A stretch of DNA of 64,000 nt from Cryobacterium cryoconiti. GTDB taxonomy: Bacteria > Actinomycetota > Actinomycetes > Actinomycetales > Microbacteriaceae. Shown here piece after piece: positions 1 through 64,000 of this stretch. The stretch is taken from NCBI RefSeq assembly GCF_004403065.1, contig NZ_SOHA01000035.1, positions 1 through 64,000 of the forward strand, given 5' to 3'. Positions within the stretch are counted from its first letter, which is position 1. Every line of letters begins with the position of its first letter. A program made the translations under genes and the position numbers. A model generated the notes under the pieces. The model was not told the origin of the DNA. It did not search any database and worked only from the letters and a program-made list of their open reading frames with translations.

Positions 1-1
1 C

Positions 2-1012
2 ACGGATGCCGCCCGGCCGGCCGGCACCTGGTACTACCGGGTGACCGCTTCGGATGCGGCCGGGAATACCAGCGCCGCCTCCGACACGGCCACCGCCGTT
101 GTCACGACCGCCGCGCCGGCCACAGTCATGGCCGTCGGCGACCTGGCCTGCGCCTCGGGCACGGCGACGACATCCGTGGCGTGCCGGCACGGAGAGGTCG
201 CGGCGCTGATCGCCGCCGCCGCCCCAGACCGGTTCATCGCCCTGGGCGACCTGCAGTATCAGGAAGCCACCCTGAGCCAGTTCCTGGGCGCCGGCGCCTA
301 CAACGACACCTTCGGGCCACTCAAGCCGATCACCCTCCCGGCGCTCGGCAATCACGAATACTACGGCGGAACCACCGGGTACTTCGACTACTTCTACGGC
401 ACCGGCGTCACCTCCGGCCCCTACGGTCCGCGCCCCGACGGCTACTACGCGACCTCGGTCGGATCATGGACCGTCATCGTGCTGAACACGGAATGCGACA
501 CAGGCGGGGTGACCGGGGGTTGCGGGGCGGGCAGCCCGCAGTACGTCTGGCTGCAGAACCAGCTCACCGTGGCGCCGACCCAGTGCACCCTCGTCGCCGC
601 GCATCGCCCGCGCTGGTCGACCGGTTCCAACCACGGTTCGTATCCGGCGCTGTCGCCGCTCTGGGACCTGATGGCGGCGAACGGCGTCGACGTGTACCTC
701 GGTGCTCACAACCATGTGAGCGAAATATTCAAGCCCATCGGCGTCTCCGGGGCCGGGGCGACGCCCTCACAAAGCCCCACCGGGATCCGCTCCTTCACCG
801 CCGGTGGTGGTGGCGTGAACCAGCAACCGCTCAGCGCCAACACCGACCCGCTGCTCAGCGCGATGGAGGCCCGCAGCCGGGCGGCCTTCGGGCCGTTGCG
901 GCTCACACTCGACGCCGATTCGTATTCGTGGCAGTTCCTGCCGATTTCGGGGATGACCTTCACCAATGTCGGCACCACGGGGGCCTTCAGCGGCACCGAC
1001 AGCTGCCACTGA
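2..1012 (+). CDS. Secreted metallophosphoesterase, 5'-truncated by the window edge
   Basis: The reading frame is open from base 2, so the start lies outside the window. The first ~35 residues (YYRVTASDAAGN) look like the end of a fibronectin type III domain. A calcineurin-like phosphoesterase domain follows. Its metal-binding motifs are visible in order: AVGDLAC, ALGDLQY, GNHEYY, AAHRPRW and GAHNHVSE, which together ligate a di-metal centre. An FN3-plus-metallophosphatase layout is typical of exported phosphatases, but the signal peptide would be outside the window. The substrate cannot be read from the sequence. The next gene is convergent and only 5 bp away. Confidence 0.8.
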   Translation, partial: TDAARPAGTWYYRVTASDAAGNTSAASDTATAVVTTAAPATVMAVGDLACASGTATTSVACRHGEVAALIAAAAPDRFIALGDLQYQEATLSQFLGAGAYNDTFGPLKPITLPALGNHEYYGGTTGYFDYFYGTGVTSGPYGPRPDGYYATSVGSWTVIVLNTECDTGGVTGGCGAGSPQYVWLQNQLTVAPTQCTLVAAHRPRWSTGSNHGSYPALSPLWDLMAANGVDVYLGAHNHVSEIFKPIGVSGAGATPSQSPTGIRSFTAGGGGVNQQPLSANTDPLLSAMEARSRAAFGPLRLTLDADSYSWQFLPISGMTFTNVGTTGAFSGTDSCH

Positions 1013-1017
1013 CCGAC

Positions 1018-2010
1018 TCAGGACAGCTGTACCGCGGCGAAGGCGAGACTGGCGATCAGCGTCCAGGAGGTCAGACCCACGAGGAGCGCTCTGCCTCCGG
1101 TGCGCAGGATGGCTGAGACGTTCACTGCGGCGCCGAGGCCGAAGAGCGCGGTCGCGAGCAGGTAGGTCTGCACGGTGTCCGCGCCGGCCAGCACGGCATC
1201 CGGCAGCGGCACGAATGTGCGCACGAGCACGGCGGTCAGGAAACCGACCACGAACAGGGGCACGAGCGGCGGGCGGGAGGCACCGGCATCCGTCACCGTG
1301 GCGACCCGCGTCTCGCGGCGACGCTCGGCGACCGACACGACCGCGACGATGGGGGCGAGCAGCAGCACCCGGGTGAGCTTCACGACCACGGCGACGGCCA
1401 GCGCGGCCGGCCCGGCGATCTGCGCGGTCGCGACCACCTGCCCGACGTCGTGCACGCCCGCGCCGACCCAGTGCCCGAATTGCAGGTCGGTCAGGCCCAG
1501 CGGATGCCAGAGCAGCGGCAGCGCCGCGATGGCCAGCGTTCCGCAGAGGGTGACCAGGGCGATCGGGGTAGCGGTGTCGGCATCCTTCGCCTTGACCACC
1601 CCGCTCATCGCGCCGATCGCGGAGGCCCCGCAGATCGAGAAGCCGGTGGCGATCAGGATCGGCTGGCTCCCGGGCAGGCCGACCCAGCGGCCGAGCCAGT
1701 ACGTGCCGACGAAGGTGAGCAGCACGATCGTGACGGTGGTCAGGATCGTCACCCAGCCGAGACCCAGGATGTCCACCAGACTGAGCTTCAGGCCGAGCAG
1801 CACGATCCCGATGCGCATGAACCGGATGGCCGCGAGCCTCAAACCCGGGGCGAGGATCCCCGTCAGGGCCCGGTGGGCCGCCGGGAGATTCCCGGCGGCG
1901 ATTCCGAAGACCACGGCGAGGGTGAGCAGCGGCACTGCGGGAAAGAACGCGTGCACGGTTCCGGCGAGGAGCGCGGCGGCGGCCGCGACCAGCACACCGG
2001 GCAGCCACAT
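1018..2010 (-). CDS. YeiH-family putative sulfate exporter (PF03601)
   Basis: A 330-residue integral membrane protein with about ten hydrophobic segments. The family landmarks GFSICGAS (residues 123-130) and GAGVHDVG (183-190) are present. Members of UPF0324/YeiH are annotated as putative sulfate exporters, mostly by similarity, so the substrate is uncertain. Length matches the family. The ATG follows a TAAACT hexamer by 7 nt, suggesting a leaderless transcript. No LysR regulator, a common partner of yeiH, is adjacent. Confidence 0.8.
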   Translation of the reverse strand: MWLPGVLVAAAAALLAGTVHAFFPAVPLLTLAVVFGIAAGNLPAAHRALTGILAPGLRLAAIRFMRIGIVLLGLKLSLVDILGLGWVTILTTVTIVLLTFVGTYWLGRWVGLPGSQPILIATGFSICGASAIGAMSGVVKAKDADTATPIALVTLCGTLAIAALPLLWHPLGLTDLQFGHWVGAGVHDVGQVVATAQIAGPAALAVAVVVKLTRVLLLAPIVAVVSVAERRRETRVATVTDAGASRPPLVPLFVVGFLTAVLVRTFVPLPDAVLAGADTVQTYLLATALFGLGAAVNVSAILRTGGRALLVGLTSWTLIASLAFAAVQLS

Positions 2011-2017
2011 TCGGCCA

Positions 2018-2023
2018 AGTTTA
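2018..2023 (-). promoter_or_regulatory. Predicted -10 of the YeiH-family gene (leaderless type)
   Basis: TAAACT on the minus strand, 7 nt before the ATG at 2010. It fits the TANNNT-then-start pattern repeated across the window. No clear -35 is visible. Confidence 0.4.
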
Positions 2024-2060
2024 CGCGTGGGGGGCAGGGCCGCCCGTCGCCGAACCGTGA

Positions 2061-2093
2061 GAAAAGCCCCTCTCCCGTGCGGGGAAAGGGGCT
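2061..2093 (-). terminator. Rho-independent terminator of the desaturase gene
   Basis: Read on the minus strand, an AGCCCC...GGGGCT stem with further pairing inside (CCCGCACGGG) ends in TTTTC. It lies about 35 nt past the desaturase stop codon, in the gap before the YeiH-family gene. Confidence 0.75.
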
Positions 2094-2126
2094 CTAGTCA
2101 CGGCTCGGCGACGGGGTGGTGGAGAC

Positions 2127-3227
2127 CTAGCGGTGGTGGAACCTGGCGACCATCGGGCAATCGAAGGGGTCGCGGGCGCCGAGGCCGACCTTGTTCAGGT
2201 AGGCGATGACGATGCCGTATGACTCGAAGAGCGACGTCTCGGTGTAGAGGATGTTGTGGCTCTTGCAGTATTCCTTGGTGATCTCCTGCGCCTTGCGCAG
2301 GTGCGGGCGCGCCATGTTCGGGAACAGGTGGTGCTCGACCTGGTAGTTCAGCCCGCCCATGAACGTGTCCATGAACGTGCCGCCGCGGATGTTGCGGCTG
2401 GTCAGAACCTGACGGCGGAGGAAGTCCACCTTGCTCTCGTGGGGGAGCTGCGGCATGCCCTTGTGGTTGGGAGCGAACGACGCACCCATGTAGACGCCGA
2501 AGACGGCCAGCTGAACGCCGATGAACGCGAACGCCATGCCCACGGGCAGGAAGTAGAAGATCGCGGCGACGTAGAGCACGATCCGGGTGGACAGCATGCT
2601 GATCTCGAGCCAGCGCTTGTCGACCTTCTTCTTGCCGAAGACGGTCTTGAAGCCCTGCACGTGCAGGTTGAAGCCCTCGGCCATCAGCAGCGGGAAGAAG
2701 AGGTAGCCCTGCTTGCGGGTCACGAACGAGCCGATCCAGCTGACCTTCGCGGCATCCTCTTCCCGGAAGACGATGAAGTCGGGGGCGATGTCGGGGTCCT
2801 TGCCGATGACGTTCGGGTTGGCGTGGTGACGGCTGTGCTTGTTCATCCACCAGGCGTAGCTGATGCCGACGAACAGGTTGGCGAGGATGCGCCCGGCACG
2901 GTCGTTCGCCCGGCCGCCCTCGAACACCTGGCGGTGCGAGGCCTCATGGGCGAGGAAGGCGTACTGGGTGAGGATGATGCCGAGCACGCCGGCCACGATG
3001 AGCTGGTACCAGCTGTCGCCGAGCAGGACGAAGGCGGTGCCGGTTGCGAGGGTGGCGAGAACGAGCATCGAGAACACGAACCAGTAGAAACCCGTGGCAC
3101 GCTTCAGCAGGCCAAGGTTGCGCACGGTGTGCAGCAGCGACGAATACTCGGTGGTGGGGTTTTTCGAATCGCCACCCGGGCGGGTCTTGACAATACGCAC
3201 CGTGGGTGCGGCAACAGCTTCCGACAT
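2127..3227 (-). CDS. Membrane fatty-acid desaturase (acyl-lipid/acyl-CoA type)
   Basis: A 366-residue di-iron membrane desaturase. All three histidine boxes are intact: HEASH (94-98), HSRHH (131-135) and QVEHH (296-300). A glutamine as the first residue of box 3 is characteristic of 'front-end' (delta-5/delta-6-like) desaturases, although no fused cytochrome b5 domain is present. Hydrophobic segments lie between boxes 1 and 2 and at ~215-250. The enzyme inserts double bonds in membrane acyl chains and is often cold-induced. Its upstream region holds two inverted repeats that could be operator sites. Regiospecificity is not determinable here. Confidence 0.9.
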   Translation of the reverse strand: MSEAVAAPTVRIVKTRPGGDSKNPTTEYSSLLHTVRNLGLLKRATGFYWFVFSMLVLATLATGTAFVLLGDSWYQLIVAGVLGIILTQYAFLAHEASHRQVFEGGRANDRAGRILANLFVGISYAWWMNKHSRHHANPNVIGKDPDIAPDFIVFREEDAAKVSWIGSFVTRKQGYLFFPLLMAEGFNLHVQGFKTVFGKKKVDKRWLEISMLSTRIVLYVAAIFYFLPVGMAFAFIGVQLAVFGVYMGASFAPNHKGMPQLPHESKVDFLRRQVLTSRNIRGGTFMDTFMGGLNYQVEHHLFPNMARPHLRKAQEITKEYCKSHNILYTETSLFESYGIVIAYLNKVGLGARDPFDCPMVARFHHR

Positions 3228-3284
3228 GAGGCCTTTGGTTTGTATCCGGACTTCTCAGTCGGTGATGGAGCAAACACTCGTGAA

Positions 3285-3296
3285 ACAGATATCTGT
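3285..3296. promoter_or_regulatory. 12-bp perfect palindrome upstream of the desaturase
   Basis: ACAGATATCTGT is perfectly self-complementary, unusually AT-rich for this sequence, and lies 58 bp before the desaturase start. It could be an operator for a dimeric regulator; function is inferred from position only. Confidence 0.35.
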
Positions 3297-3353
3297 ATCC
3301 TATGGGCCGGACCCCTCCGAACGGGGTGTTCTCACACCGCTTTCCCAGTCGCT

Positions 3354-3373
3354 ATATGCCTCGTACGGCATAT
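3354..3373. promoter_or_regulatory. Inverted repeat between pmt and the desaturase gene
   Basis: Perfect 7-bp arms ATATGCC and GGCATAT around a 6-bp centre. It is about 127 bp upstream of the desaturase and 38 bp beyond the pmt stop. It could be an operator or a weak terminator element; no T-run follows. Confidence 0.3.
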
Positions 3374-3410
3374 GAGGGGCCTTCAATTTCCCGTGAGCGC
3401 ACGTTGAAAC

Positions 3411-4898
3411 TCACCGCCAGCTGGGCAGCCAGATGTGCAACTGCCAGAACGTCAGAGACGTCTGGGTTCCCGTCCAGAGCGGATAGAAATAGGCGCTGAC
3501 GAGGAGTGCGGCGACCAGGAAGCCCAGAACGGCCCATCGTGCCCGGGGGAGAATGAGGCCGATCACGAAGGTGAGGCCGAGGAGCAGATAGGGCTCGAAC
3601 GCGATCGTGTAGAACTGGAAGACCGTGCGGTTCAGGTACAGCAGCCAGGGCAGATAACCGGCGACCAGCCCCATCAGGATCAGACCGACCTGCCACTCGC
3701 GGTACCGCGCCAGGCGGTACACCAGGTAGAGCACGGCCGCCGTGGCCGCCCACCAGATCAGCGGATTGCCGATGCCGGTGATGGCCTCGGAGCAGGTGTT
3801 GAACTCGCATCCGTTCTCGCCCCGGCTCGATCCGCGGTAGTACATGCTCGTGGGGCGCACCATGAACAGCCAGGTCAGCGGGTTCGACTGGTACGGATGC
3901 GGCGTGGACAGCCCCACGTGATAGGTGTACGCCGCCACCTGGTAGTGCCAGAAACTCTGCACGGTGTCGGGCACCCAGGCCAGGGCCCCCGTCCAGGCGG
4001 CGCCGGGCGTCGTCGCCCAGTCCCGGTAGAAGCCCCGGGCCGTGACGAACCAGCCCGTCCAGGAAGCCAGGTAGGTGGCGACGGCCACCGGCACGATCAG
4101 CAGGAAGGTCGCCGGCGCCTGCTTGAGCACCGCGGCGCTGAACCAGAACGGGAGGCCGGCCCGGCGCCTCGCGAGGGCGTCGACGACGACCAGGTACACG
4201 CCGAACGCGGCGAGGAAGTAGATCCCCGACCATTTGACGCTGCAGGTCAGGCCGAACGCGAGCCCCGCCGCGAGCAGCCAGGGTCGCCACCACAGGGTCG
4301 GTCCCCAGCCGGGGTTCCGCCCGGCCTCACGCGCCAGCGCCAGCCGGGCCGTCAGGCGGGTGGCGTGCCAGTCCCGGTCGAGCAGCACCGCGCCGAATCC
4401 GAGCAGCGCGAAGAACATGACGTAGTTGTCGAGCAGGGCCACCCGTGACATGACGATGGCGTTGCCGTCGATGGCGAACAGGAAGCCCGCGATCACGGCC
4501 AGCAGGGTCGACCCGAACAGCTTTTTCGCGATCAGCATCAGGAGGACGACGGCCAGTACGCCGACCAGCACGGTGACGATCCGCCAGCCCCAGCTGTCGT
4601 CGGGGCCGAACGCGGCCATGCCCAGGCTGATCAACCATTTGCCGAGCGGCGGGTGCACGACGAAGGACGGGTCGGACAGGAACACGTCGGTCTGCCCGGC
4701 GGCGAAGAGGACATCCGCCCCCTCGGGCCAGGACGACTCGTAGCCGAGGTTGTTCAGCGTCCAGGCATCCTTCACGTAGAAGGTCTCGTCGAAGACCAGC
4801 GAGCGCGGGTTGCCGAGGTTCCAGAGTCGCACCGCCGCCGCCAGCAGGGTCACCGCCAGCGGTCCGGCCCAGCGGAACACGCGGCTTGTCAGGAACAC
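3411..4898 (-). CDS. pmt: Polyprenol-phosphate-mannose--protein mannosyltransferase (GT39)
   Basis: A 495-residue multi-pass membrane protein of the PMT family, which transfers mannose from polyprenyl-phosphate-mannose to Ser/Thr of exported proteins. The N-terminal catalytic DE motif sits in FDETFYVKD (D37-E38). The conserved VHPPLGKWL and the C-terminal four-helix PMT domain are present. Length is close to mycobacterial Pmt (Rv1002c). The divergent pairing with rsmI also matches mycobacteria. The GTG start is chosen because TACGAT lies exactly 6 nt upstream, the leaderless layout. Confidence 0.92.
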   Translation of the reverse strand: MFLTSRVFRWAGPLAVTLLAAAVRLWNLGNPRSLVFDETFYVKDAWTLNNLGYESSWPEGADVLFAAGQTDVFLSDPSFVVHPPLGKWLISLGMAAFGPDDSWGWRIVTVLVGVLAVVLLMLIAKKLFGSTLLAVIAGFLFAIDGNAIVMSRVALLDNYVMFFALLGFGAVLLDRDWHATRLTARLALAREAGRNPGWGPTLWWRPWLLAAGLAFGLTCSVKWSGIYFLAAFGVYLVVVDALARRRAGLPFWFSAAVLKQAPATFLLIVPVAVATYLASWTGWFVTARGFYRDWATTPGAAWTGALAWVPDTVQSFWHYQVAAYTYHVGLSTPHPYQSNPLTWLFMVRPTSMYYRGSSRGENGCEFNTCSEAITGIGNPLIWWAATAAVLYLVYRLARYREWQVGLILMGLVAGYLPWLLYLNRTVFQFYTIAFEPYLLLGLTFVIGLILPRARWAVLGFLVAALLVSAYFYPLWTGTQTSLTFWQLHIWLPSWR

Positions 4899-4904
4899 GT
4901 GACC

Positions 4905-4910
4905 ATCGTA
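4905..4910 (-). promoter_or_regulatory. Predicted -10 of pmt (leaderless)
   Basis: TACGAT on the minus strand, 6 nt before the GTG of pmt. It lies within the 39-bp gap shared with divergent rsmI. Confidence 0.5.
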
Positions 4911-4925
4911 GTGAGCCGGGGCTGC

Positions 4926-4931
4926 GAGACT
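4926..4931 (+). promoter_or_regulatory. Weak predicted -10 of rsmI
   Basis: GAGACT lies exactly 6 nt before the rsmI ATG. It departs from TANNNT at position 1, but the spacing equals that of the other leaderless candidates. Confidence 0.3.
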
Positions 4932-4937
4932 GGGATC

Positions 4938-5804
4938 ATGATCCTCCTCGCTGCCACCCCGATCGGAAACCTGGGCGACGCGTCAACGCGTCTGATCGAG
5001 GCGCTCGGCACGATGACGATCATCGCCGCCGAGGACACCCGGGTGACCGTGCACCTGCTCAAGGCCCTGGGCATCGAGAACCGTCCCCGGCTGATCAGCC
5101 TGCACGACCACAACGAGCGCGGCAAGGCGGCCGAGCTCGTCGAACTCGCCCGCGACACCGACATCCTCGTGCTCAGTGACGCGGGCATGCCGACGGTGTC
5201 CGACCCCGGTTTCCACCTGGTGGATGCCGCAGTGGCGGCCGGCGTCGTCGTGTCCGTGCTGCCCGGACCGTCGGCCGTGCTCGCGGCGCTGGCCGTGTCC
5301 GGGCTGCCCACCGACCGGTTCACCTTCGAGGGTTTCCTGCCGCGCAAGCACGGCGACCGGGTGTCGGCCCTGCGCGAGGTGGCCGCGGAGCGTCGCACCA
5401 TGGTGTTCTTCGAATCGCCCAACCGGCTGGCTGCCTCCCTGACCGACCTGGCCGCCGTGCTCGGCGCCGAGCGTCGCGTCGTGGTCTGCCGCGAACTGAC
5501 CAAGTTCTACGAAGAAGTGAAGCGGGGCACCGCGACCGAGCTGGCCGAGTGGGCCGCCGCCGGGGTCAAGGGCGAGATCGCCATCGTCGTCGCCGGGGCC
5601 GTGGCACGCGTGCTGGACCTGGAGACCGGAGTGGCCGAGGTGCTCGCGCTGGTGGAATCGGGCATCCGGCTCAAGGATGCCGCCGCCGACGTGTCCGCCG
5701 CCTCCGGGCTCGGCAAACGCGCCCTCTACGAGGCGGCGCTGGAGCGGAAGACCGGCAAGCCTGCCGCGGCCCGCACGGATTTTTCGGCCCTGCCGCTGCC
5801 CTGA
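4938..5804 (+). CDS. rsmI: 16S rRNA (cytidine-1402-2'-O)-methyltransferase
   Basis: A 288-residue SAM-dependent methyltransferase of the tetrapyrrole-methylase fold. It methylates the ribose of C1402 in the 16S decoding centre. The N-terminus ILLAATPIGNLGD, the AEDTRVT segment, the SDAGMPTVSDPG loop and PGPSA are family hallmarks. The ATG at 4938 is used rather than the longer open frame because the conserved TPIGN motif must lie at the extreme N-terminus. It is divergent from pmt with a 39-bp shared upstream region, as in mycobacteria. Confidence 0.93.
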   Translation: MILLAATPIGNLGDASTRLIEALGTMTIIAAEDTRVTVHLLKALGIENRPRLISLHDHNERGKAAELVELARDTDILVLSDAGMPTVSDPGFHLVDAAVAAGVVVSVLPGPSAVLAALAVSGLPTDRFTFEGFLPRKHGDRVSALREVAAERRTMVFFESPNRLAASLTDLAAVLGAERRVVVCRELTKFYEEVKRGTATELAEWAAAGVKGEIAIVVAGAVARVLDLETGVAEVLALVESGIRLKDAAADVSAASGLGKRALYEAALERKTGKPAAARTDFSALPLP

Positions 5805-5861
5805 CCGGACGTTCGGCGAGCCGGGGAAGGTAACACGGCCAGCGGCATCCGCTGCTCCTAA

Positions 5862-5867
5862 TAGGAT
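5862..5867 (+). promoter_or_regulatory. Predicted -10 of metG (leaderless)
   Basis: TAGGAT ends 6 nt before the metG ATG. The spacer GAGAGC could alternatively be read as a weak Shine-Dalgarno. Confidence 0.5.
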
Positions 5868-5873
5868 GAGAGC

Positions 5874-7436
5874 ATGTCCGACGGCTCATCTTTTTACATC
5901 ACCACGCCCATTTTCTACGTGAATGATGTCCCCCACATCGGGCACGCCTATACCGAGGTGGCCGCCGACGTGCTCGCGCGCTGGCACCGGCAGTCCGGCG
6001 AGGATGCCTGGCTGCTCACCGGAACCGACGAGCACGGGCAGAAGATCCTGCGCACCGCGACCGCCAACGGCGTCACACCGAAGGAGTGGGCCGACCGTCT
6101 GGTCGAGACCGCCTGGAAGCCGCTGCTGAAGACGGTCGACATCAAGAACGACGACTTCATCCGCACCACCGATGAGCGCCACGAGGTGAACGCGCAGAAG
6201 TTCCTGCAGCACCTCTTCGACGCCGGCCACATCTACACCGGGGAGTACGAGGGCTTCTACTGCGTCGGCTGCGAAGAGTACAAGCAGCCGAGCGACCTCA
6301 TCGACGGGGTCGGCGAGTACGCCGGGCAGCAGGTCTGCGCCATCCACTCCATCCCGTGCGAGCTGCTGCACGAGAAGAACTACTTCTTCCGCATGAGCAC
6401 GTTCGGCGACCAGCTGCTCGCGCTCTACGAGGAGAACCCGAACTTCGTGCAGCCCGAATCGGCGCGCAACGAGGTCATCTCCTTCGTCAAGCAGGGCCTC
6501 AGCGACCTGTCGATCTCCCGCTCCAGCTTCGACTGGGGCATCAAGGTGCCGTGGGACGACAGCCACGTGGTCTACGTCTGGTTCGACGCTCTGCTCAACT
6601 ACATCACCGCCGCCGGCTACGGCCACGACGACGAGAAGTTCAGCCGACTCTGGCCGGCGACGCACGTCGTGGGCAAGGACATCCTGCGCTTCCACGCCGT
6701 GATCTGGCCGGCCATGCTGCTCGCCGCGGGCATCGAGGTGCCCCGCCAGGTCTTCGGCCACGGCTGGCTGCTCGTGGGCGGCGAGAAGATGAGCAAGTCC
6801 AAGCTCACCGGTATCGCCCCGAGCCAGATCACCGACACGTTCGGTTCCGACGCCTTCCGCTACTACTTCATGCGCGCGATCAGCTTCGGCCAGGACGGCT
6901 CCTTCTCCTGGGAGGACCTGTCCGCCCGGTACCAGTCCGAGCTGGCCAACGGCTTCGGCAACCTCGCCTCCCGCGTGATCGCCATGATCGTGCGCTACTG
7001 CGACGGTGAGATCCCGGTGGGCGGGGACTTCAGCGAGGCTGACGAGCTTATTCGCGGCACCGAGAAGCGGGTGACGGATGCCGCCACGCTGGCGATCAGC
7101 CACCTCGCCATCCACGAGGCGATCGCCGCCATCTGGGAACTGGTCGACGACCTCAACGGTTACATCACCGCGCAGGAGCCGTGGGCGCTGGCGAAGGACC
7201 CGGCCAACCGGGCCCGCCTCGAGGCCGTTCTGGTCACCGCCGTGCGCGGGCTGGGAACGCTCGCCGTGCTGCTCTCGCCGGTCGTGCCGCAGGCCACCGC
7301 GAAACTCTGGACCGCCCTCGGCGGCACCGGTCTGGTCACCGACCAGCGCATCGACCGCGCCTGGGAATGGAGCGGCGGCCCGCGGGTCTTCCCGCTCGAG
7401 GCGCTGTTCCCGCGCATCGAGGCCACGGTTGGCTGA
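5874..7436 (+). CDS. metG: Methionyl-tRNA synthetase
   Basis: A 520-residue class I aminoacyl-tRNA synthetase that charges tRNA-Met. The HIGH motif is at residues 21-24 (PHIGHAYTE) and the KMSKS loop near residue 305 (GGEKMSKSK). A cysteine-containing connective insert (CVGC...) and a helical anticodon-binding domain follow. There is no C-terminal EMAP/tRNA-binding extension, as in most actinobacterial MetG. It overlaps the downstream tatD start and is probably co-transcribed with it. Place and partners match Rv1007c-Rv1008. Confidence 0.96.
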   Translation: MSDGSSFYITTPIFYVNDVPHIGHAYTEVAADVLARWHRQSGEDAWLLTGTDEHGQKILRTATANGVTPKEWADRLVETAWKPLLKTVDIKNDDFIRTTDERHEVNAQKFLQHLFDAGHIYTGEYEGFYCVGCEEYKQPSDLIDGVGEYAGQQVCAIHSIPCELLHEKNYFFRMSTFGDQLLALYEENPNFVQPESARNEVISFVKQGLSDLSISRSSFDWGIKVPWDDSHVVYVWFDALLNYITAAGYGHDDEKFSRLWPATHVVGKDILRFHAVIWPAMLLAAGIEVPRQVFGHGWLLVGGEKMSKSKLTGIAPSQITDTFGSDAFRYYFMRAISFGQDGSFSWEDLSARYQSELANGFGNLASRVIAMIVRYCDGEIPVGGDFSEADELIRGTEKRVTDAATLAISHLAIHEAIAAIWELVDDLNGYITAQEPWALAKDPANRARLEAVLVTAVRGLGTLAVLLSPVVPQATAKLWTALGGTGLVTDQRIDRAWEWSGGPRVFPLEALFPRIEATVG

Positions 7437-8370
7437 CGAACCGGGTCCCGTGCGCCAGCGCGACCAGGGCACGGGCCGCGACCTGAACTATCCGCCGCTG
7501 CCCGAACCGCTGGTCGTCCCGGTGTACGACAACCACACCCACCTCGAGATCGCCGATGGCGACCAATCCCTCAGTGTCGCCGAGCAGCTCGACCGTGCCT
7601 CCAGTGTCGGCGTGCGCGGCGTCATCCAGGTCGGCGGCGATCTGGAGACCTCACGCTGGTCCGCCATGATGGCCGCCCGGGAACCGCGCATGCTCGCGGC
7701 CGTGGCCATCCACCCCAATGAGGCACCCGTCTACGACGCTGCCGGCACCCTCGACGACGCCCTGGGCGAGATCGCCGAGCTGGCCACCCGCCCGCGTGTG
7801 GTCGCGATCGGGGAGACCGGCCTCGACTACTTCCGCACCGGCCCCGAGGGGCACGCCAGCCAGCAGCGCTCCTTCGAGGCGCACATCGAGATCGCCAAGC
7901 AGAACGGTCTCGCGCTGCAGATCCACGACCGCGACGCCCATGCCGCGGTGATCGAGACGCTGCTGCGGGTCGGGGCCCCCGAACGCACCGTTTTCCACTG
8001 TTTCTCCGGCGACGCCGAGATGGCCCGCATCCTCGCCGACAACGGCTGGTATCTCTCCTTCGCGGGCACCGTGACCTTCAAGAACGCAGTCAACCTGCGT
8101 GCAGCGCTGGCCGCCGTGCCCCGCGCTCTGCTGTTGGTCGAGACGGATGCGCCCTTCCTCACCCCCGCTCCCTTCCGCGGCCGCCCGAACGCGCCGTACC
8201 TGCTGCCGCACACGCTGCGCGCCATGGCCGACCACCTCGAAACGGATGTCACCATTCTCGCCAGCCAGATTTCCTCCAACACCGAACTCGTCTACGGGGG
8301 CTGGGATGCCGAACCGGTGATCGTCGCCGGAACCGAGTCCGAGACGCGCCCGTTCGGAGGCCTCGCATGA
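7429..8370 (+). CDS. tatD: TatD-family metal-dependent DNase
   Basis: A TIM-barrel metallo-hydrolase of 313 residues. Metal ligands are visible as NHTHLE (HxH), IGETGLDYF (Glu), LQIHDRD (His), VFHCFSG (His) and VETDAPFL (Asp). TatD proteins are 3'-5' exonucleases with roles in DNA repair. The TTG at 7429 is chosen because GAGG lies 6 nt upstream and it overlaps the metG stop by 8 bp; a GTG at 7450 would trim 7 residues. The stop overlaps the ksgA start as ATGA. Confidence 0.9.
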   Translation: MADEPGPVRQRDQGTGRDLNYPPLPEPLVVPVYDNHTHLEIADGDQSLSVAEQLDRASSVGVRGVIQVGGDLETSRWSAMMAAREPRMLAAVAIHPNEAPVYDAAGTLDDALGEIAELATRPRVVAIGETGLDYFRTGPEGHASQQRSFEAHIEIAKQNGLALQIHDRDAHAAVIETLLRVGAPERTVFHCFSGDAEMARILADNGWYLSFAGTVTFKNAVNLRAALAAVPRALLLVETDAPFLTPAPFRGRPNAPYLLPHTLRAMADHLETDVTILASQISSNTELVYGGWDAEPVIVAGTESETRPFGGLA

Positions 8371-9404
8371 CCCCGCCCCGGCACGGCTACGCCCCCGGAG
8401 ACGAACCGGAGTCCGCGACCCGGTCGACCACCGACGAGGAGGGCGCCGGTCGGCATGCCGCCGACGCGCCCGAGCCCGTTCTGGCCCCCGAGCCCGCGGC
8501 ATCCGCCGGCCTGCCGGCCGACGTGCCTGCGGCTCCCGCCGGGCTTGCAGTTCCCGCCGCGCGGTCGCTGCTCGGCCCGGCCGAGATCCGCGACCTCGCT
8601 GAGATGCTGGGCGTCAACCCCACCAAGAAGCTCGGCCAGAACTTCGTCATCGACGGCAACACGGTGCGCCGCATCGTCAAGGTCGCGACCGTCTCACCGG
8701 GCGACACCGTGCTGGAGGTCGGCCCCGGGCTGGGGTCGCTCACCCTCGGCCTGCTCGAGACCGGCGCCGCCGTCGTGGCCGTGGAGATCGATGAGCGGCT
8801 GGCCGAGCAACTGCCGCTGACGGTCGAGCTCATGCACCCGGGCGCGCAGCTCACGGTCATCCGTCAGGACGCCCTCAAGATCACCGAACTTCCCGGCGAC
8901 CCGAGCCGCCTCGTGGCGAACCTGCCCTACAACGTGTCGGTGCCGGTTCTGCTGTACCTGCTGGAGAACTTCCCGTCCATCCGGGCGGGCGTGGTCATGG
9001 TGCAGGCCGAGGTGGGGGAGCGCCTCGCGGCGCCGCCCGGCAGCAAGGTCTACGGCAGCCCGAGCGTCAAGGCAGCCTGGTATGGTGCGTTCCGCACCGC
9101 CGGCAAGGTCAGCCGTCAGGTCTTCTGGCCGGTCCCGGGCGTCGACTCGATCCTGATCGCGTTCGAACGGCGCCTCGAGCCGCTGGAGTCCGAAGAGCTT
9201 CGCCGCGCCACCTTCACCCTCGTCGATGCCGCATTCCAGCAGCGCCGCAAGATGCTGCGCCAGTCGTTGTCCCTGGTTCTCGGCGACTCCACCACCGCCA
9301 GCGAGATCATGACGCGGGCCGGGATCGACCCCACTGAGCGTGGTGAACAGCTCACGGCCGAGGACTTCCTCGCCATCGCCCGCGCCCAGCTCGCCGGTCG
9401 CTGA
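8367..9404 (+). CDS. rsmA: 16S rRNA adenine-N6,N6-dimethyltransferase (KsgA)
   Basis: It dimethylates A1518 and A1519 in the 3' end of 16S rRNA. Motifs: KLGQNFVID, SAM-binding LEVGPGLGSLT, VEIDERL and catalytic NLPYNV. It would be 345 residues from the ATG overlapping tatD (ATGA). The first ~70 residues are Ala/Pro/Glu-rich and not part of the fold. An in-frame GTG at 8523 would give a 293-residue protein of normal length, so the extension may be real or a start-choice artefact. In M. tuberculosis rpfB lies between tatD and ksgA; here it is absent. Confidence 0.93.
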   Translation: MTPPRHGYAPGDEPESATRSTTDEEGAGRHAADAPEPVLAPEPAASAGLPADVPAAPAGLAVPAARSLLGPAEIRDLAEMLGVNPTKKLGQNFVIDGNTVRRIVKVATVSPGDTVLEVGPGLGSLTLGLLETGAAVVAVEIDERLAEQLPLTVELMHPGAQLTVIRQDALKITELPGDPSRLVANLPYNVSVPVLLYLLENFPSIRAGVVMVQAEVGERLAAPPGSKVYGSPSVKAAWYGAFRTAGKVSRQVFWPVPGVDSILIAFERRLEPLESEELRRATFTLVDAAFQQRRKMLRQSLSLVLGDSTTASEIMTRAGIDPTERGEQLTAEDFLAIARAQLAGR

Positions 9405-9425
9405 CGCCCGAGGCCCGCGCGTCAG
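9401..9425 (+). terminator. Hairpin overlapping the ksgA stop codon
   Basis: Perfect 7-bp arms CTGACGC and GCGTCAG enclose an 11-nt loop. The stop TGA is in the left arm. No U-tract follows, so it is at most a weak terminator or 3'-end stabiliser before ispE. Confidence 0.4.
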
Positions 9426-9446
9426 TCGCCGCCGGACTGGCTGGGC

Positions 9447-9452
9447 TAGGTT
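9447..9452 (+). promoter_or_regulatory. Predicted -10 of ispE (leaderless)
   Basis: TAGGTT ends exactly 6 nt before the ispE ATG, with no Shine-Dalgarno between. Confidence 0.5.
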
Positions 9453-9458
9453 AGACAC

Positions 9459-10394
9459 ATGACCAACGCGGCCGCCTCTCCCGTGGTGCATGCGCGGGCG
9501 CCGGGCAAGATCAACGTCTTCCTCAAGGTCGGTGCGGTCCTCGACGACGGTTACCACGAGGTCGCCACGGCCTACCAGGCCGTGTCGCTGTTCGAAGACG
9601 TGCGCGCCTGGCCGTCGGACGGCTTCTCGGTCGAGTTCACCGGTCCCATCGACGCCTCCGGACTTGCCGTCGACGGCAGCAACCTCGCCATCAAGGCCGC
9701 GCGCGCCCTGGCCCGCAAGTCCGGCTATCGCGGGGGAGTACGCCTCTCGATCGAGAAGAACGTGCCCATCGCGGGCGGCATGGGCGGCGGGTCGGCGGAT
9801 GCCGCGGCCACCCTCCTGGCCTGCGACACCCTCTGGGGGACCGAGGCCACGCGTGAGGACCTGATCGCCATCGCCGCGACCCTGGGCGCCGATGTGCCGT
9901 TCGCCTTCACCGGAGGCACCGCCATCGGCACCGGCCGCGGAGACCAGCTCAGCCCGGCCCTGGCCAAGGGACAGTTCCACTGGGTGCTCGCCCTGGCCGA
10001 ATTCGGCCTGTCCACCCCCGGCGTCTACAACGAACTCGACCGACACCGTGAGCGGCACGCGCAGGACATCTTCCCCGCCCAGATCCAGCCGACGGTCGAC
10101 GCGAACGTGTTGCAGGCCCTGCGCGCGGGTGACCCCCGCATGCTGGCCGAGGCCCTGCACAACGACCTGCAGGCGCCTGCGTTGCACCTGGCGCCCGGCC
10201 TGGGCGCGGTGCTCGAACTGGGCGAGGCGAACGGCGCGCTGGCCGGCCTGCTGTCCGGCTCCGGCCCGACCGTGGCGTTCCTGGTCGCGGATGCCGACAG
10301 CGCGCTCGAGCTGCAGGTCGCCCTGAGCGCCTCCCGCCTGCGCGTCGTGCGGGCCACCGGCCCGGTGCACGGAGCGCGCATCATCCACGACTAG
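9459..10394 (+). CDS. ispE: 4-diphosphocytidyl-2-C-methyl-D-erythritol kinase
   Basis: A GHMP-superfamily kinase of the MEP (non-mevalonate) isoprenoid pathway, 311 residues. The N-terminal [12 protein letters not shown] and DDGYHE bind substrate. The glycine-rich ATP loop is [14 protein letters not shown], and LLSGSGPT is the C-terminal GHMP motif. Its place after ksgA is conserved in actinobacteria (Rv1010-Rv1011). It probably has its own leaderless promoter. Confidence 0.95.
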
Positions 10395-10400
10395 CCTCGG

Positions 10401-10444
10401 GTCTCGACAGGCTCGACCACCGGTCTCGACAGGCTCGACCACCG
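10401..10444 (+). repeat. Family A repeat: two tandem 22-bp units
   Basis: Two perfect back-to-back copies of a 22-bp unit that begins GTCTCGACAGG and ends GACCACCG (10401-10422 and 10423-10444). The same unit, again paired, occurs at 16887-16936. It starts 6 bp after ispE and is followed directly by a family B palindrome. Function is unknown. Confidence 0.85.
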
Positions 10445-10458
10445 AGGCTCGGACCCCA

Positions 10459-10518
10459 ACTGTTGCCCGTCCGGACAACTGTTGCCGGTGTGCCGGCAAC
10501 GGATGTCCGATTCGGCAC
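10459..10518. repeat. Family B palindromic repeat, copy B1
   Basis: The core is GTTGCCGG-TGTG-CCGGCAAC, a perfect 8-bp-arm palindrome. It is flanked by CGGACAACT on the left and a degenerate GGATGTCCG on the right. Outer TTGCC/CGGCA arms follow, partly decayed. Related to B2-B4. It lies between ispE and the ABC-F gene, next to the family A tandem. Confidence 0.8.
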
Positions 10519-10576
10519 CGATCACCGGCCGTCGGGGGAGAGACGAGGCGCGTGCGGGGCTCTCAGGCGCGCCCGG

Positions 10577-10582
10577 TAAACT
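10577..10582 (+). promoter_or_regulatory. Predicted -10 of the ABC-F gene
   Basis: TAAACT lies 8 nt before the ATG. The spacer contains GGAAG, so either a leaderless or a very short-leader transcript is possible. Confidence 0.4.
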
Positions 10583-10590
10583 TGGAAGCT

Positions 10591-12396
<1,806 letters not shown>

Positions 12397-12403
12397 CCTC
12401 GCA

Positions 12404-12449
12404 GATACTGTGACCGCGTGTGACGCAGGGGCGCACGCGGCGCAGTATC
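12404..12449. promoter_or_regulatory. Long imperfect inverted repeat upstream of metQ
   Basis: GATACTG (12404-12410) pairs with CAGTATC (12443-12449) and CCGCGTG (12414-12420) with CACGCGG (12434-12440), around a 13-nt loop. It starts 8 bp after the ABC-F stop and ends 7 bp before the predicted metQ -10 hexamer. It could terminate ABC-F transcription (no U-tract) or serve as an operator near the -35 region. Confidence 0.45.
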
Positions 12450-12455
12450 GCCCGA

Positions 12456-12461
12456 TAACCT
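12456..12461 (+). promoter_or_regulatory. Predicted -10 of the metQNI operon
   Basis: TAACCT, with transcription expected near 12468. This leaves a leader of about 120 nt before metQ. A GTG also occurs 6 nt downstream, but its frame has no recognisable protein. Confidence 0.4.
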
Positions 12462-12588
12462 TGGAACGTGCCTCGCGCTGCAGCGGCACAGACTCCCACC
12501 CCCGTTGTCCCGTGGTTTCTCTGTGCCCGAAATGCGTCGGCACCCCCCGCCGAGAAAACGGCACCACAGCTGACAAGGGAACCCCATC

Positions 12589-13458
12589 GTGAAGAAGAAA
12601 TTGCTCGCCGCCCTCGCGGTCGTACCATTCGTCGCCCTGCTCGCCGGTTGCTCCGGTGCGGCCGCCGACGAGACCGTGAAGATCGGCGTCGTCGGCGCCA
12701 GCGACCCGTACTGGGCCGTCTACGAGGAGGCCGCGGCGGATGCCGGCATCACGGTCGACATCGTCGACTTCGCCGAATTCGGGCAGCCGAACCCGGCCCT
12801 GTCCGCCGACGAACTCGACCTGAACCAGTTCCAGCACATCGTCTACCTCGCCGAGTACAACGTGGCCAGCAAGCAGGACCTCACCCCCGTCGGCGCCACC
12901 GCGATCTACCCGCTCGCCCTGTATTCGACCGAGTACGGCGACGTGAGCGAGATCAAGAAGGGCGACACCGTCGCGGTGCCGAACGACGCCAGCAACCTGG
13001 CCCGCGCGCTGCTCGTGCTGCAGTCGGCGAAGCTGATCACACTGTCCGACGGCGGCAGCATCTACTCGACCCTCGCCGACATCGACACCAAGAAGTCCAA
13101 GGTCACCGTGACCGCGCTCGAGGCCTCGCTCACGGCCACCTCGCTGCCCGACGTCGCCGCCGCGATCATCAACAACGACTTCGTCGAGAAGGCCGGCCTC
13201 AAGGTCGAGGACGCCCTCGCCCAGGACGACCCCACCGACCCCAACGCGCTGCCGTACGTGAACGTCTTCGCGGCGCGCGCCGAGGACAAGGACAACGCCA
13301 CCTACAAGAAGCTGGTGGAGATCTACCAGAACACGAAGGCCGTTCAGGATGGCGTGCTCGCCGTGTCCGGCGGTTCCGCGGTAATGGTCAAGACCCCGGT
13401 CGCCGACCTCGAGGCGTCCCTCGCCACCGTCGAGAAGGACACCAAGGCCCAGAAGTAG
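12589..13458 (+). CDS. metQ: Methionine ABC transporter substrate-binding lipoprotein (NlpA/MetQ)
   Basis: A 289-residue lipoprotein. The signal peptide MKKKLLAALAVVP ends in a lipobox LLAGC (acylated Cys21). The mature part begins VKIGVVGASDPYW and carries the NlpA-family segments FAEFGQPNPAL and DLNQFQH. It captures methionine outside the membrane for MetNI. The GTG start has AAGGGA about 9 nt upstream. It is separated from metN by 112 bp that contain a palindromic repeat (C1). Methionine is the family substrate; specificity was not tested. Confidence 0.92.
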   Translation: MKKKLLAALAVVPFVALLAGCSGAAADETVKIGVVGASDPYWAVYEEAAADAGITVDIVDFAEFGQPNPALSADELDLNQFQHIVYLAEYNVASKQDLTPVGATAIYPLALYSTEYGDVSEIKKGDTVAVPNDASNLARALLVLQSAKLITLSDGGSIYSTLADIDTKKSKVTVTALEASLTATSLPDVAAAIINNDFVEKAGLKVEDALAQDDPTDPNALPYVNVFAARAEDKDNATYKKLVEIYQNTKAVQDGVLAVSGGSAVMVKTPVADLEASLATVEKDTKAQK

Positions 13459-13470
13459 CGCCGCCGACCT

Positions 13471-13530
13471 GCCCGTTCCGGTCGAGAGCGCCCGTTCCGC
13501 GGGTCACTCAGGGCCGGAACGGGCACTGTC
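13471..13530. repeat. Family C palindromic repeat, copy C1 (inside the met operon)
   Basis: GCCCGTTCCGG (13471-13481) pairs perfectly with CCGGAACGGGC (13514-13524). The interior is more decayed than in C2 and C3. The tail CACTGTC is shared with C3. It sits between metQ and metN and could act as an mRNA 3'-stabilising or attenuating hairpin. Confidence 0.8.
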
Positions 13531-13570
13531 ACCGCCCAGCAGTACGCCAGTCAGTCAGTAAGGATGTTCC

Positions 13571-14632
13571 ATGTCTGCCCCCAGCCCCGTTGTCGAACTG
13601 CGTGACGTGAGCAAGGTGTACCCGCCCACGACCAGGGGCGGGGCCGAGGTCGTCGCCATCGACAAGGTCAGCCTCACGATCGACGCCGGCGACGTGTACG
13701 GCATCATCGGCTACTCCGGGGCCGGCAAAAGCACCCTGGTGCGGCTCGTGAACGCACTCGAACGCTCGACATCGGGCGAGATCTTCGTCAACGGCACAGA
13801 CATCGCCCGGCTGCCCGAACGGGAGTTGCGCCCGGTGCGTCTCGGCATCGGCATGATCTTCCAGCAGTTCAACCTGCTCGGGTCACGCTCTGTGGCGGCG
13901 AACGTCGCCTATCCGCTCGAGGTGGCCGGACGGTCCAAGGAAGCCCGCCGGGCTCGGGTGGGCGAGATGCTCGACTTCGTCGGGCTCGGCGACAAGGCCC
14001 GCGCCTACCCCGACCAGCTCTCCGGGGGTCAGAAGCAGCGCGTGGGCATCGCGCGGGCCCTGGCCAGCCAGCCGGGCATCCTGCTCGCCGACGAGGCCAC
14101 CAGCGCACTCGACCCGGAGACCACCTCCGAGGTGCTCGACCTGCTGGGACGGGTGAACAAGGAATTCGGGGTCACCATCATCGTGATCACGCATGAGATG
14201 GATGTCATCCAGACCCTGGCGACGAAGGTCGCCGTGATGGACCAGGGCCGGGTGATCGAGCGCGGTGACGTGTTCGACGTGTTCTCGAACCCGCAGCAGG
14301 CGGCATCCGCCCGGTTCGTCTCCACCGTGGTGAAGGGACTCCCGTCTCCGCCGGAGCTCGCGGTGCTGCGGCGGCGGCACCCGGGCCGCCTCGTGACCCT
14401 GGCCTTCCGCGACAGCAGCGTCGACCAGGCCCGCGTGTTCGGCGAGTTCGCCGCCGCCGGCGTCACCTTCGAGGTGGTCTACGGCGGCATCAATGAGATC
14501 CAGGGCCGCTCCTTCGGGCACCTGACGCTCGCGCTCGCCCGGCCGGGGGCCACGGATGCCGCGGCTGATGCCGCCATCGACGCCGCCCTCGACCGGGTGC
14601 GAACCCTCACGACCGTCACGGAGGTGCGCTGA
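13571..14632 (+). CDS. metN: Methionine ABC transporter ATP-binding protein
   Basis: A 353-residue ATPase with Walker A GYSGAGKST, Q-loop FQQFNLL, signature LSGGQKQR and Walker B ILLADEATSALD. A C-terminal NIL (ACT-like) domain at about 275-350 is expected to bind methionine and inhibit transport when the cell is replete. The ATG is preceded by AAGGA. The metI start follows its stop by 1 bp. Confidence 0.94.
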   Translation: MSAPSPVVELRDVSKVYPPTTRGGAEVVAIDKVSLTIDAGDVYGIIGYSGAGKSTLVRLVNALERSTSGEIFVNGTDIARLPERELRPVRLGIGMIFQQFNLLGSRSVAANVAYPLEVAGRSKEARRARVGEMLDFVGLGDKARAYPDQLSGGQKQRVGIARALASQPGILLADEATSALDPETTSEVLDLLGRVNKEFGVTIIVITHEMDVIQTLATKVAVMDQGRVIERGDVFDVFSNPQQAASARFVSTVVKGLPSPPELAVLRRRHPGRLVTLAFRDSSVDQARVFGEFAAAGVTFEVVYGGINEIQGRSFGHLTLALARPGATDAAADAAIDAALDRVRTLTTVTEVR

Positions 14633-14633
14633 A

Positions 14634-15293
14634 ATGGACAGCCTCATCGACCTGTGGCCCGAACTCTGGGTCGCCGCGGGGGAGACCCTCTACATCGTGG
14701 GCCTCACCCTTTTCTTCGGCGGGATCGGCGGCCTGCTGGTCGGGCTGGGACTCTATCTGACCCGGGCCGGCAGCATCCTCGAGAACCGCCCGGTCTTCGT
14801 GGTGCTCAACCTGCTGGTGAACATCGTGCGACCGATCCCGTTCATCATCTTCCTGGCCGCCGCCCAACCCCTGGCCCGCGTCGTGGTGGGAACCGGGATC
14901 GGGAACGCGGCGATCATCTTCACCATCTCGCTCGCGGCATCCTTCGCCATGGGGCGCATCGTGGAGCAGAACCTGCTCACCGTCACGCCCGGTGTGATCG
15001 AGGCGGCGCGCAGCGTGGGGGCCGGGCCGATCAGGATCATCTTCACGGTGCTGCTGCCCGAGGCTCTCGGCCCGCTCATCCTCGGCTACACCTTCATCTT
15101 CGTGGCGCTCGTGGACATGTCGGCGGTCGCCGGTTATGTCGGCGGAGGCGGCCTCGGTAACTTCGCGCTGCTCTACGGCTACCGCCAGTTCAACCCGGTG
15201 GTGACCTGGGCGGCCGTGCTGCTCATCATCGTGCTGGTGCAGCTGGTGCAGTTCCTCGGCAACTGGCTGGCGCGCAAGGCGTTCCGCCGCTAG
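14634..15293 (+). CDS. metI: Methionine ABC transporter permease
   Basis: A 219-residue permease with five predicted transmembrane helices, the length and topology of MetI. The EAA coupling motif that contacts MetN is in EAARSVGAGPIRI. The ATG at 14634 begins 1 bp after the metN stop. It is followed by the CYTH-CHAD gene on the same strand with a 64-bp gap. Confidence 0.93.
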   Translation: MDSLIDLWPELWVAAGETLYIVGLTLFFGGIGGLLVGLGLYLTRAGSILENRPVFVVLNLLVNIVRPIPFIIFLAAAQPLARVVVGTGIGNAAIIFTISLAASFAMGRIVEQNLLTVTPGVIEAARSVGAGPIRIIFTVLLPEALGPLILGYTFIFVALVDMSAVAGYVGGGGLGNFALLYGYRQFNPVVTWAAVLLIIVLVQLVQFLGNWLARKAFRR

Positions 15294-15346
15294 CCCGGCT
15301 GTGACGAAGACGGGTGAGCCCTCCCCCTGGTGGCTGTCCGCAGCAA

Positions 15347-15352
15347 TACACT
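15347..15352 (+). promoter_or_regulatory. Predicted -10 of the CYTH-CHAD gene
   Basis: TACACT lies 5 nt before the ATG; the spacer GAGGC doubles as a possible Shine-Dalgarno. Confidence 0.35.
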
Positions 15353-15357
15353 GAGGC

Positions 15358-16878
15358 ATGACTTCCGCTGGCTTCGCCGAGATCGAGCGCACTTTCGACG
15401 TCAACCCGGCCACCGTTCTGCCGCCCCTGCACGACCTGCCCGGCGTCACCCACGTTGACCCGCCCGTCGAGCACCACCTCGACGCCCTGTACTACGACAG
15501 CGCCGACCTGGTCCTCGCCAGCCGCCGCCTGACCCTGCGCCGCCGCACAGGGGGAGACGACGCCGGCTGGCACCTCAAACTCCCGGTCGCCGTCGACGAG
15601 CGCCGCGAGATGCGGGAACCGCTGGGCGACGACCCCGAGAAGATCCCCGAGGCCATCCTCAACCTCGTGCGGGGCGTGCTCCGCGGTCGCCCCCTCGTGC
15701 CCGTGGTGCGGCTGCGCACCCGCCGGGTCCTGCACCAGCTGGTCGGCGCGAACGACTCCGTGCTCGCCGAGGTCTGCGACGACGAGGTGCAGGCCGACCG
15801 CCTCGCGCCGAAACCGTTCAGCCAGACCTGGCGGGAATGGGAGGTCGAGCTCGTGCACGGGTCCCGCGCCCTGCTCGACGCCGCCCAGGAGCGCCTGGGA
15901 TCGGTCGGCGTGGAGCCGTCCGCGAACCCGTCCAAACTGGCCCGCGCCCTCGGAGACCGGCTGCCGGAATTCCGGGCGGCGCCGACGCTCCGGGCGACCC
16001 GCAAGAGCTCCGCCGGCACGGTGCTGATGGCCTACGTGCAGGAACAGGTGCAGGCGATCGGCGTGCAGGACGCTCGGGTGCGCGGAAACGATGCGGGTGC
16101 CGTGCACCGGATGCGCGTGGCCACCCGGCGCCTGCGCTCGGCCCTGTCCACCTATCGGGACCTGCTCGACACGTCGGTCACCGCTCCGCTCCGTGACGAG
16201 CTGCGCTGGCTGGCCGGCGCGCTCGGCGCCGCCCGCGACGCGGAGGTGATCCGCCAGCGCCTCGCCCACCGGATCGGGCAGCAGCCCGCCGAGCTCGTCG
16301 TGGGCCCGATGGTGGAGCGCATCGACGCGCACTTCGCCGCCGTCATCCGGTCGGCCCGGCTCGAGGCCCTGGCCGCCCTCGATTCCGACCGGTACTTCGA
16401 GCTGCTCGACCGCCTCGACGATCTGCTGGCGTCCGCGCCACTGCGCCCGCGGGCCGAGAAGCCCGCGAGTACAGTCATCCCCGAATTGATACGTGCCGAC
16501 TGGAAACGGCTGCGGGCATCCGTGTTCCTGGCCCGCGGCACACCGTCGGGGCCCGTTCGGGACGAGGCTCTGCACGAGGCGCGGAAGCGCGCCAAGCAAC
16601 TGCGCTACGCGGCCGAGACGGCGACGCCGTTGCGGCGCGTGCGCGCGACCCGGCTCGTGGCCGCGGCCCGTCAGGTGCAGGACACCCTCGGCGACCACCA
16701 GGACAGCGTCGTGGCCCGCGCCGAGCTGCTGCAGCTCGGCATGACCGCCTACCTGCAGGGCGAGAACGCGTTCAGCTACGGCCGGCTGCACGCCGTGGAA
16801 GAGAGCGGGGCCGCCGCGATGGAGGCGCGCTTCTTCCGCACGTGGCGGGATTTTCCGAAGGGGTCGATCGCGAAATAG
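15358..16878 (+). CDS. CYTH-CHAD domain protein (polyphosphate-associated)
   Basis: A 506-residue protein with an N-terminal CYTH tunnel domain (~1-200) and a C-terminal CHAD helical domain (~215-495) rich in conserved His/Arg/Lys (HRMRVATRRLRS, HEARKRAKQLRYA). CHAD domains bind polyphosphate; CYTH domains act on triphosphates. The CYTH signature ExExK reads EIERT here, with Thr in place of Lys, so catalysis may be altered. Family A repeats follow the stop. Confidence 0.88.
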   Translation: MTSAGFAEIERTFDVNPATVLPPLHDLPGVTHVDPPVEHHLDALYYDSADLVLASRRLTLRRRTGGDDAGWHLKLPVAVDERREMREPLGDDPEKIPEAILNLVRGVLRGRPLVPVVRLRTRRVLHQLVGANDSVLAEVCDDEVQADRLAPKPFSQTWREWEVELVHGSRALLDAAQERLGSVGVEPSANPSKLARALGDRLPEFRAAPTLRATRKSSAGTVLMAYVQEQVQAIGVQDARVRGNDAGAVHRMRVATRRLRSALSTYRDLLDTSVTAPLRDELRWLAGALGAARDAEVIRQRLAHRIGQQPAELVVGPMVERIDAHFAAVIRSARLEALAALDSDRYFELLDRLDDLLASAPLRPRAEKPASTVIPELIRADWKRLRASVFLARGTPSGPVRDEALHEARKRAKQLRYAAETATPLRRVRATRLVAAARQVQDTLGDHQDSVVARAELLQLGMTAYLQGENAFSYGRLHAVEESGAAAMEARFFRTWRDFPKGSIAK

Positions 16879-16886
16879 AGGGACGG

Positions 16887-16936
16887 GTCTCGACAGGCTC
16901 GACCACCGGGTCGGGTCTCGACGGGCTCGACCACCG
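16887..16936 (+). repeat. Family A repeat: second tandem pair
   Basis: Copy 1 (16887-16908) is identical to the unit at 10401. Copy 2 (16915-16936) differs by one base (A to G). A 6-bp spacer separates them. The pair sits between the converging CYTH-CHAD and MarR genes. Confidence 0.85.
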
Positions 16937-16996
16937 GGAATGATTGACTTCCGAACGTTCTCGTCCGTCTGGAGTGGATCGGCTGCAGGTGCTCGT

Positions 16997-17024
16997 GACG
17001 CGGGCGCGCTGCGCGCGTCGCGTC
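16997..17024. terminator. GC-rich hairpin at the 3' end of the MarR gene
   Basis: GACGCG...CGCGTC arms enclose a further GCGCGC-type stem, overlapping the last bases of the MarR gene. There is no T-run. It may serve either converging gene. Confidence 0.4.
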
Positions 17025-17514
17025 AGTCGAAGCCGAGACTGAGCTTGCGCAGCAGGTCCGCCAGGGCGGTCTGCTCTCCCGCCGACAGCGTGGCGAGCAG
17101 TTCGGCTTCGGCGTCGACCAGCCGGGTGATCGCCGCATCCACTCGGGTGAGCCCCGCCGGGTTCATGCTCACGAAGATGCCGCGCCCGTCGTTGGGGTCC
17201 GTACGGCGGGTCACCAGGCCGCGCTCGACGAGCCGATCGATGCGGTTGGTCATGGTCCCGCTGGAGACCAGCGTCTGCTGCAGCAGCGCCTTGGGGCTCA
17301 GCTCGTATGGTGAGCCCGCACGGCGCAGGGCGGAGAGCACGTCGAACTCCCAGGAATCCAGTTCGGATCGGGAGAAGGCGGTGCGCCGGGCGCGGTCCAG
17401 GTGTTTGGACAACCGGCCCACGCGGGACAGCACCTGCAACGGTGCGAAGTCGAGGTCGGGCCGTTCGCGCAGCCAGGCATCAACGATCCGGTCGACTTCG
17501 TCATGTGCGGGCAT
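17023..17514 (-). CDS. MarR-family transcriptional regulator
   Basis: A 163-residue winged-helix regulator. The LLQQTLVSSGTMTNRID recognition-helix segment and the wing RLVERGLVTRRTDPNDGRG are typical MarR. The ATG at 17514 is chosen over the longer open frame because GATAAT lies exactly 6 nt upstream. It stands alone and converges on the CYTH-CHAD gene. The target and ligand are unknown. Confidence 0.88.
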   Translation of the reverse strand: MPAHDEVDRIVDAWLRERPDLDFAPLQVLSRVGRLSKHLDRARRTAFSRSELDSWEFDVLSALRRAGSPYELSPKALLQQTLVSSGTMTNRIDRLVERGLVTRRTDPNDGRGIFVSMNPAGLTRVDAAITRLVDAEAELLATLSAGEQTALADLLRKLSLGFD

Positions 17515-17520
17515 CCGTCT

Positions 17521-17526
17521 ATTATC
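17521..17526 (-). promoter_or_regulatory. Predicted -10 of the MarR gene (leaderless)
   Basis: GATAAT on the minus strand, 6 nt before the ATG. It is a close match to the canonical TATAAT. Confidence 0.5.
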
Positions 17527-17637
17527 CCGGTCGGGTGCGGAAACCTGCGCGGGAGCCCCCTCTCGGGGTGCCGGGGCGCGCTCCCGGCTCGATATCTGGC
17601 AGACTTGACACCGTTGGTCGGCCCCGGGTCGGCGAAT

Positions 17638-17709
17638 TCCGCCGTGGTGTAATGGCAGCACGACAGCCTTTGGAGCTGTTAGGTCTAGGTTCGAGTCCTG
17701 GCGGCGGAG
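17638..17709 (+). tRNA. tRNA-Gln (anticodon TTG)
   Basis: The acceptor stem TCCGCCG/CGGCGGA pairs over all 7 bp. The anticodon stem ACAGC/GCTGT encloses the loop CTTTGGA, giving anticodon TTG (reads CAA). The T-loop is TTCGAGT. Discriminator G is at 17709; CCA is not encoded. A TTGACA at 17605-17610 may be the -35, but no good -10 follows. It lies 63 bp before glmU, a tRNA-Gln/glmU pairing I recall from other actinobacteria. Confidence 0.95.
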
Positions 17710-17772
17710 CACTTGATTGGCGTCACCATCCGGTCTTTACCGGGCGGCTCCACAGAAGCTAGAGGAAACCAC

Positions 17773-19197
17773 GTGACCGATTCTCGACTCGCTATCGTCG
17801 TGCTGGCCGCCGGCCAGGGCACCCGCATGAAGTCCAGCACGCCGAAGCTGCTGCATCAGCTCGCGGGACTTCCCATCCTCAGCCACGTCCTGGCGACATC
17901 CCGTGCCCTCGACGCGGCGCACGTCGTCACCGTCGTGCGGCACGAGCGTGACCGGCTGGCCGCCCTCGTCGGCAAGGACCTCCCCGAAAGCCTGATCGTC
18001 GACCAGGACGAGCTGCCGGGCACCGGCCGTGCGGTGGAACAGGCCATCGGGGCTCTCCCCGACGATTTCGAGGGCGACGTGCTCGTGGTCAGCGGCGACG
18101 TGCCGCTGCTCAACGCGGCCACCCTGGCCAGCTTCGTCGACGCGCACCGCGAACGGGACGTCGCCGCCACCGTGCTGTCGTCCTTCCCGGATGACGCCAC
18201 CGGCTACGGCCGCATCGTGCGCTCCGAGGAGGGGGCCTTCGACCGCATCGTCGAGCAGAAGGATGCGACCATCGAGGAACGCGCCATCGTCGAGACCAAC
18301 GCCGGCGTCTACGTCTTCCGCCTGGCCGAGCTGCGTGAGCAGCTGGCCAACGTCACCACCGAGAACGCGCAGGGCGAGAAGTACCTCACCGACGTGGTCG
18401 GTCTGCTCCGCCTGGCGGGTTCCGAAGTGCGGGCCGTTCCGGTCGCCGACGCCTGGCTTGTGGCCGGCATCAACGACCGCGCGCAGCTCAGCGAGACCGC
18501 GCGTCAGCTGAACGGCTTGATCGTCTACGGCTGGCAGCTGGCCGGTGTGACCGTGCAGGACCCCGCTACCACCTGGATCGACCTCAAGGCCAAGCTGGCA
18601 CCGGATGTCACTATCCGGCCCGGAACCCAGATCCTCGGCGCGACCGTGATCGAGACCGGCGCCGTGATCGGCCCGGACACCACCCTCGTCGACTGCGAGA
18701 TCGGCGAGAACGCGGTGGTGAAGCGCACGGATGCGACGCTGGCCGTGATCGGCGCCGGGGCATCCGTCGGCCCGTTCTCGTACCTGCGACCGGGCACGAA
18801 TCTGGGCGCTGACGGCAAGATCGGCACCTTCGTCGAGACCAAGAACGCGACCATCGGCGCGGGAAGCAAGGTTCCGCACCTCAGTTACGTCGGCGACGCG
18901 ACGGTGGGCGTCGAGTCGAACATCGGGGCCGGCACGATCTTCGCCAACTACGACGGCGTGACCAAGAACCACAGTGAGATCGGGTCCCACGTGCGCACCG
19001 GGTCGCACAACGTCTTCGTGGCGCCGATTAGGATTGGGGACGGAGCATACACGGGTGCCGGAACAATCGTCCGCAAGGACGTGCCGGCCGGGGCCCTGGG
19101 CCTCACCGTGGCTCCACAACGCAATATGGACGGCTGGGTACAGACCAACCGCCCAGGAACCGACGCGGCGGCGGCTGCGGCAAAGAGCGGAGACTAG
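17773..19197 (+). CDS. glmU: Bifunctional GlcNAc-1-P uridyltransferase / GlcN-1-P acetyltransferase
   Basis: It makes UDP-GlcNAc for peptidoglycan, 474 residues. The N-terminal pyrophosphorylase has LAAGQGTRMKS. The C-terminal left-handed beta-helix is a run of hexapeptides such as IGPDTTL and IGAGSKV, with the acetyltransferase segment SNIGAGTIFANYDGV. The GTG at 17773 follows GAGGA by 7 nt. The stop is directly adjacent to the prs GTG, so the two are translationally coupled, as in Rv1018c-Rv1017c. Confidence 0.96.
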   Translation: MTDSRLAIVVLAAGQGTRMKSSTPKLLHQLAGLPILSHVLATSRALDAAHVVTVVRHERDRLAALVGKDLPESLIVDQDELPGTGRAVEQAIGALPDDFEGDVLVVSGDVPLLNAATLASFVDAHRERDVAATVLSSFPDDATGYGRIVRSEEGAFDRIVEQKDATIEERAIVETNAGVYVFRLAELREQLANVTTENAQGEKYLTDVVGLLRLAGSEVRAVPVADAWLVAGINDRAQLSETARQLNGLIVYGWQLAGVTVQDPATTWIDLKAKLAPDVTIRPGTQILGATVIETGAVIGPDTTLVDCEIGENAVVKRTDATLAVIGAGASVGPFSYLRPGTNLGADGKIGTFVETKNATIGAGSKVPHLSYVGDATVGVESNIGAGTIFANYDGVTKNHSEIGSHVRTGSHNVFVAPIRIGDGAYTGAGTIVRKDVPAGALGLTVAPQRNMDGWVQTNRPGTDAAAAAAKSGD

Positions 19198-20175
19198 GTG
19201 TCTGGAATCAAGACCAGCGGCGAAAAGCGACTTGTATTGGTTTCGGGGCGAGCTCACCCACAACTGGCACTGGACATCGCCACGGAACTTGGTACCGAAC
19301 TCGTCCACACCGACGCGCGCACCTTCGCGAACGGCGAGATCTACGCGCGTTTCGATGAGAGCGTGCGTGGCTCCGACACCTTCGTGATCCAGTCGCACAC
19401 CAACCCGATCAACGAATGGGTGATGGAGTCGCTCATCATGGTCGACGCGCTCAAGCGGGCCTCCGCCAAGCGCATCACGGTCGTCGCCCCGTTCTACCCC
19501 TACGCCCGCCAGGACAAGAAGGGCCGCGGCCGCGAGCCGATCTCGGCCCGGCTGATCGCCGACCTGTTCAAGGTCGCCGGCGCCGACCGCATCATGGCCG
19601 TCGACCTGCACGCCGCCCAGATCCAGGGCTTCTTCGACGGTCCCGTCGACCACCTCTTCGCCATGCCCGTCCTGCTCGAGCACTTCAAAGAGAAGCTCGA
19701 TCCGGCCACCCTCACGGTCGTCTCGCCCGACATGGGCCGCGTCCGCGTCGCCGACATCTGGAGCGACAAGCTCGGCGCACCGCTGGCCATCATCCACAAG
19801 CGTCGCGACCCGAAGGTCGCCAACCAGGTGACCGTCCACGAGATCGTCGGCCAGGTCGAGGGTCGCGTCTGCCTGATCGTCGACGACATGATCGACACCG
19901 GCCGCACCATCGTTCTCGCGGCGGAGGCCCTCCGTGCCGCCGGCGCGATCGGCGTCGTCGTCGCCGCCACTCACGCCGTGTTCAGCCACCCGGCTCTGGA
20001 ACTGCTGCAGAATCCCGCGATCTCCGAGGTCGTCGTCACCGACACCCTGCCGATCCCCGAGGAGAAGCGTTTCCCCACGCTCACCGTGCTGCCGATCGCG
20101 CCGCTGCTGGCGCGCGCCATCCACGAGGTCTTCGACGAGGGTTCCGTCACCTCGATGTTCGAGGGTGCCGCGTAG
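19198..20175 (+). CDS. prs: Ribose-phosphate pyrophosphokinase
   Basis: A 325-residue enzyme that makes PRPP from ribose-5-phosphate and ATP for nucleotide, His and Trp synthesis. The flexible-loop segment YPYARQDKKGRGREP and the PRPP-binding loop DDMIDTGRT are present. The GTG abuts the glmU stop with no gap; its Shine-Dalgarno would be inside glmU. A hairpin without U-tract lies 24 bp downstream. Confidence 0.96.
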   Translation: MSGIKTSGEKRLVLVSGRAHPQLALDIATELGTELVHTDARTFANGEIYARFDESVRGSDTFVIQSHTNPINEWVMESLIMVDALKRASAKRITVVAPFYPYARQDKKGRGREPISARLIADLFKVAGADRIMAVDLHAAQIQGFFDGPVDHLFAMPVLLEHFKEKLDPATLTVVSPDMGRVRVADIWSDKLGAPLAIIHKRRDPKVANQVTVHEIVGQVEGRVCLIVDDMIDTGRTIVLAAEALRAAGAIGVVVAATHAVFSHPALELLQNPAISEVVVTDTLPIPEEKRFPTLTVLPIAPLLARAIHEVFDEGSVTSMFEGAA

Positions 20176-20198
20176 GCCCTGCTGTCCTGCCTGACCCC

Positions 20199-20232
20199 TG
20201 GCCGGTCGTTGACGGATGTCGACGGCCGGCCA
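20199..20232 (+). terminator. Hairpin downstream of prs
   Basis: TGGCCGG pairs with CCGGCCA across a 20-nt interior that can pair further (GTCG/CGAC). There is no U-tract. It could end the glmU-prs transcript. Confidence 0.45.
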
Positions 20233-20335
20233 TCGGTCTGTCCGCACCGGTCAGATCGCAGCTCAGAGCAGGAGCTCGGGCCGGAGTCCGGCCGGTGCGT
20301 CGTCCTCATCCCGCTCCCTCCCAGCGGGGCCGATT

Positions 20336-20701
20336 CTAGGCCGGTATCTCCGTGGTCTGCGCCCGTGGCGCCGAGGGAATGATGCCCAGCGGGATGACAT
20401 ACGTCTCACGCTCGTTGATGTCGATCGCGTAGCACTGCCAGCCGAAACCGCCCGGCCCGCTCAGGTCGAAGCGCGCATCGAAGCCGATGGCTACCGGATA
20501 GTACCGGGCCGTGGCCACGCTGCAGGCGTTGTCGGCCGTGGTCGACGCGATCTGCAGGCTGGTGAGGATACCCGGAACAATCAAGGCCACCAGCCCGAGC
20601 ACGACCACGATGCGCATCAGGGCCAGCGTGCGCCGACTGCGCAGGGGCCTGGCGGCATCCTGCGGCTCGTAACCGGAGAGTTCGGGGTGGTCGTCGCTCA
20701 T
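20336..20701 (-). CDS. Small single-pass membrane protein, unknown
   Basis: A 121-residue protein with a polar N-terminus, one transmembrane segment (LMRIVVVLGLVALIVPGIL) and an outward domain with two cysteines (NACSVA and WQCYAID) that might form a disulfide. I do not recognise the family. The second of two tandem ATGs (20704, 20701) is chosen because it has a 7-nt spacing from GGGAG. It converges on prs. It belongs to a short lineage-specific stretch between prs and gnd. Confidence 0.65.
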   Translation of the reverse strand: MSDDHPELSGYEPQDAARPLRSRRTLALMRIVVVLGLVALIVPGILTSLQIASTTADNACSVATARYYPVAIGFDARFDLSGPGGFGWQCYAIDINERETYVIPLGIIPSAPRAQTTEIPA

Positions 20702-20735
20702 CATCAGGCTCCCAGTATCGCAAACCGTTTCGCAT

Positions 20736-20799
20736 CTGTTGCCGAATCGGACGATTGTTGCCGGCGTACGGGCAACACTTGACCGCTGCGGCAACACTT
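20736..20799. repeat. Family B palindromic repeat, copy B2
   Basis: CTGTTGCCG at the left end mirrors CGGCAACACTT at the right. The inner TTGCCGGCGTACGGGCAA forms the hairpin tip. It lies upstream of the nuclease-like gene, partnering B3 on the other side. Confidence 0.8.
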
Positions 20800-20910
20800 T
20801 CCGCGGTGGGAGTGACTCGGCTGCCCCTCCCCAGGCTCTCAGGGTGGCAGAGGTCCCCCGAATCGCCCGCGAAGCTGCCCGTGGCTGCCTCGCACTGCCA
20901 ACCTCGCCAC

Positions 20911-21870
20911 ATGGCTGACGAGCGCATCGACGAGCACACCGGGCTCTACCTCTCCAAAGGGGGAGGGTCAACCGAGTCGGACGATCGGCAGTTTCGGCGG
21001 GAGGTGCAGTTCGGGAGGAGCGCAGTGCGGTTGCGCCGCGGCGTCTTCACCAGCACGGAGCACTGGGCTCCGCTCTCACCGCAGCAGAGGCACCTCGCGC
21101 AGATCCGCGCAGTCGTCGCCACTCGAAAGCGGGACCCGGTGATCAGCCATCAATCGGCCGCGGCCGTGTGGGGGATTCCCCTGCCTGAGGCCTGGCCGAG
21201 CACGGTTCACGTGCTGGCGCCACCGCAGTCCCGGGCGCGCAGCAAGAACGGCGTGACGGTCCACCGCAGCCCTATTCCGGACGCGGATGTCGTCGACGTC
21301 GACGGGATGCTGGTGACCAGTCCCGCCCGAACCCTGCTCGACCTGGCGCGCACCATGCGTTTCGCCACTGCCGTCGTTGCGATCGACCATGCGCTCAATC
21401 CGCGGAGTGCAGCTCCCGAGGTCTTCCTGACGGTGGAGGTGCTGCGCGAGAAGTTGCAGGAGTCGAGTTCGGCCCGTGGGCTGGTGCGGGCGAATCGGGC
21501 CATCAGCTTCGCCCGGCCCAACGCGGACAACCCGGGTGAATCGCTGAGCCGCGTGGCGATCTTCGAGCTGGGCTTCCCCGATCCGCTATTGCAGACGTGC
21601 CACCCGAACCCCCGCGGCGGCTTCTACTTCACCGACTTCGAGTGGCCGGACTATCGCCTGATCGGGGAGTTCGACGGGCAGGGCAAATATCTGAAGGATG
21701 AGTATCTGCGGGGTCTCACACCGGGTGAAGCTGTCACCCGGGAGAAGATTCGGGAGGACGACCTCCGCTCGGAAGGCAACGGGATGGCCCGCTGGGGGCC
21801 GACCGATGTTCGCCAGCGCCGGTCGCTGTTGCGCATCCTCACCACCGCGGGGCTTCCCGTCCTGCGTTGA
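20911..21870 (+). CDS. AbiEi-like / nuclease-fold protein, orphan
   Basis: A 319-residue protein. The N-terminal third (LRRGVFTSTEHW, SHQSAAAVWGIPLP) resembles the AbiEi-type antitoxin/regulator module common in actinobacterial hypotheticals. The middle has TSPARTLLDLART. The C-terminal part (FTDFEWPDYRLIGEFDGQGKY) resembles the beta-strands of a PD-(D/E)XK or VSR/DUF559 endonuclease fold, with candidate acidic residues in DFEW and GEFDG. No AbiEii toxin partner is adjacent. The start is the first ATG past repeat B2. It is bracketed by two family B palindromes. The assignment is by pattern recognition. Confidence 0.6.
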   Translation: MADERIDEHTGLYLSKGGGSTESDDRQFRREVQFGRSAVRLRRGVFTSTEHWAPLSPQQRHLAQIRAVVATRKRDPVISHQSAAAVWGIPLPEAWPSTVHVLAPPQSRARSKNGVTVHRSPIPDADVVDVDGMLVTSPARTLLDLARTMRFATAVVAIDHALNPRSAAPEVFLTVEVLREKLQESSSARGLVRANRAISFARPNADNPGESLSRVAIFELGFPDPLLQTCHPNPRGGFYFTDFEWPDYRLIGEFDGQGKYLKDEYLRGLTPGEAVTREKIREDDLRSEGNGMARWGPTDVRQRRSLLRILTTAGLPVLR

Positions 21871-21891
21871 TGGGCCGCCTGGCCGACACGA

Positions 21892-21956
21892 GTGTTGCCG
21901 GAGCGGACAACTGGTGCCCGTGTACGGGCAACACTTGTCCGCTCCGGCAACAGTTG
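21892..21956. repeat. Family B palindromic repeat, copy B3 (best preserved)
   Basis: The outer arms TTGCCGGAGCGGACAA and TTGTCCGCTCCGGCAA are perfect 16-bp complements. The inner GTGCCCG-TGTA-CGGGCAAC continues the stem. It lies between the converging nuclease-like gene and gnd, where it could also act as a bidirectional terminator. Confidence 0.88.
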
Positions 21957-21992
21957 CGGAAGCGGTGACAGGCGGCGGGGCGGCCAGGGCGG

Positions 21993-23450
21993 CTAGTGCG
22001 AGGAACCCTCGGTGGCGATCTCGCTGCGGTCGCCCGACCACAGGGTGTGGAAGGTGCCGGGCATGTCCACGCGCTTGTACGTGTGGGCGCCGAAGAAGTC
22101 GCGCTGTCCCTGCACCAGGGCGGCCGGCAACCGTTCGCTCGCGAGCGAGTCGAAGTAGCTGAGCGCCGACGCGAAACCGGGCACCGGGATGCCCGACAGC
22201 GCCGCCGTCGAGACGACGCGGCGCCACGCCGACTCGCCATCGGCGACGGCCTGGGCGAAGTACGGGTCGGCGAGCAGGGTAGGGATCGACGGGTCGTTCG
22301 CGTAGGCATCCACGATGCGGTTGAGGAACTGGGCGCGAATGATGCAGCCGCCGCGCCAGATTGTGGCGATGGCGCCCTTGTCGACGCTCCAGCCGTACTT
22401 GACCGCGCCGGCGATGATCGCGTCGAAGCCCTGGGCGTAGGCGACGACCTTCGACGCGTAGAGCGCCTGGCGCACGTCGTCCTGGAAGGTGTGGCCGACG
22501 ACGGCGATCTCCGGGCGTGCGGTGATGCCGGCGCGCACGGGGACGCGCTGCTCCGGGTGGCTGGACACGGCGCGGGCGAAAACGGCCTCGGCGATGCCGC
22601 CGACGGGCACGCCCAGGTCGAGCGCGTTCTGCACGGTCCAGACTCCGGTGCCCTTGGACCCGGCCTCGTCGAGCACCACGTCGATGAACGGCAGGCCGGT
22701 CTTCGCGTCCACCTGGCGCAGCACCTCGGCGGTGATCTCGATCAGGTAGCTCTCGAGGTCACCCTCATTCCACTCCGTGAACACGTCGGCGATCGCGGCG
22801 GGGGAGTGCCCGGTCACCTTGCGGAGCAGGTCGTAGGCCTCGGCAATCAGCTGCATGTCGGCGTATTCGATGCCGTTGTGGATCATCTTGACGAAGTGAC
22901 CGGCGCCATCCGTGCCGATGTGGGTGACGCAGGGCACACCGTCGACGACGGCCGCGATCGACTCGAGGATCGGGCCGAGGGTCGTGTAGGCCTCCACCGA
23001 GCCGCCTGGCATGATGCTGGGGCCCTTGAGCGCGCCCTCTTCACCGCCGGAGATGCCGGCGCCGACGAAGTTCACGCCCGTGGCGCGCACCTCCTTCTCG
23101 CGGCGGATGGTGTCCTGGAAGTCGGCGTTGCCGCCGTCGACGATGATGTCGCCGGGCTCGAACAGGGCGGTCAGCTGGCTGATCACGGCGTCCGTGCCCG
23201 CACCGGCCTGCACCATGATGATCGCGGTACGCGGCTTCTGCAGCGACGCCACGAACTCCTCGATGGTTTCCGAGGCAACGAAGCCGGCCTCGGGGTGCTC
23301 AGTGGTGAGCAGCCGGGTGCGTTCGGGAGAGCGGTTGTACACCGCCACGGTGTTGCCCGCGCGGCTGGCGAGGTTGCGGGCGAGGTTCGAGCCCATCACC
23401 GCCAGTCCCACTACGCCAATGTTTGCCTGTGCTGCGCCGGTTTCGGCCAC
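21993..23450 (-). CDS. gnd: 6-phosphogluconate dehydrogenase, decarboxylating
   Basis: Oxidative pentose-phosphate enzyme: 6-phosphogluconate to ribulose-5-phosphate, CO2 and NADPH. It is 485 residues, the usual length for the long-chain form. GVVGLAVMGSNLARN is the NADP fold, GISGGEEGA is the substrate loop, and KMIHNGIEY carries the catalytic lysine. The GTG at 23450 is chosen over an upstream TTG because GAAGGAG lies 5 nt before it and the TTG overlaps the predicted -10 hexamer. Confidence 0.95.
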   Translation of the reverse strand: MAETGAAQANIGVVGLAVMGSNLARNLASRAGNTVAVYNRSPERTRLLTTEHPEAGFVASETIEEFVASLQKPRTAIIMVQAGAGTDAVISQLTALFEPGDIIVDGGNADFQDTIRREKEVRATGVNFVGAGISGGEEGALKGPSIMPGGSVEAYTTLGPILESIAAVVDGVPCVTHIGTDGAGHFVKMIHNGIEYADMQLIAEAYDLLRKVTGHSPAAIADVFTEWNEGDLESYLIEITAEVLRQVDAKTGLPFIDVVLDEAGSKGTGVWTVQNALDLGVPVGGIAEAVFARAVSSHPEQRVPVRAGITARPEIAVVGHTFQDDVRQALYASKVVAYAQGFDAIIAGAVKYGWSVDKGAIATIWRGGCIIRAQFLNRIVDAYANDPSIPTLLADPYFAQAVADGESAWRRVVSTAALSGIPVPGFASALSYFDSLASERLPAALVQGQRDFFGAHTYKRVDMPGTFHTLWSGDRSEIATEGSSH

Positions 23451-23790
23451 GTTTGCTCCTTCAGCTGTCAATTCTTGAAACTCCTTCAAGGCTAGTCGCT
23501 CGGCCCGGGGCCGTTACATGGCGTGCAGCGGGCAGCTCCGGTGACGGATGTCCGGGCGCGCGTTCCCCGCGCCCGGTCGTCTCCGCTAGACTTACCAGTT
23601 GAACTTCGGCGAGGGCTGCCGCCCGCCGGGAAACCGTGGGTGCGGCATCCGTTATCGACGCGGCGGAATGCTTCACGGCCTTTCCTCACGCTGACACGCG
23701 TTCGAGTTGAAATTGAACCAGTACCCACCTTTGCAGGCGTCTCGCCCGCAAACCAGATCTGGGCCGTAGCGGTCCGCAAGGAGAAACACC
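23451..23790. other. 340-bp divergent intergenic region between gnd and rplY
   Basis: It holds the gnd promoter (minus-strand TAGCCT at 23489-23494) and a plus-strand TAGACT at 23587-23592. The latter implies an rplY leader of almost 200 nt, ending in AAGGAG before the ATG. The leader includes a relatively AT-rich part (GTTGAAATTGAACC). No known riboswitch motif was recognised and no small ORF with a ribosome site was seen. Confidence 0.6.
23489..23494 (-). promoter_or_regulatory. Predicted -10 of gnd
   Basis: TAGCCT on the minus strand, placing transcription start near 23482 and giving a ~32-nt leader with a GAAGGAG ribosome site. Confidence 0.4.
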
Positions 23791-24399
23791 ATGGCTGACG
23801 CCACCAACAAGATTGCCGCCGACCTGCGCGTGAAGTTCGGCAAGGGCGCGGCCCGCAAGCTGCGCGTGCTGGGCAAGATCCCCGCCGTCATGTACGGCCA
23901 CGGCACCACCCCGGTCCACGTCGCGCTCCCCGCGCACCAGATCGGCCTGCTGCTGCGTCGTGCGAACGCCGTCCTCGAGCTGGAGATCGACGGCAAGAGC
24001 CACCTGACCCTGGTCAAGGACGTTCAGAAGGACCCGTTCCTGCAGATCATCGAGCACCTCGACCTCATCGTCATCCGCAAGGGCGAGAAGGTCCAGGTCG
24101 AGGTTTCCGTGCACGTGACCGGCGAGCCGGCCCCCGGAATGGTCGCCGACCTGGACACCAAGACCCTGCTGCTCGAGGTCGAGGCCATCAACATCCCCCA
24201 GAACCTCCCGCTCTCCATCGAGGGCCTCGAGGAGGGCGCGCAGATCCACGCCAAGGACGTCGAGCTCCCCAAGGGTGCCACGCTCATCTCCGACGAAGAA
24301 GCCGTCGTCGTGTCCGTGCACCTGCCGGTTGAAGAGGAAGAGGAAGAAGAGGCCGAGGCCGTTGAGGGCGAAGAGGCCGAGGCTGCTCCCGCCGAGTAG
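23791..24399 (+). CDS. rplY: 50S ribosomal protein L25/general stress protein Ctc
   Basis: A 202-residue long form of L25, which binds 5S rRNA. The N-terminal L25 domain (LRVKFGKGAARKLR, KIPAVMYGHG) is followed by the CTC beta domain. A strongly acidic tail (EEEEEEAEAVEGEEAEA) ends the protein. An excellent AAGGAG precedes the ATG. The gene pair rplY-pth is conserved in actinobacteria. Confidence 0.95.
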   Translation: MADATNKIAADLRVKFGKGAARKLRVLGKIPAVMYGHGTTPVHVALPAHQIGLLLRRANAVLELEIDGKSHLTLVKDVQKDPFLQIIEHLDLIVIRKGEKVQVEVSVHVTGEPAPGMVADLDTKTLLLEVEAINIPQNLPLSIEGLEEGAQIHAKDVELPKGATLISDEEAVVVSVHLPVEEEEEEEAEAVEGEEAEAAPAE

Positions 24400-24437
24400 T
24401 CATTCCCTTCTGGTTTCGCGTCAAGCGGAGGATTCCC

Positions 24438-25019
24438 CTGGACGACAATCTCTGGCTCGTAGTCGGGCTCGGCAACCCCGGGCCCGACTACGCCGGTAAT
24501 CGACACAACGTCGGCCACATGGTGGCTGCCGTGCTCGCCGACCGTGTGTCGGCGAATTTCAAGAACCATAAAACGAATTCGTCGGTCGCCGAGGGGCGCA
24601 GCTTCCCCGGTGGTCCGAAGCTGGTGCTGGCCAAGCCGAACACGTACATGAACGTGTCCGGCGGGCCAGTGGCCGCGCTGCTGCGTTTCTACTCACTGCA
24701 GCCGTCGCACTTGATTGTGATCCACGACGACCTCGACATCCCGTTCGACACGATGAAGATCAAGGTCGGCGGCGGCCACGGCGGCCACAACGGGCTGCGC
24801 GACATCATCGCCGCCATCGGCACGAACGAATTCACCCGCATTCGCGTCGGCGTCGGTCGTCCGCCCGGGCGTCAGCCGGCCGCGGACTTCGTGCTGCACG
24901 ACTTCACGTCGACCGAGCGTTCGGCCCTGCCCAACCTGTTGACGGATGCCGCCGACGCGATCGAACTCATCTCCGCCGAGGGCGTCACCGCCGCGCAGCA
25001 GAAGTTCCACGCCCCGTAG
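24438..25019 (+). CDS. pth: Peptidyl-tRNA hydrolase, probable CTG start
   Basis: It releases peptides from stalled peptidyl-tRNA; 193 residues. VVGLGNPGPDYAGNRHNVG holds the catalytic His (residue 23) and substrate-binding Asn (13), and HDDLDIP holds the catalytic Asp. The first in-frame ATG (24519) lies after both N-terminal catalytic residues and cannot be the true start. Between the rplY stop and those residues there is no ATG, GTG or TTG in frame. The CTG at 24438 sits 6 nt after a perfect GGAGG. ATT at 24432 abuts that site and is less likely. Confidence 0.88.
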   Translation: MDDNLWLVVGLGNPGPDYAGNRHNVGHMVAAVLADRVSANFKNHKTNSSVAEGRSFPGGPKLVLAKPNTYMNVSGGPVAALLRFYSLQPSHLIVIHDDLDIPFDTMKIKVGGGHGGHNGLRDIIAAIGTNEFTRIRVGVGRPPGRQPAADFVLHDFTSTERSALPNLLTDAADAIELISAEGVTAAQQKFHAP

Positions 25020-25027
25020 CCTCCCGC

Positions 25028-25086
25028 GACAGTGCCCGTTCCGGTCGACAGTGACCGGCGCAACGGGCACTCTCGACCGGAACGGG
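25028..25086. repeat. Family C palindromic repeat, copy C2
   Basis: CCCGTTCCGGTCGA (25035-25048) pairs with TCGACCGGAACGGG (25073-25086); the stem continues through one C-C mismatch to AGTG/CACT. A competing 10-bp perfect pair exists: AGTGCCCGTT (25031-25040) with AACGGGCACT (25062-25071). It lies between pth and mfd. Confidence 0.85.
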
Positions 25087-25114
25087 TCAGCCGGTGGCTG
25101 TCAGCCGGGTTGCG

Positions 25115-25120
25115 TACACT
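25115..25120 (+). promoter_or_regulatory. Predicted -10 of mfd (leaderless)
   Basis: TACACT ends 6 nt before the GTG at 25127, with no ribosome site between. It decides the mfd start. Confidence 0.55.
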
Positions 25121-25126
25121 TGTCCG

Positions 25127-28100
25127 GTGACCCTTCAGGGCTTAATTGCCACACTTTCGCGCGCCTCCACATTCGACAACGCACTCGCCTTCGCGAACCG
25201 CGACGTCGACTTCTCCCTCGCCGAAGGGCTGCGCGCTCCGCTGCTCGCCGCACTGCTCGAGCGTCGCCGCGAGCTGGGCAAGGCCCCGGCCCTGCTTCTG
25301 ATCACCGCCACCGGTCGGGAATCGGAGTCGCTGCACGAGAACCTCAACTCCTTCACCGACCACGCCGAAATCATCGACTTCCCCGCCTGGGAGACTCTGC
25401 CGCATGAGCGCCTCAGCCCCAGCGCCGAAATCGTCGGCAAACGCCTCTACGCCCTGCGACGGATGCGTGAGTGGGAGGAGAGCGCCCCCGCGGCCAGGCG
25501 TCCCCTGATCGTGATCGCCTCCGTGCGCGCCGCGCTGCAGCCCGTGGCCGACAACCTCACCGACTACGAGCCGATCGACCTGGTCGCCGGCCAGCGCGGC
25601 CACGACCTCTCGGCCATCGCCCGTCAGCTCGTCGACGTGGCTTACGCCCGCGTGGACATGGTCACCCGTCGCGGTGAGTTCGCCGTGCGCGGTGGCATCC
25701 TCGACGTCTTCCCGTCGATCGCCCCGCACCCCTTCCGGGTCGAATTCTTCGGTGACGAGGTCGAGCAGATCCGTGCGTTCTCAGTCGCCGACCAGCGTTC
25801 CTTCCCCGACCCGGTCGATTCGGTCAGCCTGCCGCCGAGCCGCGAGCTGCTGCTGAGCCCTGCCGTGCGACAGCGCGCCCGCGAGATGCAGCACGAGTTC
25901 CCGAGCCTGTCCGGCCTGCTGGCCAAGATCGCCGAGGGCATCCCGGTCGAGGGCATGGAGAGCCTGGCGCCCGCCCTCGTCGACCGGCTCGTGCCGATCA
26001 CGCACTACCTGCCCGCAGAGGCGGCCGTCGCCGTGATCTCACCCGAACGCGTCGCCTCGCGGGCGATCAGCCTGGCTGAGACGAACCGGGAATTCCTCGG
26101 TGCTGCGTGGAGCGCCGCGACCGCGGGTGCCGAGGCCCCGATCGACCTGGAATCCGGCGACTTCCTCACCCTCGGGCGGCTGCGGGACGCCGTGCAGTTC
26201 AGTGCGCCCGGCGCCCCGTCGTCCGCACATGTGTGGTGGACCCTGAGCTCCTTCCAGGCGGCGCCGACGGATGCCCCGGTGCTGCCCGAGCACCGGGAGA
26301 TCGATGACCTGCTCACCGTCCGGGTCGAGGGCGACGCTGTTCCGAGCTTCCAGGGCAGTGTCGAGGGAGCCGTCGGCCATCTGGCCGAGCGGATGAAGGC
26401 AGGCTGGACCGTCGGCATCGTTGCCCAGGGTGCCGGGCTGGTCGAACGCGCCGCCGACGTTCTGGCCGAGCGGGAGCTCCCCGCCCGGATCGTCACGGAA
26501 TGGCCCAGCGCACCGGAACCCGGCATCGCGTACCTGCTGCAGGCATCCGTCGACCACGGTTTCGAAATACCGGAGACGAAACTCTCCCTCGTCAGCGAGT
26601 CCGAGTTCTACGGCCGCACGGTCGGTTACGACGCGCGCCAGGTGAAGAAGCTGGCCAGCCGTCGCAAAAACGTCGTCGACCCGCTGCAGCTGAAGGCCGG
26701 CGACCACGTTGTGCACCAGACGCACGGCATCGGCCGGTTCATCGAGCTGACCCAGCGCGAGGTCTCCAGCGGCGGTCGCAACCCGGTCAAGACCAAGCGA
26801 GAGTACCTCGTTCTCGAGTACGCGCCGTCCAAGCGCGGGCACCCGGGAGACAAGCTGTTCGTGCCCACCGACCAGCTCGACCTGGTCAGCCGGTACGTCG
26901 GCGGCGAGGCTCCGGCGCTGAGCAAGATGGGCGGCAGCGACTGGTCGGCCGCGAAGACCAAGGCGCGTCGCGCGGTGCGCGACATCGCCGTTGAACTCGT
27001 CAAGCTCTACTCCGCACGGATGGCCAGCAAGGGCCACGCTTTCGGGCCGGACACCCCCTGGCAGCGCGAGCTGGAGGAGGCGTTCCCGTTCGCGGAGACC
27101 CCCGACCAGCTCACCACCATCGACGAGGTCAAGGCCGACATGGAGCGGCCCATCCCGATGGACCGGCTGCTCTCCGGCGACGTCGGCTTCGGCAAGACCG
27201 AGGTGGCTGTGCGGGCCGCGTTCAAGGCCATCCAGGACGGCAAGCAGGTCGTCATGCTCGTGCCGACCACCCTGCTCGTGCGCCAGCATATGGAGACGTT
27301 CCAGGAGCGCTTCGCCGGGTTCCCGGTGCACCTGCGCGCGCTCAGCCGGTTCCAGACCGAGAAGGAGTCCCGTGAGACCATCGCCGGGATGCTGGACGGC
27401 ACCGTCGACCTGGTGATCGGCACGCACCGCCTCCTGTCGGACTCCATCGTCTTCAAGGACCTGGGCCTGGTGATCATCGACGAGGAGCAGCGCTTCGGCG
27501 TGGAGCACAAGGACGCCCTGAAGAAGCTCAAGACCAATGTGGACATCCTCGCGATGAGCGCCACACCCATCCCACGCACGCTGGAGATGGCGGTCACCGG
27601 CATCCGGGAGATGTCCACGCTGGCGACCCCGCCGGAAGACCGGCACCCGATCCTCACCTTCGTCGGGCCGTACTCCGACCGCCAGGTGGCCGCGGCGATC
27701 CGGCGGGAGCTGTTGCGCGAGGGGCAGATCTTCCTCGTGCACAACCGGGTGTCCAGCATCAACCGGGTGGCCGCCGCGCTCGCCGAGCTCGTGCCCGAGG
27801 CGCGCATCGCGGTGGCGCACGGCCAGCTGCCCGAGGCTCAGCTCGAGCAGGTCGTCGTGGACTTCTGGGAGCGCAAGTTCGACGTTCTCGTCTCCACCAC
27901 GATCATCGAGACCGGCCTGGACATCGCCAACGCGAATACGATCATCATCGACCGGGCCGACAAGTTCGGCCTCAGCCAGCTGCACCAGCTGCGCGGGCGG
28001 GTCGGCCGCGGCCGCGAACGCGCCTACGCCTACTTCCTCTACGACGAGAACAAGCCCCTGACCGAGATCGCGCACGACCGTCTGGCCACGATCGCGGCGA

Positions 28101-28753
28101 ACAACGAGCTCGGCGCCGGCATGCAGGTCGCGCTGAAAGACCTCGAGATCCGTGGCGCGGGCAACCTGCTCGGCGGCGAACAGGCCGGCCACATCGCCGG
28201 GGTCGGTTTCGACCTCTACCTCCGCATGATCGGTGAGGCCGTCAGCACATTCCGTGGCGACGTCGCCGAGGGGCAGACCGAGCTGCGGCTGGAACTGCCC
28301 GTCGATGCGCACATCCCCGAGGACTACGTGGACAGCGAGCGGCTGCGCCTCGAGGCCTACCAGAAGCTCTCCGCGGCCAGTTCGCCCACGGCCGCGAAGG
28401 ACCAGATCGACCTGGTGCTCGAGGAGCTCACCGACCGGTACGGCGAACCGCCGCAGCCCGTGCAGAACCTGGTGCTGGTGTCGCGGCTGCGCTGGCTGGC
28501 CCAGCAGGCCGGACTGGGCGAGGTCGTGGCCATGGGACCGAACCTGCGGGTGGCCCCGGCCGACCTCGCCGACTCGATGCAGGTGCGTCTGCAGCGCATG
28601 TACCCCGGCTCGCGCTACTTCACCCAGAACGGCTCGTTGACGGTGCCCATGCCGCGTGTCAACGGGGAACCGCTCGGGGATGCCGCACTGATCGCGTGGG
28701 CCGGCACCCTGCTCGACGCGATCTTCCCGCGTCCGGTCGCGGCTGTCGCCTAG
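25127..28753 (+). CDS. mfd: Transcription-repair coupling factor
   Basis: A 1208-residue translocase that removes stalled RNA polymerase and recruits UvrA. It has an N-terminal UvrB-homology module, an RNAP-interaction domain starting near GDHVVHQTHGIGRF (~540), RecG-like helicase motors with Walker A SGDVGFGKTE (~683-692) and DEEQ box (~784), and a C-terminal TRCF domain. GTG 25127 is preferred to an upstream in-frame start because of the TACACT hexamer. Codon 6 is the rare leucine codon TTA. Confidence 0.95.
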   Translation: MTLQGLIATLSRASTFDNALAFANRDVDFSLAEGLRAPLLAALLERRRELGKAPALLLITATGRESESLHENLNSFTDHAEIIDFPAWETLPHERLSPSAEIVGKRLYALRRMREWEESAPAARRPLIVIASVRAALQPVADNLTDYEPIDLVAGQRGHDLSAIARQLVDVAYARVDMVTRRGEFAVRGGILDVFPSIAPHPFRVEFFGDEVEQIRAFSVADQRSFPDPVDSVSLPPSRELLLSPAVRQRAREMQHEFPSLSGLLAKIAEGIPVEGMESLAPALVDRLVPITHYLPAEAAVAVISPERVASRAISLAETNREFLGAAWSAATAGAEAPIDLESGDFLTLGRLRDAVQFSAPGAPSSAHVWWTLSSFQAAPTDAPVLPEHREIDDLLTVRVEGDAVPSFQGSVEGAVGHLAERMKAGWTVGIVAQGAGLVERAADVLAERELPARIVTEWPSAPEPGIAYLLQASVDHGFEIPETKLSLVSESEFYGRTVGYDARQVKKLASRRKNVVDPLQLKAGDHVVHQTHGIGRFIELTQREVSSGGRNPVKTKREYLVLEYAPSKRGHPGDKLFVPTDQLDLVSRYVGGEAPALSKMGGSDWSAAKTKARRAVRDIAVELVKLYSARMASKGHAFGPDTPWQRELEEAFPFAETPDQLTTIDEVKADMERPIPMDRLLSGDVGFGKTEVAVRAAFKAIQDGKQVVMLVPTTLLVRQHMETFQERFAGFPVHLRALSRFQTEKESRETIAGMLDGTVDLVIGTHRLLSDSIVFKDLGLVIIDEEQRFGVEHKDALKKLKTNVDILAMSATPIPRTLEMAVTGIREMSTLATPPEDRHPILTFVGPYSDRQVAAAIRRELLREGQIFLVHNRVSSINRVAAALAELVPEARIAVAHGQLPEAQLEQVVVDFWERKFDVLVSTTIIETGLDIANANTIIIDRADKFGLSQLHQLRGRVGRGRERAYAYFLYDENKPLTEIAHDRLATIAANNELGAGMQVALKDLEIRGAGNLLGGEQAGHIAGVGFDLYLRMIGEAVSTFRGDVAEGQTELRLELPVDAHIPEDYVDSERLRLEAYQKLSAASSPTAAKDQIDLVLEELTDRYGEPPQPVQNLVLVSRLRWLAQQAGLGEVVAMGPNLRVAPADLADSMQVRLQRMYPGSRYFTQNGSLTVPMPRVNGEPLGDAALIAWAGTLLDAIFPRPVAAVA

Positions 28754-28757
28754 CCCG

Positions 28758-28775
28758 TCACCGTCCCGTCGGTGA
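28758..28775 (+). terminator. Small hairpin after mfd
   Basis: TCACCG-TCCCGT-CGGTGA, perfect 6-bp arms, 4 bp past the mfd stop. There is no U-tract; terminator function is uncertain. Confidence 0.3.
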
Positions 28776-28801
28776 TCTCCGGGCCGACGATCGGGGGCGA
28801 T

Positions 28802-28807
28802 TAGAGT
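28802..28807 (+). promoter_or_regulatory. Predicted -10 of mazG (leaderless)
   Basis: TAGAGT ends 6 nt before the GTG at 28814. Confidence 0.5.
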
Positions 28808-28813
28808 TATCCG

Positions 28814-29533
28814 GTGACCTCTTCAGACATCCCCACCCGCCCGGCGTCCGCCTCCAGTCTCGACGAACTCGTGCGCGTGGTGGCCTTGCTCCGTGCCCCG
28901 GGCGGATGCCCATGGGATGCCGAGCAGACCCACGAGTCGCTGGTGCAGTACCTGACCGAGGAGACGCACGAACTGATCGAAGCCATCGAGTCGGGCAGCC
29001 GTGACGAGTTGCTCGAGGAGCTCGGCGACGTGCTCTACCAGGTGGTCTTCCACGCCGACCTCGCGGCGCACACCGCGGGCGAGGACTTCGACATCCACGA
29101 TGTCGCCGCGCACATGACCGCAAAAATGGTGGGGCGGCATCCGCATGTCTTCGGCGACGTGAACCTGGAAACCGCCGACGACGTGGCCCGTGCCTGGGAC
29201 GACTTCAAGGCCGCGGAGAAACCCTCCCGCACGAGCGTGCTCGACGGTATCCCGCAGGGAATGCCGGCGCTCGCCCTCGCCGACAAGGTGCTCGGCCGGG
29301 CCCAGAAGATCGGGCTGCTCGGAACCGAGGCCGCGTTCCCGCTCCCGATCGAGAGTGAGGACCAGCTCGGCCCGCTGCTGCTGGCGATCGTGTCCGCGGC
29401 CAAAAGCCAGGGCCTCGACTCGGAGCGTGCGCTGCGCACGGCACTTCGCGGGCTGCAGGACGAGATCCGCGAGGCCGAGTCGACGGATGCCGTCGACGTG
29501 GCCGACGCCGGCATCATCGGCCTGCCCGGCTGA
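28814..29533 (+). CDS. mazG: MazG family nucleoside triphosphate pyrophosphohydrolase
   Basis: A 239-residue all-alpha NTP pyrophosphatase that clears non-canonical or excess NTPs. The MazG core reads RAPGGCPWDAEQTHESL, EETHELIEAI and ELLEELGDVLYQVVFHA, which contain the Mg-binding ExxE...ExxD acidic residues. It follows mfd in the same order as Rv1020-Rv1021. A family B palindrome lies 15 bp after its stop. Confidence 0.92.
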   Translation: MTSSDIPTRPASASSLDELVRVVALLRAPGGCPWDAEQTHESLVQYLTEETHELIEAIESGSRDELLEELGDVLYQVVFHADLAAHTAGEDFDIHDVAAHMTAKMVGRHPHVFGDVNLETADDVARAWDDFKAAEKPSRTSVLDGIPQGMPALALADKVLGRAQKIGLLGTEAAFPLPIESEDQLGPLLLAIVSAAKSQGLDSERALRTALRGLQDEIREAESTDAVDVADAGIIGLPG

Positions 29534-29548
29534 CCCCGTCGCGGCCGC

Positions 29549-29611
29549 GACTGTTGCTGTAACGGACAACCGTTGCCGGTGTGCCGGCAACAGTTGTCCG
29601 CTTCGGCAACG
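29549..29611. repeat. Family B palindromic repeat, copy B4
   Basis: CGGACAACCGTTGCCGG and CCGGCAACAGTTGTCCG form the inner stem with one mismatch and a TGTG tip. The outer arms (TTGCTGTAA / TTCGGCAA) are partly decayed. It lies between mazG and ferritin on the same strand. Confidence 0.85.
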
Positions 29612-29664
29612 TTTAGAGGCGGCGGACGGCCTCCGGCGCGGTGGTGCCCGCCGGGCAGAGGCGG

Positions 29665-29670
29665 TACCGT
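29665..29670 (+). promoter_or_regulatory. Predicted -10 of the ferritin gene (leaderless)
   Basis: TACCGT ends 6 nt before the ATG at 29677; no ribosome site is present. Confidence 0.5.
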
Positions 29671-29676
29671 CAGACC

Positions 29677-30210
29677 ATGAGCCAGACATCCTTCAACGAC
29701 CTTCTGTCCGCCCAGATCGGCAACGAATTCGCTGCGTCTCAGCAGTACATCGCCATCGCCGTCTGGTTCGACAACCAAGCTCTGCCGCGACTTGCCGCCC
29801 ACTTCTACGCGCAGTCGATCGAAGAGCGCAACCACGCCATGATGCTCGTGCAGTACCGCCTGGACCGCGACCTGGGCGTCGAAATCCCCGGAATCCCGGC
29901 CGTGCGCAACGACTTCACCCTCGCGGTCGAGCCCATCGCGTTGGCACTCGCCCAGGAGAAGCAGGTCACCGCGCAGATCGAGGCCATGTTCCGTGCCGCC
30001 CGCACCGACGGAGATGCTCTCGGCGAGCAGGCGATGCTCTGGTTCCTCAAGGAACAGGTGGAGGAAGTGGCGTCCATGTCCACTCTCCTGACCATCGCCC
30101 AGCGGGCCGGGGACAACCTCTTCGACATCGAGAACTACATCGCACGGGAGACCGTGGCCGGAGGCCCCGTCGACTCCGACGCCCCGGGAGCGGCGGGCGG
30201 CGCGCTCTGA
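29677..30210 (+). CDS. Non-heme ferritin
   Basis: A 177-residue four-helix iron-storage protein. Ferroxidase ligands are recognisable in IGNEFAAS (Glu), IEERNHAMM (Glu, His), EKQVTAQIEA (Glu) and KEQVEEV (Glu/Gln). No heme-ligand methionine typical of bacterioferritin was seen. The tail is Gly/Ala-rich. It is related to mycobacterial BfrB-type ferritin. The start at 29677 rather than 29641 is set by the TACCGT hexamer and the conserved helix A beginning. Confidence 0.93.
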   Translation: MSQTSFNDLLSAQIGNEFAASQQYIAIAVWFDNQALPRLAAHFYAQSIEERNHAMMLVQYRLDRDLGVEIPGIPAVRNDFTLAVEPIALALAQEKQVTAQIEAMFRAARTDGDALGEQAMLWFLKEQVEEVASMSTLLTIAQRAGDNLFDIENYIARETVAGGPVDSDAPGAAGGAL

Positions 30211-30258
30211 GCCGATCGGGCAGAGCCGGCCCCGACCAGACGACCGGGTCCGAACTGG

Positions 30259-30264
30259 CACAAT
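30259..30264 (+). promoter_or_regulatory. Predicted -10 of hisS
   Basis: CACAAT ends 7 nt before the hisS ATG. The spacer TGGGGCT has no good ribosome-site match. Confidence 0.35.
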
Positions 30265-30271
30265 TGGGGCT

Positions 30272-31528
30272 ATGGCAACACCTGTGACCCCTCCCCGCGG
30301 TATGCGCGACTTCCTCCCCGCCGACAAAGCCACCAGGGAGCACGCGCTGGCCGTGATCCGGCGCAGCTTCGCGGCGCACGGCTTCGACGAGATCGAGACC
30401 CCCGTCATGGAGGATGCCGCCCGGCTGCACTCGGGGCTCGGTGGCGACAACGAGAAGCTCGCCTTCGCCGTGATGAAGCGTGGCCTCAAGCCGGCGGATG
30501 CCGCGGCCGCCGCCGAGTCCGGCGACCTGCTTGCGCTGGCCGACCTGGGGCTCCGGTTCGACCTCACCGTGCCGCTGGCCCGCTTCTACGCCACCCACCG
30601 TGCGGAGCTGCCCACGGTGTTCCGCTCCATCCAGATCGCACCGGTCTGGCGGGCGGAGCGCCCGCAGAAAGGGCGGTACCGCCAGTTCGTGCAGTGCGAC
30701 ATCGACATCATCGGCGAGTCCGGGCTGCTCGCCGAGATCGAGCTGATCACCGCGACCGCCGCCGCGCTCGACGCCCTCGGCCTGACCGGGTGCTCGATCC
30801 GGATCAACGACCGGCGCATCCTGACCGCCCTGCTGGCGCACTGGCAGGTGGCACCCGAGCTGAACGAACGGGCGCTGATCGTGATCGACAAGCTCGACAA
30901 GATCGGCGTCGAGGGGGTCGTCAGCGAGCTCGGCGGCCTGGGCATCCCCACCGACGGTGTCGCCGAGACCCTGACCCTGATCGCCGACGTCGGCTGGAAC
31001 GCGGCCGAACCGACCCCTCCGGTCTGGCTCGACGGCGACGCCTACGCCGATCTGCTCGCCCTCCGTGCCGCGCTGCCCGGGGTGCGGCTCGTGTTCGACC
31101 CGACCCTCGTGCGCGGAATGGGCTACTACACGGGCACCATCTTCGAGATCAGCCACCCGGACCTCGGCTATTCCCTCGGCGGCGGAGGCCGGTACGACGG
31201 CATGATCGGACGGTTCCTCGGCACCGACGTGCCGGCCTGCGGGTTCTCGATCGGTTTCGAACGCATCGTCGACCTGCTGGGGGCGGATGCCGCATCCGCC
31301 GAGAACGCCGTCGTGCTCGTGTACGACAAGGGAACAGACCCCGCCCGGCTCGTGGCGCTGAAGCGAACACTGGTCGAACAGGGTCTCCGGGTGCGCCTCG
31401 AACAGCGCACCAAGAACGTCAAGGCACTGCTGGAACGCGCGGCCGGAGCGGGATACGGGCGCTACGCCTTCGTCGGACCCGGCACCCCCGGCGCGGCCGA
31501 CCTCGAGTTCCGTTCCCTCGGCGGCTGA
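30272..31528 (+). CDS. hisS: Histidyl-tRNA synthetase
   Basis: A 418-residue class II synthetase. Motif 1 region: PPRGMRDFLPADK. Motif 2: IAPVWRAERPQKGRYRQFVQCD. The histidine-specific LVRGMGYYTG and motif 3 GGGGRYDGMI are present, followed by the C-terminal anticodon-binding domain. It sits between ferritin and eno. It is not in this position in M. tuberculosis. Confidence 0.95.
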   Translation: MATPVTPPRGMRDFLPADKATREHALAVIRRSFAAHGFDEIETPVMEDAARLHSGLGGDNEKLAFAVMKRGLKPADAAAAAESGDLLALADLGLRFDLTVPLARFYATHRAELPTVFRSIQIAPVWRAERPQKGRYRQFVQCDIDIIGESGLLAEIELITATAAALDALGLTGCSIRINDRRILTALLAHWQVAPELNERALIVIDKLDKIGVEGVVSELGGLGIPTDGVAETLTLIADVGWNAAEPTPPVWLDGDAYADLLALRAALPGVRLVFDPTLVRGMGYYTGTIFEISHPDLGYSLGGGGRYDGMIGRFLGTDVPACGFSIGFERIVDLLGADAASAENAVVLVYDKGTDPARLVALKRTLVEQGLRVRLEQRTKNVKALLERAAGAGYGRYAFVGPGTPGAADLEFRSLGG

Positions 31529-31538
31529 GCCCAGTCGC

Positions 31539-31544
31539 TAGACT
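31539..31544 (+). promoter_or_regulatory. Predicted -10 of eno
   Basis: TAGACT, with transcription expected near 31551. It gives an ~80-nt unusually AT-rich leader ending in AGGAG before the GTG. Confidence 0.45.
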
Positions 31545-31609
31545 GTTATGGGATTGGAATACGGTGCTGTCTTCCTCGATTCCCCAGACCAACACTCAAC
31601 AATTAATAA

Positions 31610-32914
<1,305 letters not shown>

Positions 32915-32921
32915 TTCGACG

Positions 32922-32973
32922 GGAGCCCTCGAGGCGCGGGTTACGGCCCACGCCTCGAGGGCTCCATTTTTTT
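32922..32973 (+). terminator. Strong rho-independent terminator of eno
   Basis: Perfect 15-bp arms, GGAGCCCTCGAGGCG and its complement, enclose a 14-nt loop. They are followed by ATTTTTTT. It is the best intrinsic terminator in the window. Confidence 0.95.
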
Positions 32974-32980
32974 GTCCTTT

Positions 32981-33012
32981 TGCGGTTAGGGTTCCTTTGC
33001 GGGGCAACCGCA
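32981..33012. promoter_or_regulatory. Inverted repeat spanning the predicted ftsB promoter
   Basis: TGCGGTT (32981-32987) and AACCGCA (33006-33012) flank the TAGGGT hexamer (32987-32992) and the expected transcription start near 33000. A dimeric repressor site or a 5'-end hairpin are both possible. Confidence 0.35.
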
Positions 33013-33037
33013 ACATTGATGCGGGAAGGGAGCGGCT

Positions 33038-33514
33038 GTGGCCAGGAAAAGTGCCGACCGTGCACCTGTCGCGCTGCCCGACACCGAGACGCCCGCCGCC
33101 CGGTGGCTGAGGGGTCTGCGCCTGTCGGGCTTCTCCCTGGTGATGATGGGTCTGCTGATCATGGCTGTCGTCATCCTTGCTCCGGGCATCCGCACCTATG
33201 TGGACCAGCGCCAGCAGATCGACCGGCTCACAGCTGCTGTGGAGGCCCAGCAGGGGGCCGTGGAAGAGCTCAAAAGCGAGCGCGAGCGCTGGAACGACCG
33301 CACCTACGTCACCACCCAGGCCCGGGACCGGTTATCGTACGTGCTGCCCGGCGACGTGAGCTTCCTCGTCATCAACGACCTCGCGCTGCCGGTGACCGGC
33401 GGCGCTGCCGCTCCGGTCGCCACCCCCACCATCCAAACCACCAACGTCGATTGGCTGTCTTCCATGTTCGCCTCCGTAATGACGGCCGGTCTGGCTCCCG
33501 AGGCCGCGAAATGA
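33038..33514 (+). CDS. ftsB: Septum formation initiator FtsB/DivIC
   Basis: A 158-residue single-pass membrane protein of the divisome. There is a cytoplasmic N-terminus, a transmembrane helix (GFSLVMMGLLIMAVVIL, ~31-47), a coiled coil (~55-88, QQIDRLTAAVEAQQGAVEE) and a short extracytoplasmic tail. The place after eno matches Rv1024. The GTG has GGAAGGGAG upstream. Codon 99 is the rare TTA. It overlaps the DUF501 gene as ATGA. Confidence 0.9.
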   Translation: MARKSADRAPVALPDTETPAARWLRGLRLSGFSLVMMGLLIMAVVILAPGIRTYVDQRQQIDRLTAAVEAQQGAVEELKSERERWNDRTYVTTQARDRLSYVLPGDVSFLVINDLALPVTGGAAAPVATPTIQTTNVDWLSSMFASVMTAGLAPEAAK

Positions 33515-34032
33515 CCCGGCCCCCCTTCGCGTCGGTCACCGAGTCCGACATCAAGACCGTGTCCGCCCAGCTGGGCCGCCCGGCCCGCAACGTCGTGGGC
33601 ATTGCCGGGCGCTGTGTGTGCGGCGCCCCGACGGTGGTGGCCACGGCGCCCCGCCTGGCCGACGGAACCCCGTTCCCCACCCTGTACTACCTGACCCACC
33701 CGGCGGCCACCGCGGCACTCTCGTTCCTCGAAGCCACCCAGGTGATGAACGAGTACAACCAGCTTCTCGCCGAGGACGACGATGTGCGCGCCCGCTACCG
33801 CCGAGCTCACGAGAGCTTCCTGGCCGACCGCGAGACCCTGGGCACGGTGCCGGAGATCGCCGGCATCTCCTCCGGCGGCATGCCCGAACGTGTGAAGTGC
33901 CTGCACGCGCTTGCCGCCCACTCCCTGGCCGCAGGTCCCGGCGTGAACCCGATCGGAGACCTCGCCCTCGCCCGCGCGGCCTGGACCCCCACCGTCTGCG
34001 AGTGCCTCGACTACACCGCGGCCGACGAGTGA
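33511..34032 (+). CDS. DUF501 family protein
   Basis: A 173-residue protein of unknown function, conserved after ftsB in actinobacteria (Rv1025). Conserved Cys/His pairs are visible: GRCVCGAP, RVKCLHALAAH and CECLDY, which suggest a metal site. NPIGD and the VKCLHALAAHSLA helix are family hallmarks. It starts at ATG overlapping the ftsB stop and ends overlapping the protease GTG (GTGA), so the three genes form one translationally coupled unit. Confidence 0.9.
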   Translation: MTRPPFASVTESDIKTVSAQLGRPARNVVGIAGRCVCGAPTVVATAPRLADGTPFPTLYYLTHPAATAALSFLEATQVMNEYNQLLAEDDDVRARYRRAHESFLADRETLGTVPEIAGISSGGMPERVKCLHALAAHSLAAGPGVNPIGDLALARAAWTPTVCECLDYTAADE

Positions 34033-35312
34033 CCTTCTCCGCCTGGCGTCGAACCGGTGGGGGCATTGCCGTGGCCCTGGCGGTGGCGCTGGGCTCGGCA
34101 TCCGTCGCCCCGGCTGCTCCCGCCTTCGCGGCGAACACGCAGGTGCGGGACCTGGAGTACTGGCTGAATGATTACGGATTCACCCAGGCCTGGAACACGA
34201 CCCGCGGGGCAGGGGTGACGGTCGCCGTGATCGACACGGGCGTCGACGCGAGCGTGCCCGAGCTCACCGGCGCGGTCATCGGGGGCACGGATGTCTCCGG
34301 GCTCGGCTCGGCTGACGGGCAGACGCCTGTCGGTGAGGGCAGTGAGCACGGCACCCTGGTGGCCTCACTTCTGGCCGGCCGCGGCACGGGGGAGGGATCC
34401 GGTGTCCTGGGTGTGGCCCCGGAGGCGTCCATCCTGGCCGTCTCGGTGGCCTTCGGAAGCAGCGACGCCAGCCTCAGCAACGACGAGCAGATCGCCGAGG
34501 GCATTCGCTGGGCCGTTGACAACGGCGCCGACGTGATCAACATGTCCCTCACCCGCAATACTCTGGACTGGCCGTCGAGCTGGGACGACGCCTTCCTGTA
34601 CGCCTTCGAGAACGACGTCGTCGTCGTTGCCGCCGCGGGCAACCGGGGCAGCGGAACGACCGAGGTGGGTGCCCCGGCCACGATCCCCGGCGTCCTGACC
34701 GTCGCCGGCGTCGACCGCACCAAGGGTGCCAGCTTCGACGCGTCCTCTCAGGGCATCACGATCTCCGTGGCGGCACCCAGCGAACAGCTCGTCGGTGTGG
34801 TTCCCGGTGGAGGCTACGTGCAGTGGAATGGCACGAGTGCGGCCGCACCCATTGTGTCGGGTCTCGTCGCGCTTGTGCGCGCCGCCTATCCCCGGCTTGA
34901 CGCGGCCGAGGTGATGAACCGGGTGATCGCGACGGCCGACCCCAATGGACGCGAGGTGCCCAGCCCCATCTACGGCAACGGCCTGATCGACGCGGCGGCG
35001 GCGGTCACTGCTCTCGTTCCGGCGTCCACCAGTCCGGAACCGGCGGCCCTGCTGGAGGAATGGATCCGGGTGCACCGGCGCGCGGACACCGAACTCGCAC
35101 CGACCCCGGACACCTCGACGCAGGTTCCGGTGGCCGTGCAGAACGACCCGGAGCGGCCGCTGCCGAGCGTGGCCGCAGCGTGGTTGCCCACCCCGCTCAC
35201 CCTGACCTATGTCAGCGTGCCGCTCATGGTGCTGATCGGGTTTGGTACTCTAGTAACGCTGTTCGGCATCGGGGCCACTCGGCACATCAAGCGAATACGA
35301 TCAAAACGGTAA
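34029..35312 (+). CDS. Membrane-anchored subtilisin-like (S8) serine protease, mycosin-like
   Basis: A 427-residue exported protease. A signal peptide ends around APAFA (residue 34). The catalytic triad is Asp69 (AVIDTGVD), His107 (SEHGTLVAS) and Ser270 (NGTSAAAP), with AAAGN as the oxyanion region. A Pro/Thr-rich linker and a C-terminal transmembrane helix (VSVPLMVLIGFGTLVTLFG) with a basic tail follow. This layout matches mycosins of type VII secretion, but no ESX gene is in the window. The GTG overlaps the DUF501 stop. Confidence 0.88.
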   Translation: MTFSAWRRTGGGIAVALAVALGSASVAPAAPAFAANTQVRDLEYWLNDYGFTQAWNTTRGAGVTVAVIDTGVDASVPELTGAVIGGTDVSGLGSADGQTPVGEGSEHGTLVASLLAGRGTGEGSGVLGVAPEASILAVSVAFGSSDASLSNDEQIAEGIRWAVDNGADVINMSLTRNTLDWPSSWDDAFLYAFENDVVVVAAAGNRGSGTTEVGAPATIPGVLTVAGVDRTKGASFDASSQGITISVAAPSEQLVGVVPGGGYVQWNGTSAAAPIVSGLVALVRAAYPRLDAAEVMNRVIATADPNGREVPSPIYGNGLIDAAAAVTALVPASTSPEPAALLEEWIRVHRRADTELAPTPDTSTQVPVAVQNDPERPLPSVAAAWLPTPLTLTYVSVPLMVLIGFGTLVTLFGIGATRHIKRIRSKR

Positions 35313-35350
35313 GTTTTCGCGAATCCAAATCTTGTAGGAGGACTTCCCTA

Positions 35351-36838
35351 GTGCCCAAAATTCTGATTGTCGGTGGCGGCTACGCCGGTTTCTACACTGC
35401 GTGGAAGCTGGAGAAATGGCTCCGCACCGGCGAGGCTGAGGTCACCATGGTCGACCCGCTTCCGTATATGACCTACCAGCCGTTCCTGCCGGAGGTGGCG
35501 GCCGGGTCCATCGAGGCCCGTCACGCCGTCGTCGCGCACCGGCGCCACCTCAAGAAGACCACCGTCGTCACGGCGAAGGTCACCCACATCGACCACGCCA
35601 CCAAGACGGCGACCATCACCCCGCCCATCGGCGAGCCGTACGAATTCGTGTACGACATCGTCGTGGTGACGGCCGGCGCGGTCTCCCGCACCTTCCCGAT
35701 CCCGGGCGTCGCCGACCAGGCGATCGGGCTCAAGACCATCGAGGAAGCCGTCGCCATCCGCGACCGGATCCTCACCAACTTCGACAAGGCAGCCCTGCTG
35801 CCGGCCGGTCCCGAGCGCGATCGCCTGCTCACCTTCGTCGTCATCGGCGGCGGTTTCGCCGGCATCGAGGTCTTCGCCGAGCTGCGCTCCTTCGCCTCGT
35901 CGCTGCTCAAGTCCTACCCGCAGATCGGGTTCGACGACACCCACTTCCACCTGATCGAGGCCATGGGGCGCATCATGCCCGAGGTTTCCCTGCCGACCAG
36001 CCTCTGGGTCATCAAGCACCTCGACGAGCGCGGCGCTCAGATCCACCTGAACACGCAACTGACCAGCGCGGTCGACGGCAAGATCGAGCTCTCCACCGGT
36101 GAGAGCTTCGAAACCGACCTGATCGTCTGGACGGCCGGCGTCATGGCGAACCCGGCCATCGTTCGCCACACGGACCTGCCCATCGAAGAGCGCGGCCGCC
36201 TGCAGGTGCGCCCCGACCTGCGCGTCGGCACCGAGGACGAGATCATCATCGACGCCTGGGGTGCCGGCGACATCACCGCAGTGCCCGACCTCAGCGGCGG
36301 CGGCGTGGGCGGCTTCTGCGTGCCCAACGCCCAGCACGCCGTGCGCCAGGGCAAGCTTCTCGCGAAGAACATCGTCGCGGTTCTGCGCGACGAGGCACCC
36401 AAGGAATACGAGCACAAGAACCTCGGCGCCGTGGCCGGTCTGGGAATCGGTTCCGGTGTCTTCCAATCCGGCAAGATCGCCATCAAGGGCCTGCCGGCCT
36501 GGTTCGCCCACCGCGGCTACCACGGCCTGGCCATGCCGAGCTGGGAGCGCAAGCTGCGCGTCGTCTGGGGATGGGTGAACAACTTCTTCCTCGGGCGCGA
36601 CATCGTGTCCCTGGCCGCGGTGGAGAACCCGCGGGCCACGTTCGTGGAGTTCGCCTCGCGTCCCAAGCCGGCCGCGGATGCCGCCGCTCCGACCAAGGCC
36701 CCCGCGACCGCCGCTCCGGCCGCCGCGGTACCGCCCGTCACGGTCCCGGCGGTCAAGGCACGGGCACCTCGTGCCCCGCGCCCGACCGCAGGTAAGAAAG
36801 CCGCCGAGCAGGCCGAGGAAACAGCAGCCGTCAAGTAG
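35351..36838 (+). CDS. Type II NADH dehydrogenase-like FAD/NAD(P) oxidoreductase
   Basis: A 495-residue flavoprotein. The FAD Rossmann motif is LIVGGGYAGFY (residues 5-15). A second nucleotide site is VVIGGGFAGIE, and AWGAGDITAVPD is the C-terminal FAD contact. NDH-2 enzymes pass electrons from NADH to quinone without pumping protons. The last ~60 residues are an Ala/Pro/Lys-rich tail outside the fold. The GTG at 35351 follows a strong GTAGGAGG; the longer open frame upstream overlaps the protease gene and is rejected. Confidence 0.88.
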   Translation: MPKILIVGGGYAGFYTAWKLEKWLRTGEAEVTMVDPLPYMTYQPFLPEVAAGSIEARHAVVAHRRHLKKTTVVTAKVTHIDHATKTATITPPIGEPYEFVYDIVVVTAGAVSRTFPIPGVADQAIGLKTIEEAVAIRDRILTNFDKAALLPAGPERDRLLTFVVIGGGFAGIEVFAELRSFASSLLKSYPQIGFDDTHFHLIEAMGRIMPEVSLPTSLWVIKHLDERGAQIHLNTQLTSAVDGKIELSTGESFETDLIVWTAGVMANPAIVRHTDLPIEERGRLQVRPDLRVGTEDEIIIDAWGAGDITAVPDLSGGGVGGFCVPNAQHAVRQGKLLAKNIVAVLRDEAPKEYEHKNLGAVAGLGIGSGVFQSGKIAIKGLPAWFAHRGYHGLAMPSWERKLRVVWGWVNNFFLGRDIVSLAAVENPRATFVEFASRPKPAADAAAPTKAPATAAPAAAVPPVTVPAVKARAPRAPRPTAGKKAAEQAEETAAVK

Positions 36839-36840
36839 CA

Positions 36841-36883
36841 GCGCCTGGGGGTGCCCGTGGGTCAATCCGCGGGCGCCCCAGCG
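36841..36883 (+). terminator. GC-rich hairpin after the NDH-2-like gene
   Basis: GCGCCTGGGG pairs with CCCCAGCGC with one bulge, and inner GCCCG/CGGGC continues the stem. There is no U-tract. It separates the gene from the downstream tRNA. Confidence 0.5.
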
Positions 36884-36914
36884 CCTGCCCTCGACTCATT
36901 CGGTTGAGTGACGC

Positions 36915-36990
36915 GCCCCCGTAGCCCAATGGCAGAGGCAGACGACTTAAAATCGTCACAGTCTGGGTTCGACCCCCAGCGGGGGCACCA
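36915..36990 (+). tRNA. tRNA with anticodon TAA (Leu codon UUA), class I-shaped
   Basis: The acceptor stem GCCCCCG/CGGGGGC, D-stem GCC/GGC, anticodon stem GACGA/TCGTC with loop CTTAAAA, and T-arm CTGGG-TTCGACC-CCCAG are all complete. Discriminator A73 and CCA are encoded. Total length is exactly 76 nt. The variable region is only 5 nt (ACAGT), whereas tRNA-Leu normally has a long class II variable arm. It would read UUA, a very rare codon here. Leucine identity is inferred from the anticodon and A73. Confidence 0.85.
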
Positions 36991-37078
36991 TGCACCACCG
37001 CTCATGATCGCGCGCACGCAGCGCCGGGTGGTTGTTTCTGCCGTGTGACTTGGCCTTTCCGCCTCGGTTCGGTCGCGC

Positions 37079-37084
37079 TACCAT
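37079..37084 (+). promoter_or_regulatory. Predicted -10 of the SHOCT protein gene
   Basis: TACCAT ends 6 nt before an in-frame GTG at 37091, itself 57 nt upstream of the Shine-Dalgarno-led ATG at 37148. Confidence 0.45.
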
Positions 37085-37147
37085 CGGCCAGTGAAACGGC
37101 CGTCGCCTCCCTGCCACGTGCCTTTCCCCGACCGAGGAGGAACAGTC

Positions 37148-37537
37148 ATGGGTTTTCTTGAAGCAACGTGGGATGTCATCTGGTTCTTCTTCTGGACATT
37201 CGCATTCATCGCCTATCTGATGGTGCTCTTCTCGATCATCGGGGACATCTTCCGTGACAGCACACTGAACGGCTGGGCCAAGGCCGGGTGGATGCTGTTC
37301 CTTGTCTTCGTGCCGTTCCTGACCGCCCTGGTCTACCTGATCGCCCGGGGCAAGGGCATGGCCGAGCGGCAGATGCAGGCTGCACAGCGCAGCCAGCAGG
37401 CCACGGAACAGTACGTGCGGTCGGTCGCAGGATCGGGCGGGTCCGCGGACGAGATCGGCAAGGCGAAGGCCCTGCTCGACAGCGGCACCATCACCCCGGA
37501 CGAGTACGCGGCCCTGAAAGCGAAGGCACTGCGCTGA
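37148..37537 (+). CDS. Small membrane protein with C-terminal SHOCT domain
   Basis: A 129-residue protein with two transmembrane helices (~5-35 and ~45-68) resembling phospholipase-D-nuclease N-terminal-type modules. A Gln-rich charged linker and a SHOCT motif (KAKALLDSGTITPDEYAALKAKAL) at the end follow. SHOCT domains mediate oligomerisation; the role is unknown. The ATG has AGGAGG 7 nt upstream. An in-frame GTG at 37091 would add 19 residues and fits leaderless initiation, so two forms are possible. Confidence 0.8.
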   Translation: MGFLEATWDVIWFFFWTFAFIAYLMVLFSIIGDIFRDSTLNGWAKAGWMLFLVFVPFLTALVYLIARGKGMAERQMQAAQRSQQATEQYVRSVAGSGGSADEIGKAKALLDSGTITPDEYAALKAKALR

Positions 37538-37563
37538 CCTGAGCCGCTTGCCGTCCGTGGCGC

Positions 37564-38490
37564 CTATTCGAGGTGGTCCAGGTACCTCAGGATGATGCCC
37601 TCGCGCAGCGCCCAGGGGGACACCTCCAGCTCGGTCACGTCGAAGGCGGCCATCGCGGCGCTGAGCACGATTCCGCCGGCCACGATCTGGAAGGTGCGGT
37701 CGGCGGTGATTCCGGGCAGTGCCGGACGGGCCTCAGCCGGGATACGGGCCAGCCGGGGGACCCAGTCGGCGAGTTGTGAGCGGGTCAGCAGCATCCGCTC
37801 GCCGGAGCCGAAGCCGTCCGCGGTGGACCCGGCCAGTTTTGCCAGGGAGCGGATGGTCTTGGAGGAGCCGACCACGTGGTGCGGTGCCGGGAGCCCCTCG
37901 AACGCGGTCACGGCCCGCTCCAGCACGGTGGCCGCGTGCCGGCGGAGGGCGGACACCTGGTCGGGCAGCGGCGGGTCGTCGTGCAGGAAGCCGATGGTGG
38001 ACCGCCCGGCACCCAGGGGCAGCGACAGCGCGATCGCGGGGATCTCGTTCGCGCCGGCGGCGATCTCGAGGGAACCGCCGCCGATGTCGAAGAGAAGGAT
38101 GTCCCTGGCCGACCAGCCATACCAGCGCCGTACGGCCAGGAAGGTCAGGCGTGCCTCGTCCTCCCCGGACAGGACCTGCAAGGCCACGCCGGTCTCCCGT
38201 TCGACCCGGGCGAGCAGTTCGGGTCCGTTCGACGCCTCGCGCAGCGCCGAGGTGGCGAACGGGAGCAGATCATCGACCTGGTGCCGACGGGCCACCTCGG
38301 CCGCGTTCCGCACCGCCTCGAGTACCGCGGTGCAGCCCTCGTCGGTGATGGCTCCGTCGGGTGTGAGGTAGCGCATCAGCCGCAGAACGGATTTGTCGGA
38401 GGCCATCGGCACCGGCTGGGCACCCGCATGCGCGTCGACGACCAGCAGGTGGACGGTATTCGAACCGACATCAAGGACTCCGAGGCGCAC
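37564..38490 (-). CDS. Exopolyphosphatase / pppGpp phosphohydrolase (Ppx/GppA)
   Basis: A 308-residue actin-fold phosphatase. Phosphate loop 1 is [14 protein letters not shown] and phosphate loop 2 is [11 protein letters not shown]; the catalytic Glu region is in [12 protein letters not shown]. It is the short two-domain form, like Rv1026, which closes the conserved ftsB-DUF501-ppx neighbourhood. The GTG at 38490 is chosen because the [10 protein letters not shown] motif begins there and TATCGT lies 7 nt upstream. Confidence 0.92.
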
Positions 38491-38497
38491 GCTTCCG

Positions 38498-38503
38498 ACG
38501 ATA
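38498..38503 (-). promoter_or_regulatory. Predicted -10 of ppx (leaderless type)
   Basis: TATCGT on the minus strand, 7 nt before the GTG at 38490. Confidence 0.4.
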
Positions 38504-38523
38504 GCGTGCGCGGCGTCCACACC

Positions 38524-38549
38524 GGCACCGCTACCCGGCACCGCTACCC
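38524..38549. repeat. 13-bp tandem duplication at the exporter ATPase stop codon
   Basis: GGCACCGCTACCC is repeated twice head to tail. On the minus strand each copy carries GGGTAGCGG, so the stop TAG of the ATPase is in one copy and an out-of-frame TAG in the other. Confidence 0.7.
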
Positions 38550-39245
38550 GGCGACGGTGTCGAGCGCGGTCGAAAGGACACCATCGACCATGGTGTGCAC
38601 GGAATCCATCAGTGGCAGCAGTCGCTGGTCGTGGGTGACCAGTACGGTGGCCGTGTCGTGCTCGACCGTGAGTTTCAGGATCAGTTCCAGGATGCTGGAT
38701 CCGCGTTCCTGATCCAGGGCGCTCGTCGGCTCGTCGATGACGAGCACGGTGGGGTCGTTCATCAACGCCCGGGCGATGTTGACGCGCTGCCGCTGCCCTC
38801 CGGAGAGCTGCGCCGGGCGCTTACCGGACTGGTCGACCAGGCCCACGGCATCCAGCAGCGCGTCTGCCCGGATGCCGGCCGCACGCCGGGCACGCGCCCC
38901 GCGGCGGGCCCCGCCGAGTTCGCCCATCACGACGAGCTGTTCACGGGCGGTCAGTGACGACAGCAGGTTCGACTGCTGGAACACGATGCCGAGACGATCC
39001 CGGCGCAACTCCGCCTTCTCGGCCGCGGAGAGCAGGGTCGCGTCGACGTCTCCGATGAACACGGAGCCTTGATCGGGCGTGATCAGGGTGGACGCCACGG
39101 CCAGCAGACTGGACTTGCCGGAGCCCGACGGGCCGGTGATGCCGACGATCGAGCCGCGGTCGACCCGGAGGCTGACGTCGTCGACCGCGGTCAGACGGGC
39201 ACCGCCGTCGGGGAAGGTGAGGGTGATGCGGTCGAGCTGGATCAT
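38544..39245 (-). CDS. ABC exporter ATP-binding protein (MacB/LolD type)
   Basis: A 233-residue ATPase: Walker A GPSGSGKSS, Q-loop FQQSNLL, signature LSGGQRQR, Walker B VLVIDEPTSALD, and the H-loop in VTHDQ. Closest in form to MacB/LolD/FtsE ATPases that pair with FtsX-fold permeases, as the upstream gene encodes. The ATG overlaps the permease stop (ATGA). Divergence from a NarL-type two-component system suggests stress or drug-responsive expression. Confidence 0.88.
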   Translation of the reverse strand: MIQLDRITLTFPDGGARLTAVDDVSLRVDRGSIVGITGPSGSGKSSLLAVASTLITPDQGSVFIGDVDATLLSAAEKAELRRDRLGIVFQQSNLLSSLTAREQLVVMGELGGARRGARARRAAGIRADALLDAVGLVDQSGKRPAQLSGGQRQRVNIARALMNDPTVLVIDEPTSALDQERGSSILELILKLTVEHDTATVLVTHDQRLLPLMDSVHTMVDGVLSTALDTVAG

Positions 39246-40309
39246 CGGTTGCTCCCGAGGGCGGTGAGGGGGTCGGCGGCGGTCACGGAACGGAGGGCGA
39301 ACGCGGCGCCGGCGAGGCCGAGGGCGATCATGGCGGCGGCCGGAAGCAGGGTGGTCAGCGGGCTGAGAACGAACGGAAGCACAGACCCGGCGAGGGCCCC
39401 GAGCACGCCGGTCAGTCCGATCCCGACTCCCACGCCGACCACGAGAACGACGGATGCCTGGCCCAGGGCATCGAGGACCAGCATCCGGTTGGACGCGCCG
39501 AGGGCCTTCAGCACGGCCACGTCCGGCTGGCGCTGGATGCTCCAGACCGTGAAGAACGCCCCCACGACCAGGGCGGAGATTCCGAACAGCATGGTCACCA
39601 TGAGCAGCAGCGAGCCGATCTCCGAGCGGAACGCCTCCAGGGCGGTCAGCGACGGGAGCACCCCGGTGGAGGTCGTTCCCGTGGCGAGGTCGGCCGCGGC
39701 ATAGTCGACGTCGGAGCCGGTGACGGCGAGGACACTCGCCACCGCGTCCGGGCGGCCGGTGGCCGCGCCCACGTCCTGCCAGTCCGTCAGCGGCAGCCAC
39801 ACCACGGGCGTGTGGGAGTACCAGGTGTCGGCGGTGACGGAGTCGACGGTGAAAACCGTCCCGGCCAGGTCGACCGTGTCGCCGGCCCGCACGCCGAGGT
39901 CCTCGGCCGCGGTCTCCGGCAGGGTCAGGTGCCCGGCCTCGGCCGGGACCATGCCGAACCCGGCCTCGGCGCCGAACAGGGCCACACTGGTCTGCTTCTG
40001 ATCGGAGCCGAGGCGGAGTTGCAGGATGCCGAGCGGGCTGACCCGGTCGACGCCGGGCTGGGCGCGCCAGGCATCCGCGTCGGCGCCGGTCACGGCGGAG
40101 TCGGCATAGCTCACGGATTCCCCGGCTGCGGGAGCCGAGAACACGATCCGGTCGGCGCTGAGACCGGTGAGGGCCGACACGTTCTGGTCGGCCAGCCCCA
40201 TGGTCAGGCCGGACAAGAACCCGACCAGCAGGGTGATGAGGGTGACGACCGAGCCGATCAGCACGAATCGCCCCCGGGCAAATCTCAGATCGCGCCATGC
40301 AACGAACAC
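39242..40309 (-). CDS. ABC exporter permease, FtsX/MacB fold
   Basis: A 355-residue membrane protein. An N-terminal helix (~15-40) is followed by a ~200-residue extracytoplasmic MacB-like periplasmic-core domain, then three C-terminal helices (LLLMVTMLFGISALVVG..., ASVVLVVGVGVGIGL..., LLPAAAMIALGLAGA). The RQPDVAVLKALGAS coupling segment is typical. GTG 40309 follows GAGGAG by 7 nt and starts the conserved FVAWRDLRFARGR; an earlier TTG has no spacing. The substrate is unknown (lipid, peptide or antibiotic). Confidence 0.85.
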   Translation of the reverse strand: MFVAWRDLRFARGRFVLIGSVVTLITLLVGFLSGLTMGLADQNVSALTGLSADRIVFSAPAAGESVSYADSAVTGADADAWRAQPGVDRVSPLGILQLRLGSDQKQTSVALFGAEAGFGMVPAEAGHLTLPETAAEDLGVRAGDTVDLAGTVFTVDSVTADTWYSHTPVVWLPLTDWQDVGAATGRPDAVASVLAVTGSDVDYAAADLATGTTSTGVLPSLTALEAFRSEIGSLLLMVTMLFGISALVVGAFFTVWSIQRQPDVAVLKALGASNRMLVLDALGQASVVLVVGVGVGIGLTGVLGALAGSVLPFVLSPLTTLLPAAAMIALGLAGAAFALRSVTAADPLTALGSNR

Positions 40310-40500
40310 TGTCAAGCTCCTCAATCGGGGACGGGTGGGGCGGATGGGCCGGGCAGGGGCGCCGGATGGCGGTTGCCGAGCACTGTCTACTCTCGCGATC
40401 AGCCCGCTGCCAGTCATCGTGCGGGCTGACCATCTCCGGTGCACCAAAGGCGGAGGGTCGGCTCCACCTTTCGGACGATGACGGCCGGGGGCCGGGCCGG

Positions 40501-40506
40501 TAGCCT
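40501..40506 (+). promoter_or_regulatory. Predicted -10 of the two-component operon (leaderless)
   Basis: TAGCCT ends exactly 6 nt before a GTG at 40513 that opens a 4-codon ORF. Confidence 0.5.
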
Positions 40507-40512
40507 GAAGGG

Positions 40513-40527
40513 GTGAGTATCGCGTGA
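40513..40527 (+). CDS. Putative leaderless mini-ORF upstream of the histidine kinase
   Basis: GTG AGT ATC GCG TGA encodes a 4-residue peptide. Its stop overlaps the histidine-kinase GTG as GTGA. If transcription starts at the GTG, as the TAGCCT spacing predicts, the kinase start has no room for a ribosome site and would depend on coupling to this mini-ORF. Alternatively GAAGGGG at 40507-40513 is a ribosome site of a longer transcript. Confidence 0.4.
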   Translation: MSIA

Positions 40528-41732
40528 CCGCACCCAGCATCGGATCCAGGAACTCCGCCCTGAGCCCCGTCTTCCTCGGGCTGCGCATCGGGCTGCACGG
40601 ACTGTGCGTCGGCCTGATCGCGCTGGTCGTCGCCACGGCCGGGTCTGCGGGGATGCCCGCCGGCGCCGTGATCATCTGCCTGGCCGCCGTGTTCCTCGGC
40701 ACCTACGCGGCCGGGTGGCTGCTCAGCCGAAACTTCGACGGCGCACGGCCGCGGCTCGGCGCGGCCTGGGTCGGTGTCCTCGGCCTCGAATGGGTGGCCC
40801 TCGCCGTCGTCAGCCCGGAGGCCATCTACCTCGTCTTTCCCCTGTTCTTCCTCGCCCTGCACTTTCTGCGCGGCTGGCGGGGACCCGTTTCGGTCGCCGG
40901 AGCGACGCTGGTGGCCATCGCCCTGTTCGGGATGCACCGGGGCTTCGGTGTCGCAGGCATCGTGGGGCCGCTGATCGGTGCTGCCGTGGCCGTGGCGATC
41001 GGCCTGGCCTACCGGTCCCTGGACCGGGAGGCCACGGAGCGGGAACGCCTGATCAACGAACTGCGTGCCACCCGAACTCAACTGGCCGCTGCCGAACGGG
41101 CCGCCGGGGTGCAGGGCGAACGTGCCCGCCTCGCCCGGGAGATCCACGACACGGTGTCCCAGTCGCTGTCCAGCATCGTGATGCTCCTGCACGCCGCGGA
41201 ACGCTCCGGCGGCGTGACGGGAACCGGGCTGGACCGGCTGCATCAGGCCCGGGAGGCCGCCGCCCAGGCGCTCGCCGAGACCCGGCAGTTCATCGACGAG
41301 CTGTCGCCGCCGGCCCTGCGCGAGGCGACGCTGGTCGAGGCACTGGGGCGCCTGGCGGTACAGACCGGCGACAGCAGCGGAATCCCCGTCGGAGTCACGA
41401 TCGCCGGCACCCCGGTGCCGCTGCCCACCCAGGTCGAGACGGCACTGCTCCGCATCGCCCAGGGGGCCCTGGCGAACGCCGTGCAGCACGCCCGTGCCAG
41501 CCGGATCGACCTCACCCTGAGCATGCTCGACTCCGAGGTCATCCTCGACGTCGTCGACGACGGCGTGGGTTTCACGGCCGGGCCGGACCAGGAGAGCACC
41601 ACGGACGGGCGCACCTCATTCGGGCTGCAGGCGATGCGGGAGCGGGTCGCGGCCCTCGGCGGTTCGCTCACGGTGGAGAGCGAGCCGGGCCGGGGAACCA
41701 GCATCGTGGCCGGATTCGAGGTGCCCGGATGA
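40524..41732 (+). CDS. NarL-type sensor histidine kinase
   Basis: A 402-residue kinase with about five to six N-terminal transmembrane helices (~15-165), a short coiled coil, and the HisKA_3 dimerisation motif LAREIHDTVSQS with phospho-acceptor His208. The HATPase_c domain has N box ALANAVQHA, G1 VVDDGVGF and GLQAMRERV. No extracellular sensor domain is evident, so the signal may be sensed in the membrane, as in DesK/LiaS-type kinases. The stop overlaps the regulator ATG. It is divergent from an ABC exporter that is a plausible target. Confidence 0.92.
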   Translation: MTAPSIGSRNSALSPVFLGLRIGLHGLCVGLIALVVATAGSAGMPAGAVIICLAAVFLGTYAAGWLLSRNFDGARPRLGAAWVGVLGLEWVALAVVSPEAIYLVFPLFFLALHFLRGWRGPVSVAGATLVAIALFGMHRGFGVAGIVGPLIGAAVAVAIGLAYRSLDREATERERLINELRATRTQLAAAERAAGVQGERARLAREIHDTVSQSLSSIVMLLHAAERSGGVTGTGLDRLHQAREAAAQALAETRQFIDELSPPALREATLVEALGRLAVQTGDSSGIPVGVTIAGTPVPLPTQVETALLRIAQGALANAVQHARASRIDLTLSMLDSEVILDVVDDGVGFTAGPDQESTTDGRTSFGLQAMRERVAALGGSLTVESEPGRGTSIVAGFEVPG

Positions 41733-42358
41733 TCGTGCGGGTGCTGATCGCCGATGACCATCCGATCATGCGCACCGGCCTGCAGGCGCTGTGCGAGACG
41801 GAACCGTCCATCACCGTCGTCGGGGCGGTCGGCACCGTCGAGGAGGCCCTCGCGGAGGCCGCCCGCCTGCGCCCGGACGTGGTGCTGATGGATCTCCAGT
41901 TCAACGGCGAATTCCGCGGGGCTGACGCGACCCGCGGCATCCGTGCCCTGCCGGATCCACCCGCCGTCCTGATCCTCACCAACTACGACACCGACCGGGA
42001 CATCATCACGGCCATCGAGGGCGGCGCGGCCGGGTATCTCCTCAAGGACACCTCGCCCGACGATCTGCTCGCGGCGATCATGGCCGCGGCGGCCGGTCAG
42101 TCGGCGCTGGCGCCGGCGGTCGCGAGCCGGTTGCTGTCCCGAGTGCGCGATTCCACCCGTGCCCTCAGCGCTCGGGAGCTTGAGGTGCTCGCCCTGGTGG
42201 CGGAGGGGCTCAGCAACACCGAGGTGGCCCGCCACCTGCACCTCAGCGAGACCACGGTCAAATCCCACCTCGCGCACATCTACCCGAAACTCGGGGTGGC
42301 CTCGCGCACGGCGGCCGTCGCGGCAGCGCGGCAGTCCGGACTGATCCGGCGCGCGTGA
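41729..42358 (+). CDS. NarL/LuxR-family response regulator
   Basis: A 209-residue regulator. The receiver domain has acidic pocket D9-D10, phospho-acceptor Asp55 (LMDLQF) and the conserved Lys in GYLLKDT. The C-terminal LuxR helix-turn-helix is LSARELEVLALVAEGLSNTEVARHLHLSETTVKSHLAHI. The ATG overlaps the kinase stop. Probable targets are its own operon and the divergent exporter; no direct repeat binding site was recognised in the 214-bp gap. Confidence 0.94.
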   Translation: MIVRVLIADDHPIMRTGLQALCETEPSITVVGAVGTVEEALAEAARLRPDVVLMDLQFNGEFRGADATRGIRALPDPPAVLILTNYDTDRDIITAIEGGAAGYLLKDTSPDDLLAAIMAAAAGQSALAPAVASRLLSRVRDSTRALSARELEVLALVAEGLSNTEVARHLHLSETTVKSHLAHIYPKLGVASRTAAVAAARQSGLIRRA

Positions 42359-42418
42359 TCGGCCCGGTGTCTGGCGCTTCGCGCCCTGCGTTCCGGCCCG
42401 GCAGCCGGGAAACACGGT

Positions 42419-44626
42419 CTAGTGCCGGGCGGGCACCACGAACCGCTGCCAGGCCCAGGCAGCCACGCTGAGCGCCGCGAACACGCCGGCCCCCGCCCAC
42501 CACAGGCTGACACCACCGTCACCGGGCCAGAACAGCCCGGCGGGGGAGAGAACCCCGAACATGATGGTGAACGCCAGCACGGTCAGGGCCGCCCAGATCG
42601 GCGGCGACCAGCTGAGGATGCTCCGCCCGCTGGTGCGTCCGATCGGGATGAGCACGAGGGCGGCCGACCCGATCGCGGCCAGCACGACGCTGGTGGCGAT
42701 CTCCGCCGCGAACGCGCTGAGGAATCCGCTGGCCTGCGGCAGGAGGCCCAGCGTGAGCCAGCCGAGCAGGGCCAGCGCGATCAGGCTGCCGGCCCGCAGT
42801 GCGGCGAGCTGGCCGCGCCTGCGCCCCGGAAGGCCGGGTGCTGCGGCGACGGATCCGAGCAGCCCGAAAACCAGGGCGGGGTGAATCTCGAATGCCCGGG
42901 AGGCGAGAGCGGTCGCGGCGACGAGCAGCAGGTAGCGCGGGAGGAAGGTGACGGATGCCCGCTCGCACCACACCCGTGAACTCCACCAGAGCGGAACGAG
43001 CGTTCCGACCGCGTTGACGACGACGAGGGCCGCCATGACCGCCAGAAGCAGCCGCAGGTAGGCCGGCTGGCTGCTCACCGGGCCCGACAGCATGACCAGC
43101 GTCGCCGCCGCTGTCACGGCCGCACCGGCCACCAGCCACCGGTTCAGCGGCAGGTCGGGTGCGGTCTCGAACTCGACGCGGCTGCGGTTTCGGCCCGCGA
43201 TCGAAACGGTCTGCCAGAACGGGCGACCGTTCCGGGCCCGGGAAACGGTTCCAGCGAGGAGGCGCGCGGGAACGCAGAGCAGCAGCAGGGCTCCGAAGGC
43301 GAGAAACGCCGCCTGCACCCAGGAGACCGGCGAGGTGGACCACGGCGCCGGCACGGCGGTCGCGAACAGGGTCGGATCGTTCCATCCGCCCGGCACCGGA
43401 GCAGGCAAGAGCGCTGAGGGTGAAGAGGCCTGCGGGTGAGGTGGTTCCTGGCCCGGTGCACCGGGTACGGTGCTCTCCGGAGCGGGGGCGGAGGACGCCG
43501 GCGGTGCAGTCGCACCCATGGTCGGGATCGGGGCGCCGGGGCCCGTGGTGTCGGGCGTTGCCGCGGCCGCCGGCCCGAAGAGCACCTCCACGCCGGGACT
43601 GCCCGGGCCCAGGTTGCCGGCCGGGTCCCGCTGCACCGCGATGACCTGGTGGGACCCGGCGGCGACGCCGCCGGCGAAACAGCTCCAGGACCCGGAGACG
43701 ACGACGGCGCTGCAGACCGAATAGGCGCCGGAGAAGACGGTCACGGTCGCGTCATCCTCGCCGGAACCGGAATAGGTGGTGCCGGACAGCGGCACCCGGT
43801 CGCCGCCCACGGGCGCGCTCACGATGGGGGCCGTCGGGCGGTCCAGGTCGAAGTCGAGGCTGACCGGTGCGCTCGCATTCGACCAGGAGGGTGCGCTGTA
43901 GGACGTTTGCTGGCTCGCCGACACGGAGACCGCTCCGCCGGCGACGTTGCCGGTGAACGTGCAGGACCAGGCGCCGGACGCGTCCGCGGTGGCCGTGCAG
44001 CGCTTCCCCCCGGCCAGGGAGACGACGACGGATGCCGCCGGATACCCGCTCCCGCGAACGGTGCCGTTGGTCAGTGCGAGGCCGGTCGGGCCCCCGGTCA
44101 CGACCGGTGCGGACAGCACGGCGATGGTCTGCTCGGCAGCCGATTCGGGGGCACCCGTGACGACGACGCGCAGTCGCACGTCGGGACCACTCGGCAAAGA
44201 CACCGCCGTGCAACTCCACACCGCGGCGGCGTCGACCACCGCGAAGCAGAGCGGGTCCTGGTCGGAGACGGGGGAGAGCAGCTGGATCTCCCGCCCGACT
44301 TCGCCGGTGCCGGAAATCGTCGTGGTGCCACTGCCGACGAAGCTGCCGGGTGCCGGGCTCGTGATGGTCGGTGCCAGGGTCGTCGGGCCGGTGGATTGCG
44401 TCGATTCCGGGGATGCCGTCGGTTCCGTCGAGTTCGGGGTGGGCGGCGGCGTGGGGGCCGGGACGGCGACGGCGGCCACCGACGAGCCGAGCGTGAGCAG
44501 GCCCACGGTCAGCGCGCCGATCAGGGCGACGATCATCGGGGCAGACCGTGCACGGAGACCGGAGGCGAACCGCCGACCGGATCGCCCGGACTCGGAGCCC
44601 GAACCGGACACAGTTCTACCGCGCAT
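42419..44626 (-). CDS. Large Ig-like-repeat polytopic membrane protein, unknown
   Basis: A 735-residue protein. An N-terminal transmembrane/signal segment (~23-50) is followed by a Pro/Thr/Ser linker and three bacterial Ig-like repeats (each with GSG or SGTG strands and a WSC/SWSC motif, so paired cysteines). A second Pro-rich linker and seven to eight C-terminal transmembrane helices end the protein. The Ig part is probably outside. It resembles no transporter I recognise. ATG 44626 has AGGGG 7-8 nt upstream; ATG 44647 would add 7 residues. It converges with the response regulator. Confidence 0.75.
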   Translation of the reverse strand: MRGRTVSGSGSESGRSGRRFASGLRARSAPMIVALIGALTVGLLTLGSSVAAVAVPAPTPPPTPNSTEPTASPESTQSTGPTTLAPTITSPAPGSFVGSGTTTISGTGEVGREIQLLSPVSDQDPLCFAVVDAAAVWSCTAVSLPSGPDVRLRVVVTGAPESAAEQTIAVLSAPVVTGGPTGLALTNGTVRGSGYPAASVVVSLAGGKRCTATADASGAWSCTFTGNVAGGAVSVSASQQTSYSAPSWSNASAPVSLDFDLDRPTAPIVSAPVGGDRVPLSGTTYSGSGEDDATVTVFSGAYSVCSAVVVSGSWSCFAGGVAAGSHQVIAVQRDPAGNLGPGSPGVEVLFGPAAAATPDTTGPGAPIPTMGATAPPASSAPAPESTVPGAPGQEPPHPQASSPSALLPAPVPGGWNDPTLFATAVPAPWSTSPVSWVQAAFLAFGALLLLCVPARLLAGTVSRARNGRPFWQTVSIAGRNRSRVEFETAPDLPLNRWLVAGAAVTAAATLVMLSGPVSSQPAYLRLLLAVMAALVVVNAVGTLVPLWWSSRVWCERASVTFLPRYLLLVAATALASRAFEIHPALVFGLLGSVAAAPGLPGRRRGQLAALRAGSLIALALLGWLTLGLLPQASGFLSAFAAEIATSVVLAAIGSAALVLIPIGRTSGRSILSWSPPIWAALTVLAFTIMFGVLSPAGLFWPGDGGVSLWWAGAGVFAALSVAAWAWQRFVVPARH

Positions 44627-44866
44627 CTCTTCACCCCTGGTGACCATTCCACGGGTCACGGCCGGGAAAGTCAACGCGCGACACGCACTGTGACGCAAAT
44701 GGCCCCCGTTCGGCCGACCGGGAGCCATGGTGCATACTGGCGCTGGCCCCTCCGGGTGCTGATTTCCCCCGACGAGTAAAGGGCGTTCCGTGGCCGTGGT
44801 CACCGTTCCGGCATCCCTCCGGGAGACCTCCCGGCCACGCACCCCGACGGCGAAGGCGGTGCGTTG

Positions 44867-46099
44867 ATGCTCGACCTGTCCCCGCGCCCGGTGGACCGTT
44901 CGTGGCTGACCCCCGAACTGTTCTGGCCTGCCCTCACGACCGCGACGGCGCACCTCGACACCCCGGTCGCCGCGGTGCACCTGGACGCGCTACGGCACAA
45001 CACCCACGACATGCTCGACCGCGCGGCCGGTACCCCGCTCCGGGTGGCGTCGAAGTCCATCCGCGTCCGCGGCGTGCTCGAGGCGATCCTGGCCCTGCCC
45101 GGCTATCGGGGCGTGCTCGCCTACACCCTGGCCGAGGCACTCTGGCTGGCGGAGACGGTGACGGATGTCGTCGTCGGCTACCCCACGGCCGACCGGGCCG
45201 CGATCCTGCAGCTGAGCCGTTCGGAGCGGCTGGCCGCGACCGTCACGCTGATGGTGGACTCGGTCGCGCACCTCGACGTCATCGACGCGGTGCTCCCGCC
45301 GGGCAGCCGGGCCCCGATCCGGGTCTGCATCGACCTCGACGCATCCTGGGACGCCCCGCTGCTCGGCCACCTGGGCGTGTGGCGCTCGCCCGTGCACACG
45401 CCGGCCGACGCCCGTCGCCTCGCGGTCGCCATTCTGGCCCGGCCCGGTTTCCACCTCGTCGGGATGATGTCCTACGAGGCCCAGGTGGCCGGGGTCGGCG
45501 ACCGGCCGGCCGGCAGACCGGTCCGGGGGATGCTCAACCGGTGGGTGCGGGGGCGGTCCGTCGCCGAGATCGCCGAGCGCCGCGCCGCGGCCGTGAGCGC
45601 GGTGCGGGAGGTCGCGCCCCTCGAATTCGTGAACGGAGGCGGAACCGGTTCGGTCGAGACCACGCGCGGCGACGCATCCGTCACTGACGTCGCCGTCGGC
45701 AGCGGTTTCTTCGGGGGGCACCTGTTCGACAATTATGCGAGCTTCCGGCCCGCGCCGGCGGCCGCGGTCGCCTTCTCGGTGGTGCGGAAGCCCCGCCCCG
45801 ACATGGCCGTCCTGCTCGGCGGCGGGTGGGTGGCCTCCGGGGTTCCCGGCGCCGACCGGGTGCCGCGCCTGGTCTGGCCGGACGGCCTCCACCTGGTTGC
45901 GCGGGAGATGGCCGGTGAGGTGCAGACCCCGCTGACCGGCCCTGGCGCGGCCCGGCTCGGGGTCGGCGACCGCGTGTGGGCGCGGCACACCAAATCGGGG
46001 GAGCTGAGCGAGCACGTGAACGAGGTTGCACTGGTCGAGAATGGGCAGGTGGTCGACATCCTGCCGACCTACCGTGGCGAGGGGAAGGTGTTCCTGTGA
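44867..46099 (+). CDS. PLP-dependent amino acid aldolase/deaminase, alanine-racemase fold
   Basis: A 410-residue protein of the D-threonine aldolase/D-serine dehydratase-like group. The PLP Schiff-base lysine is in LRVASKSIR. FVNGGGTGSVE binds the PLP phosphate. The C-terminal HTKSGELSEHVNEV gives the histidine cluster used for a metal in D-threonine aldolases. The ATG follows GAAGG; a TTG 3 nt upstream is possible. First gene of a three-gene operon with GTGA and ATGA overlaps. The exact substrate is unknown. Confidence 0.8.
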   Translation: MLDLSPRPVDRSWLTPELFWPALTTATAHLDTPVAAVHLDALRHNTHDMLDRAAGTPLRVASKSIRVRGVLEAILALPGYRGVLAYTLAEALWLAETVTDVVVGYPTADRAAILQLSRSERLAATVTLMVDSVAHLDVIDAVLPPGSRAPIRVCIDLDASWDAPLLGHLGVWRSPVHTPADARRLAVAILARPGFHLVGMMSYEAQVAGVGDRPAGRPVRGMLNRWVRGRSVAEIAERRAAAVSAVREVAPLEFVNGGGTGSVETTRGDASVTDVAVGSGFFGGHLFDNYASFRPAPAAAVAFSVVRKPRPDMAVLLGGGWVASGVPGADRVPRLVWPDGLHLVAREMAGEVQTPLTGPGAARLGVGDRVWARHTKSGELSEHVNEVALVENGQVVDILPTYRGEGKVFL

Positions 46100-47409
46100 G
46101 TGCGAGCGGAGCGGTGTGGCGCAACTGGGCCCGGAACCAGGCGGTGACGCCGGTGCGCGTCGAGCGGCCGTCGACCGTCGCCGCCGTGCAGCGTGCCGTG
46201 GTCGCGGCCGGCAAGGTGGGCCTCCGGGTCAAGGCCGTGGGCTCCGGGCACAGCTTCTCGGGCATCGCCCTGGCCCCCGGGGTGCAGCTCGACCTGTTCG
46301 ACCTCGCCGGCCTGATCGACGCGGATGCCGCGTCCGGCCGGGTCACCCTGGCCGCCGGAACCCGCCTGTTCGAGTTGCCCCGGCTGCTGCGTCCGTACGG
46401 CCTGGCCCTCGCCAACATGGGCGACGTGGACCGGCAGACCATCTCCGGCGCACTTTCCACCGGAACCCACGGCACCGGCGGGCGTTTCGGCGGGCTGGCC
46501 ACTCAGGTTGTGGCCCTGACCCTCGTCACCGGCGACGGCTCCCTGTTGCACGTGAGCGAGACCGAGAACCCGGAGCTGTTGCCGGCGGCCCGGATCGGGC
46601 TGGGCGCGCTCGGCATCGTCGTGGACGTGACCGTGCAGTGCGTGCCCGCTTACCTGCTGCACGCCATCGAGGCATCCGAACCGCTCGAGGAGGTGCTCGA
46701 GCGCTACCTCGACCGGTCCGACCGGCACGACCATTTCGAGTTCTACTGGTTCCCGCACACCGAAACCGCGCTGACCAAGACCAACACGCGCCTGCCGGTG
46801 ACCGACGAGCGGTCCCCGTTGGGCGCCGTCTCCCGCTGGGTCGACGACGAACTTCTCGCGAACGGGGTGTACCGGGGCATCTGCGCGCTGGGTGCGCTCG
46901 CGCCGGCCACCGTGCCCCGATCCACCCGGCTCGCCACCCGGCTCAGCGGGCGACGCGAATTCACGGACGTCTCCCACCGGGTGTTCGTGACGAACCGCAC
47001 CGTGCGCTTTCAGGAAATGGAATATGCGCTGCCGCGGGCCCTGGTCCCCGCTGCGCTGCGGGAGGTGCGGGAGCTGATCGCCGCGCGCGGCTGGCGCATC
47101 TCCTTCCCGGTCGAGGTGCGCTCGGCCGCAGCCGACGACGTGTGGCTCTCCACTGCCAATGGCAGGGACACCGGTTACATCGCCGTGCACCGGTATTACC
47201 GGGAAGATCCGGCCGCCTACTTCCAGGCGGTCGAAGCCATCATGCGCGCGCACGGCGGGCGCCCGCACTGGGGCAAGATGCACGACCGGGATGCCGCCTC
47301 CCTCCGCGCCGAGTACCCGCATTTCGACGACTTCCTGTCGGTGCGTGACAGGCTTGACCCGGAGCGCCGCTTCGCCAACAGCTATCTGGAAAGAGTCCTC
47401 GGTCGATGA
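46096..47409 (+). CDS. FAD-dependent sugar-lactone oxidase (D-arabinono-1,4-lactone oxidase family)
   Basis: A 437-residue VAO-type flavoenzyme. The FAD-binding PCMH domain has KAVGSGHSFSGIA and STGTHGTGG. The C-terminal ALO domain ends with HWGKMH, FDDF and DPERRFANSYLERVLG, the family signature. Relatives oxidise D-arabinono-lactone, L-gulono-lactone or alditols. It is translationally coupled both upstream (GTGA) and downstream (ATGA), so it works with the PLP enzyme and the GH1-fold protein. Electron acceptor and substrate are not shown. Confidence 0.88.
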   Translation: MSASGAVWRNWARNQAVTPVRVERPSTVAAVQRAVVAAGKVGLRVKAVGSGHSFSGIALAPGVQLDLFDLAGLIDADAASGRVTLAAGTRLFELPRLLRPYGLALANMGDVDRQTISGALSTGTHGTGGRFGGLATQVVALTLVTGDGSLLHVSETENPELLPAARIGLGALGIVVDVTVQCVPAYLLHAIEASEPLEEVLERYLDRSDRHDHFEFYWFPHTETALTKTNTRLPVTDERSPLGAVSRWVDDELLANGVYRGICALGALAPATVPRSTRLATRLSGRREFTDVSHRVFVTNRTVRFQEMEYALPRALVPAALREVRELIAARGWRISFPVEVRSAAADDVWLSTANGRDTGYIAVHRYYREDPAAYFQAVEAIMRAHGGRPHWGKMHDRDAASLRAEYPHFDDFLSVRDRLDPERRFANSYLERVLGR

Positions 47410-48863
47410 GTAATAGCAACACCCCCGCCGCACGGGCCTGGGAACACCGGGCGGGGGAACTGGGTGACCGGCTGCCCGACGGTTTCACGGTGGGCGTGGC
47501 CACCTCAGCCTTCCAGATCGAGGGTGGCGCCCGGGAGGGCGGCCGCGGCGAATCGACCTGGGACCCGTTCACGGCCGCCGCCGGGCGCATCCGTGACGGT
47601 TCCAACGCCTCCGTGTCGACGGATCACTTCAACCGGCTCGACGAGGACGTGACCCTGCTCCGCGAGCTGGGCATCGACCACTACCGCTTCTCGCTGGCCT
47701 GGGCCCGGCTGCAGCCGGACGGCCGGGGTGCGCTCAGCCGGGCCGGCACCGCCTTCTACGACCGTCTGCTCGACGGGTTGCTGTCCGCGGGAATCAGCCC
47801 GATGGCCACCCTGTTCCACTGGGATACCCCGCTGCGGTTGCGCGGCGGCTGGCTGAACCGGGACACCGCCATGCGTTTCGGCGACTACGCGCACCAGGTG
47901 GGCGAGGTGTTCGGGGACCGGATCGACTCCTGGCTGACCCTGAACGATCCCGCGACGGTGACCCTGAACGGGTACGCCCTCGGCACGGATGCCCCGGGTG
48001 AGGCCCGGCTGTTCGGCGCCCTGCCCGCAGCGCATCACCAGCTGCTCGGCCATGGCCTCGCCGTGCAGGGCCTGCGCGCCGCCGACGTGCGAGGCCGGAT
48101 CGGGATCGCCAACGTGCACTCGCCCGTGCAGGCGGCCAGCGGCCGCGAAGCCGACGAGGTCGCCGCCGCGCTCTTCGACGTGCTGCACAACCGCCTCTAC
48201 GCCGACGCCGTACTGCTCGGCCGCTACCCGGAACCGCCCGAGCCCTACCAGGTGCCGCTGAGGATGCTGCTGGAGACCGAACCGGACGACCTGCGCACCA
48301 TCCACCAGCCGCTGGACTTCTATGGCCTGAACTATTTCCAGCCGAGCCGGATCACGGCCGGCCCGGCGGCCCCGAAGACTCTCACCGGACCCCCGCCCGT
48401 CGGGCCGCCGGAGAAGGTCGTGGCGTTCCCCTTCCACGTCACCGCGATGCGCGAGTTCCCGGTGACCAACGCGGGCACCGCCATCGCGCCCGAATACCTC
48501 GGCGTGGCCCTCGCCGAGCTGCGGGACCGCTACGCGGAGCACCTGCCTCCCGTCTGCATCACGGCCGGCGGAGCCAGCTTCCCCGACGTGGCCGACAAAT
48601 GGGGGGCCGTGCACGACCCGGCCCGGATCGACTACCTGGCCGAGCACCTCACGACGGCGCTCGCCGCGGTCGCTCCCGGCGGGATCGCCGAGGGCGTCAC
48701 CCTCCAGGGCTACACGATCTGGTCCCTGCTGGACAGCTTCGAATGGACGGCCGGCTACACCCAGCGGTTCGGCCTCGTGCACGTCGACTTCCAGGATGGA
48801 ACCCGCACCCGCACCCCCAAGTCCTCCTACCGCTGGCTGCAGAGGGTGCTCTCCGCCCGCTGA
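47406..48863 (+). CDS. GH1 (beta-glucosidase) fold protein lacking both catalytic glutamates
   Basis: A full-length (485-residue) GH1 barrel. Sugar-binding landmarks remain: FQIEGG (Gln37), FHWDTP (His138), YGLNYF, WSLLDSFEW (Trp439, Glu446, Trp447) and RFGLVHVD. The acid/base motif NEP is NDP (Asp181). The nucleophile motif TENG is TAGG (Ala387), removing the catalytic nucleophile. Retaining glucosidase activity is therefore unlikely. The frame is intact and coupled to the oxidase gene (ATGA), so this is not simple decay. It may be a sugar-binding or regulatory pseudoenzyme, or have altered chemistry. Confidence 0.9.
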   Translation: MSNSNTPAARAWEHRAGELGDRLPDGFTVGVATSAFQIEGGAREGGRGESTWDPFTAAAGRIRDGSNASVSTDHFNRLDEDVTLLRELGIDHYRFSLAWARLQPDGRGALSRAGTAFYDRLLDGLLSAGISPMATLFHWDTPLRLRGGWLNRDTAMRFGDYAHQVGEVFGDRIDSWLTLNDPATVTLNGYALGTDAPGEARLFGALPAAHHQLLGHGLAVQGLRAADVRGRIGIANVHSPVQAASGREADEVAAALFDVLHNRLYADAVLLGRYPEPPEPYQVPLRMLLETEPDDLRTIHQPLDFYGLNYFQPSRITAGPAAPKTLTGPPPVGPPEKVVAFPFHVTAMREFPVTNAGTAIAPEYLGVALAELRDRYAEHLPPVCITAGGASFPDVADKWGAVHDPARIDYLAEHLTTALAAVAPGGIAEGVTLQGYTIWSLLDSFEWTAGYTQRFGLVHVDFQDGTRTRTPKSSYRWLQRVLSAR

Positions 48864-48928
48864 CAGTGCGGCGCAGGGAGATTCTTGGAGTGTGTTGGGA
48901 AGGACATGGGAGGTTCAGACCGCATGGT

Positions 48929-48934
48929 TATGAT
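48929..48934 (+). promoter_or_regulatory. Predicted -10 of lemA-htpX
   Basis: TATGAT, with transcription expected near 48941 and a ~60-nt leader that ends in AAGGAG before the lemA ATG. Confidence 0.4.
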
Positions 48935-49003
48935 GGTGCTGCGTCGTAGACACGCCGCCGCGGCCTGCTCGTCCGCCCCGCCCCATCACAAGGAGAAGCT
49001 GCC

Positions 49004-49570
49004 ATGGAATGGCTCATCCCGGTCCTCATCGTCGTTGCACTCGTCCTCATCATCGGGATCTACCTCTGGTCGACGTACAACTCCCTCGTCACCCTCAAGG
49101 TGCGCGTCGACGAGGCGTGGAGTGACATCACCGTACAGATGAAGCGTCGTGCCGACCTGATCCCGAACCTGATCGAAACGGTCAAGGGCTATGCGGCACA
49201 TGAGCGGGCCGTCTTCGAGAACGTCACCAAGGCCCGGGCCGAATCGCTCAACGCGCAGGGCCCTGCCGACGCCGCCGCCGCGGAGAACCACATGCAGACC
49301 GCCCTGCGCAGCATCTTCGCCGTGGCCGAGGCCTACCCGCAGCTGCAGGCCAGCCAGAACTACCTGCAGTTGCAGGGTGAGCTGGTCGACACCGAGGACA
49401 AGATCCAGGCCTCCCGCCGGTTCTACAACGGTGGCGTGCGCGAACTGAACACGAAGATCCAGGTCTTCCCCAACAACCTCATCGCCCGCAACCTCGGGTT
49501 CACCCAGCGCGACTTCTTCGAGGTGTCCGACTCCGCCGCCATCGCGGAGCCGCCTCGCGTCCAGTTCTAG
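49004..49570 (+). CDS. lemA: LemA family membrane protein
   Basis: A 188-residue protein with an N-terminal transmembrane helix (LIPVLIVVALVLIIGIYLW) and a helical bundle. Family motifs: YNSLVTLKVRVDEAWSDI, QMKRRADLIPNLIETVKGYA and the C-terminal ARNLGF. LemA proteins are commonly encoded beside HtpX-type proteases, as here; their function is poorly known. AAGGAG precedes the ATG. The htpX start is 12 bp after its stop. Confidence 0.94.
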   Translation: MEWLIPVLIVVALVLIIGIYLWSTYNSLVTLKVRVDEAWSDITVQMKRRADLIPNLIETVKGYAAHERAVFENVTKARAESLNAQGPADAAAAENHMQTALRSIFAVAEAYPQLQASQNYLQLQGELVDTEDKIQASRRFYNGGVRELNTKIQVFPNNLIARNLGFTQRDFFEVSDSAAIAEPPRVQF

Positions 49571-49582
49571 CGGCGGGCGGCC

Positions 49583-50470
49583 ATGTACAGCGCCATTGCG
49601 CGTAACAAGCGCAACACCGTCTTCATCATCATCCTGTTCATCGCCATCATCACCGGTCTCGGCTGGCTGGCCAACGCGATCTACAGCACACCCGGCAACT
49701 ACAGCATCCTCATCCTCACGGTCGTCGTCGCCACGGGGTACGCCCTGCTGCAGTACTTCATGGCCGGGCGCCAGGCGGTCGCCCTGAGCGGCGGAATCAA
49801 AATCAACAGCAAGGCGGAGAACCCGCGGCTGTGGAACATCGTCGAGAACCTGTCGATCACGACCGGGACGCCCATGCCCGAGATCTACGTGATCAACGAC
49901 CCGGCTCCGAACGCCTTCGCCACCGGTCGCGACCCGCAGCACGCGATCGTCGCTGCCACCACCGGGCTGCTGGAGATCATGACCGACTCCGAACTCGAGG
50001 GCGTCATGGCGCATGAGCTCGGCCACGTGCGCAACTATGACATCCGCCTCTCGATGGTCGTATTCGGCCTCGTGGTGGCCGTCGGGTTCATCTCCGACAT
50101 GTTCCTGCGGATGGCGTTCTTCGGCCGGGACAGCAAGAACAACGGCAGCCCCGTCATCATGGTGGTCGGACTCGTCGCCATGGTCGTGGCGCCCCTGATC
50201 GCCACGGTCGTGCAGTTGGCGGTGTCGAGGCAGCGTGAGTACCTGGCGGATGCCACGGGCGCCCTGACCACGCGGCATCCCGATGCCCTGGCCAGCGCGC
50301 TCGGCAAGCTCGAGGCCTACGGGCGGCCGATGAAGAAGCAGAACACGTCGATGGCCCACCTCTGGATCGCCGACCCGCTGAAGCCCGGCGTCATGGACAA
50401 GCTCTTCGCCACGCACCCGCCGATCGCCGCGCGCGTCGAACGCCTGCACGCCATGGGCCGCCAGTTCTAG
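49583..50470 (+). CDS. htpX: HtpX-like M48 zinc metalloprotease
   Basis: A 295-residue membrane protease involved in membrane protein quality control. The zinc motif HELGH is at 144-148, with the third ligand Glu in REYLADATGA. There are four hydrophobic segments (two before, two after the active site). The tail motif FATHPPIAARVERL is family-typical. Forms an operon with lemA. A family C palindrome lies 3 bp past the stop, between it and the converging glycosylase gene. Confidence 0.93.
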   Translation: MYSAIARNKRNTVFIIILFIAIITGLGWLANAIYSTPGNYSILILTVVVATGYALLQYFMAGRQAVALSGGIKINSKAENPRLWNIVENLSITTGTPMPEIYVINDPAPNAFATGRDPQHAIVAATTGLLEIMTDSELEGVMAHELGHVRNYDIRLSMVVFGLVVAVGFISDMFLRMAFFGRDSKNNGSPVIMVVGLVAMVVAPLIATVVQLAVSRQREYLADATGALTTRHPDALASALGKLEAYGRPMKKQNTSMAHLWIADPLKPGVMDKLFATHPPIAARVERLHAMGRQF

Positions 50471-50473
50471 AGC

Positions 50474-50525
50474 CCCGTTCCGGTCGAGAGTGACCGTTCC
50501 GCCGGTCACTCTCGACCGGAACGGG
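50474..50525. repeat. Family C palindromic repeat, copy C3 (perfect 23-bp arms)
   Basis: Arms 50474-50496 (CCCGTTCCGGTCGAG...) and 50503-50525 are perfect 23-bp complements around a 6-nt loop TTCCGC; the CACTGTC tail follows. It occupies nearly the whole gap between converging htpX and ycaQ, where it would act as a bidirectional terminator-like hairpin, although no T-run exists. Confidence 0.92.
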
Positions 50526-50536
50526 CACTGTCGTGC

Positions 50537-51739
50537 CTAGTTGCGCAGCTCGGCGGCCAGGGCGGCGGCGAGGTTGCCGCGCGGTTCCACCTCGATCTCG
50601 GGCAGGCCCTGCCAGGCGGCGGCCTGCCGGAGAACGGCTGCGAGGCGACCGGCCGTGTCCGCCGGCGCACCCGCTTCCGCCCACGCCGCGCGCACCCGCA
50701 GCACCTGCGCCTGGCGGTCGTTCTTGAGGTCGACCCGGCCCACGATCGTGTCGCCGAGCAGCACGGGCAGCGAGTAATACCCGAACACCCGTTGCGGTTC
50801 GGGGGTGTAGATCTCGATCCGGTAGTGGAAACCGAACAGGCGCAACGCGCGCGCCCGTTCCCAGACGACCGGGTCGAACGGGGAGAGCAGGGTCGCGGCA
50901 TCCATCCGGCGGGGGAGTCGCGCGTCGCGGTGCAGCCAGGCGGTGCCGGCCTGGCCGCCCGCGCCCCAGCCCGGCACCGCCACCGGGATCAGTTCGCCGG
51001 AGTCCTCGAGGTCGCGGACGGCGGCCAGGGTCTCCGGGCCCCGCAACCGGAAGTAGTCGGCGAAGTCCTTCGCCGTGCCGATGCCGTGTGCTCGAGCCGA
51101 GCGGCGCACCAGTTCGCGGTGGGCGTCGTCGCGGCTCACGGTGCGGCCCAGCAGTTCCGGTGGGAACACCTGCCCGGGCAGCGCGTACACCCGCTCGAAG
51201 CGCTCCCGGCCCTTGATGGCCACGTCACCCCACCGGAACAGGGTTTCAAGCCCGGTCTTCACATCCGACCAGCCCCACCACGGTCCGGTGCGCCGGTTCG
51301 CGTCGTGCTCGATGGCGCTCGCGCGCAGGGGTCCGTTGGCGGCGAGCTCGGCGAGCAGCCAGTCCAGCAGTGGGCGGTTGCCCTGCGCCCACGCCTCGGT
51401 CGCCGAGCGGTCCCGGAAGTCACGCATCCGCCAGCCGAGCAGCGGCCAGGTGTCGACCGGCACAAACGACGCCTCGTGCGCCCAATACTCGGTCAGCCGC
51501 GCCTGGCGGCCCACGGTCAGCCGATCCAGCAACGCCTTGTCGTAGCTGCCGAGGCGGCTGAACGCCGGCAGGTAGTGGCTGCGCTCGAAGACATTCACCG
51601 AGTCGATCTGCAACAGCTCGAGCCGGTGCACGAGGGCATCCACCTGACGGATGCCCGGCGTCACGGTCGACGTGCGCCCGAAGCCCTGCGCGGCGAGCGC
51701 GATCCGGCGGGCGAGGGCAGGGGAGATCGTCTGGACCAT
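50537..51739 (-). CDS. YcaQ/AlkX-family winged-helix DNA glycosylase
   Basis: A 400-residue protein of the HTH_42 (DUF1006) superfamily, which unhooks interstrand crosslinks and bulky alkyl adducts. The N-terminal catalytic motif reads LLQIDSVNV (Gln44-Ile-Asp46), the Q-x-D type of the AlkX/YcaQ subfamily rather than Q-x-Q of AlkZ. ERSHYLPAFSRLG and LSPFDPVVWERARA are family segments. The start at 51739 is set by TAGGGT 7 nt upstream; an upstream ATG (51766) would precede the predicted transcript. Confidence 0.88.
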   Translation of the reverse strand: MVQTISPALARRIALAAQGFGRTSTVTPGIRQVDALVHRLELLQIDSVNVFERSHYLPAFSRLGSYDKALLDRLTVGRQARLTEYWAHEASFVPVDTWPLLGWRMRDFRDRSATEAWAQGNRPLLDWLLAELAANGPLRASAIEHDANRRTGPWWGWSDVKTGLETLFRWGDVAIKGRERFERVYALPGQVFPPELLGRTVSRDDAHRELVRRSARAHGIGTAKDFADYFRLRGPETLAAVRDLEDSGELIPVAVPGWGAGGQAGTAWLHRDARLPRRMDAATLLSPFDPVVWERARALRLFGFHYRIEIYTPEPQRVFGYYSLPVLLGDTIVGRVDLKNDRQAQVLRVRAAWAEAGAPADTAGRLAAVLRQAAAWQGLPEIEVEPRGNLAAALAAELRN

Positions 51740-51746
51740 CCCACCG

Positions 51747-51752
51747 ACCCTA
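51747..51752 (-). promoter_or_regulatory. Predicted -10 of the glycosylase gene (leaderless type)
   Basis: TAGGGT on the minus strand, 7 nt before the ATG at 51739. Confidence 0.4.
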
Positions 51753-51820
51753 GCGGCACCCTTCATACGGCATTCACGCGGTGTTCAGACGAAGGCTCCC
51801 TGGCGGTCGGCGACGGCTTC

Positions 51821-51826
51821 TAGCCT
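51821..51826 (+). promoter_or_regulatory. Predicted -10 of the ABC importer operon
   Basis: TAGCCT, giving a leader of about 68 nt that ends in GGAGG before the TTG at 51901. Confidence 0.4.
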
Positions 51827-51900
51827 CGCCGTGACCAGTAACCCGACCCACAGCGCCCCGCGTTCCGCGGCCGCCCCCTCGCTGGTCCGACGGAGGAAAA

Positions 51901-53034
51901 TTGTTCACCACCCGCACGCTGACCGCCCTGGCCGCGGCCACCGCCCTTGCCCTGAGCCTGGCCGCCTGCTCCGGAGCAGCGGACGCCGGCTCCGGCACCC
52001 CGTCTGTCGACGCCGCCACAGCGACGAGCCTGTCCGCGTTCGGCGACCTGGCCGCGCTCGAGGATGCCGCCAGGGCTGAAGGAGCCCTGAACGTGATCGC
52101 CCTGCCGCGGGACTGGGCCAACTACGGCGCCGTGCTCGACGCCTTCGCGAAGAAGTACCCGGAGATCACCATCACCGAGGCCTCGCCCGACGCGTCCAGT
52201 GCCGAGGAGATCCTGGCCGCCGAGAACCTCGTCGGCCAGGACACCGCCCCCGACGTCTTCGACCTGGGCCTTGCCGTGGCACTGTCCAGCACCGACTCGT
52301 TCGCGCCGTACCAGGTGGCCACCTGGGATGAGATCCCGGATGCGCTCAAGGAGGAGAGCGGCCTGTACACGGGCGATTACGGCGGCTACATGGCCGTCGG
52401 CTACGACCCCGACGCCGTATCCGCGCCGACGCAGTTGAGCGACCTGCTCGGCGCCGAGTACAAGGGCAAGGTCGCGATCAACGGTGACCCGACTCAGGCC
52501 GGGGCCGCCTTCGCGGCCCTCGGTCTGGCCACCGTGCAGAACGGCGGCACGGTCGCCGACTTCCAGGCCGGGATCGACTTCTTCGACGAGCTCAACCAGG
52601 CCGGCAACTTCGTCAAGATCGACCCCACCCCGGCGACGATCGCGTCGGGGGAGACCCCGGTGGTCTTCGACTGGGACTACCTCAACGTGGGCTACGGCAC
52701 AAGCCTGGCCGGTGAGCGCAACTGGGAGGTCGTCGTCTTCCCCGGGACCGGTTACGCCGGTTACTACAACCAGGCCGTGAACAAGGATGCCCCGAACCCG
52801 GCCGCCGCCCGGCTCTGGCAGGAATTCCTCTACAGCGATGAGGGCCAGAACCTCTGGCTCGCCGGCGGCGCCCGCCCCGTGCGTGCCGAGGCCATGCAGG
52901 CGGCCGGCACCATCGATGCGGAGCTCTTCGCCGCCCTCCCGGCGGCCCCGGACGAAACCGTCGTTCCGAGCGAGGCGGAGAGCGCCGCGGGAGCCGCCCT
53001 TCTCGGCGAGAAGTGGGCCGCAGCTGTCCAGTAG
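51901..53034 (+). CDS. ABC importer solute-binding lipoprotein (spermidine/iron/phosphonate-like group)
   Basis: A 377-residue lipoprotein: signal peptide then lipobox SLAAC (Cys23). The mature protein has the type II periplasmic-binding fold (EGALNVIALPRDWANYG, APDVFDLG, PVVFDWDYLNVG). The group covers polyamine, Fe3+, thiamine and 2-aminoethylphosphonate carriers; the ligand cannot be fixed. TTG start with GGAGG just upstream. It heads a four-gene operon (binding protein, two permeases, ATPase). Confidence 0.85.
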   Translation: MFTTRTLTALAAATALALSLAACSGAADAGSGTPSVDAATATSLSAFGDLAALEDAARAEGALNVIALPRDWANYGAVLDAFAKKYPEITITEASPDASSAEEILAAENLVGQDTAPDVFDLGLAVALSSTDSFAPYQVATWDEIPDALKEESGLYTGDYGGYMAVGYDPDAVSAPTQLSDLLGAEYKGKVAINGDPTQAGAAFAALGLATVQNGGTVADFQAGIDFFDELNQAGNFVKIDPTPATIASGETPVVFDWDYLNVGYGTSLAGERNWEVVVFPGTGYAGYYNQAVNKDAPNPAAARLWQEFLYSDEGQNLWLAGGARPVRAEAMQAAGTIDAELFAALPAAPDETVVPSEAESAAGAALLGEKWAAAVQ

Positions 53035-53884
53035 CCGGCGCGGAACGGTAGCAGCCTTCGGGCTGCTGCCGTTCGCGGCGTATGTGCTGCTCTTCCTGCT
53101 CGTGCCCACCCTGATCGCCGTGGGCACCGGCTTCGTCGACGAGACCGGGGCGTTCACGTGGGACACGGTCGCAGCGCTGGGGAACCCGGTCGTGCTGGAC
53201 GCCTTCGCCAACTCGTTCGGGCTGTCGGCGTTCACCGCCGTCGTGGGGGCGGTCGTGGGCGCGCTCGCCTGCTACGGACTCCTCGGGGCGCCAGAGGACG
53301 GCCCGCTGCGTTCCGTGGTGGACTCGCTCAGCGGTGTGCTGGCCCAGTTCGGCGGGGTCATGCTGGCCTTCGCCTTCGTGGCGACCATCGGCATCCAGGG
53401 TCTGATCACCGTGATCCTGCGAGACTCCTTCGGCGTCGACATCTTCGCCGACGGGGTGTGGCTCTACGAGCTGCCCGGACTGGTGCTTCCCTACATCTAC
53501 TTTCAGGTTCCGCTGATGATCATCACCTTCCTCCCGGCGCTGCAGGCGCTGAACCCGCACTGGGCCGAGGCCAACGCCACCCTGGGCGGCAACCGGGCGA
53601 CCTACTGGTTCCGGATCGCTTTCCCGGTGCTCGCCCCGTCGTTCCTCGGCAGCCTGCTGCTGCTGTTCGCCAACGCGTTCTCCTCGTACGCGACCGCTGC
53701 CGCGCTCACCAGCCAGGGGTCGCAGATCGTTCCGCTGCAGATCCGCTCGGCCCTGACCAGCGAAACGCTGCTCGGCCGGGAGAACCTGGCCGGGGCCCTC
53801 GCGCTCGGCATGATCCTGGTGATGTTCGTCGTCATGTCCGGTTACTCGGTGCTGCAGGCACGGGCGGCACGGTGGCAGCGATGA
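53024..53884 (+). CDS. ABC importer permease 1, start uncertain
   Basis: About 286 residues with six predicted transmembrane helices and the EAA loop EANATLGGNRATYWFRIAFP. The frame is open and the hydrophobic N-terminus (AAFGLLPFAAYVLLFLLVP) clearly belongs to it. No ATG, GTG or TTG lies between the end of the binding-protein gene and that helix. CTG 53024 overlaps the previous gene by 11 bp and gives a natural N-terminus; GTG 53084 would cut into helix 1. The 3' end overlaps permease 2 (ATGA). Confidence 0.75.
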   Translation: MSSSRRGTVAAFGLLPFAAYVLLFLLVPTLIAVGTGFVDETGAFTWDTVAALGNPVVLDAFANSFGLSAFTAVVGAVVGALACYGLLGAPEDGPLRSVVDSLSGVLAQFGGVMLAFAFVATIGIQGLITVILRDSFGVDIFADGVWLYELPGLVLPYIYFQVPLMIITFLPALQALNPHWAEANATLGGNRATYWFRIAFPVLAPSFLGSLLLLFANAFSSYATAAALTSQGSQIVPLQIRSALTSETLLGRENLAGALALGMILVMFVVMSGYSVLQARAARWQR

Positions 53885-54705
53885 GGCCGGTGGCGCACGC
53901 CCCCAGTCGGCTGGTTCGTGGTCTCATCCTCGGCAGCATCGGCCTCGTCTTCGCGATCCCGATCATCGCCATGGTGGAATTCACCCTGCGCCGCGGCCTC
54001 GCCGGCGGTCACGACTTCTCCCGTTGGACGGCACTGTTCCAGGGTGGCTTCACCGGTCCGTACCGCTCGGTCCTCGTCGCCCTCGGCAACTCGGTCGGGC
54101 TGGCCGTGGGCACCGTCGCGATCGTGCTCCTGCTGCTGGTGCCGACCCTGCTGCTGGTGCACCTTCGGTTTCCGCGGCTGCGTCGCCTGATGGAGTTCGT
54201 CTGCATCCTGCCGATCAGCATCCCGGCCATCGTGCTCGTGGTCGGCCTGGCCCCCGTGTACTCGGTGCTCGCCCGGGTGGCCGGCAGCGGCGTGTGGACC
54301 CTCTCCTTCGCCTATGGAATCACGGTGCTCCCGTTCGCCTATCGAGCCATTCAGTCCAACCTCGACGGTGTGGACGTGCGCACGCTCAGCGAGGCCGCCC
54401 GCACCCTCGGCGCCGGGTGGGGGAGCGTGCTGCTGCGGGTGCTGATCCCGAACCTGCGCCGCGGCATCCTCGCCGGAGCGTTCATCTCGGTCGCGGTCGT
54501 GCTCGGCGAATTCACAATCGCATCCCTCCTCAACCGCATCACCCTGCAGACCGCGCTCGTGGTCGTGAGCAAGGCCGACCCCTACACGGCCGTCATCCTG
54601 TCACTGCTCGCGCTCACCTTCGCGTTCCTGCTCCTGCTCGTCATCGGGCGTCTCGGCACGGTCCGCACCGGCCGGCGCCGGCCCATCACCGGAGGTCAGC
54701 CATGA
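53881..54705 (+). CDS. ABC importer permease 2
   Basis: A 274-residue permease with six transmembrane helices. The EAA motif that docks the ATPase is EAARTLGAGWGSVLLRVLIP. PotC/AfuB-like in layout. It pairs with permease 1 as a heterodimer. Starts and ends in ATGA overlaps with its neighbours, so translation is coupled along the operon. Confidence 0.88.
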   Translation: MRPVAHAPSRLVRGLILGSIGLVFAIPIIAMVEFTLRRGLAGGHDFSRWTALFQGGFTGPYRSVLVALGNSVGLAVGTVAIVLLLLVPTLLLVHLRFPRLRRLMEFVCILPISIPAIVLVVGLAPVYSVLARVAGSGVWTLSFAYGITVLPFAYRAIQSNLDGVDVRTLSEAARTLGAGWGSVLLRVLIPNLRRGILAGAFISVAVVLGEFTIASLLNRITLQTALVVVSKADPYTAVILSLLALTFAFLLLLVIGRLGTVRTGRRRPITGGQP

Positions 54706-55814
54706 TCCAGAACCAACTCCAGAACCCGCTCCCGAACCGTCCCCGCACTCCGGAACGGCCGGCAGCGACAGCCCGCACGGGAGCCGCGGTGCGCTTCGAG
54801 GGGGTCGTCAAGGACTTCGCCGGGCACCGGGCGCTGGCGAACTTCGATCTCACCCTGCATCCGGGCGAACTCGTCGCCCTGCTCGGCCCGAGCGGCAGCG
54901 GCAAGACGACGGCCCTGCGGGTGCTGGCCGGGCTCGAATCGACGGATGCCGGCACCATCCTGATCGACGGAGTCGACGTGTCGACCCTGCCGACAAGCCG
55001 GCGTGACCTGGGCATGGTGTTCCAGTCCTACTCGCTGTTCCCGCACCTCAGCGCGGGGGACAACGTGGAGTTCGGCCTGCGAATGCAGAAGGTGCGCGGG
55101 GAGGAACGGCGCGACCGTGCCGCTGCCGCCCTGGCCCTGGTCGGGCTCGACGCCCACTACGACCGCTTCGCCCACCAGCTCTCCGGCGGGCAGCAGCAAC
55201 GGGTGGCGTTGGCGCGCGCCCTGGTCACCGAGCCGAGGGTGCTCCTGCTCGACGAGCCGCTGTCCGCCCTCGACGCCAAGGTGCGGGTGGCGCTGCGTGA
55301 GGAAATCCGGCGGATCCAGACCGAACTGGGCATCACGACGCTGTTCGTCACGCACGATCAGGACGAGGCGCTCGCGGTGGCCGACCGGGTTGCCGTCATG
55401 CGCGCCGGGTCGATCGAGCAGATCGGAGCGCCGGAAGAGTTGTACACCCGGCCGGCCTCGCCGTTCATCGCTGATTTCATCGGTCTGAGCAATCAGCTTC
55501 TCGGCACGGTTCTGCACGGCTTCGCGCAGGTGCACGGTGCGAAGCTGCCGCTCCTGGATCCCTCCCAGGCGGATGGCGCCGTCACCGTCTCCGTGCGTCC
55601 GGAAGACCTCGAGCTCGGCCCTGACGGCGCACCGGGGGTGGTCGTCTCGTCGAGCTTCCACGGCTCCCTCCGCCGCACGACGGTGCACCTGCACGACGGC
55701 ACGCCGCTCGTCGTGCAGCACGACGTGCGCCTGCGCCCGGCCGTGGGGGAGACGGTCGGGGTGACCTTCACGGGGGCACCGGTCTCGGTCGACCCGATTG
55801 CTGCGCCGGTGTAG
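54702..55814 (+). CDS. ABC importer ATP-binding protein with TOBE domain
   Basis: A 370-residue ATPase: Walker A GPSGSGKTT, Q-loop FQSYSLFPHL, signature LSGGQQQR, Walker B VLLLDEPLSALD and H-loop VTHDQDEA. A C-terminal TOBE domain (~290-365, TVSVRPEDLEL) is typical of polyamine/iron/phosphonate importers. The first ~30 residues are an Asn/Pro/Gln-rich extension outside the fold. Last gene of the operon. Confidence 0.9.
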   Translation: MIQNQLQNPLPNRPRTPERPAATARTGAAVRFEGVVKDFAGHRALANFDLTLHPGELVALLGPSGSGKTTALRVLAGLESTDAGTILIDGVDVSTLPTSRRDLGMVFQSYSLFPHLSAGDNVEFGLRMQKVRGEERRDRAAAALALVGLDAHYDRFAHQLSGGQQQRVALARALVTEPRVLLLDEPLSALDAKVRVALREEIRRIQTELGITTLFVTHDQDEALAVADRVAVMRAGSIEQIGAPEELYTRPASPFIADFIGLSNQLLGTVLHGFAQVHGAKLPLLDPSQADGAVTVSVRPEDLELGPDGAPGVVVSSSFHGSLRRTTVHLHDGTPLVVQHDVRLRPAVGETVGVTFTGAPVSVDPIAAPV

Positions 55815-55852
55815 CCGTGCGGCTCATGCCGGAGCCGGTACGTGAGATTGCC

Positions 55853-55858
55853 TAGAAT
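55853..55858 (+). promoter_or_regulatory. Predicted -10 of the AI-2E-type permease gene (leaderless)
   Basis: TAGAAT ends exactly 6 nt before the GTG at 55865; an ATG follows directly as codon 2. Confidence 0.5.
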
Positions 55859-55864
55859 GATGCC

Positions 55865-57136
55865 GTGATGGAAACCGATGGTAAACCCGCCCGCGGCGGA
55901 CTCTTCGGCGCGTTCGGACGCCGCAGGACGGCACCTTCGATTCTGATCGAGGTCCCTCCCTCACCTGCCTCCGGGGTCGACGAGACCCTGCCTGCCGGCA
56001 TCCGTCTGGCCGCCGCCTGGTCCTGGCGCCTGCTGGCCCTGGCCGGAGCGCTCGCGGTCTTCATCTTCATCGTCATCCAGCTGCGGTTGATCGTCATCCC
56101 ACTGCTCGTGGCCGTTCTGGTGTCCGCTCTGCTCGTTCCCCTGGTCGGGTTCCTCGTACGGCACCGGTGGCCCAAAGCACTCGCCGTCGCGGTTGCCCTG
56201 ATCGGCACCTTCGCAATCATCGGCGGTCTGCTCACGCTGGCCGTGACCCAGATCGCCGTCGGCACAGTGGGTCTGAACGACCGTCTCGCTGCTTCCTACG
56301 AGAGTCTGAAGGCTGTGCTCCTGGCTTCGCCGCTGCAGCTGACCGAGCCGGAGCTCAACGCCTTCCTCGGCGAGGCCTGGGAGGCCATTCAGGCGGACAG
56401 CCAGGTCTTCGTGTCCGGTGCGCTCTCCGTCGGCTCGTCCCTGGGCCATCTGGTGGCCGGGTTTCTACTGGCGCTGTTCAGCCTTCTCTTCATCCTGATC
56501 GACGGCAGGGGCATCTGGGCCTGGATCGTGCGCCTGTTTCCGCGTCGGGCGCGTGCGGCCATCGACGGCGCCGGGGTGGCCGGCTGGACAACGCTGGGCA
56601 ACTTCGCGAAGGTGCAGATCCTGGTGGCCTCCATCGACGCGATCGGCATCGGCACCGGTGCGGCCCTGCTGGGGGTGCCCCTGGCCGTTCCGATCGGTGT
56701 GCTGGTGTTCCTCGGTTCCTTCATCCCCATCGTCGGTGCGGTGGCCACCGGTGCGGTGGCCGTCGTGATCGCCCTGATCTTCAACGACTGGGTGGTGGCG
56801 CTGCTGATGCTCGGGGTGGTGCTGCTGGTGCAGCAGGTCGAGGGCCATGTTCTGCAGCCCTTGATCATGGGCACCGCGGTCAAGGTGCATCCGCTGGGTG
56901 TGGTGTTGGTCGTCGCCTCAGGAGCACTGCTCGCGGGCATCCCGGGGGCGCTGTTCGCCGTGCCGGTCGCCGCCGTGCTGAACGTCATGATCACGTATAT
57001 CAACAGCGGGGTGTGGCGTTCCAGCCTGGAACCCCCGTCGACCCTGCTGGCCACCCCGCTCTGGCAGACCGTCCCGCAACGCCCCGGTTTCCGTCGCCCC
57101 GGAGACCGCCTCGAGAAAAGTGCCACCCATGACTAA
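55865..57136 (+). CDS. AI-2E family (DUF20/YdiK-like) transporter
   Basis: A 423-residue membrane protein with about seven to eight helices. The GFLVRHRWPKALAVAV and conserved VLVFLGSFIPIVGAVATG segments identify the AI-2E exporter superfamily, which includes TqsA and Na+/H+ antiporter-like members. The substrate is undetermined. The GTG (55865) is chosen for its spacing from TAGAAT. The 3' end overlaps ilvA by 8 bp, so the two are probably co-transcribed. Confidence 0.85.
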   Translation: MMETDGKPARGGLFGAFGRRRTAPSILIEVPPSPASGVDETLPAGIRLAAAWSWRLLALAGALAVFIFIVIQLRLIVIPLLVAVLVSALLVPLVGFLVRHRWPKALAVAVALIGTFAIIGGLLTLAVTQIAVGTVGLNDRLAASYESLKAVLLASPLQLTEPELNAFLGEAWEAIQADSQVFVSGALSVGSSLGHLVAGFLLALFSLLFILIDGRGIWAWIVRLFPRRARAAIDGAGVAGWTTLGNFAKVQILVASIDAIGIGTGAALLGVPLAVPIGVLVFLGSFIPIVGAVATGAVAVVIALIFNDWVVALLMLGVVLLVQQVEGHVLQPLIMGTAVKVHPLGVVLVVASGALLAGIPGALFAVPVAAVLNVMITYINSGVWRSSLEPPSTLLATPLWQTVPQRPGFRRPGDRLEKSATHD

Positions 57137-58364
57137 CGCCTCCCTCGTCGGACCGACCGTGTCCGACTTCGAGTCGGCCCGCGATGTGGTCGGCCGGGTC
57201 GCAACCGTGACCCCGATGGAATCCTCGCGGTACCTCACGGAGCTGCTCGGCGCGCCGGTCCTGCTCAAGTGCGAGAACCTGCAGCGCACCGGCTCCTACA
57301 AGATCCGGGGCGCGTACAACCGGATGTCCAGGCTCACCGACGAGGAGAAGTCCCGCGGGGTCGTGGCCGCCTCGGCCGGAAACCACGCCCAGGGTGTCGC
57401 TTTTGCGGCCCGGGAACTCGGCATCAAGGCCACGATCTTCATGCCCGTCGGCGTCGCACTGCCCAAGCTGCAGGCGACCCGCGATTACGGAGCACACGTC
57501 ATCCTGCGCGGCAACACTGTGGCTGAGCCGTTGCTGGCCGCCGCCGCCTACGCCGAGGAGACCGGCGCCATCCTGATTCCGCCGTTCGATCACGCGGACG
57601 TCGTCTCCGGGCAGGGCACCGTGGGCCTGGAGATCCTCGACCAGGTCCCCGACCTCGCCACCGTCATCGTTCCGATCGGCGGCGGCGGCCTCATCTCCGG
57701 CGTCGCCAGCGTGCTCAAACAGCTCGCCCGCCGAGACGGTCGCCAGATTCGCGTGATCGGGGTGCAGGCCGCCAACGCGGCCGCCTACCCACCCTCGCTC
57801 GCGGCCGGTCAGGTGCTGGAGATCCCGATCCTGCCCACGATCGCCGACGGCATCGCGGTGGCGAAGCCCGGGCTGCTCAACTTCGAGATCGTACGGGACA
57901 CCGTCGACGAGGTCGTCACCGTCACCGAGGACGACACCGCCCGCGCGCTCCTCGTGCTCCTCGAGCGCGCCAAGCTCGTGGTCGAACCGGCCGGCGCGGT
58001 CGCGGTCGCGGCGATCCTGGCCGGAAAAGTGGCCGCGACCGGTCCAACGGTCGCCATCCTGAGCGGGGGAAACATCGACCCGCTGCTGATGCAGCGTGTG
58101 ATCAGCCACGGCCTGTCGGCATCCGGTCGCTACCTGACGCTGCGCATCATGCTGCCCGACCGGCCCGGCCAGTTGGCTCGCATTTCGGAGCTGCTCGCCG
58201 AGGCGCACGCCAACGTGATCGAGGTGCTGCACACCCGGCACGGTGTGGGGCTGCAGATCAGCGAAGTCGAGCTCAACGTCAGCGTCGAGACCCGTGGTCC
58301 CGACCATCGCCAGCTCGTCGTCGACGTGCTGCGTGCGGCCGGCTACGACCCGCAGTTCGACTAG
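57129..58364 (+). CDS. ilvA: Threonine ammonia-lyase with ACT domain
   Basis: A 411-residue PLP enzyme converting threonine to 2-oxobutanoate and ammonia. SYKIRGAYNRM has the PLP lysine (Lys58), SAGNHAQGVAFAA and GGGGLISGVAS bind PLP. A single C-terminal ACT-type domain (~330-411) makes it the shorter catabolic/TdcB-like class found in actinobacteria. A GTG 9 nt upstream (57120) is an alternative start. It overlaps the AI-2E-type gene and converges with greA. Confidence 0.92.
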   Translation: MTNASLVGPTVSDFESARDVVGRVATVTPMESSRYLTELLGAPVLLKCENLQRTGSYKIRGAYNRMSRLTDEEKSRGVVAASAGNHAQGVAFAARELGIKATIFMPVGVALPKLQATRDYGAHVILRGNTVAEPLLAAAAYAEETGAILIPPFDHADVVSGQGTVGLEILDQVPDLATVIVPIGGGGLISGVASVLKQLARRDGRQIRVIGVQAANAAAYPPSLAAGQVLEIPILPTIADGIAVAKPGLLNFEIVRDTVDEVVTVTEDDTARALLVLLERAKLVVEPAGAVAVAAILAGKVAATGPTVAILSGGNIDPLLMQRVISHGLSASGRYLTLRIMLPDRPGQLARISELLAEAHANVIEVLHTRHGVGLQISEVELNVSVETRGPDHRQLVVDVLRAAGYDPQFD

Positions 58365-58367
58365 CCA

Positions 58368-58390
58368 CCGCCCCTCCAGGCGAGGAGCGG
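58368..58390. terminator. Hairpin between converging ilvA and greA
   Basis: CCGCCCCTCC-AGGCG-AGGAGCGG: imperfect GC-rich stem in the 32-bp gap. It may serve both genes; there is no T-run. Confidence 0.4.
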
Positions 58391-58396
58391 GTGCGG

Positions 58397-58888
58397 CTAG
58401 TTGCCGGCCCAGGTCTCCACGAGGAAGATCTCGACGGCGATCTCCTTGCCGGTGGGCGTCACGTACGACGTCTTCGCGCCGACCGCGAGGCCGATGATCG
58501 CGGTGCCGAGCGGGCTCTGCTCGCTGTAGACGTCGAGGTCGCTGTCTCCGGCGATTTCGCGGCTGCCGATCAGGAAGCGGTTCTCCTCACCGGCGATGGT
58601 CGCGGTGATCACGGTGCCGGGCTCGACGACGCCCCGGCTTTCGGGCGCATGGCCGACCTCGGCGGTGCGCAGCAGCAGCACGAGCGTGCGGATGCGCGCC
58701 TCCATTTTGCCCTGCTCGTCCTTGGCGGCGTGGTAACCCGAGTTTTCCTTGAGGTCGCCCTCCTCCCGCGCGGATTCGATCTTCTTCGCGATTTCGACAC
58801 GCCCTACCGTGCTGAGCGTGTCCAGCTCGGCGGCGAGGCGGTCGTAGGCCTCCTGGGTCAGCCAGGTGACCGTGGTTTCGGTAGTCAT
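58397..58888 (-). CDS. greA: Transcription elongation factor GreA
   Basis: A 163-residue secondary-channel factor that stimulates RNA cleavage by backtracked RNA polymerase. The N-terminal coiled coil (TQEAYDRLAAELDTL, ENSGYHAAKDEQ) carries the acidic tip. The C-terminal FKBP-like domain includes GEENRFLIGSREIAG and SPLGTAIIGLAVG. AGGAG precedes the ATG. It opens the block resembling Rv1080c-Rv1095. Confidence 0.94.
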   Translation of the reverse strand: MTTETTVTWLTQEAYDRLAAELDTLSTVGRVEIAKKIESAREEGDLKENSGYHAAKDEQGKMEARIRTLVLLLRTAEVGHAPESRGVVEPGTVITATIAGEENRFLIGSREIAGDSDLDVYSEQSPLGTAIIGLAVGAKTSYVTPTGKEIAVEIFLVETWAGN

Positions 58889-58995
58889 GGGTGGAGTCTC
58901 CTCATGCTCGGTTCGTGCTCGTTCGATGCCCTGCAGGTGAACCCGCAGATATACAACGGACGCCCCGACGAAGACGTCAGGGCGAAGTGCTCAGT

Positions 58996-59397
58996 CTAGG
59001 TCAGCCAGCAGCGGTAAATCAATCCGGTGTTGCTCTGCTCGGTGGTGCGCACATCCGTGGTCGTCGACCGCGAGTAGATCGTGCTGGCGGGCAGGTCGAC
59101 GATCTTCCAGCCGACCACCGTGAACGTCTCGTTGAGTGCCTGCACGGCGCAGCTGGCGCTCCGTCCGACCGGGATCGACGCCTCGAAGGTGACGCTCACG
59201 GTGTTCTCGTCGATGATGCTGTGACGGATGTCCCGGGTCTCGATCAGGGGCTCGGACGCGCCGAGCCCCACCCAGACGACGAAGGCCACCAGGACGGCCG
59301 CGAGTGAGCCGGCGATGATGTGCAGAACGCGCCGGTCTCTCGTGCCGCGGTTCGGGGCACGCCCGTATCGGGTGTCGAGGTTGCTGCTCACGGTCAC
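58996..59397 (-). CDS. DUF4307 single-pass membrane protein
   Basis: A 133-residue protein: basic N-terminus, one transmembrane helix (IIAGSLAAVLVAFVVWVGL) and an outward beta-rich domain with two cysteines (SASCAVQAL and YRCWLT) that may form a disulfide. The greA-DUF4307-mca order is conserved in actinobacteria (Rv1080c-Rv1082). Function unknown. GTG start. Confidence 0.88.
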   Translation of the reverse strand: MTVSSNLDTRYGRAPNRGTRDRRVLHIIAGSLAAVLVAFVVWVGLGASEPLIETRDIRHSIIDENTVSVTFEASIPVGRSASCAVQALNETFTVVGWKIVDLPASTIYSRSTTTDVRTTEQSNTGLIYRCWLT

Positions 59398-59467
59398 TCA
59401 GACTCCACACTCACGGATCAACGATTAGTCTTAGTACCAAGGTTATCTGGCATTTCTGAGGAGTTTC

Positions 59468-60331
59468 ATGTCGCTGCGACTCTTGGCGGTGCACGCCCAT
59501 CCCGACGACGAGTCGAGCAAGGGTGCTGCCACCTACGCCCACTACCGGAGCCTCGGCGCCGAGGTCATGATCCTGAGCTGCACGGGAGGTGAGCGGGGGA
59601 GCATCCTGAACGAGGACCTGCTCGGACATTCGCTGGCCGAACGCGACCTTGCGGGGCTCCGCCGTCTGGAGATGGCGGAGGCGCAACGCGTGCTCGGGGT
59701 GGAGCACCGGTGGCTCGGCTACCAGGATTCCGGGATGAACGACGACGGCTCCGTGCCCCCGAACTCGTTCGCGGACGTGCCCGTGGAGATCTCCGCTGAA
59801 CCGATCGTGCGGCTCATCCGGGACTACCGCCCGCAGGTCCTGATCACGTACGACGAGAACGGCGGATACCCGCACCCCGACCACATCCGCTGCCACGACG
59901 TGTCGATGGAGGCCTACCGGGCTGCCGCAGACCCGACCCGGTACCCGGATGCCGGTGAGCCGTGGCAGGTCGACAAACTCTATTACGACCGGATTTTCAA
60001 CCTCGAACGCATCGACGCCATGTTCCTCGAACTGAGCGTCACGGAACCCGAGTCGCCCCTGCTGGAGCCGCTCGGAGCGGCCAGAGAGTGGATGAAGGAC
60101 TACCCGAAGCTGGCCACGACCCACGTGCCCGTCGGGGAGTTCCTGGAGGCGCGGGACGCGGCGTTGCGGGCCCATGCGAGCCAGGTTTCCCCCACCAGCA
60201 GTTTCTTCTTCTGGCCGAACGATCTCATCCGTGAGGCCTGGCCGTATGAGGACTTCCAGCTCGTCGAATCGAAAGTGGACACCGTGATACCTGAATCCGA
60301 CCTCTTCGCCGGAGTGAGGGACGACGCATGA
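59468..60331 (+). CDS. mca: Mycothiol S-conjugate amidase
   Basis: A 287-residue zinc amidase that cleaves mycothiol S-conjugates during detoxification, releasing mercapturic acids. Zn ligands are His11 and Asp14 in AHPDDE and His139 in YPHPDHI. The specific ENGGYPHPDH and the longer length separate it from MshB. GAGG lies upstream of the ATG. The stop overlaps the next gene (ATGA). It marks the organism as a mycothiol user. Confidence 0.94.
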   Translation: MSLRLLAVHAHPDDESSKGAATYAHYRSLGAEVMILSCTGGERGSILNEDLLGHSLAERDLAGLRRLEMAEAQRVLGVEHRWLGYQDSGMNDDGSVPPNSFADVPVEISAEPIVRLIRDYRPQVLITYDENGGYPHPDHIRCHDVSMEAYRAAADPTRYPDAGEPWQVDKLYYDRIFNLERIDAMFLELSVTEPESPLLEPLGAAREWMKDYPKLATTHVPVGEFLEARDAALRAHASQVSPTSSFFFWPNDLIREAWPYEDFQLVESKVDTVIPESDLFAGVRDDA

Positions 60332-60594
60332 GCCTCGTCGTTCTCGCCCCTCTCCTCAGCATCGTGGCGGCCGCCACCCCGTCGCCCGAGTTCGACCCGA
60401 ACACGGTGACGCCGGGTCCGGCGGGCTTCGTGGCGATCGCGGTCGTGGCCGTCGGCACGGTGCTCCTGGCCATCGATATGGCCCGCCGGGTGCGCCGCAA
60501 CACCTATCGCGCCGAGATCCAGGAACGACTGCAGGCCGAAATCGCGGCGCAGGCCGCTGCGGACGCCGGCGCCGAGGGCAACGGCAAGGCCTGA
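60328..60594 (+). CDS. Small membrane protein downstream of mca
   Basis: An 88-residue protein. An N-terminal hydrophobic stretch (VVLAPLLSIVAAAT) may be a signal segment; a transmembrane helix (GFVAIAVVAVGTVLLAIDM) and a charged helical tail (RAEIQERLQAEIAAQ) follow. It is translationally coupled to mca. It corresponds in place and form to Rv1083. No function is known. Confidence 0.82.
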   Translation: MSLVVLAPLLSIVAAATPSPEFDPNTVTPGPAGFVAIAVVAVGTVLLAIDMARRVRRNTYRAEIQERLQAEIAAQAAADAGAEGNGKA

Positions 60595-60620
60595 CCCGGT
60601 CCGCGGACCGGCAGGCGGTG

Positions 60621-61322
60621 CTACGGGTAGATCGGGTTCGTGGCGATGATCATGATCGCCGCCCAGTGGCAGAGGAAGGCCACCACGGTCAGGGTGTGGA
60701 AGATCTCGTGGAAACCGAACACGCCCGGCAGCGGGTTGGGTCGTTTCATGCCGTAGATGACGGCGCCGACGGAGTAGCAGAGCCCGCCGATCATGATCAG
60801 CGTCATCATCACCGCGTCGGCCTGGAAGAAGTCGACGATGAACATGAGGGCGCCCCAACCGAGCGCCAGGTAGAGCGGGACGTACAGCCAGCGCGGGGCG
60901 TTGATCCAGAACACCCGGAAGGCGATTCCGAGGATGGCGCCGCCCCAGACCAGCGACAGGAGCAGCGTGGACTTGGCCGGCGGCAGGGCGAGCACCGAGA
61001 TGGGCGTGTAGGAGCCCGCAATCAGCAGGAAGATGTTGGCGTGGTCGATCCGCTTGAGGATCACGCGGGTGCGGGGGCTCCAGTTGAACCGGTGGTACAG
61101 GGCCGAATTGCCGAACAGCAGCATTGAACTCAGCACGAACACGAGTGAACTCCAGCGTGCCGCGGCGCCGTCGGCTGAGAGCAGAAGCACGGTGCCGGCC
61201 ACGATGGTGACCGGGAAGGTTCCCGCGTGGATCCAGCCACGCCAGGTGGGCTTGACGTCCACCTGCTGAGGCAGGTCGTCCTCGAACAACGGCAGGTTGG
61301 TGATGTCATCCGCGGGGGCCAT
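60621..61322 (-). CDS. Hemolysin III / PAQR-family membrane protein
   Basis: A 233-residue protein with seven transmembrane helices. Family residues: SALYHRFNW, RIDHANIFLLIAGSYTP, and near the C-terminus FHEIFHTLTVVAFLCHW, whose histidines form the PAQR metal site. Place matches Rv1085c. ATG 61322 is chosen because TATTCT lies exactly 6 nt upstream; the longer frame would start before the transcript. Confidence 0.9.
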   Translation of the reverse strand: MAPADDITNLPLFEDDLPQQVDVKPTWRGWIHAGTFPVTIVAGTVLLLSADGAAARWSSLVFVLSSMLLFGNSALYHRFNWSPRTRVILKRIDHANIFLLIAGSYTPISVLALPPAKSTLLLSLVWGGAILGIAFRVFWINAPRWLYVPLYLALGWGALMFIVDFFQADAVMMTLIMIGGLCYSVGAVIYGMKRPNPLPGVFGFHEIFHTLTVVAFLCHWAAIMIIATNPIYP

Positions 61323-61328
61323 GCTGCA

Positions 61329-61334
61329 AGAATA
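61329..61334 (-). promoter_or_regulatory. Predicted -10 of the hemolysin III gene (leaderless)
   Basis: TATTCT on the minus strand, 6 nt before the ATG at 61322. Confidence 0.5.
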
Positions 61335-61380
61335 CGACAGCGTGCATGCCGCGAGCGGCACGCAACGGCCGCGAGTGAGC

Positions 61381-61386
61381 TAGCGT
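61381..61386 (+). promoter_or_regulatory. Predicted -10 of the prenyl transferase gene (leaderless)
   Basis: TAGCGT ends exactly 6 nt before the GTG at 61393. Confidence 0.5.
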
Positions 61387-61392
61387 AAACAC

Positions 61393-62178
61393 GTGCAGAA
61401 ACGGGAAGTTCCATGGGCGCGCGGCATTCTCTACGGGGTGTACCAGCGTCGCCTTCGCCGAGGGCTGACTCCGGATGTGCTCCCGGACCACGTTGCCATG
61501 ATCATCGACGGCAACCGGCGATGGGCCCGACAGCTTGGCTTCGACTCCGCCGCCCACGGCCATCGGGCCGGGGCCGCGAAGATGCGCGAATTCCTCAAAT
61601 GGTGTGACGACCTCGGCATCTCCGTTGTCACGCTCTACCTGCTGTCTTCCGACAACCTGACCAACCGGCCGACCGAAGAGCTCCAGGAATTGATGAAGAT
61701 CATCGCGAAGCTCGCGGAGGAGCTGTCCCGGGTCCGGGACTGGCGGGTGCAGCAGGTGGGATCCAAGACGGGCCTGCCGGAGCCTCTGATCGCCGCTTTG
61801 AACGCCGCGGAGGCGCGGACGGCACGCAAGAAGGGGCTGCATATCAATCTTGCGGTGGGCTACGGCGGACGCACCGAGATCACCGACGCGATGCGAAGCA
61901 TCGTCGGGGCGCATCTCGAGAACGGCCACACGCTTGAGAACCTCGCGGAAACCCTCACCCCTGAACTGATCGGGGCGCACCTATACACCAGCGGCCAGCC
62001 TGATCCCGACCTGGTCATCCGCACGTCCGGGGAGCAGCGCATCAGCGATTTCATGCTCTGGCAGAGCGCGCACAGCGAGTTCTATTTCATGGAAGCTCTC
62101 GGGCCGGACCTTCGGCAGGTCGACTTCCTGCGTGCCCTGCGCGATTTTGCCAGGCGCCAGCGCCGGTTCGGCGGGTAG
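61393..62178 (+). CDS. Z-type isoprenyl diphosphate synthase (UppS/Rv1086-like)
   Basis: A 261-residue cis-prenyltransferase. The catalytic Asp39 is in MIIDGNRRWA. LYLLSSDNLTNRP, RTSGEQRISDFMLWQ and SEFYF (Mg/pyrophosphate binding) are present. The position next to the hemolysin III gene matches Rv1086, which makes short Z,E-farnesyl diphosphate, so this may be that homologue rather than the long-chain undecaprenyl synthase. Chain length is not readable here. Confidence 0.9.
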   Translation: MQKREVPWARGILYGVYQRRLRRGLTPDVLPDHVAMIIDGNRRWARQLGFDSAAHGHRAGAAKMREFLKWCDDLGISVVTLYLLSSDNLTNRPTEELQELMKIIAKLAEELSRVRDWRVQQVGSKTGLPEPLIAALNAAEARTARKKGLHINLAVGYGGRTEITDAMRSIVGAHLENGHTLENLAETLTPELIGAHLYTSGQPDPDLVIRTSGEQRISDFMLWQSAHSEFYFMEALGPDLRQVDFLRALRDFARRQRRFGG

Positions 62179-62185
62179 GACATCC

Positions 62186-63307
62186 ATGACCGCTCTTGAT
62201 CACTATCTGGAGGGGTTCCTGGAGGAGCCCGGTTACCTCGACTACGCCCGGGTGGGGCCGTGTTCCGCCGGCGTCGTCGCCGAGACGCTGGGCCAGACGG
62301 AGACGCTGTCCCGCGCGCGGTTCGGCAGCCTCGATCATTTCCACGCCCAGGACCAACGGCTGCGCTCCGCCGTGGCCGAGGCCACCGGTTTCCGTGCCGA
62401 CCAGATCGTCTGCGAGCCCAACACCACCACCGGGATCATGCAGGCCATGTTCGGCCTCACCGGGCCGGTGCTCCTCTCGCCCGGGGATTTCCCCACGGTG
62501 CCGTTCGCGGCTGTGCGCGCGGCGGAGGCGCTGCGCGTGGTCACCCCGATCTGGTTGGAGACCGATCACGGTCGGGTCACCCCCGGGCAGATCCGGGAAC
62601 AGCTGACCTCGGCCACCGCCGCGGTGGCGGTGTGCCTCGTCGATTCCCGCACGGGTCATCGCGCGGACCTGGACGGCATCCGTCAGGTCATCGGGGACCG
62701 CCTGCTCATCGTCGACGCCATCCAGGGTTTCGGGGCAGTGGATGTTCCGTACGAGGTGGCGGATGTCGTCGCCTCGGGTGGGCAGAAATGGGCCAGAGCC
62801 GGTTGGGGCACCGGTTTCCTGGCGCTCAGCGATCGCGCCGTGGAACGTCTGGTTCCCGTGTTCTCCGGTTTCGCCGGCACCGACACCGCCGAGCCGTGGG
62901 ACGAGGTGCTGCCCCCGAGCCGCAGTGCCAACGCGTTCCGTGTGAGCAATGGGGACTCCATCGCCCAGGCGCGGTTCGCGACAGCTCTCGAAGAGGTGGC
63001 CGGCGTCGGCATCCGCTCGATCGAGGACGCGATCAACGTCAATGTGGCGCAGCTGATCGATCTGGCCGACGAGTTCGCCATACCCGTGGTCTCCTCACGG
63101 GACGACCGGGAGCGGGCCGGCATCCTGGTGCTCGAACCCCCGGCCGCCCACCTCACGCTGCTGGGCATCGCCCTGCACAACCACGGCGTCACTGCGACGA
63201 CGCGCGACGGCACCGTGCGACTCAGCACCCATGCTGCGCTCAGCCCGGACACGATCGACATGCTGCGCGGCGCGTTCACGTCGTATGCGACCGCGGTGAT
63301 CTACTGA
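62186..63307 (+). CDS. Class V aminotransferase-fold PLP enzyme
   Basis: A 373-residue PLP enzyme of the aminotransferase V / selenocysteine-lyase / kynureninase-like fold. Schiff-base Lys201 is in ASGGQKWARAG, Asp177 (IVDAIQGFG) contacts the PLP ring nitrogen, and EPNTTTGI is the phosphate-binding segment. No cysteine-desulfurase active loop is evident. Starts 7 bp after the prenyl transferase stop with AGGA upstream, so they are probably co-transcribed. The substrate is unknown. Confidence 0.83.
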   Translation: MTALDHYLEGFLEEPGYLDYARVGPCSAGVVAETLGQTETLSRARFGSLDHFHAQDQRLRSAVAEATGFRADQIVCEPNTTTGIMQAMFGLTGPVLLSPGDFPTVPFAAVRAAEALRVVTPIWLETDHGRVTPGQIREQLTSATAAVAVCLVDSRTGHRADLDGIRQVIGDRLLIVDAIQGFGAVDVPYEVADVVASGGQKWARAGWGTGFLALSDRAVERLVPVFSGFAGTDTAEPWDEVLPPSRSANAFRVSNGDSIAQARFATALEEVAGVGIRSIEDAINVNVAQLIDLADEFAIPVVSSRDDRERAGILVLEPPAAHLTLLGIALHNHGVTATTRDGTVRLSTHAALSPDTIDMLRGAFTSYATAVIY

Positions 63308-63419
63308 CGGTCCCGTGCCGGCCGGGGTTCGGTCCGGAAGATGACTGCCCGGTGAACGTCTGTTTTGAATGCGCGTGTCGCTCTTCCCTTGCTGCGCTTG
63401 AATAAGTAGCGTCATGCTC

Positions 63420-63438
63420 ATCAGGTATGGCACCTGAT
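63420..63438. promoter_or_regulatory. Inverted repeat in the phoH upstream region
   Basis: Perfect 7-bp arms ATCAGGT and ACCTGAT around ATGGC, 89 bp before the phoH start. It could be an operator or a leader hairpin; otherwise the 219-bp gap shows no clear feature. Confidence 0.35.
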
Positions 63439-63526
63439 CGAGACGGCCACATAAGTACGGCTCGAGAACCCTGTGGCTGCTCGCCAACACAATCTGTGCC
63501 TCACGGGGCACGGGGTGGGAGTGGTT

Positions 63527-64000
63527 GTGACCGCTAATCAGATCGACAACAAGGGTTCGAACCAGACGGCGGCGGCGGGGCAAGCCGAATGCACCTACGT
63601 TCTGGACACATCGGTACTACTTTCCGATCCCAAGGCGATTTTCCGCTTCGCGGAGCACGCCGTGGTGCTCCCGGTTGTGGTCATCGCGGAGCTCGAGGCC
63701 AAGCGCAACGACCCGGAGATCGGGTACTTCGCCCGGCAGTCGCTGCGGCTGCTTGACGAACTCCGGGTGAAGCACGAGCGGCTGGACTTCCCGATTCCAG
63801 TCGGTGAGGGCGGCAGCCTGCGGGTGGAACTGAACCACTCGAACATGTCGGTGCTGCCCTCCGGCCTCCAACTGGGCGACAACGACTCACGCATCCTCGC
63901 CGTGGCCCTCAATCTGGCCAACGACGGCCTGAACGTGACTGTCGTCACCAAGGATCTGCCGCTGCGGGTGAAGGCCGCCTCGCTCGGCCTCGCCGCGGAG
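63527..64000 (+). CDS. PhoH family protein with N-terminal PIN domain (3'-truncated by window end)
   Basis: The first 158 codons of a PhoH2-type protein. The PIN nuclease domain is visible: [11 protein letters not shown] (first Asp), [11 protein letters not shown] (Glu), [16 protein letters not shown] (Asp pair) and [12 protein letters not shown]. The PhoH ATPase/helicase half would lie beyond the window. PhoH2 proteins are RNA helicase-nucleases related to VapC toxins. GTG 63527 is chosen for GGGAG at 5 nt; GTG 63521 is also in frame. Position matches Rv1095. Confidence 0.88.

Follow-up and report, generated by a model that had tools for sequence, protein, structure and literature searches.

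A GH1-fold protein of Cryobacterium maintained under selection after loss of its catalytic glutamates

To our knowledge, glycosidase-derived pseudoenzymes are known mainly as single cases. In animals, the catalytically inactive GH1-like repeats of Klotho bind sugar-mimicking FGF motifs, and in beta-Klotho one of the two glutamates is replaced in each domain, as described in two papers (PMC7828330, PMC10229096). In rice, Os4bglu14 and Os9bglu33 carry Gln at the acid/base position of an otherwise intact GH1 protein, according to PMC1781453. For active members, PMC5148593 assigns the pocket residues E187, E399, R97, Y331 and N329 to catalysis and Q39, H142, N186, W444, E451 and W452 to glycone binding. 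We found no report of a bacterial GH1 pseudoenzyme in the open-access papers searched.

Here we describe a GH1 gene in a stretch of 64,000 nucleotides from Cryobacterium cryoconiti (contig NZ_SOHA01000035.1, hereafter the window). The Cba3 beta-glucosidase of Cellulomonas biazotea (PDB 8znv, 8znw) keeps NEP and TENG, whereas the window protein reads NDP and TAGG. Like the animal pseudo-glycosidases alpha- and beta-Klotho, it is predicted to combine a GH1 fold with missing catalytic glutamates. In contrast to Klotho, a tandem-domain FGF co-receptor, it is bacterial, has a single domain of 485 residues and is encoded in an operon, and catalytic loss recurred several times in the bacterial GH1. 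With the rice proteins of PMC1781453 it shares the natural loss of a catalytic glutamate; these, however, keep the nucleophile and lose the acid/base, whereas GH1 of Cryobacterium loses the nucleophile first. The plant-type (myrosinase-like) state, with the acid/base lost and the nucleophile kept, was seen in none of 133 aligned rows, and the window protein lacks both residues.

The GH1 gene of the window and its distribution

The reading frame on the forward strand translates without internal stops, and its start codon ATG shares bases with the stop codon TGA of the preceding gene, which encodes ALO, an FAD-linked oxidase-like protein (ATGA, 47406-47409; Table 1). The earlier note, made from the same DNA, was thus right that the frame is full length and coupled to its neighbour. 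In a profile search, residues 21-483 matched Pfam Glyco_hydro_1 (PF00232) with E 5e-121. This whole-domain match and a predicted (beta/alpha)8 fold, which appeared sound in the structure model, place the protein in PF00232. Its score against the beta-glucosidase equivalog TIGR03356 was 440.4 bits, below the curated cut-off of 478.5, which leaves it outside that family. A GH1 retaining beta-glycosidase requires the acid/base Glu in NEP and the nucleophile Glu in TENG or TEGG; Asp181 and Ala387 stand in their places. Codons and Pfam match hence bear out what the note had claimed, a full-length GH1 protein with both catalytic glutamates replaced. The glycone set is complete in the window protein (Gln37, His138, Asn180, Trp439, Glu446, Trp447), and NEP and TENG are intact in both further GH1 genes of this genome. 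A PHROGs search matched one unnamed family, and plasmid records held three relatives, all below 60% identity.

Table 1. Position of the GH1 gene, its operon partners and its altered sites in the window
Feature	Coordinates	Strand	Basis
PLP-fold protein (alanine-racemase N-terminal domain), first of the coupled trio, start approximate	44864..46099	+	
ALO, FAD-linked sugar-lactone oxidase-like protein, TIGR01679, GSGHS motif kept	46096..47409	+	
GH1-fold protein, 485 aa, both catalytic glutamates absent	47406..48863	+	
Asp181, acid/base position, TLNDP, codon GAT	47946..47948	+	translation and alignment
Pro-rich variable loop, about residues 318-338, low pLDDT at 324-338	48357..48419	+	
Ala387, nucleophile position, ITAGG, codon GCC	48564..48566	+	translation and alignment

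The four nearest species (91-94% identical) carry the same two replacements, and the nucleophile Glu is missing in 50 of 55 Cryobacterium orthologues; together this excludes chance or a sequencing error. An orthologue was present in 55 of 57 Cryobacterium genomes, full length in 51 and in pieces in four; of the remaining two, one gave a 41% match only (G043) and one none (G055). Among 52 aligned Cryobacterium rows, five keep both glutamates, 25 lack the nucleophile only and 22 lack both. Three unaligned copies, the split or frameshifted ones of G002, G008 and G015, were left out of the aligned counts and read separately; they carry DEP in the acid/base motif and TSLG in the nucleophile motif, which gives the 50 of 55. 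The copies in pieces comprise an intact reading frame with an insertion (G051), two copies ended by contig ends and one frameshifted copy, whose genome is 83% complete and has its PLP, LemA and AlkZ genes split too. The insertion, about 60 residues in frame and rich in Gly, Pro and Arg, lies close to residue 322, within the variable loop, and is found in G051 (L134), G002 and G015 (L135-L138) and G008 (L139); the contigs of G002 and G015 break within it.

The family search covered 398 genomes sampled from a larger group. At a match threshold of E 1e-140, 67 genomes matched, ten of them Cryobacterium, and the 57 others were added. Outside the genus, 67 of 76 rows (Arthrobacter relatives included) keep both glutamates, seven lack the nucleophile only and two lack both; L181, which keeps both, was counted here following the genome grouping. 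Matches at or below 50% identity (save five outgroup rows), rows with identical cores and the G024 paralogue L140 were excluded from the counts. Outside the genus, one match with both glutamates (G328) carried a flag for an in-frame TGA. Operon homologues that keep both residues, from which the note would have concluded on a strain-specific lesion, thus literally exist (5/52 in Cryobacterium, 67/76 outside); the conclusion is nevertheless wrong, given the 50 of 55 orthologues without the nucleophile.

One orthologous gene can be traced across 128 rows, and its intact and nucleophile-less copies mostly share one genomic location. The transition from enzyme to non-enzyme can therefore be tested directly by comparison of close relatives, in a series where the losses follow a recurrent order and partner genes have been deleted naturally. 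Proteins of this kind match GH1 models strongly, yet counts of beta-glucosidases in genomes from cold environments should leave them out.

Pocket residues in the nucleophile-less copies

We transferred both residue sets of PMC5148593 to the window protein by motif. In the nucleophile-less clades, the catalytic sites 94, 181, 309, 311 and 387 changed 7, 9, 11, 15 and 8 times, against 1, 0, 1, 3 and 0 changes in the intact relatives, whose tree is three times as long. The glycone sites 37, 138, 180, 439, 446 and 447 changed 0, 1, 16, 3, 0 and 0 times in the same clades. Gln37 was kept in all 56 nucleophile-less rows and His138, Glu446 and Trp447 in 55 each; 22 rows have Arg or Ser in place of Trp439, 39 lack Asn180, and Trp358, the aglycone Trp as assigned by motif, is retained in only six. 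In the group of G002, G008, G015 and G051, Trp139 has become Arg in all four and His138 Gln in two. The sugar-binding residues reported as kept in the note (Gln37, His138, Trp439, Glu446, Trp447) are hence all present in the window protein, but retention does not extend to the whole nucleophile-less set, with Trp439 and Asn180 lost as above and four genomes without Trp139.

Between catalytic and glycone sites the difference in changes was not significant in a rank test (p 0.08); a Fisher test with a cut at seven or more changes gave p 0.013, at a threshold picked after the data had been seen. Moreover, 104 sites change at most once in the intact relatives, and 67 of these never change in the nucleophile-less clades. 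Gln37, His138, Glu446 and Trp447 are no better conserved than other sites invariant in intact relatives, and these residues may thus be held for folding.

Four rows (L018, L019, L033, L191) keep both glutamates, yet Trp439 is replaced by Arg and Tyr311 is lost; as read from these sequences, pocket remodelling may precede nucleophile loss. We also considered a new interaction surface in the nucleophile-less copies, since R107, D397 and R286 vary among intact relatives but are fixed in these copies. This was dropped because all three are likewise fixed in the five both-Glu Cryobacterium copies and because ALO has a similar count of sites that separate Cryobacterium from others (10/429 against 15/450 at p <0.01 in the comparison with ALO).

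Persistence of GH1 without its operon partners

The trio runs in the order PLP, ALO, GH1, each stop codon overlapping the next start, and is followed by genes for LemA and HtpX. The His of the ALO GSGHS motif presumably has a role in FAD attachment. Among 72 both-Glu rows, PLP and ALO lie directly upstream of GH1 in 54, plus three on short loci; 13 have neither, and two on short loci can be judged only partly. In Cryobacterium, 39 of 57 genomes gave an ALO match and 32 a PLP match. Seventeen species, which form one clade of the GH1 tree, lack ALO and PLP genome-wide and keep a nucleophile-less GH1; an Ig-domain gene lies upstream in 17/17 and LemA downstream in 16/17 (the other stretch ends first), and the ATGAAT start region was seen in 16 of the 17 rows. 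Six further Cryobacterium genomes with ALO and without PLP also keep GH1. From the 17 species it follows that the nucleophile-less GH1 outlasts the operon there, and this rules out a role as ALO subunit as a general explanation.

The same distribution bears on a broader alternative, in which the GH1 barrel is a structural or allosteric partner, first of all of ALO or the PLP protein, and needs no ligand, its pocket being irrelevant. Coupling of the operon in most relatives would fit this, as would the erosion of catalytic residues in the pocket next to the constancy of most other invariant sites. Nevertheless, with 17 species lacking both proteins and six having ALO alone, neither can be an obligate partner. 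The sites that appear newly constrained are so throughout Cryobacterium, and ALO has a similar number of them; a pocket without relevance is hard to reconcile with Gln37, His138, Glu446 and Trp447 being retained in all or all but one of the 56 nucleophile-less rows. We hence regard such a ligand-free scaffold as unlikely.

We rather assume, with fair but not high confidence, that the protein is a pseudo-glycosidase under selection, which probably binds sugar and would work independently of its operon partners. That it is under selection with the GH1 catalytic pair lost is well supported; retained sugar binding by the window protein is plausible. The ancestor was probably a GH1 beta-glycosidase within the PLP-ALO-GH1 operon of Microbacteriaceae; the nucleophile has been lost repeatedly and then, in some lineages, the acid/base, with the rest of the protein under purifying selection. 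As judged from sequence, the nucleophile-less protein would no longer hydrolyse glycosides and might hold a ligand resembling a sugar at the base of the former glycone pocket by Gln37, His138, Glu446 and Trp447, possibly as a sensor, carrier or regulator. Ligand binding is suggested by the pattern of residue changes together with precedents such as the binding of FGF motifs by Klotho. In agreement with this assumption, the conserved non-hydrolytic role that the note had preferred over decay gains from purifying selection, retention in 55/57 genomes, repeated loss and survival beyond the partners. More tentatively, one may speculate on a bacterial counterpart of Klotho, in which GH1 enzymes became non-catalytic sensors of sugars or sugar acids independently in about eight Microbacteriaceae lineages, the nucleophile going first and the sensor outliving the operon.

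The surroundings of the trio vary. Divergent from it in the window lies the gene of a large protein with bacterial Ig-like domains (42419-44980, reverse strand), which scores weakly (54 bits, cut-off 150) against an FGLLP-motif membrane protein model; this gene adjoins GH1 in the 17-species clade. At L119:5481-7114, the genes downstream of GH1 encode an ABC-2 permease and an ATPase and run convergent to it; an ABC ATPase occupies this position in many other Cryobacterium loci and is absent there in the closest relatives of the window. Long open reading frames beside GH1 of an Arthrobacter relative matched nothing in Pfam and probably represent antisense frames. Elsewhere in the window, tRNA genes for Gln (TTG, 17638-17710) and Leu (TAA, 36915-36990) were found.

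Order of loss and constraint

For the tree of 133 rows, the two catalytic columns were removed before building. It calls for at least 8 changes of state at the nucleophile position and 10 at the acid/base position, counts that do not by themselves give a direction; the outgroup and most rows outside Cryobacterium retain Glu. The nucleophile-less rows fall into nine maximal clades. In a set of 34 rows (29 Cryobacterium, 5 others), holding all 24 that lack the nucleophile together cost 92.6 log-likelihood units (p-AU 5e-6, somewhat optimistic as the constraint was set after a first tree had been seen), and a single nucleophile loss inside Cryobacterium is rejected. The acid/base is kept without the nucleophile in 32 rows. 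In eight of the nine clades some member retains the acid/base, with p 0.008 in a sign test on eight clades, which may not all be independent since several forks are unresolved.

This order, nucleophile first in 32 rows and the reverse in 0/133, is what one would expect if nucleophile loss had opened another reaction that uses the kept acid/base, e.g., inverting transfer or phosphorolysis. However, 24 of the 133 rows, including the window, have lost the acid/base as well. Erosion also affects the residues that tune the glutamates, Asn309 and Tyr311, and the nucleophile is replaced by Ala, Leu, Gly, Ser, Val or Thr; a shared replacement was found among the orthologues at neither catalytic position. 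New chemistry, which the note had also proposed, thus found no positive support, and we consider it improbable.

Constraint was assessed for chosen groups as medians of pairwise Nei-Gojobori dN/dS, for 37 nucleophile-less copies, all from Cryobacterium. The nucleophile-less groups gave 0.125-0.165, with 0.148 for the window clade (0.165 with two more species), 0.160 for the NDP/ITASG clade, 0.159 for the TADP clade, 0.133 for the TEP clade and 0.125 for the 17-species clade. Groups with both glutamates ranged over 0.046-0.185 (Paenarthrobacter 0.046, Agreia 0.087, Subtercola 0.156, two Cryobacterium 0.185). For genes beside the nucleophile-less GH1, we obtained 0.089-0.280 for PLP and ALO, 0.110-0.186 for AlkZ, 0.044-0.137 for HtpX and 0.016-0.069 for LemA. 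Nucleophile-less GH1 is hence constrained about like PLP and ALO, and less than LemA and two of the four both-Glu groups; the constraint is real but not extreme. In the 17-species clade none of the 17 GH1 genes has a stop, with about 9 expected per lineage at 0.27 neutral changes per site by a crude estimate. The eroded active site, the operon partners, lost one inside the other in two steps, and the two of 57 genomes without an orthologue might suggest that the gene is dispensable and slowly decaying in this cold-adapted genus. This is most improbable, as it is contradicted by these dN/dS values, by the absence of stops and by the predicted sound fold of the window copy, and the sole frameshifted Cryobacterium copy is the one in the 83%-complete genome with other split genes.

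Outside Cryobacterium, tandem GH1 pairs occur in three Nocardioides and one Propionibacteriales MAG (L089, L098, L103, L105). One copy of each pair has NEP and TESG; the other combines SEP or AEP with TEAG or TECG, and three of these four other copies show HAD or HGD in place of HWD.
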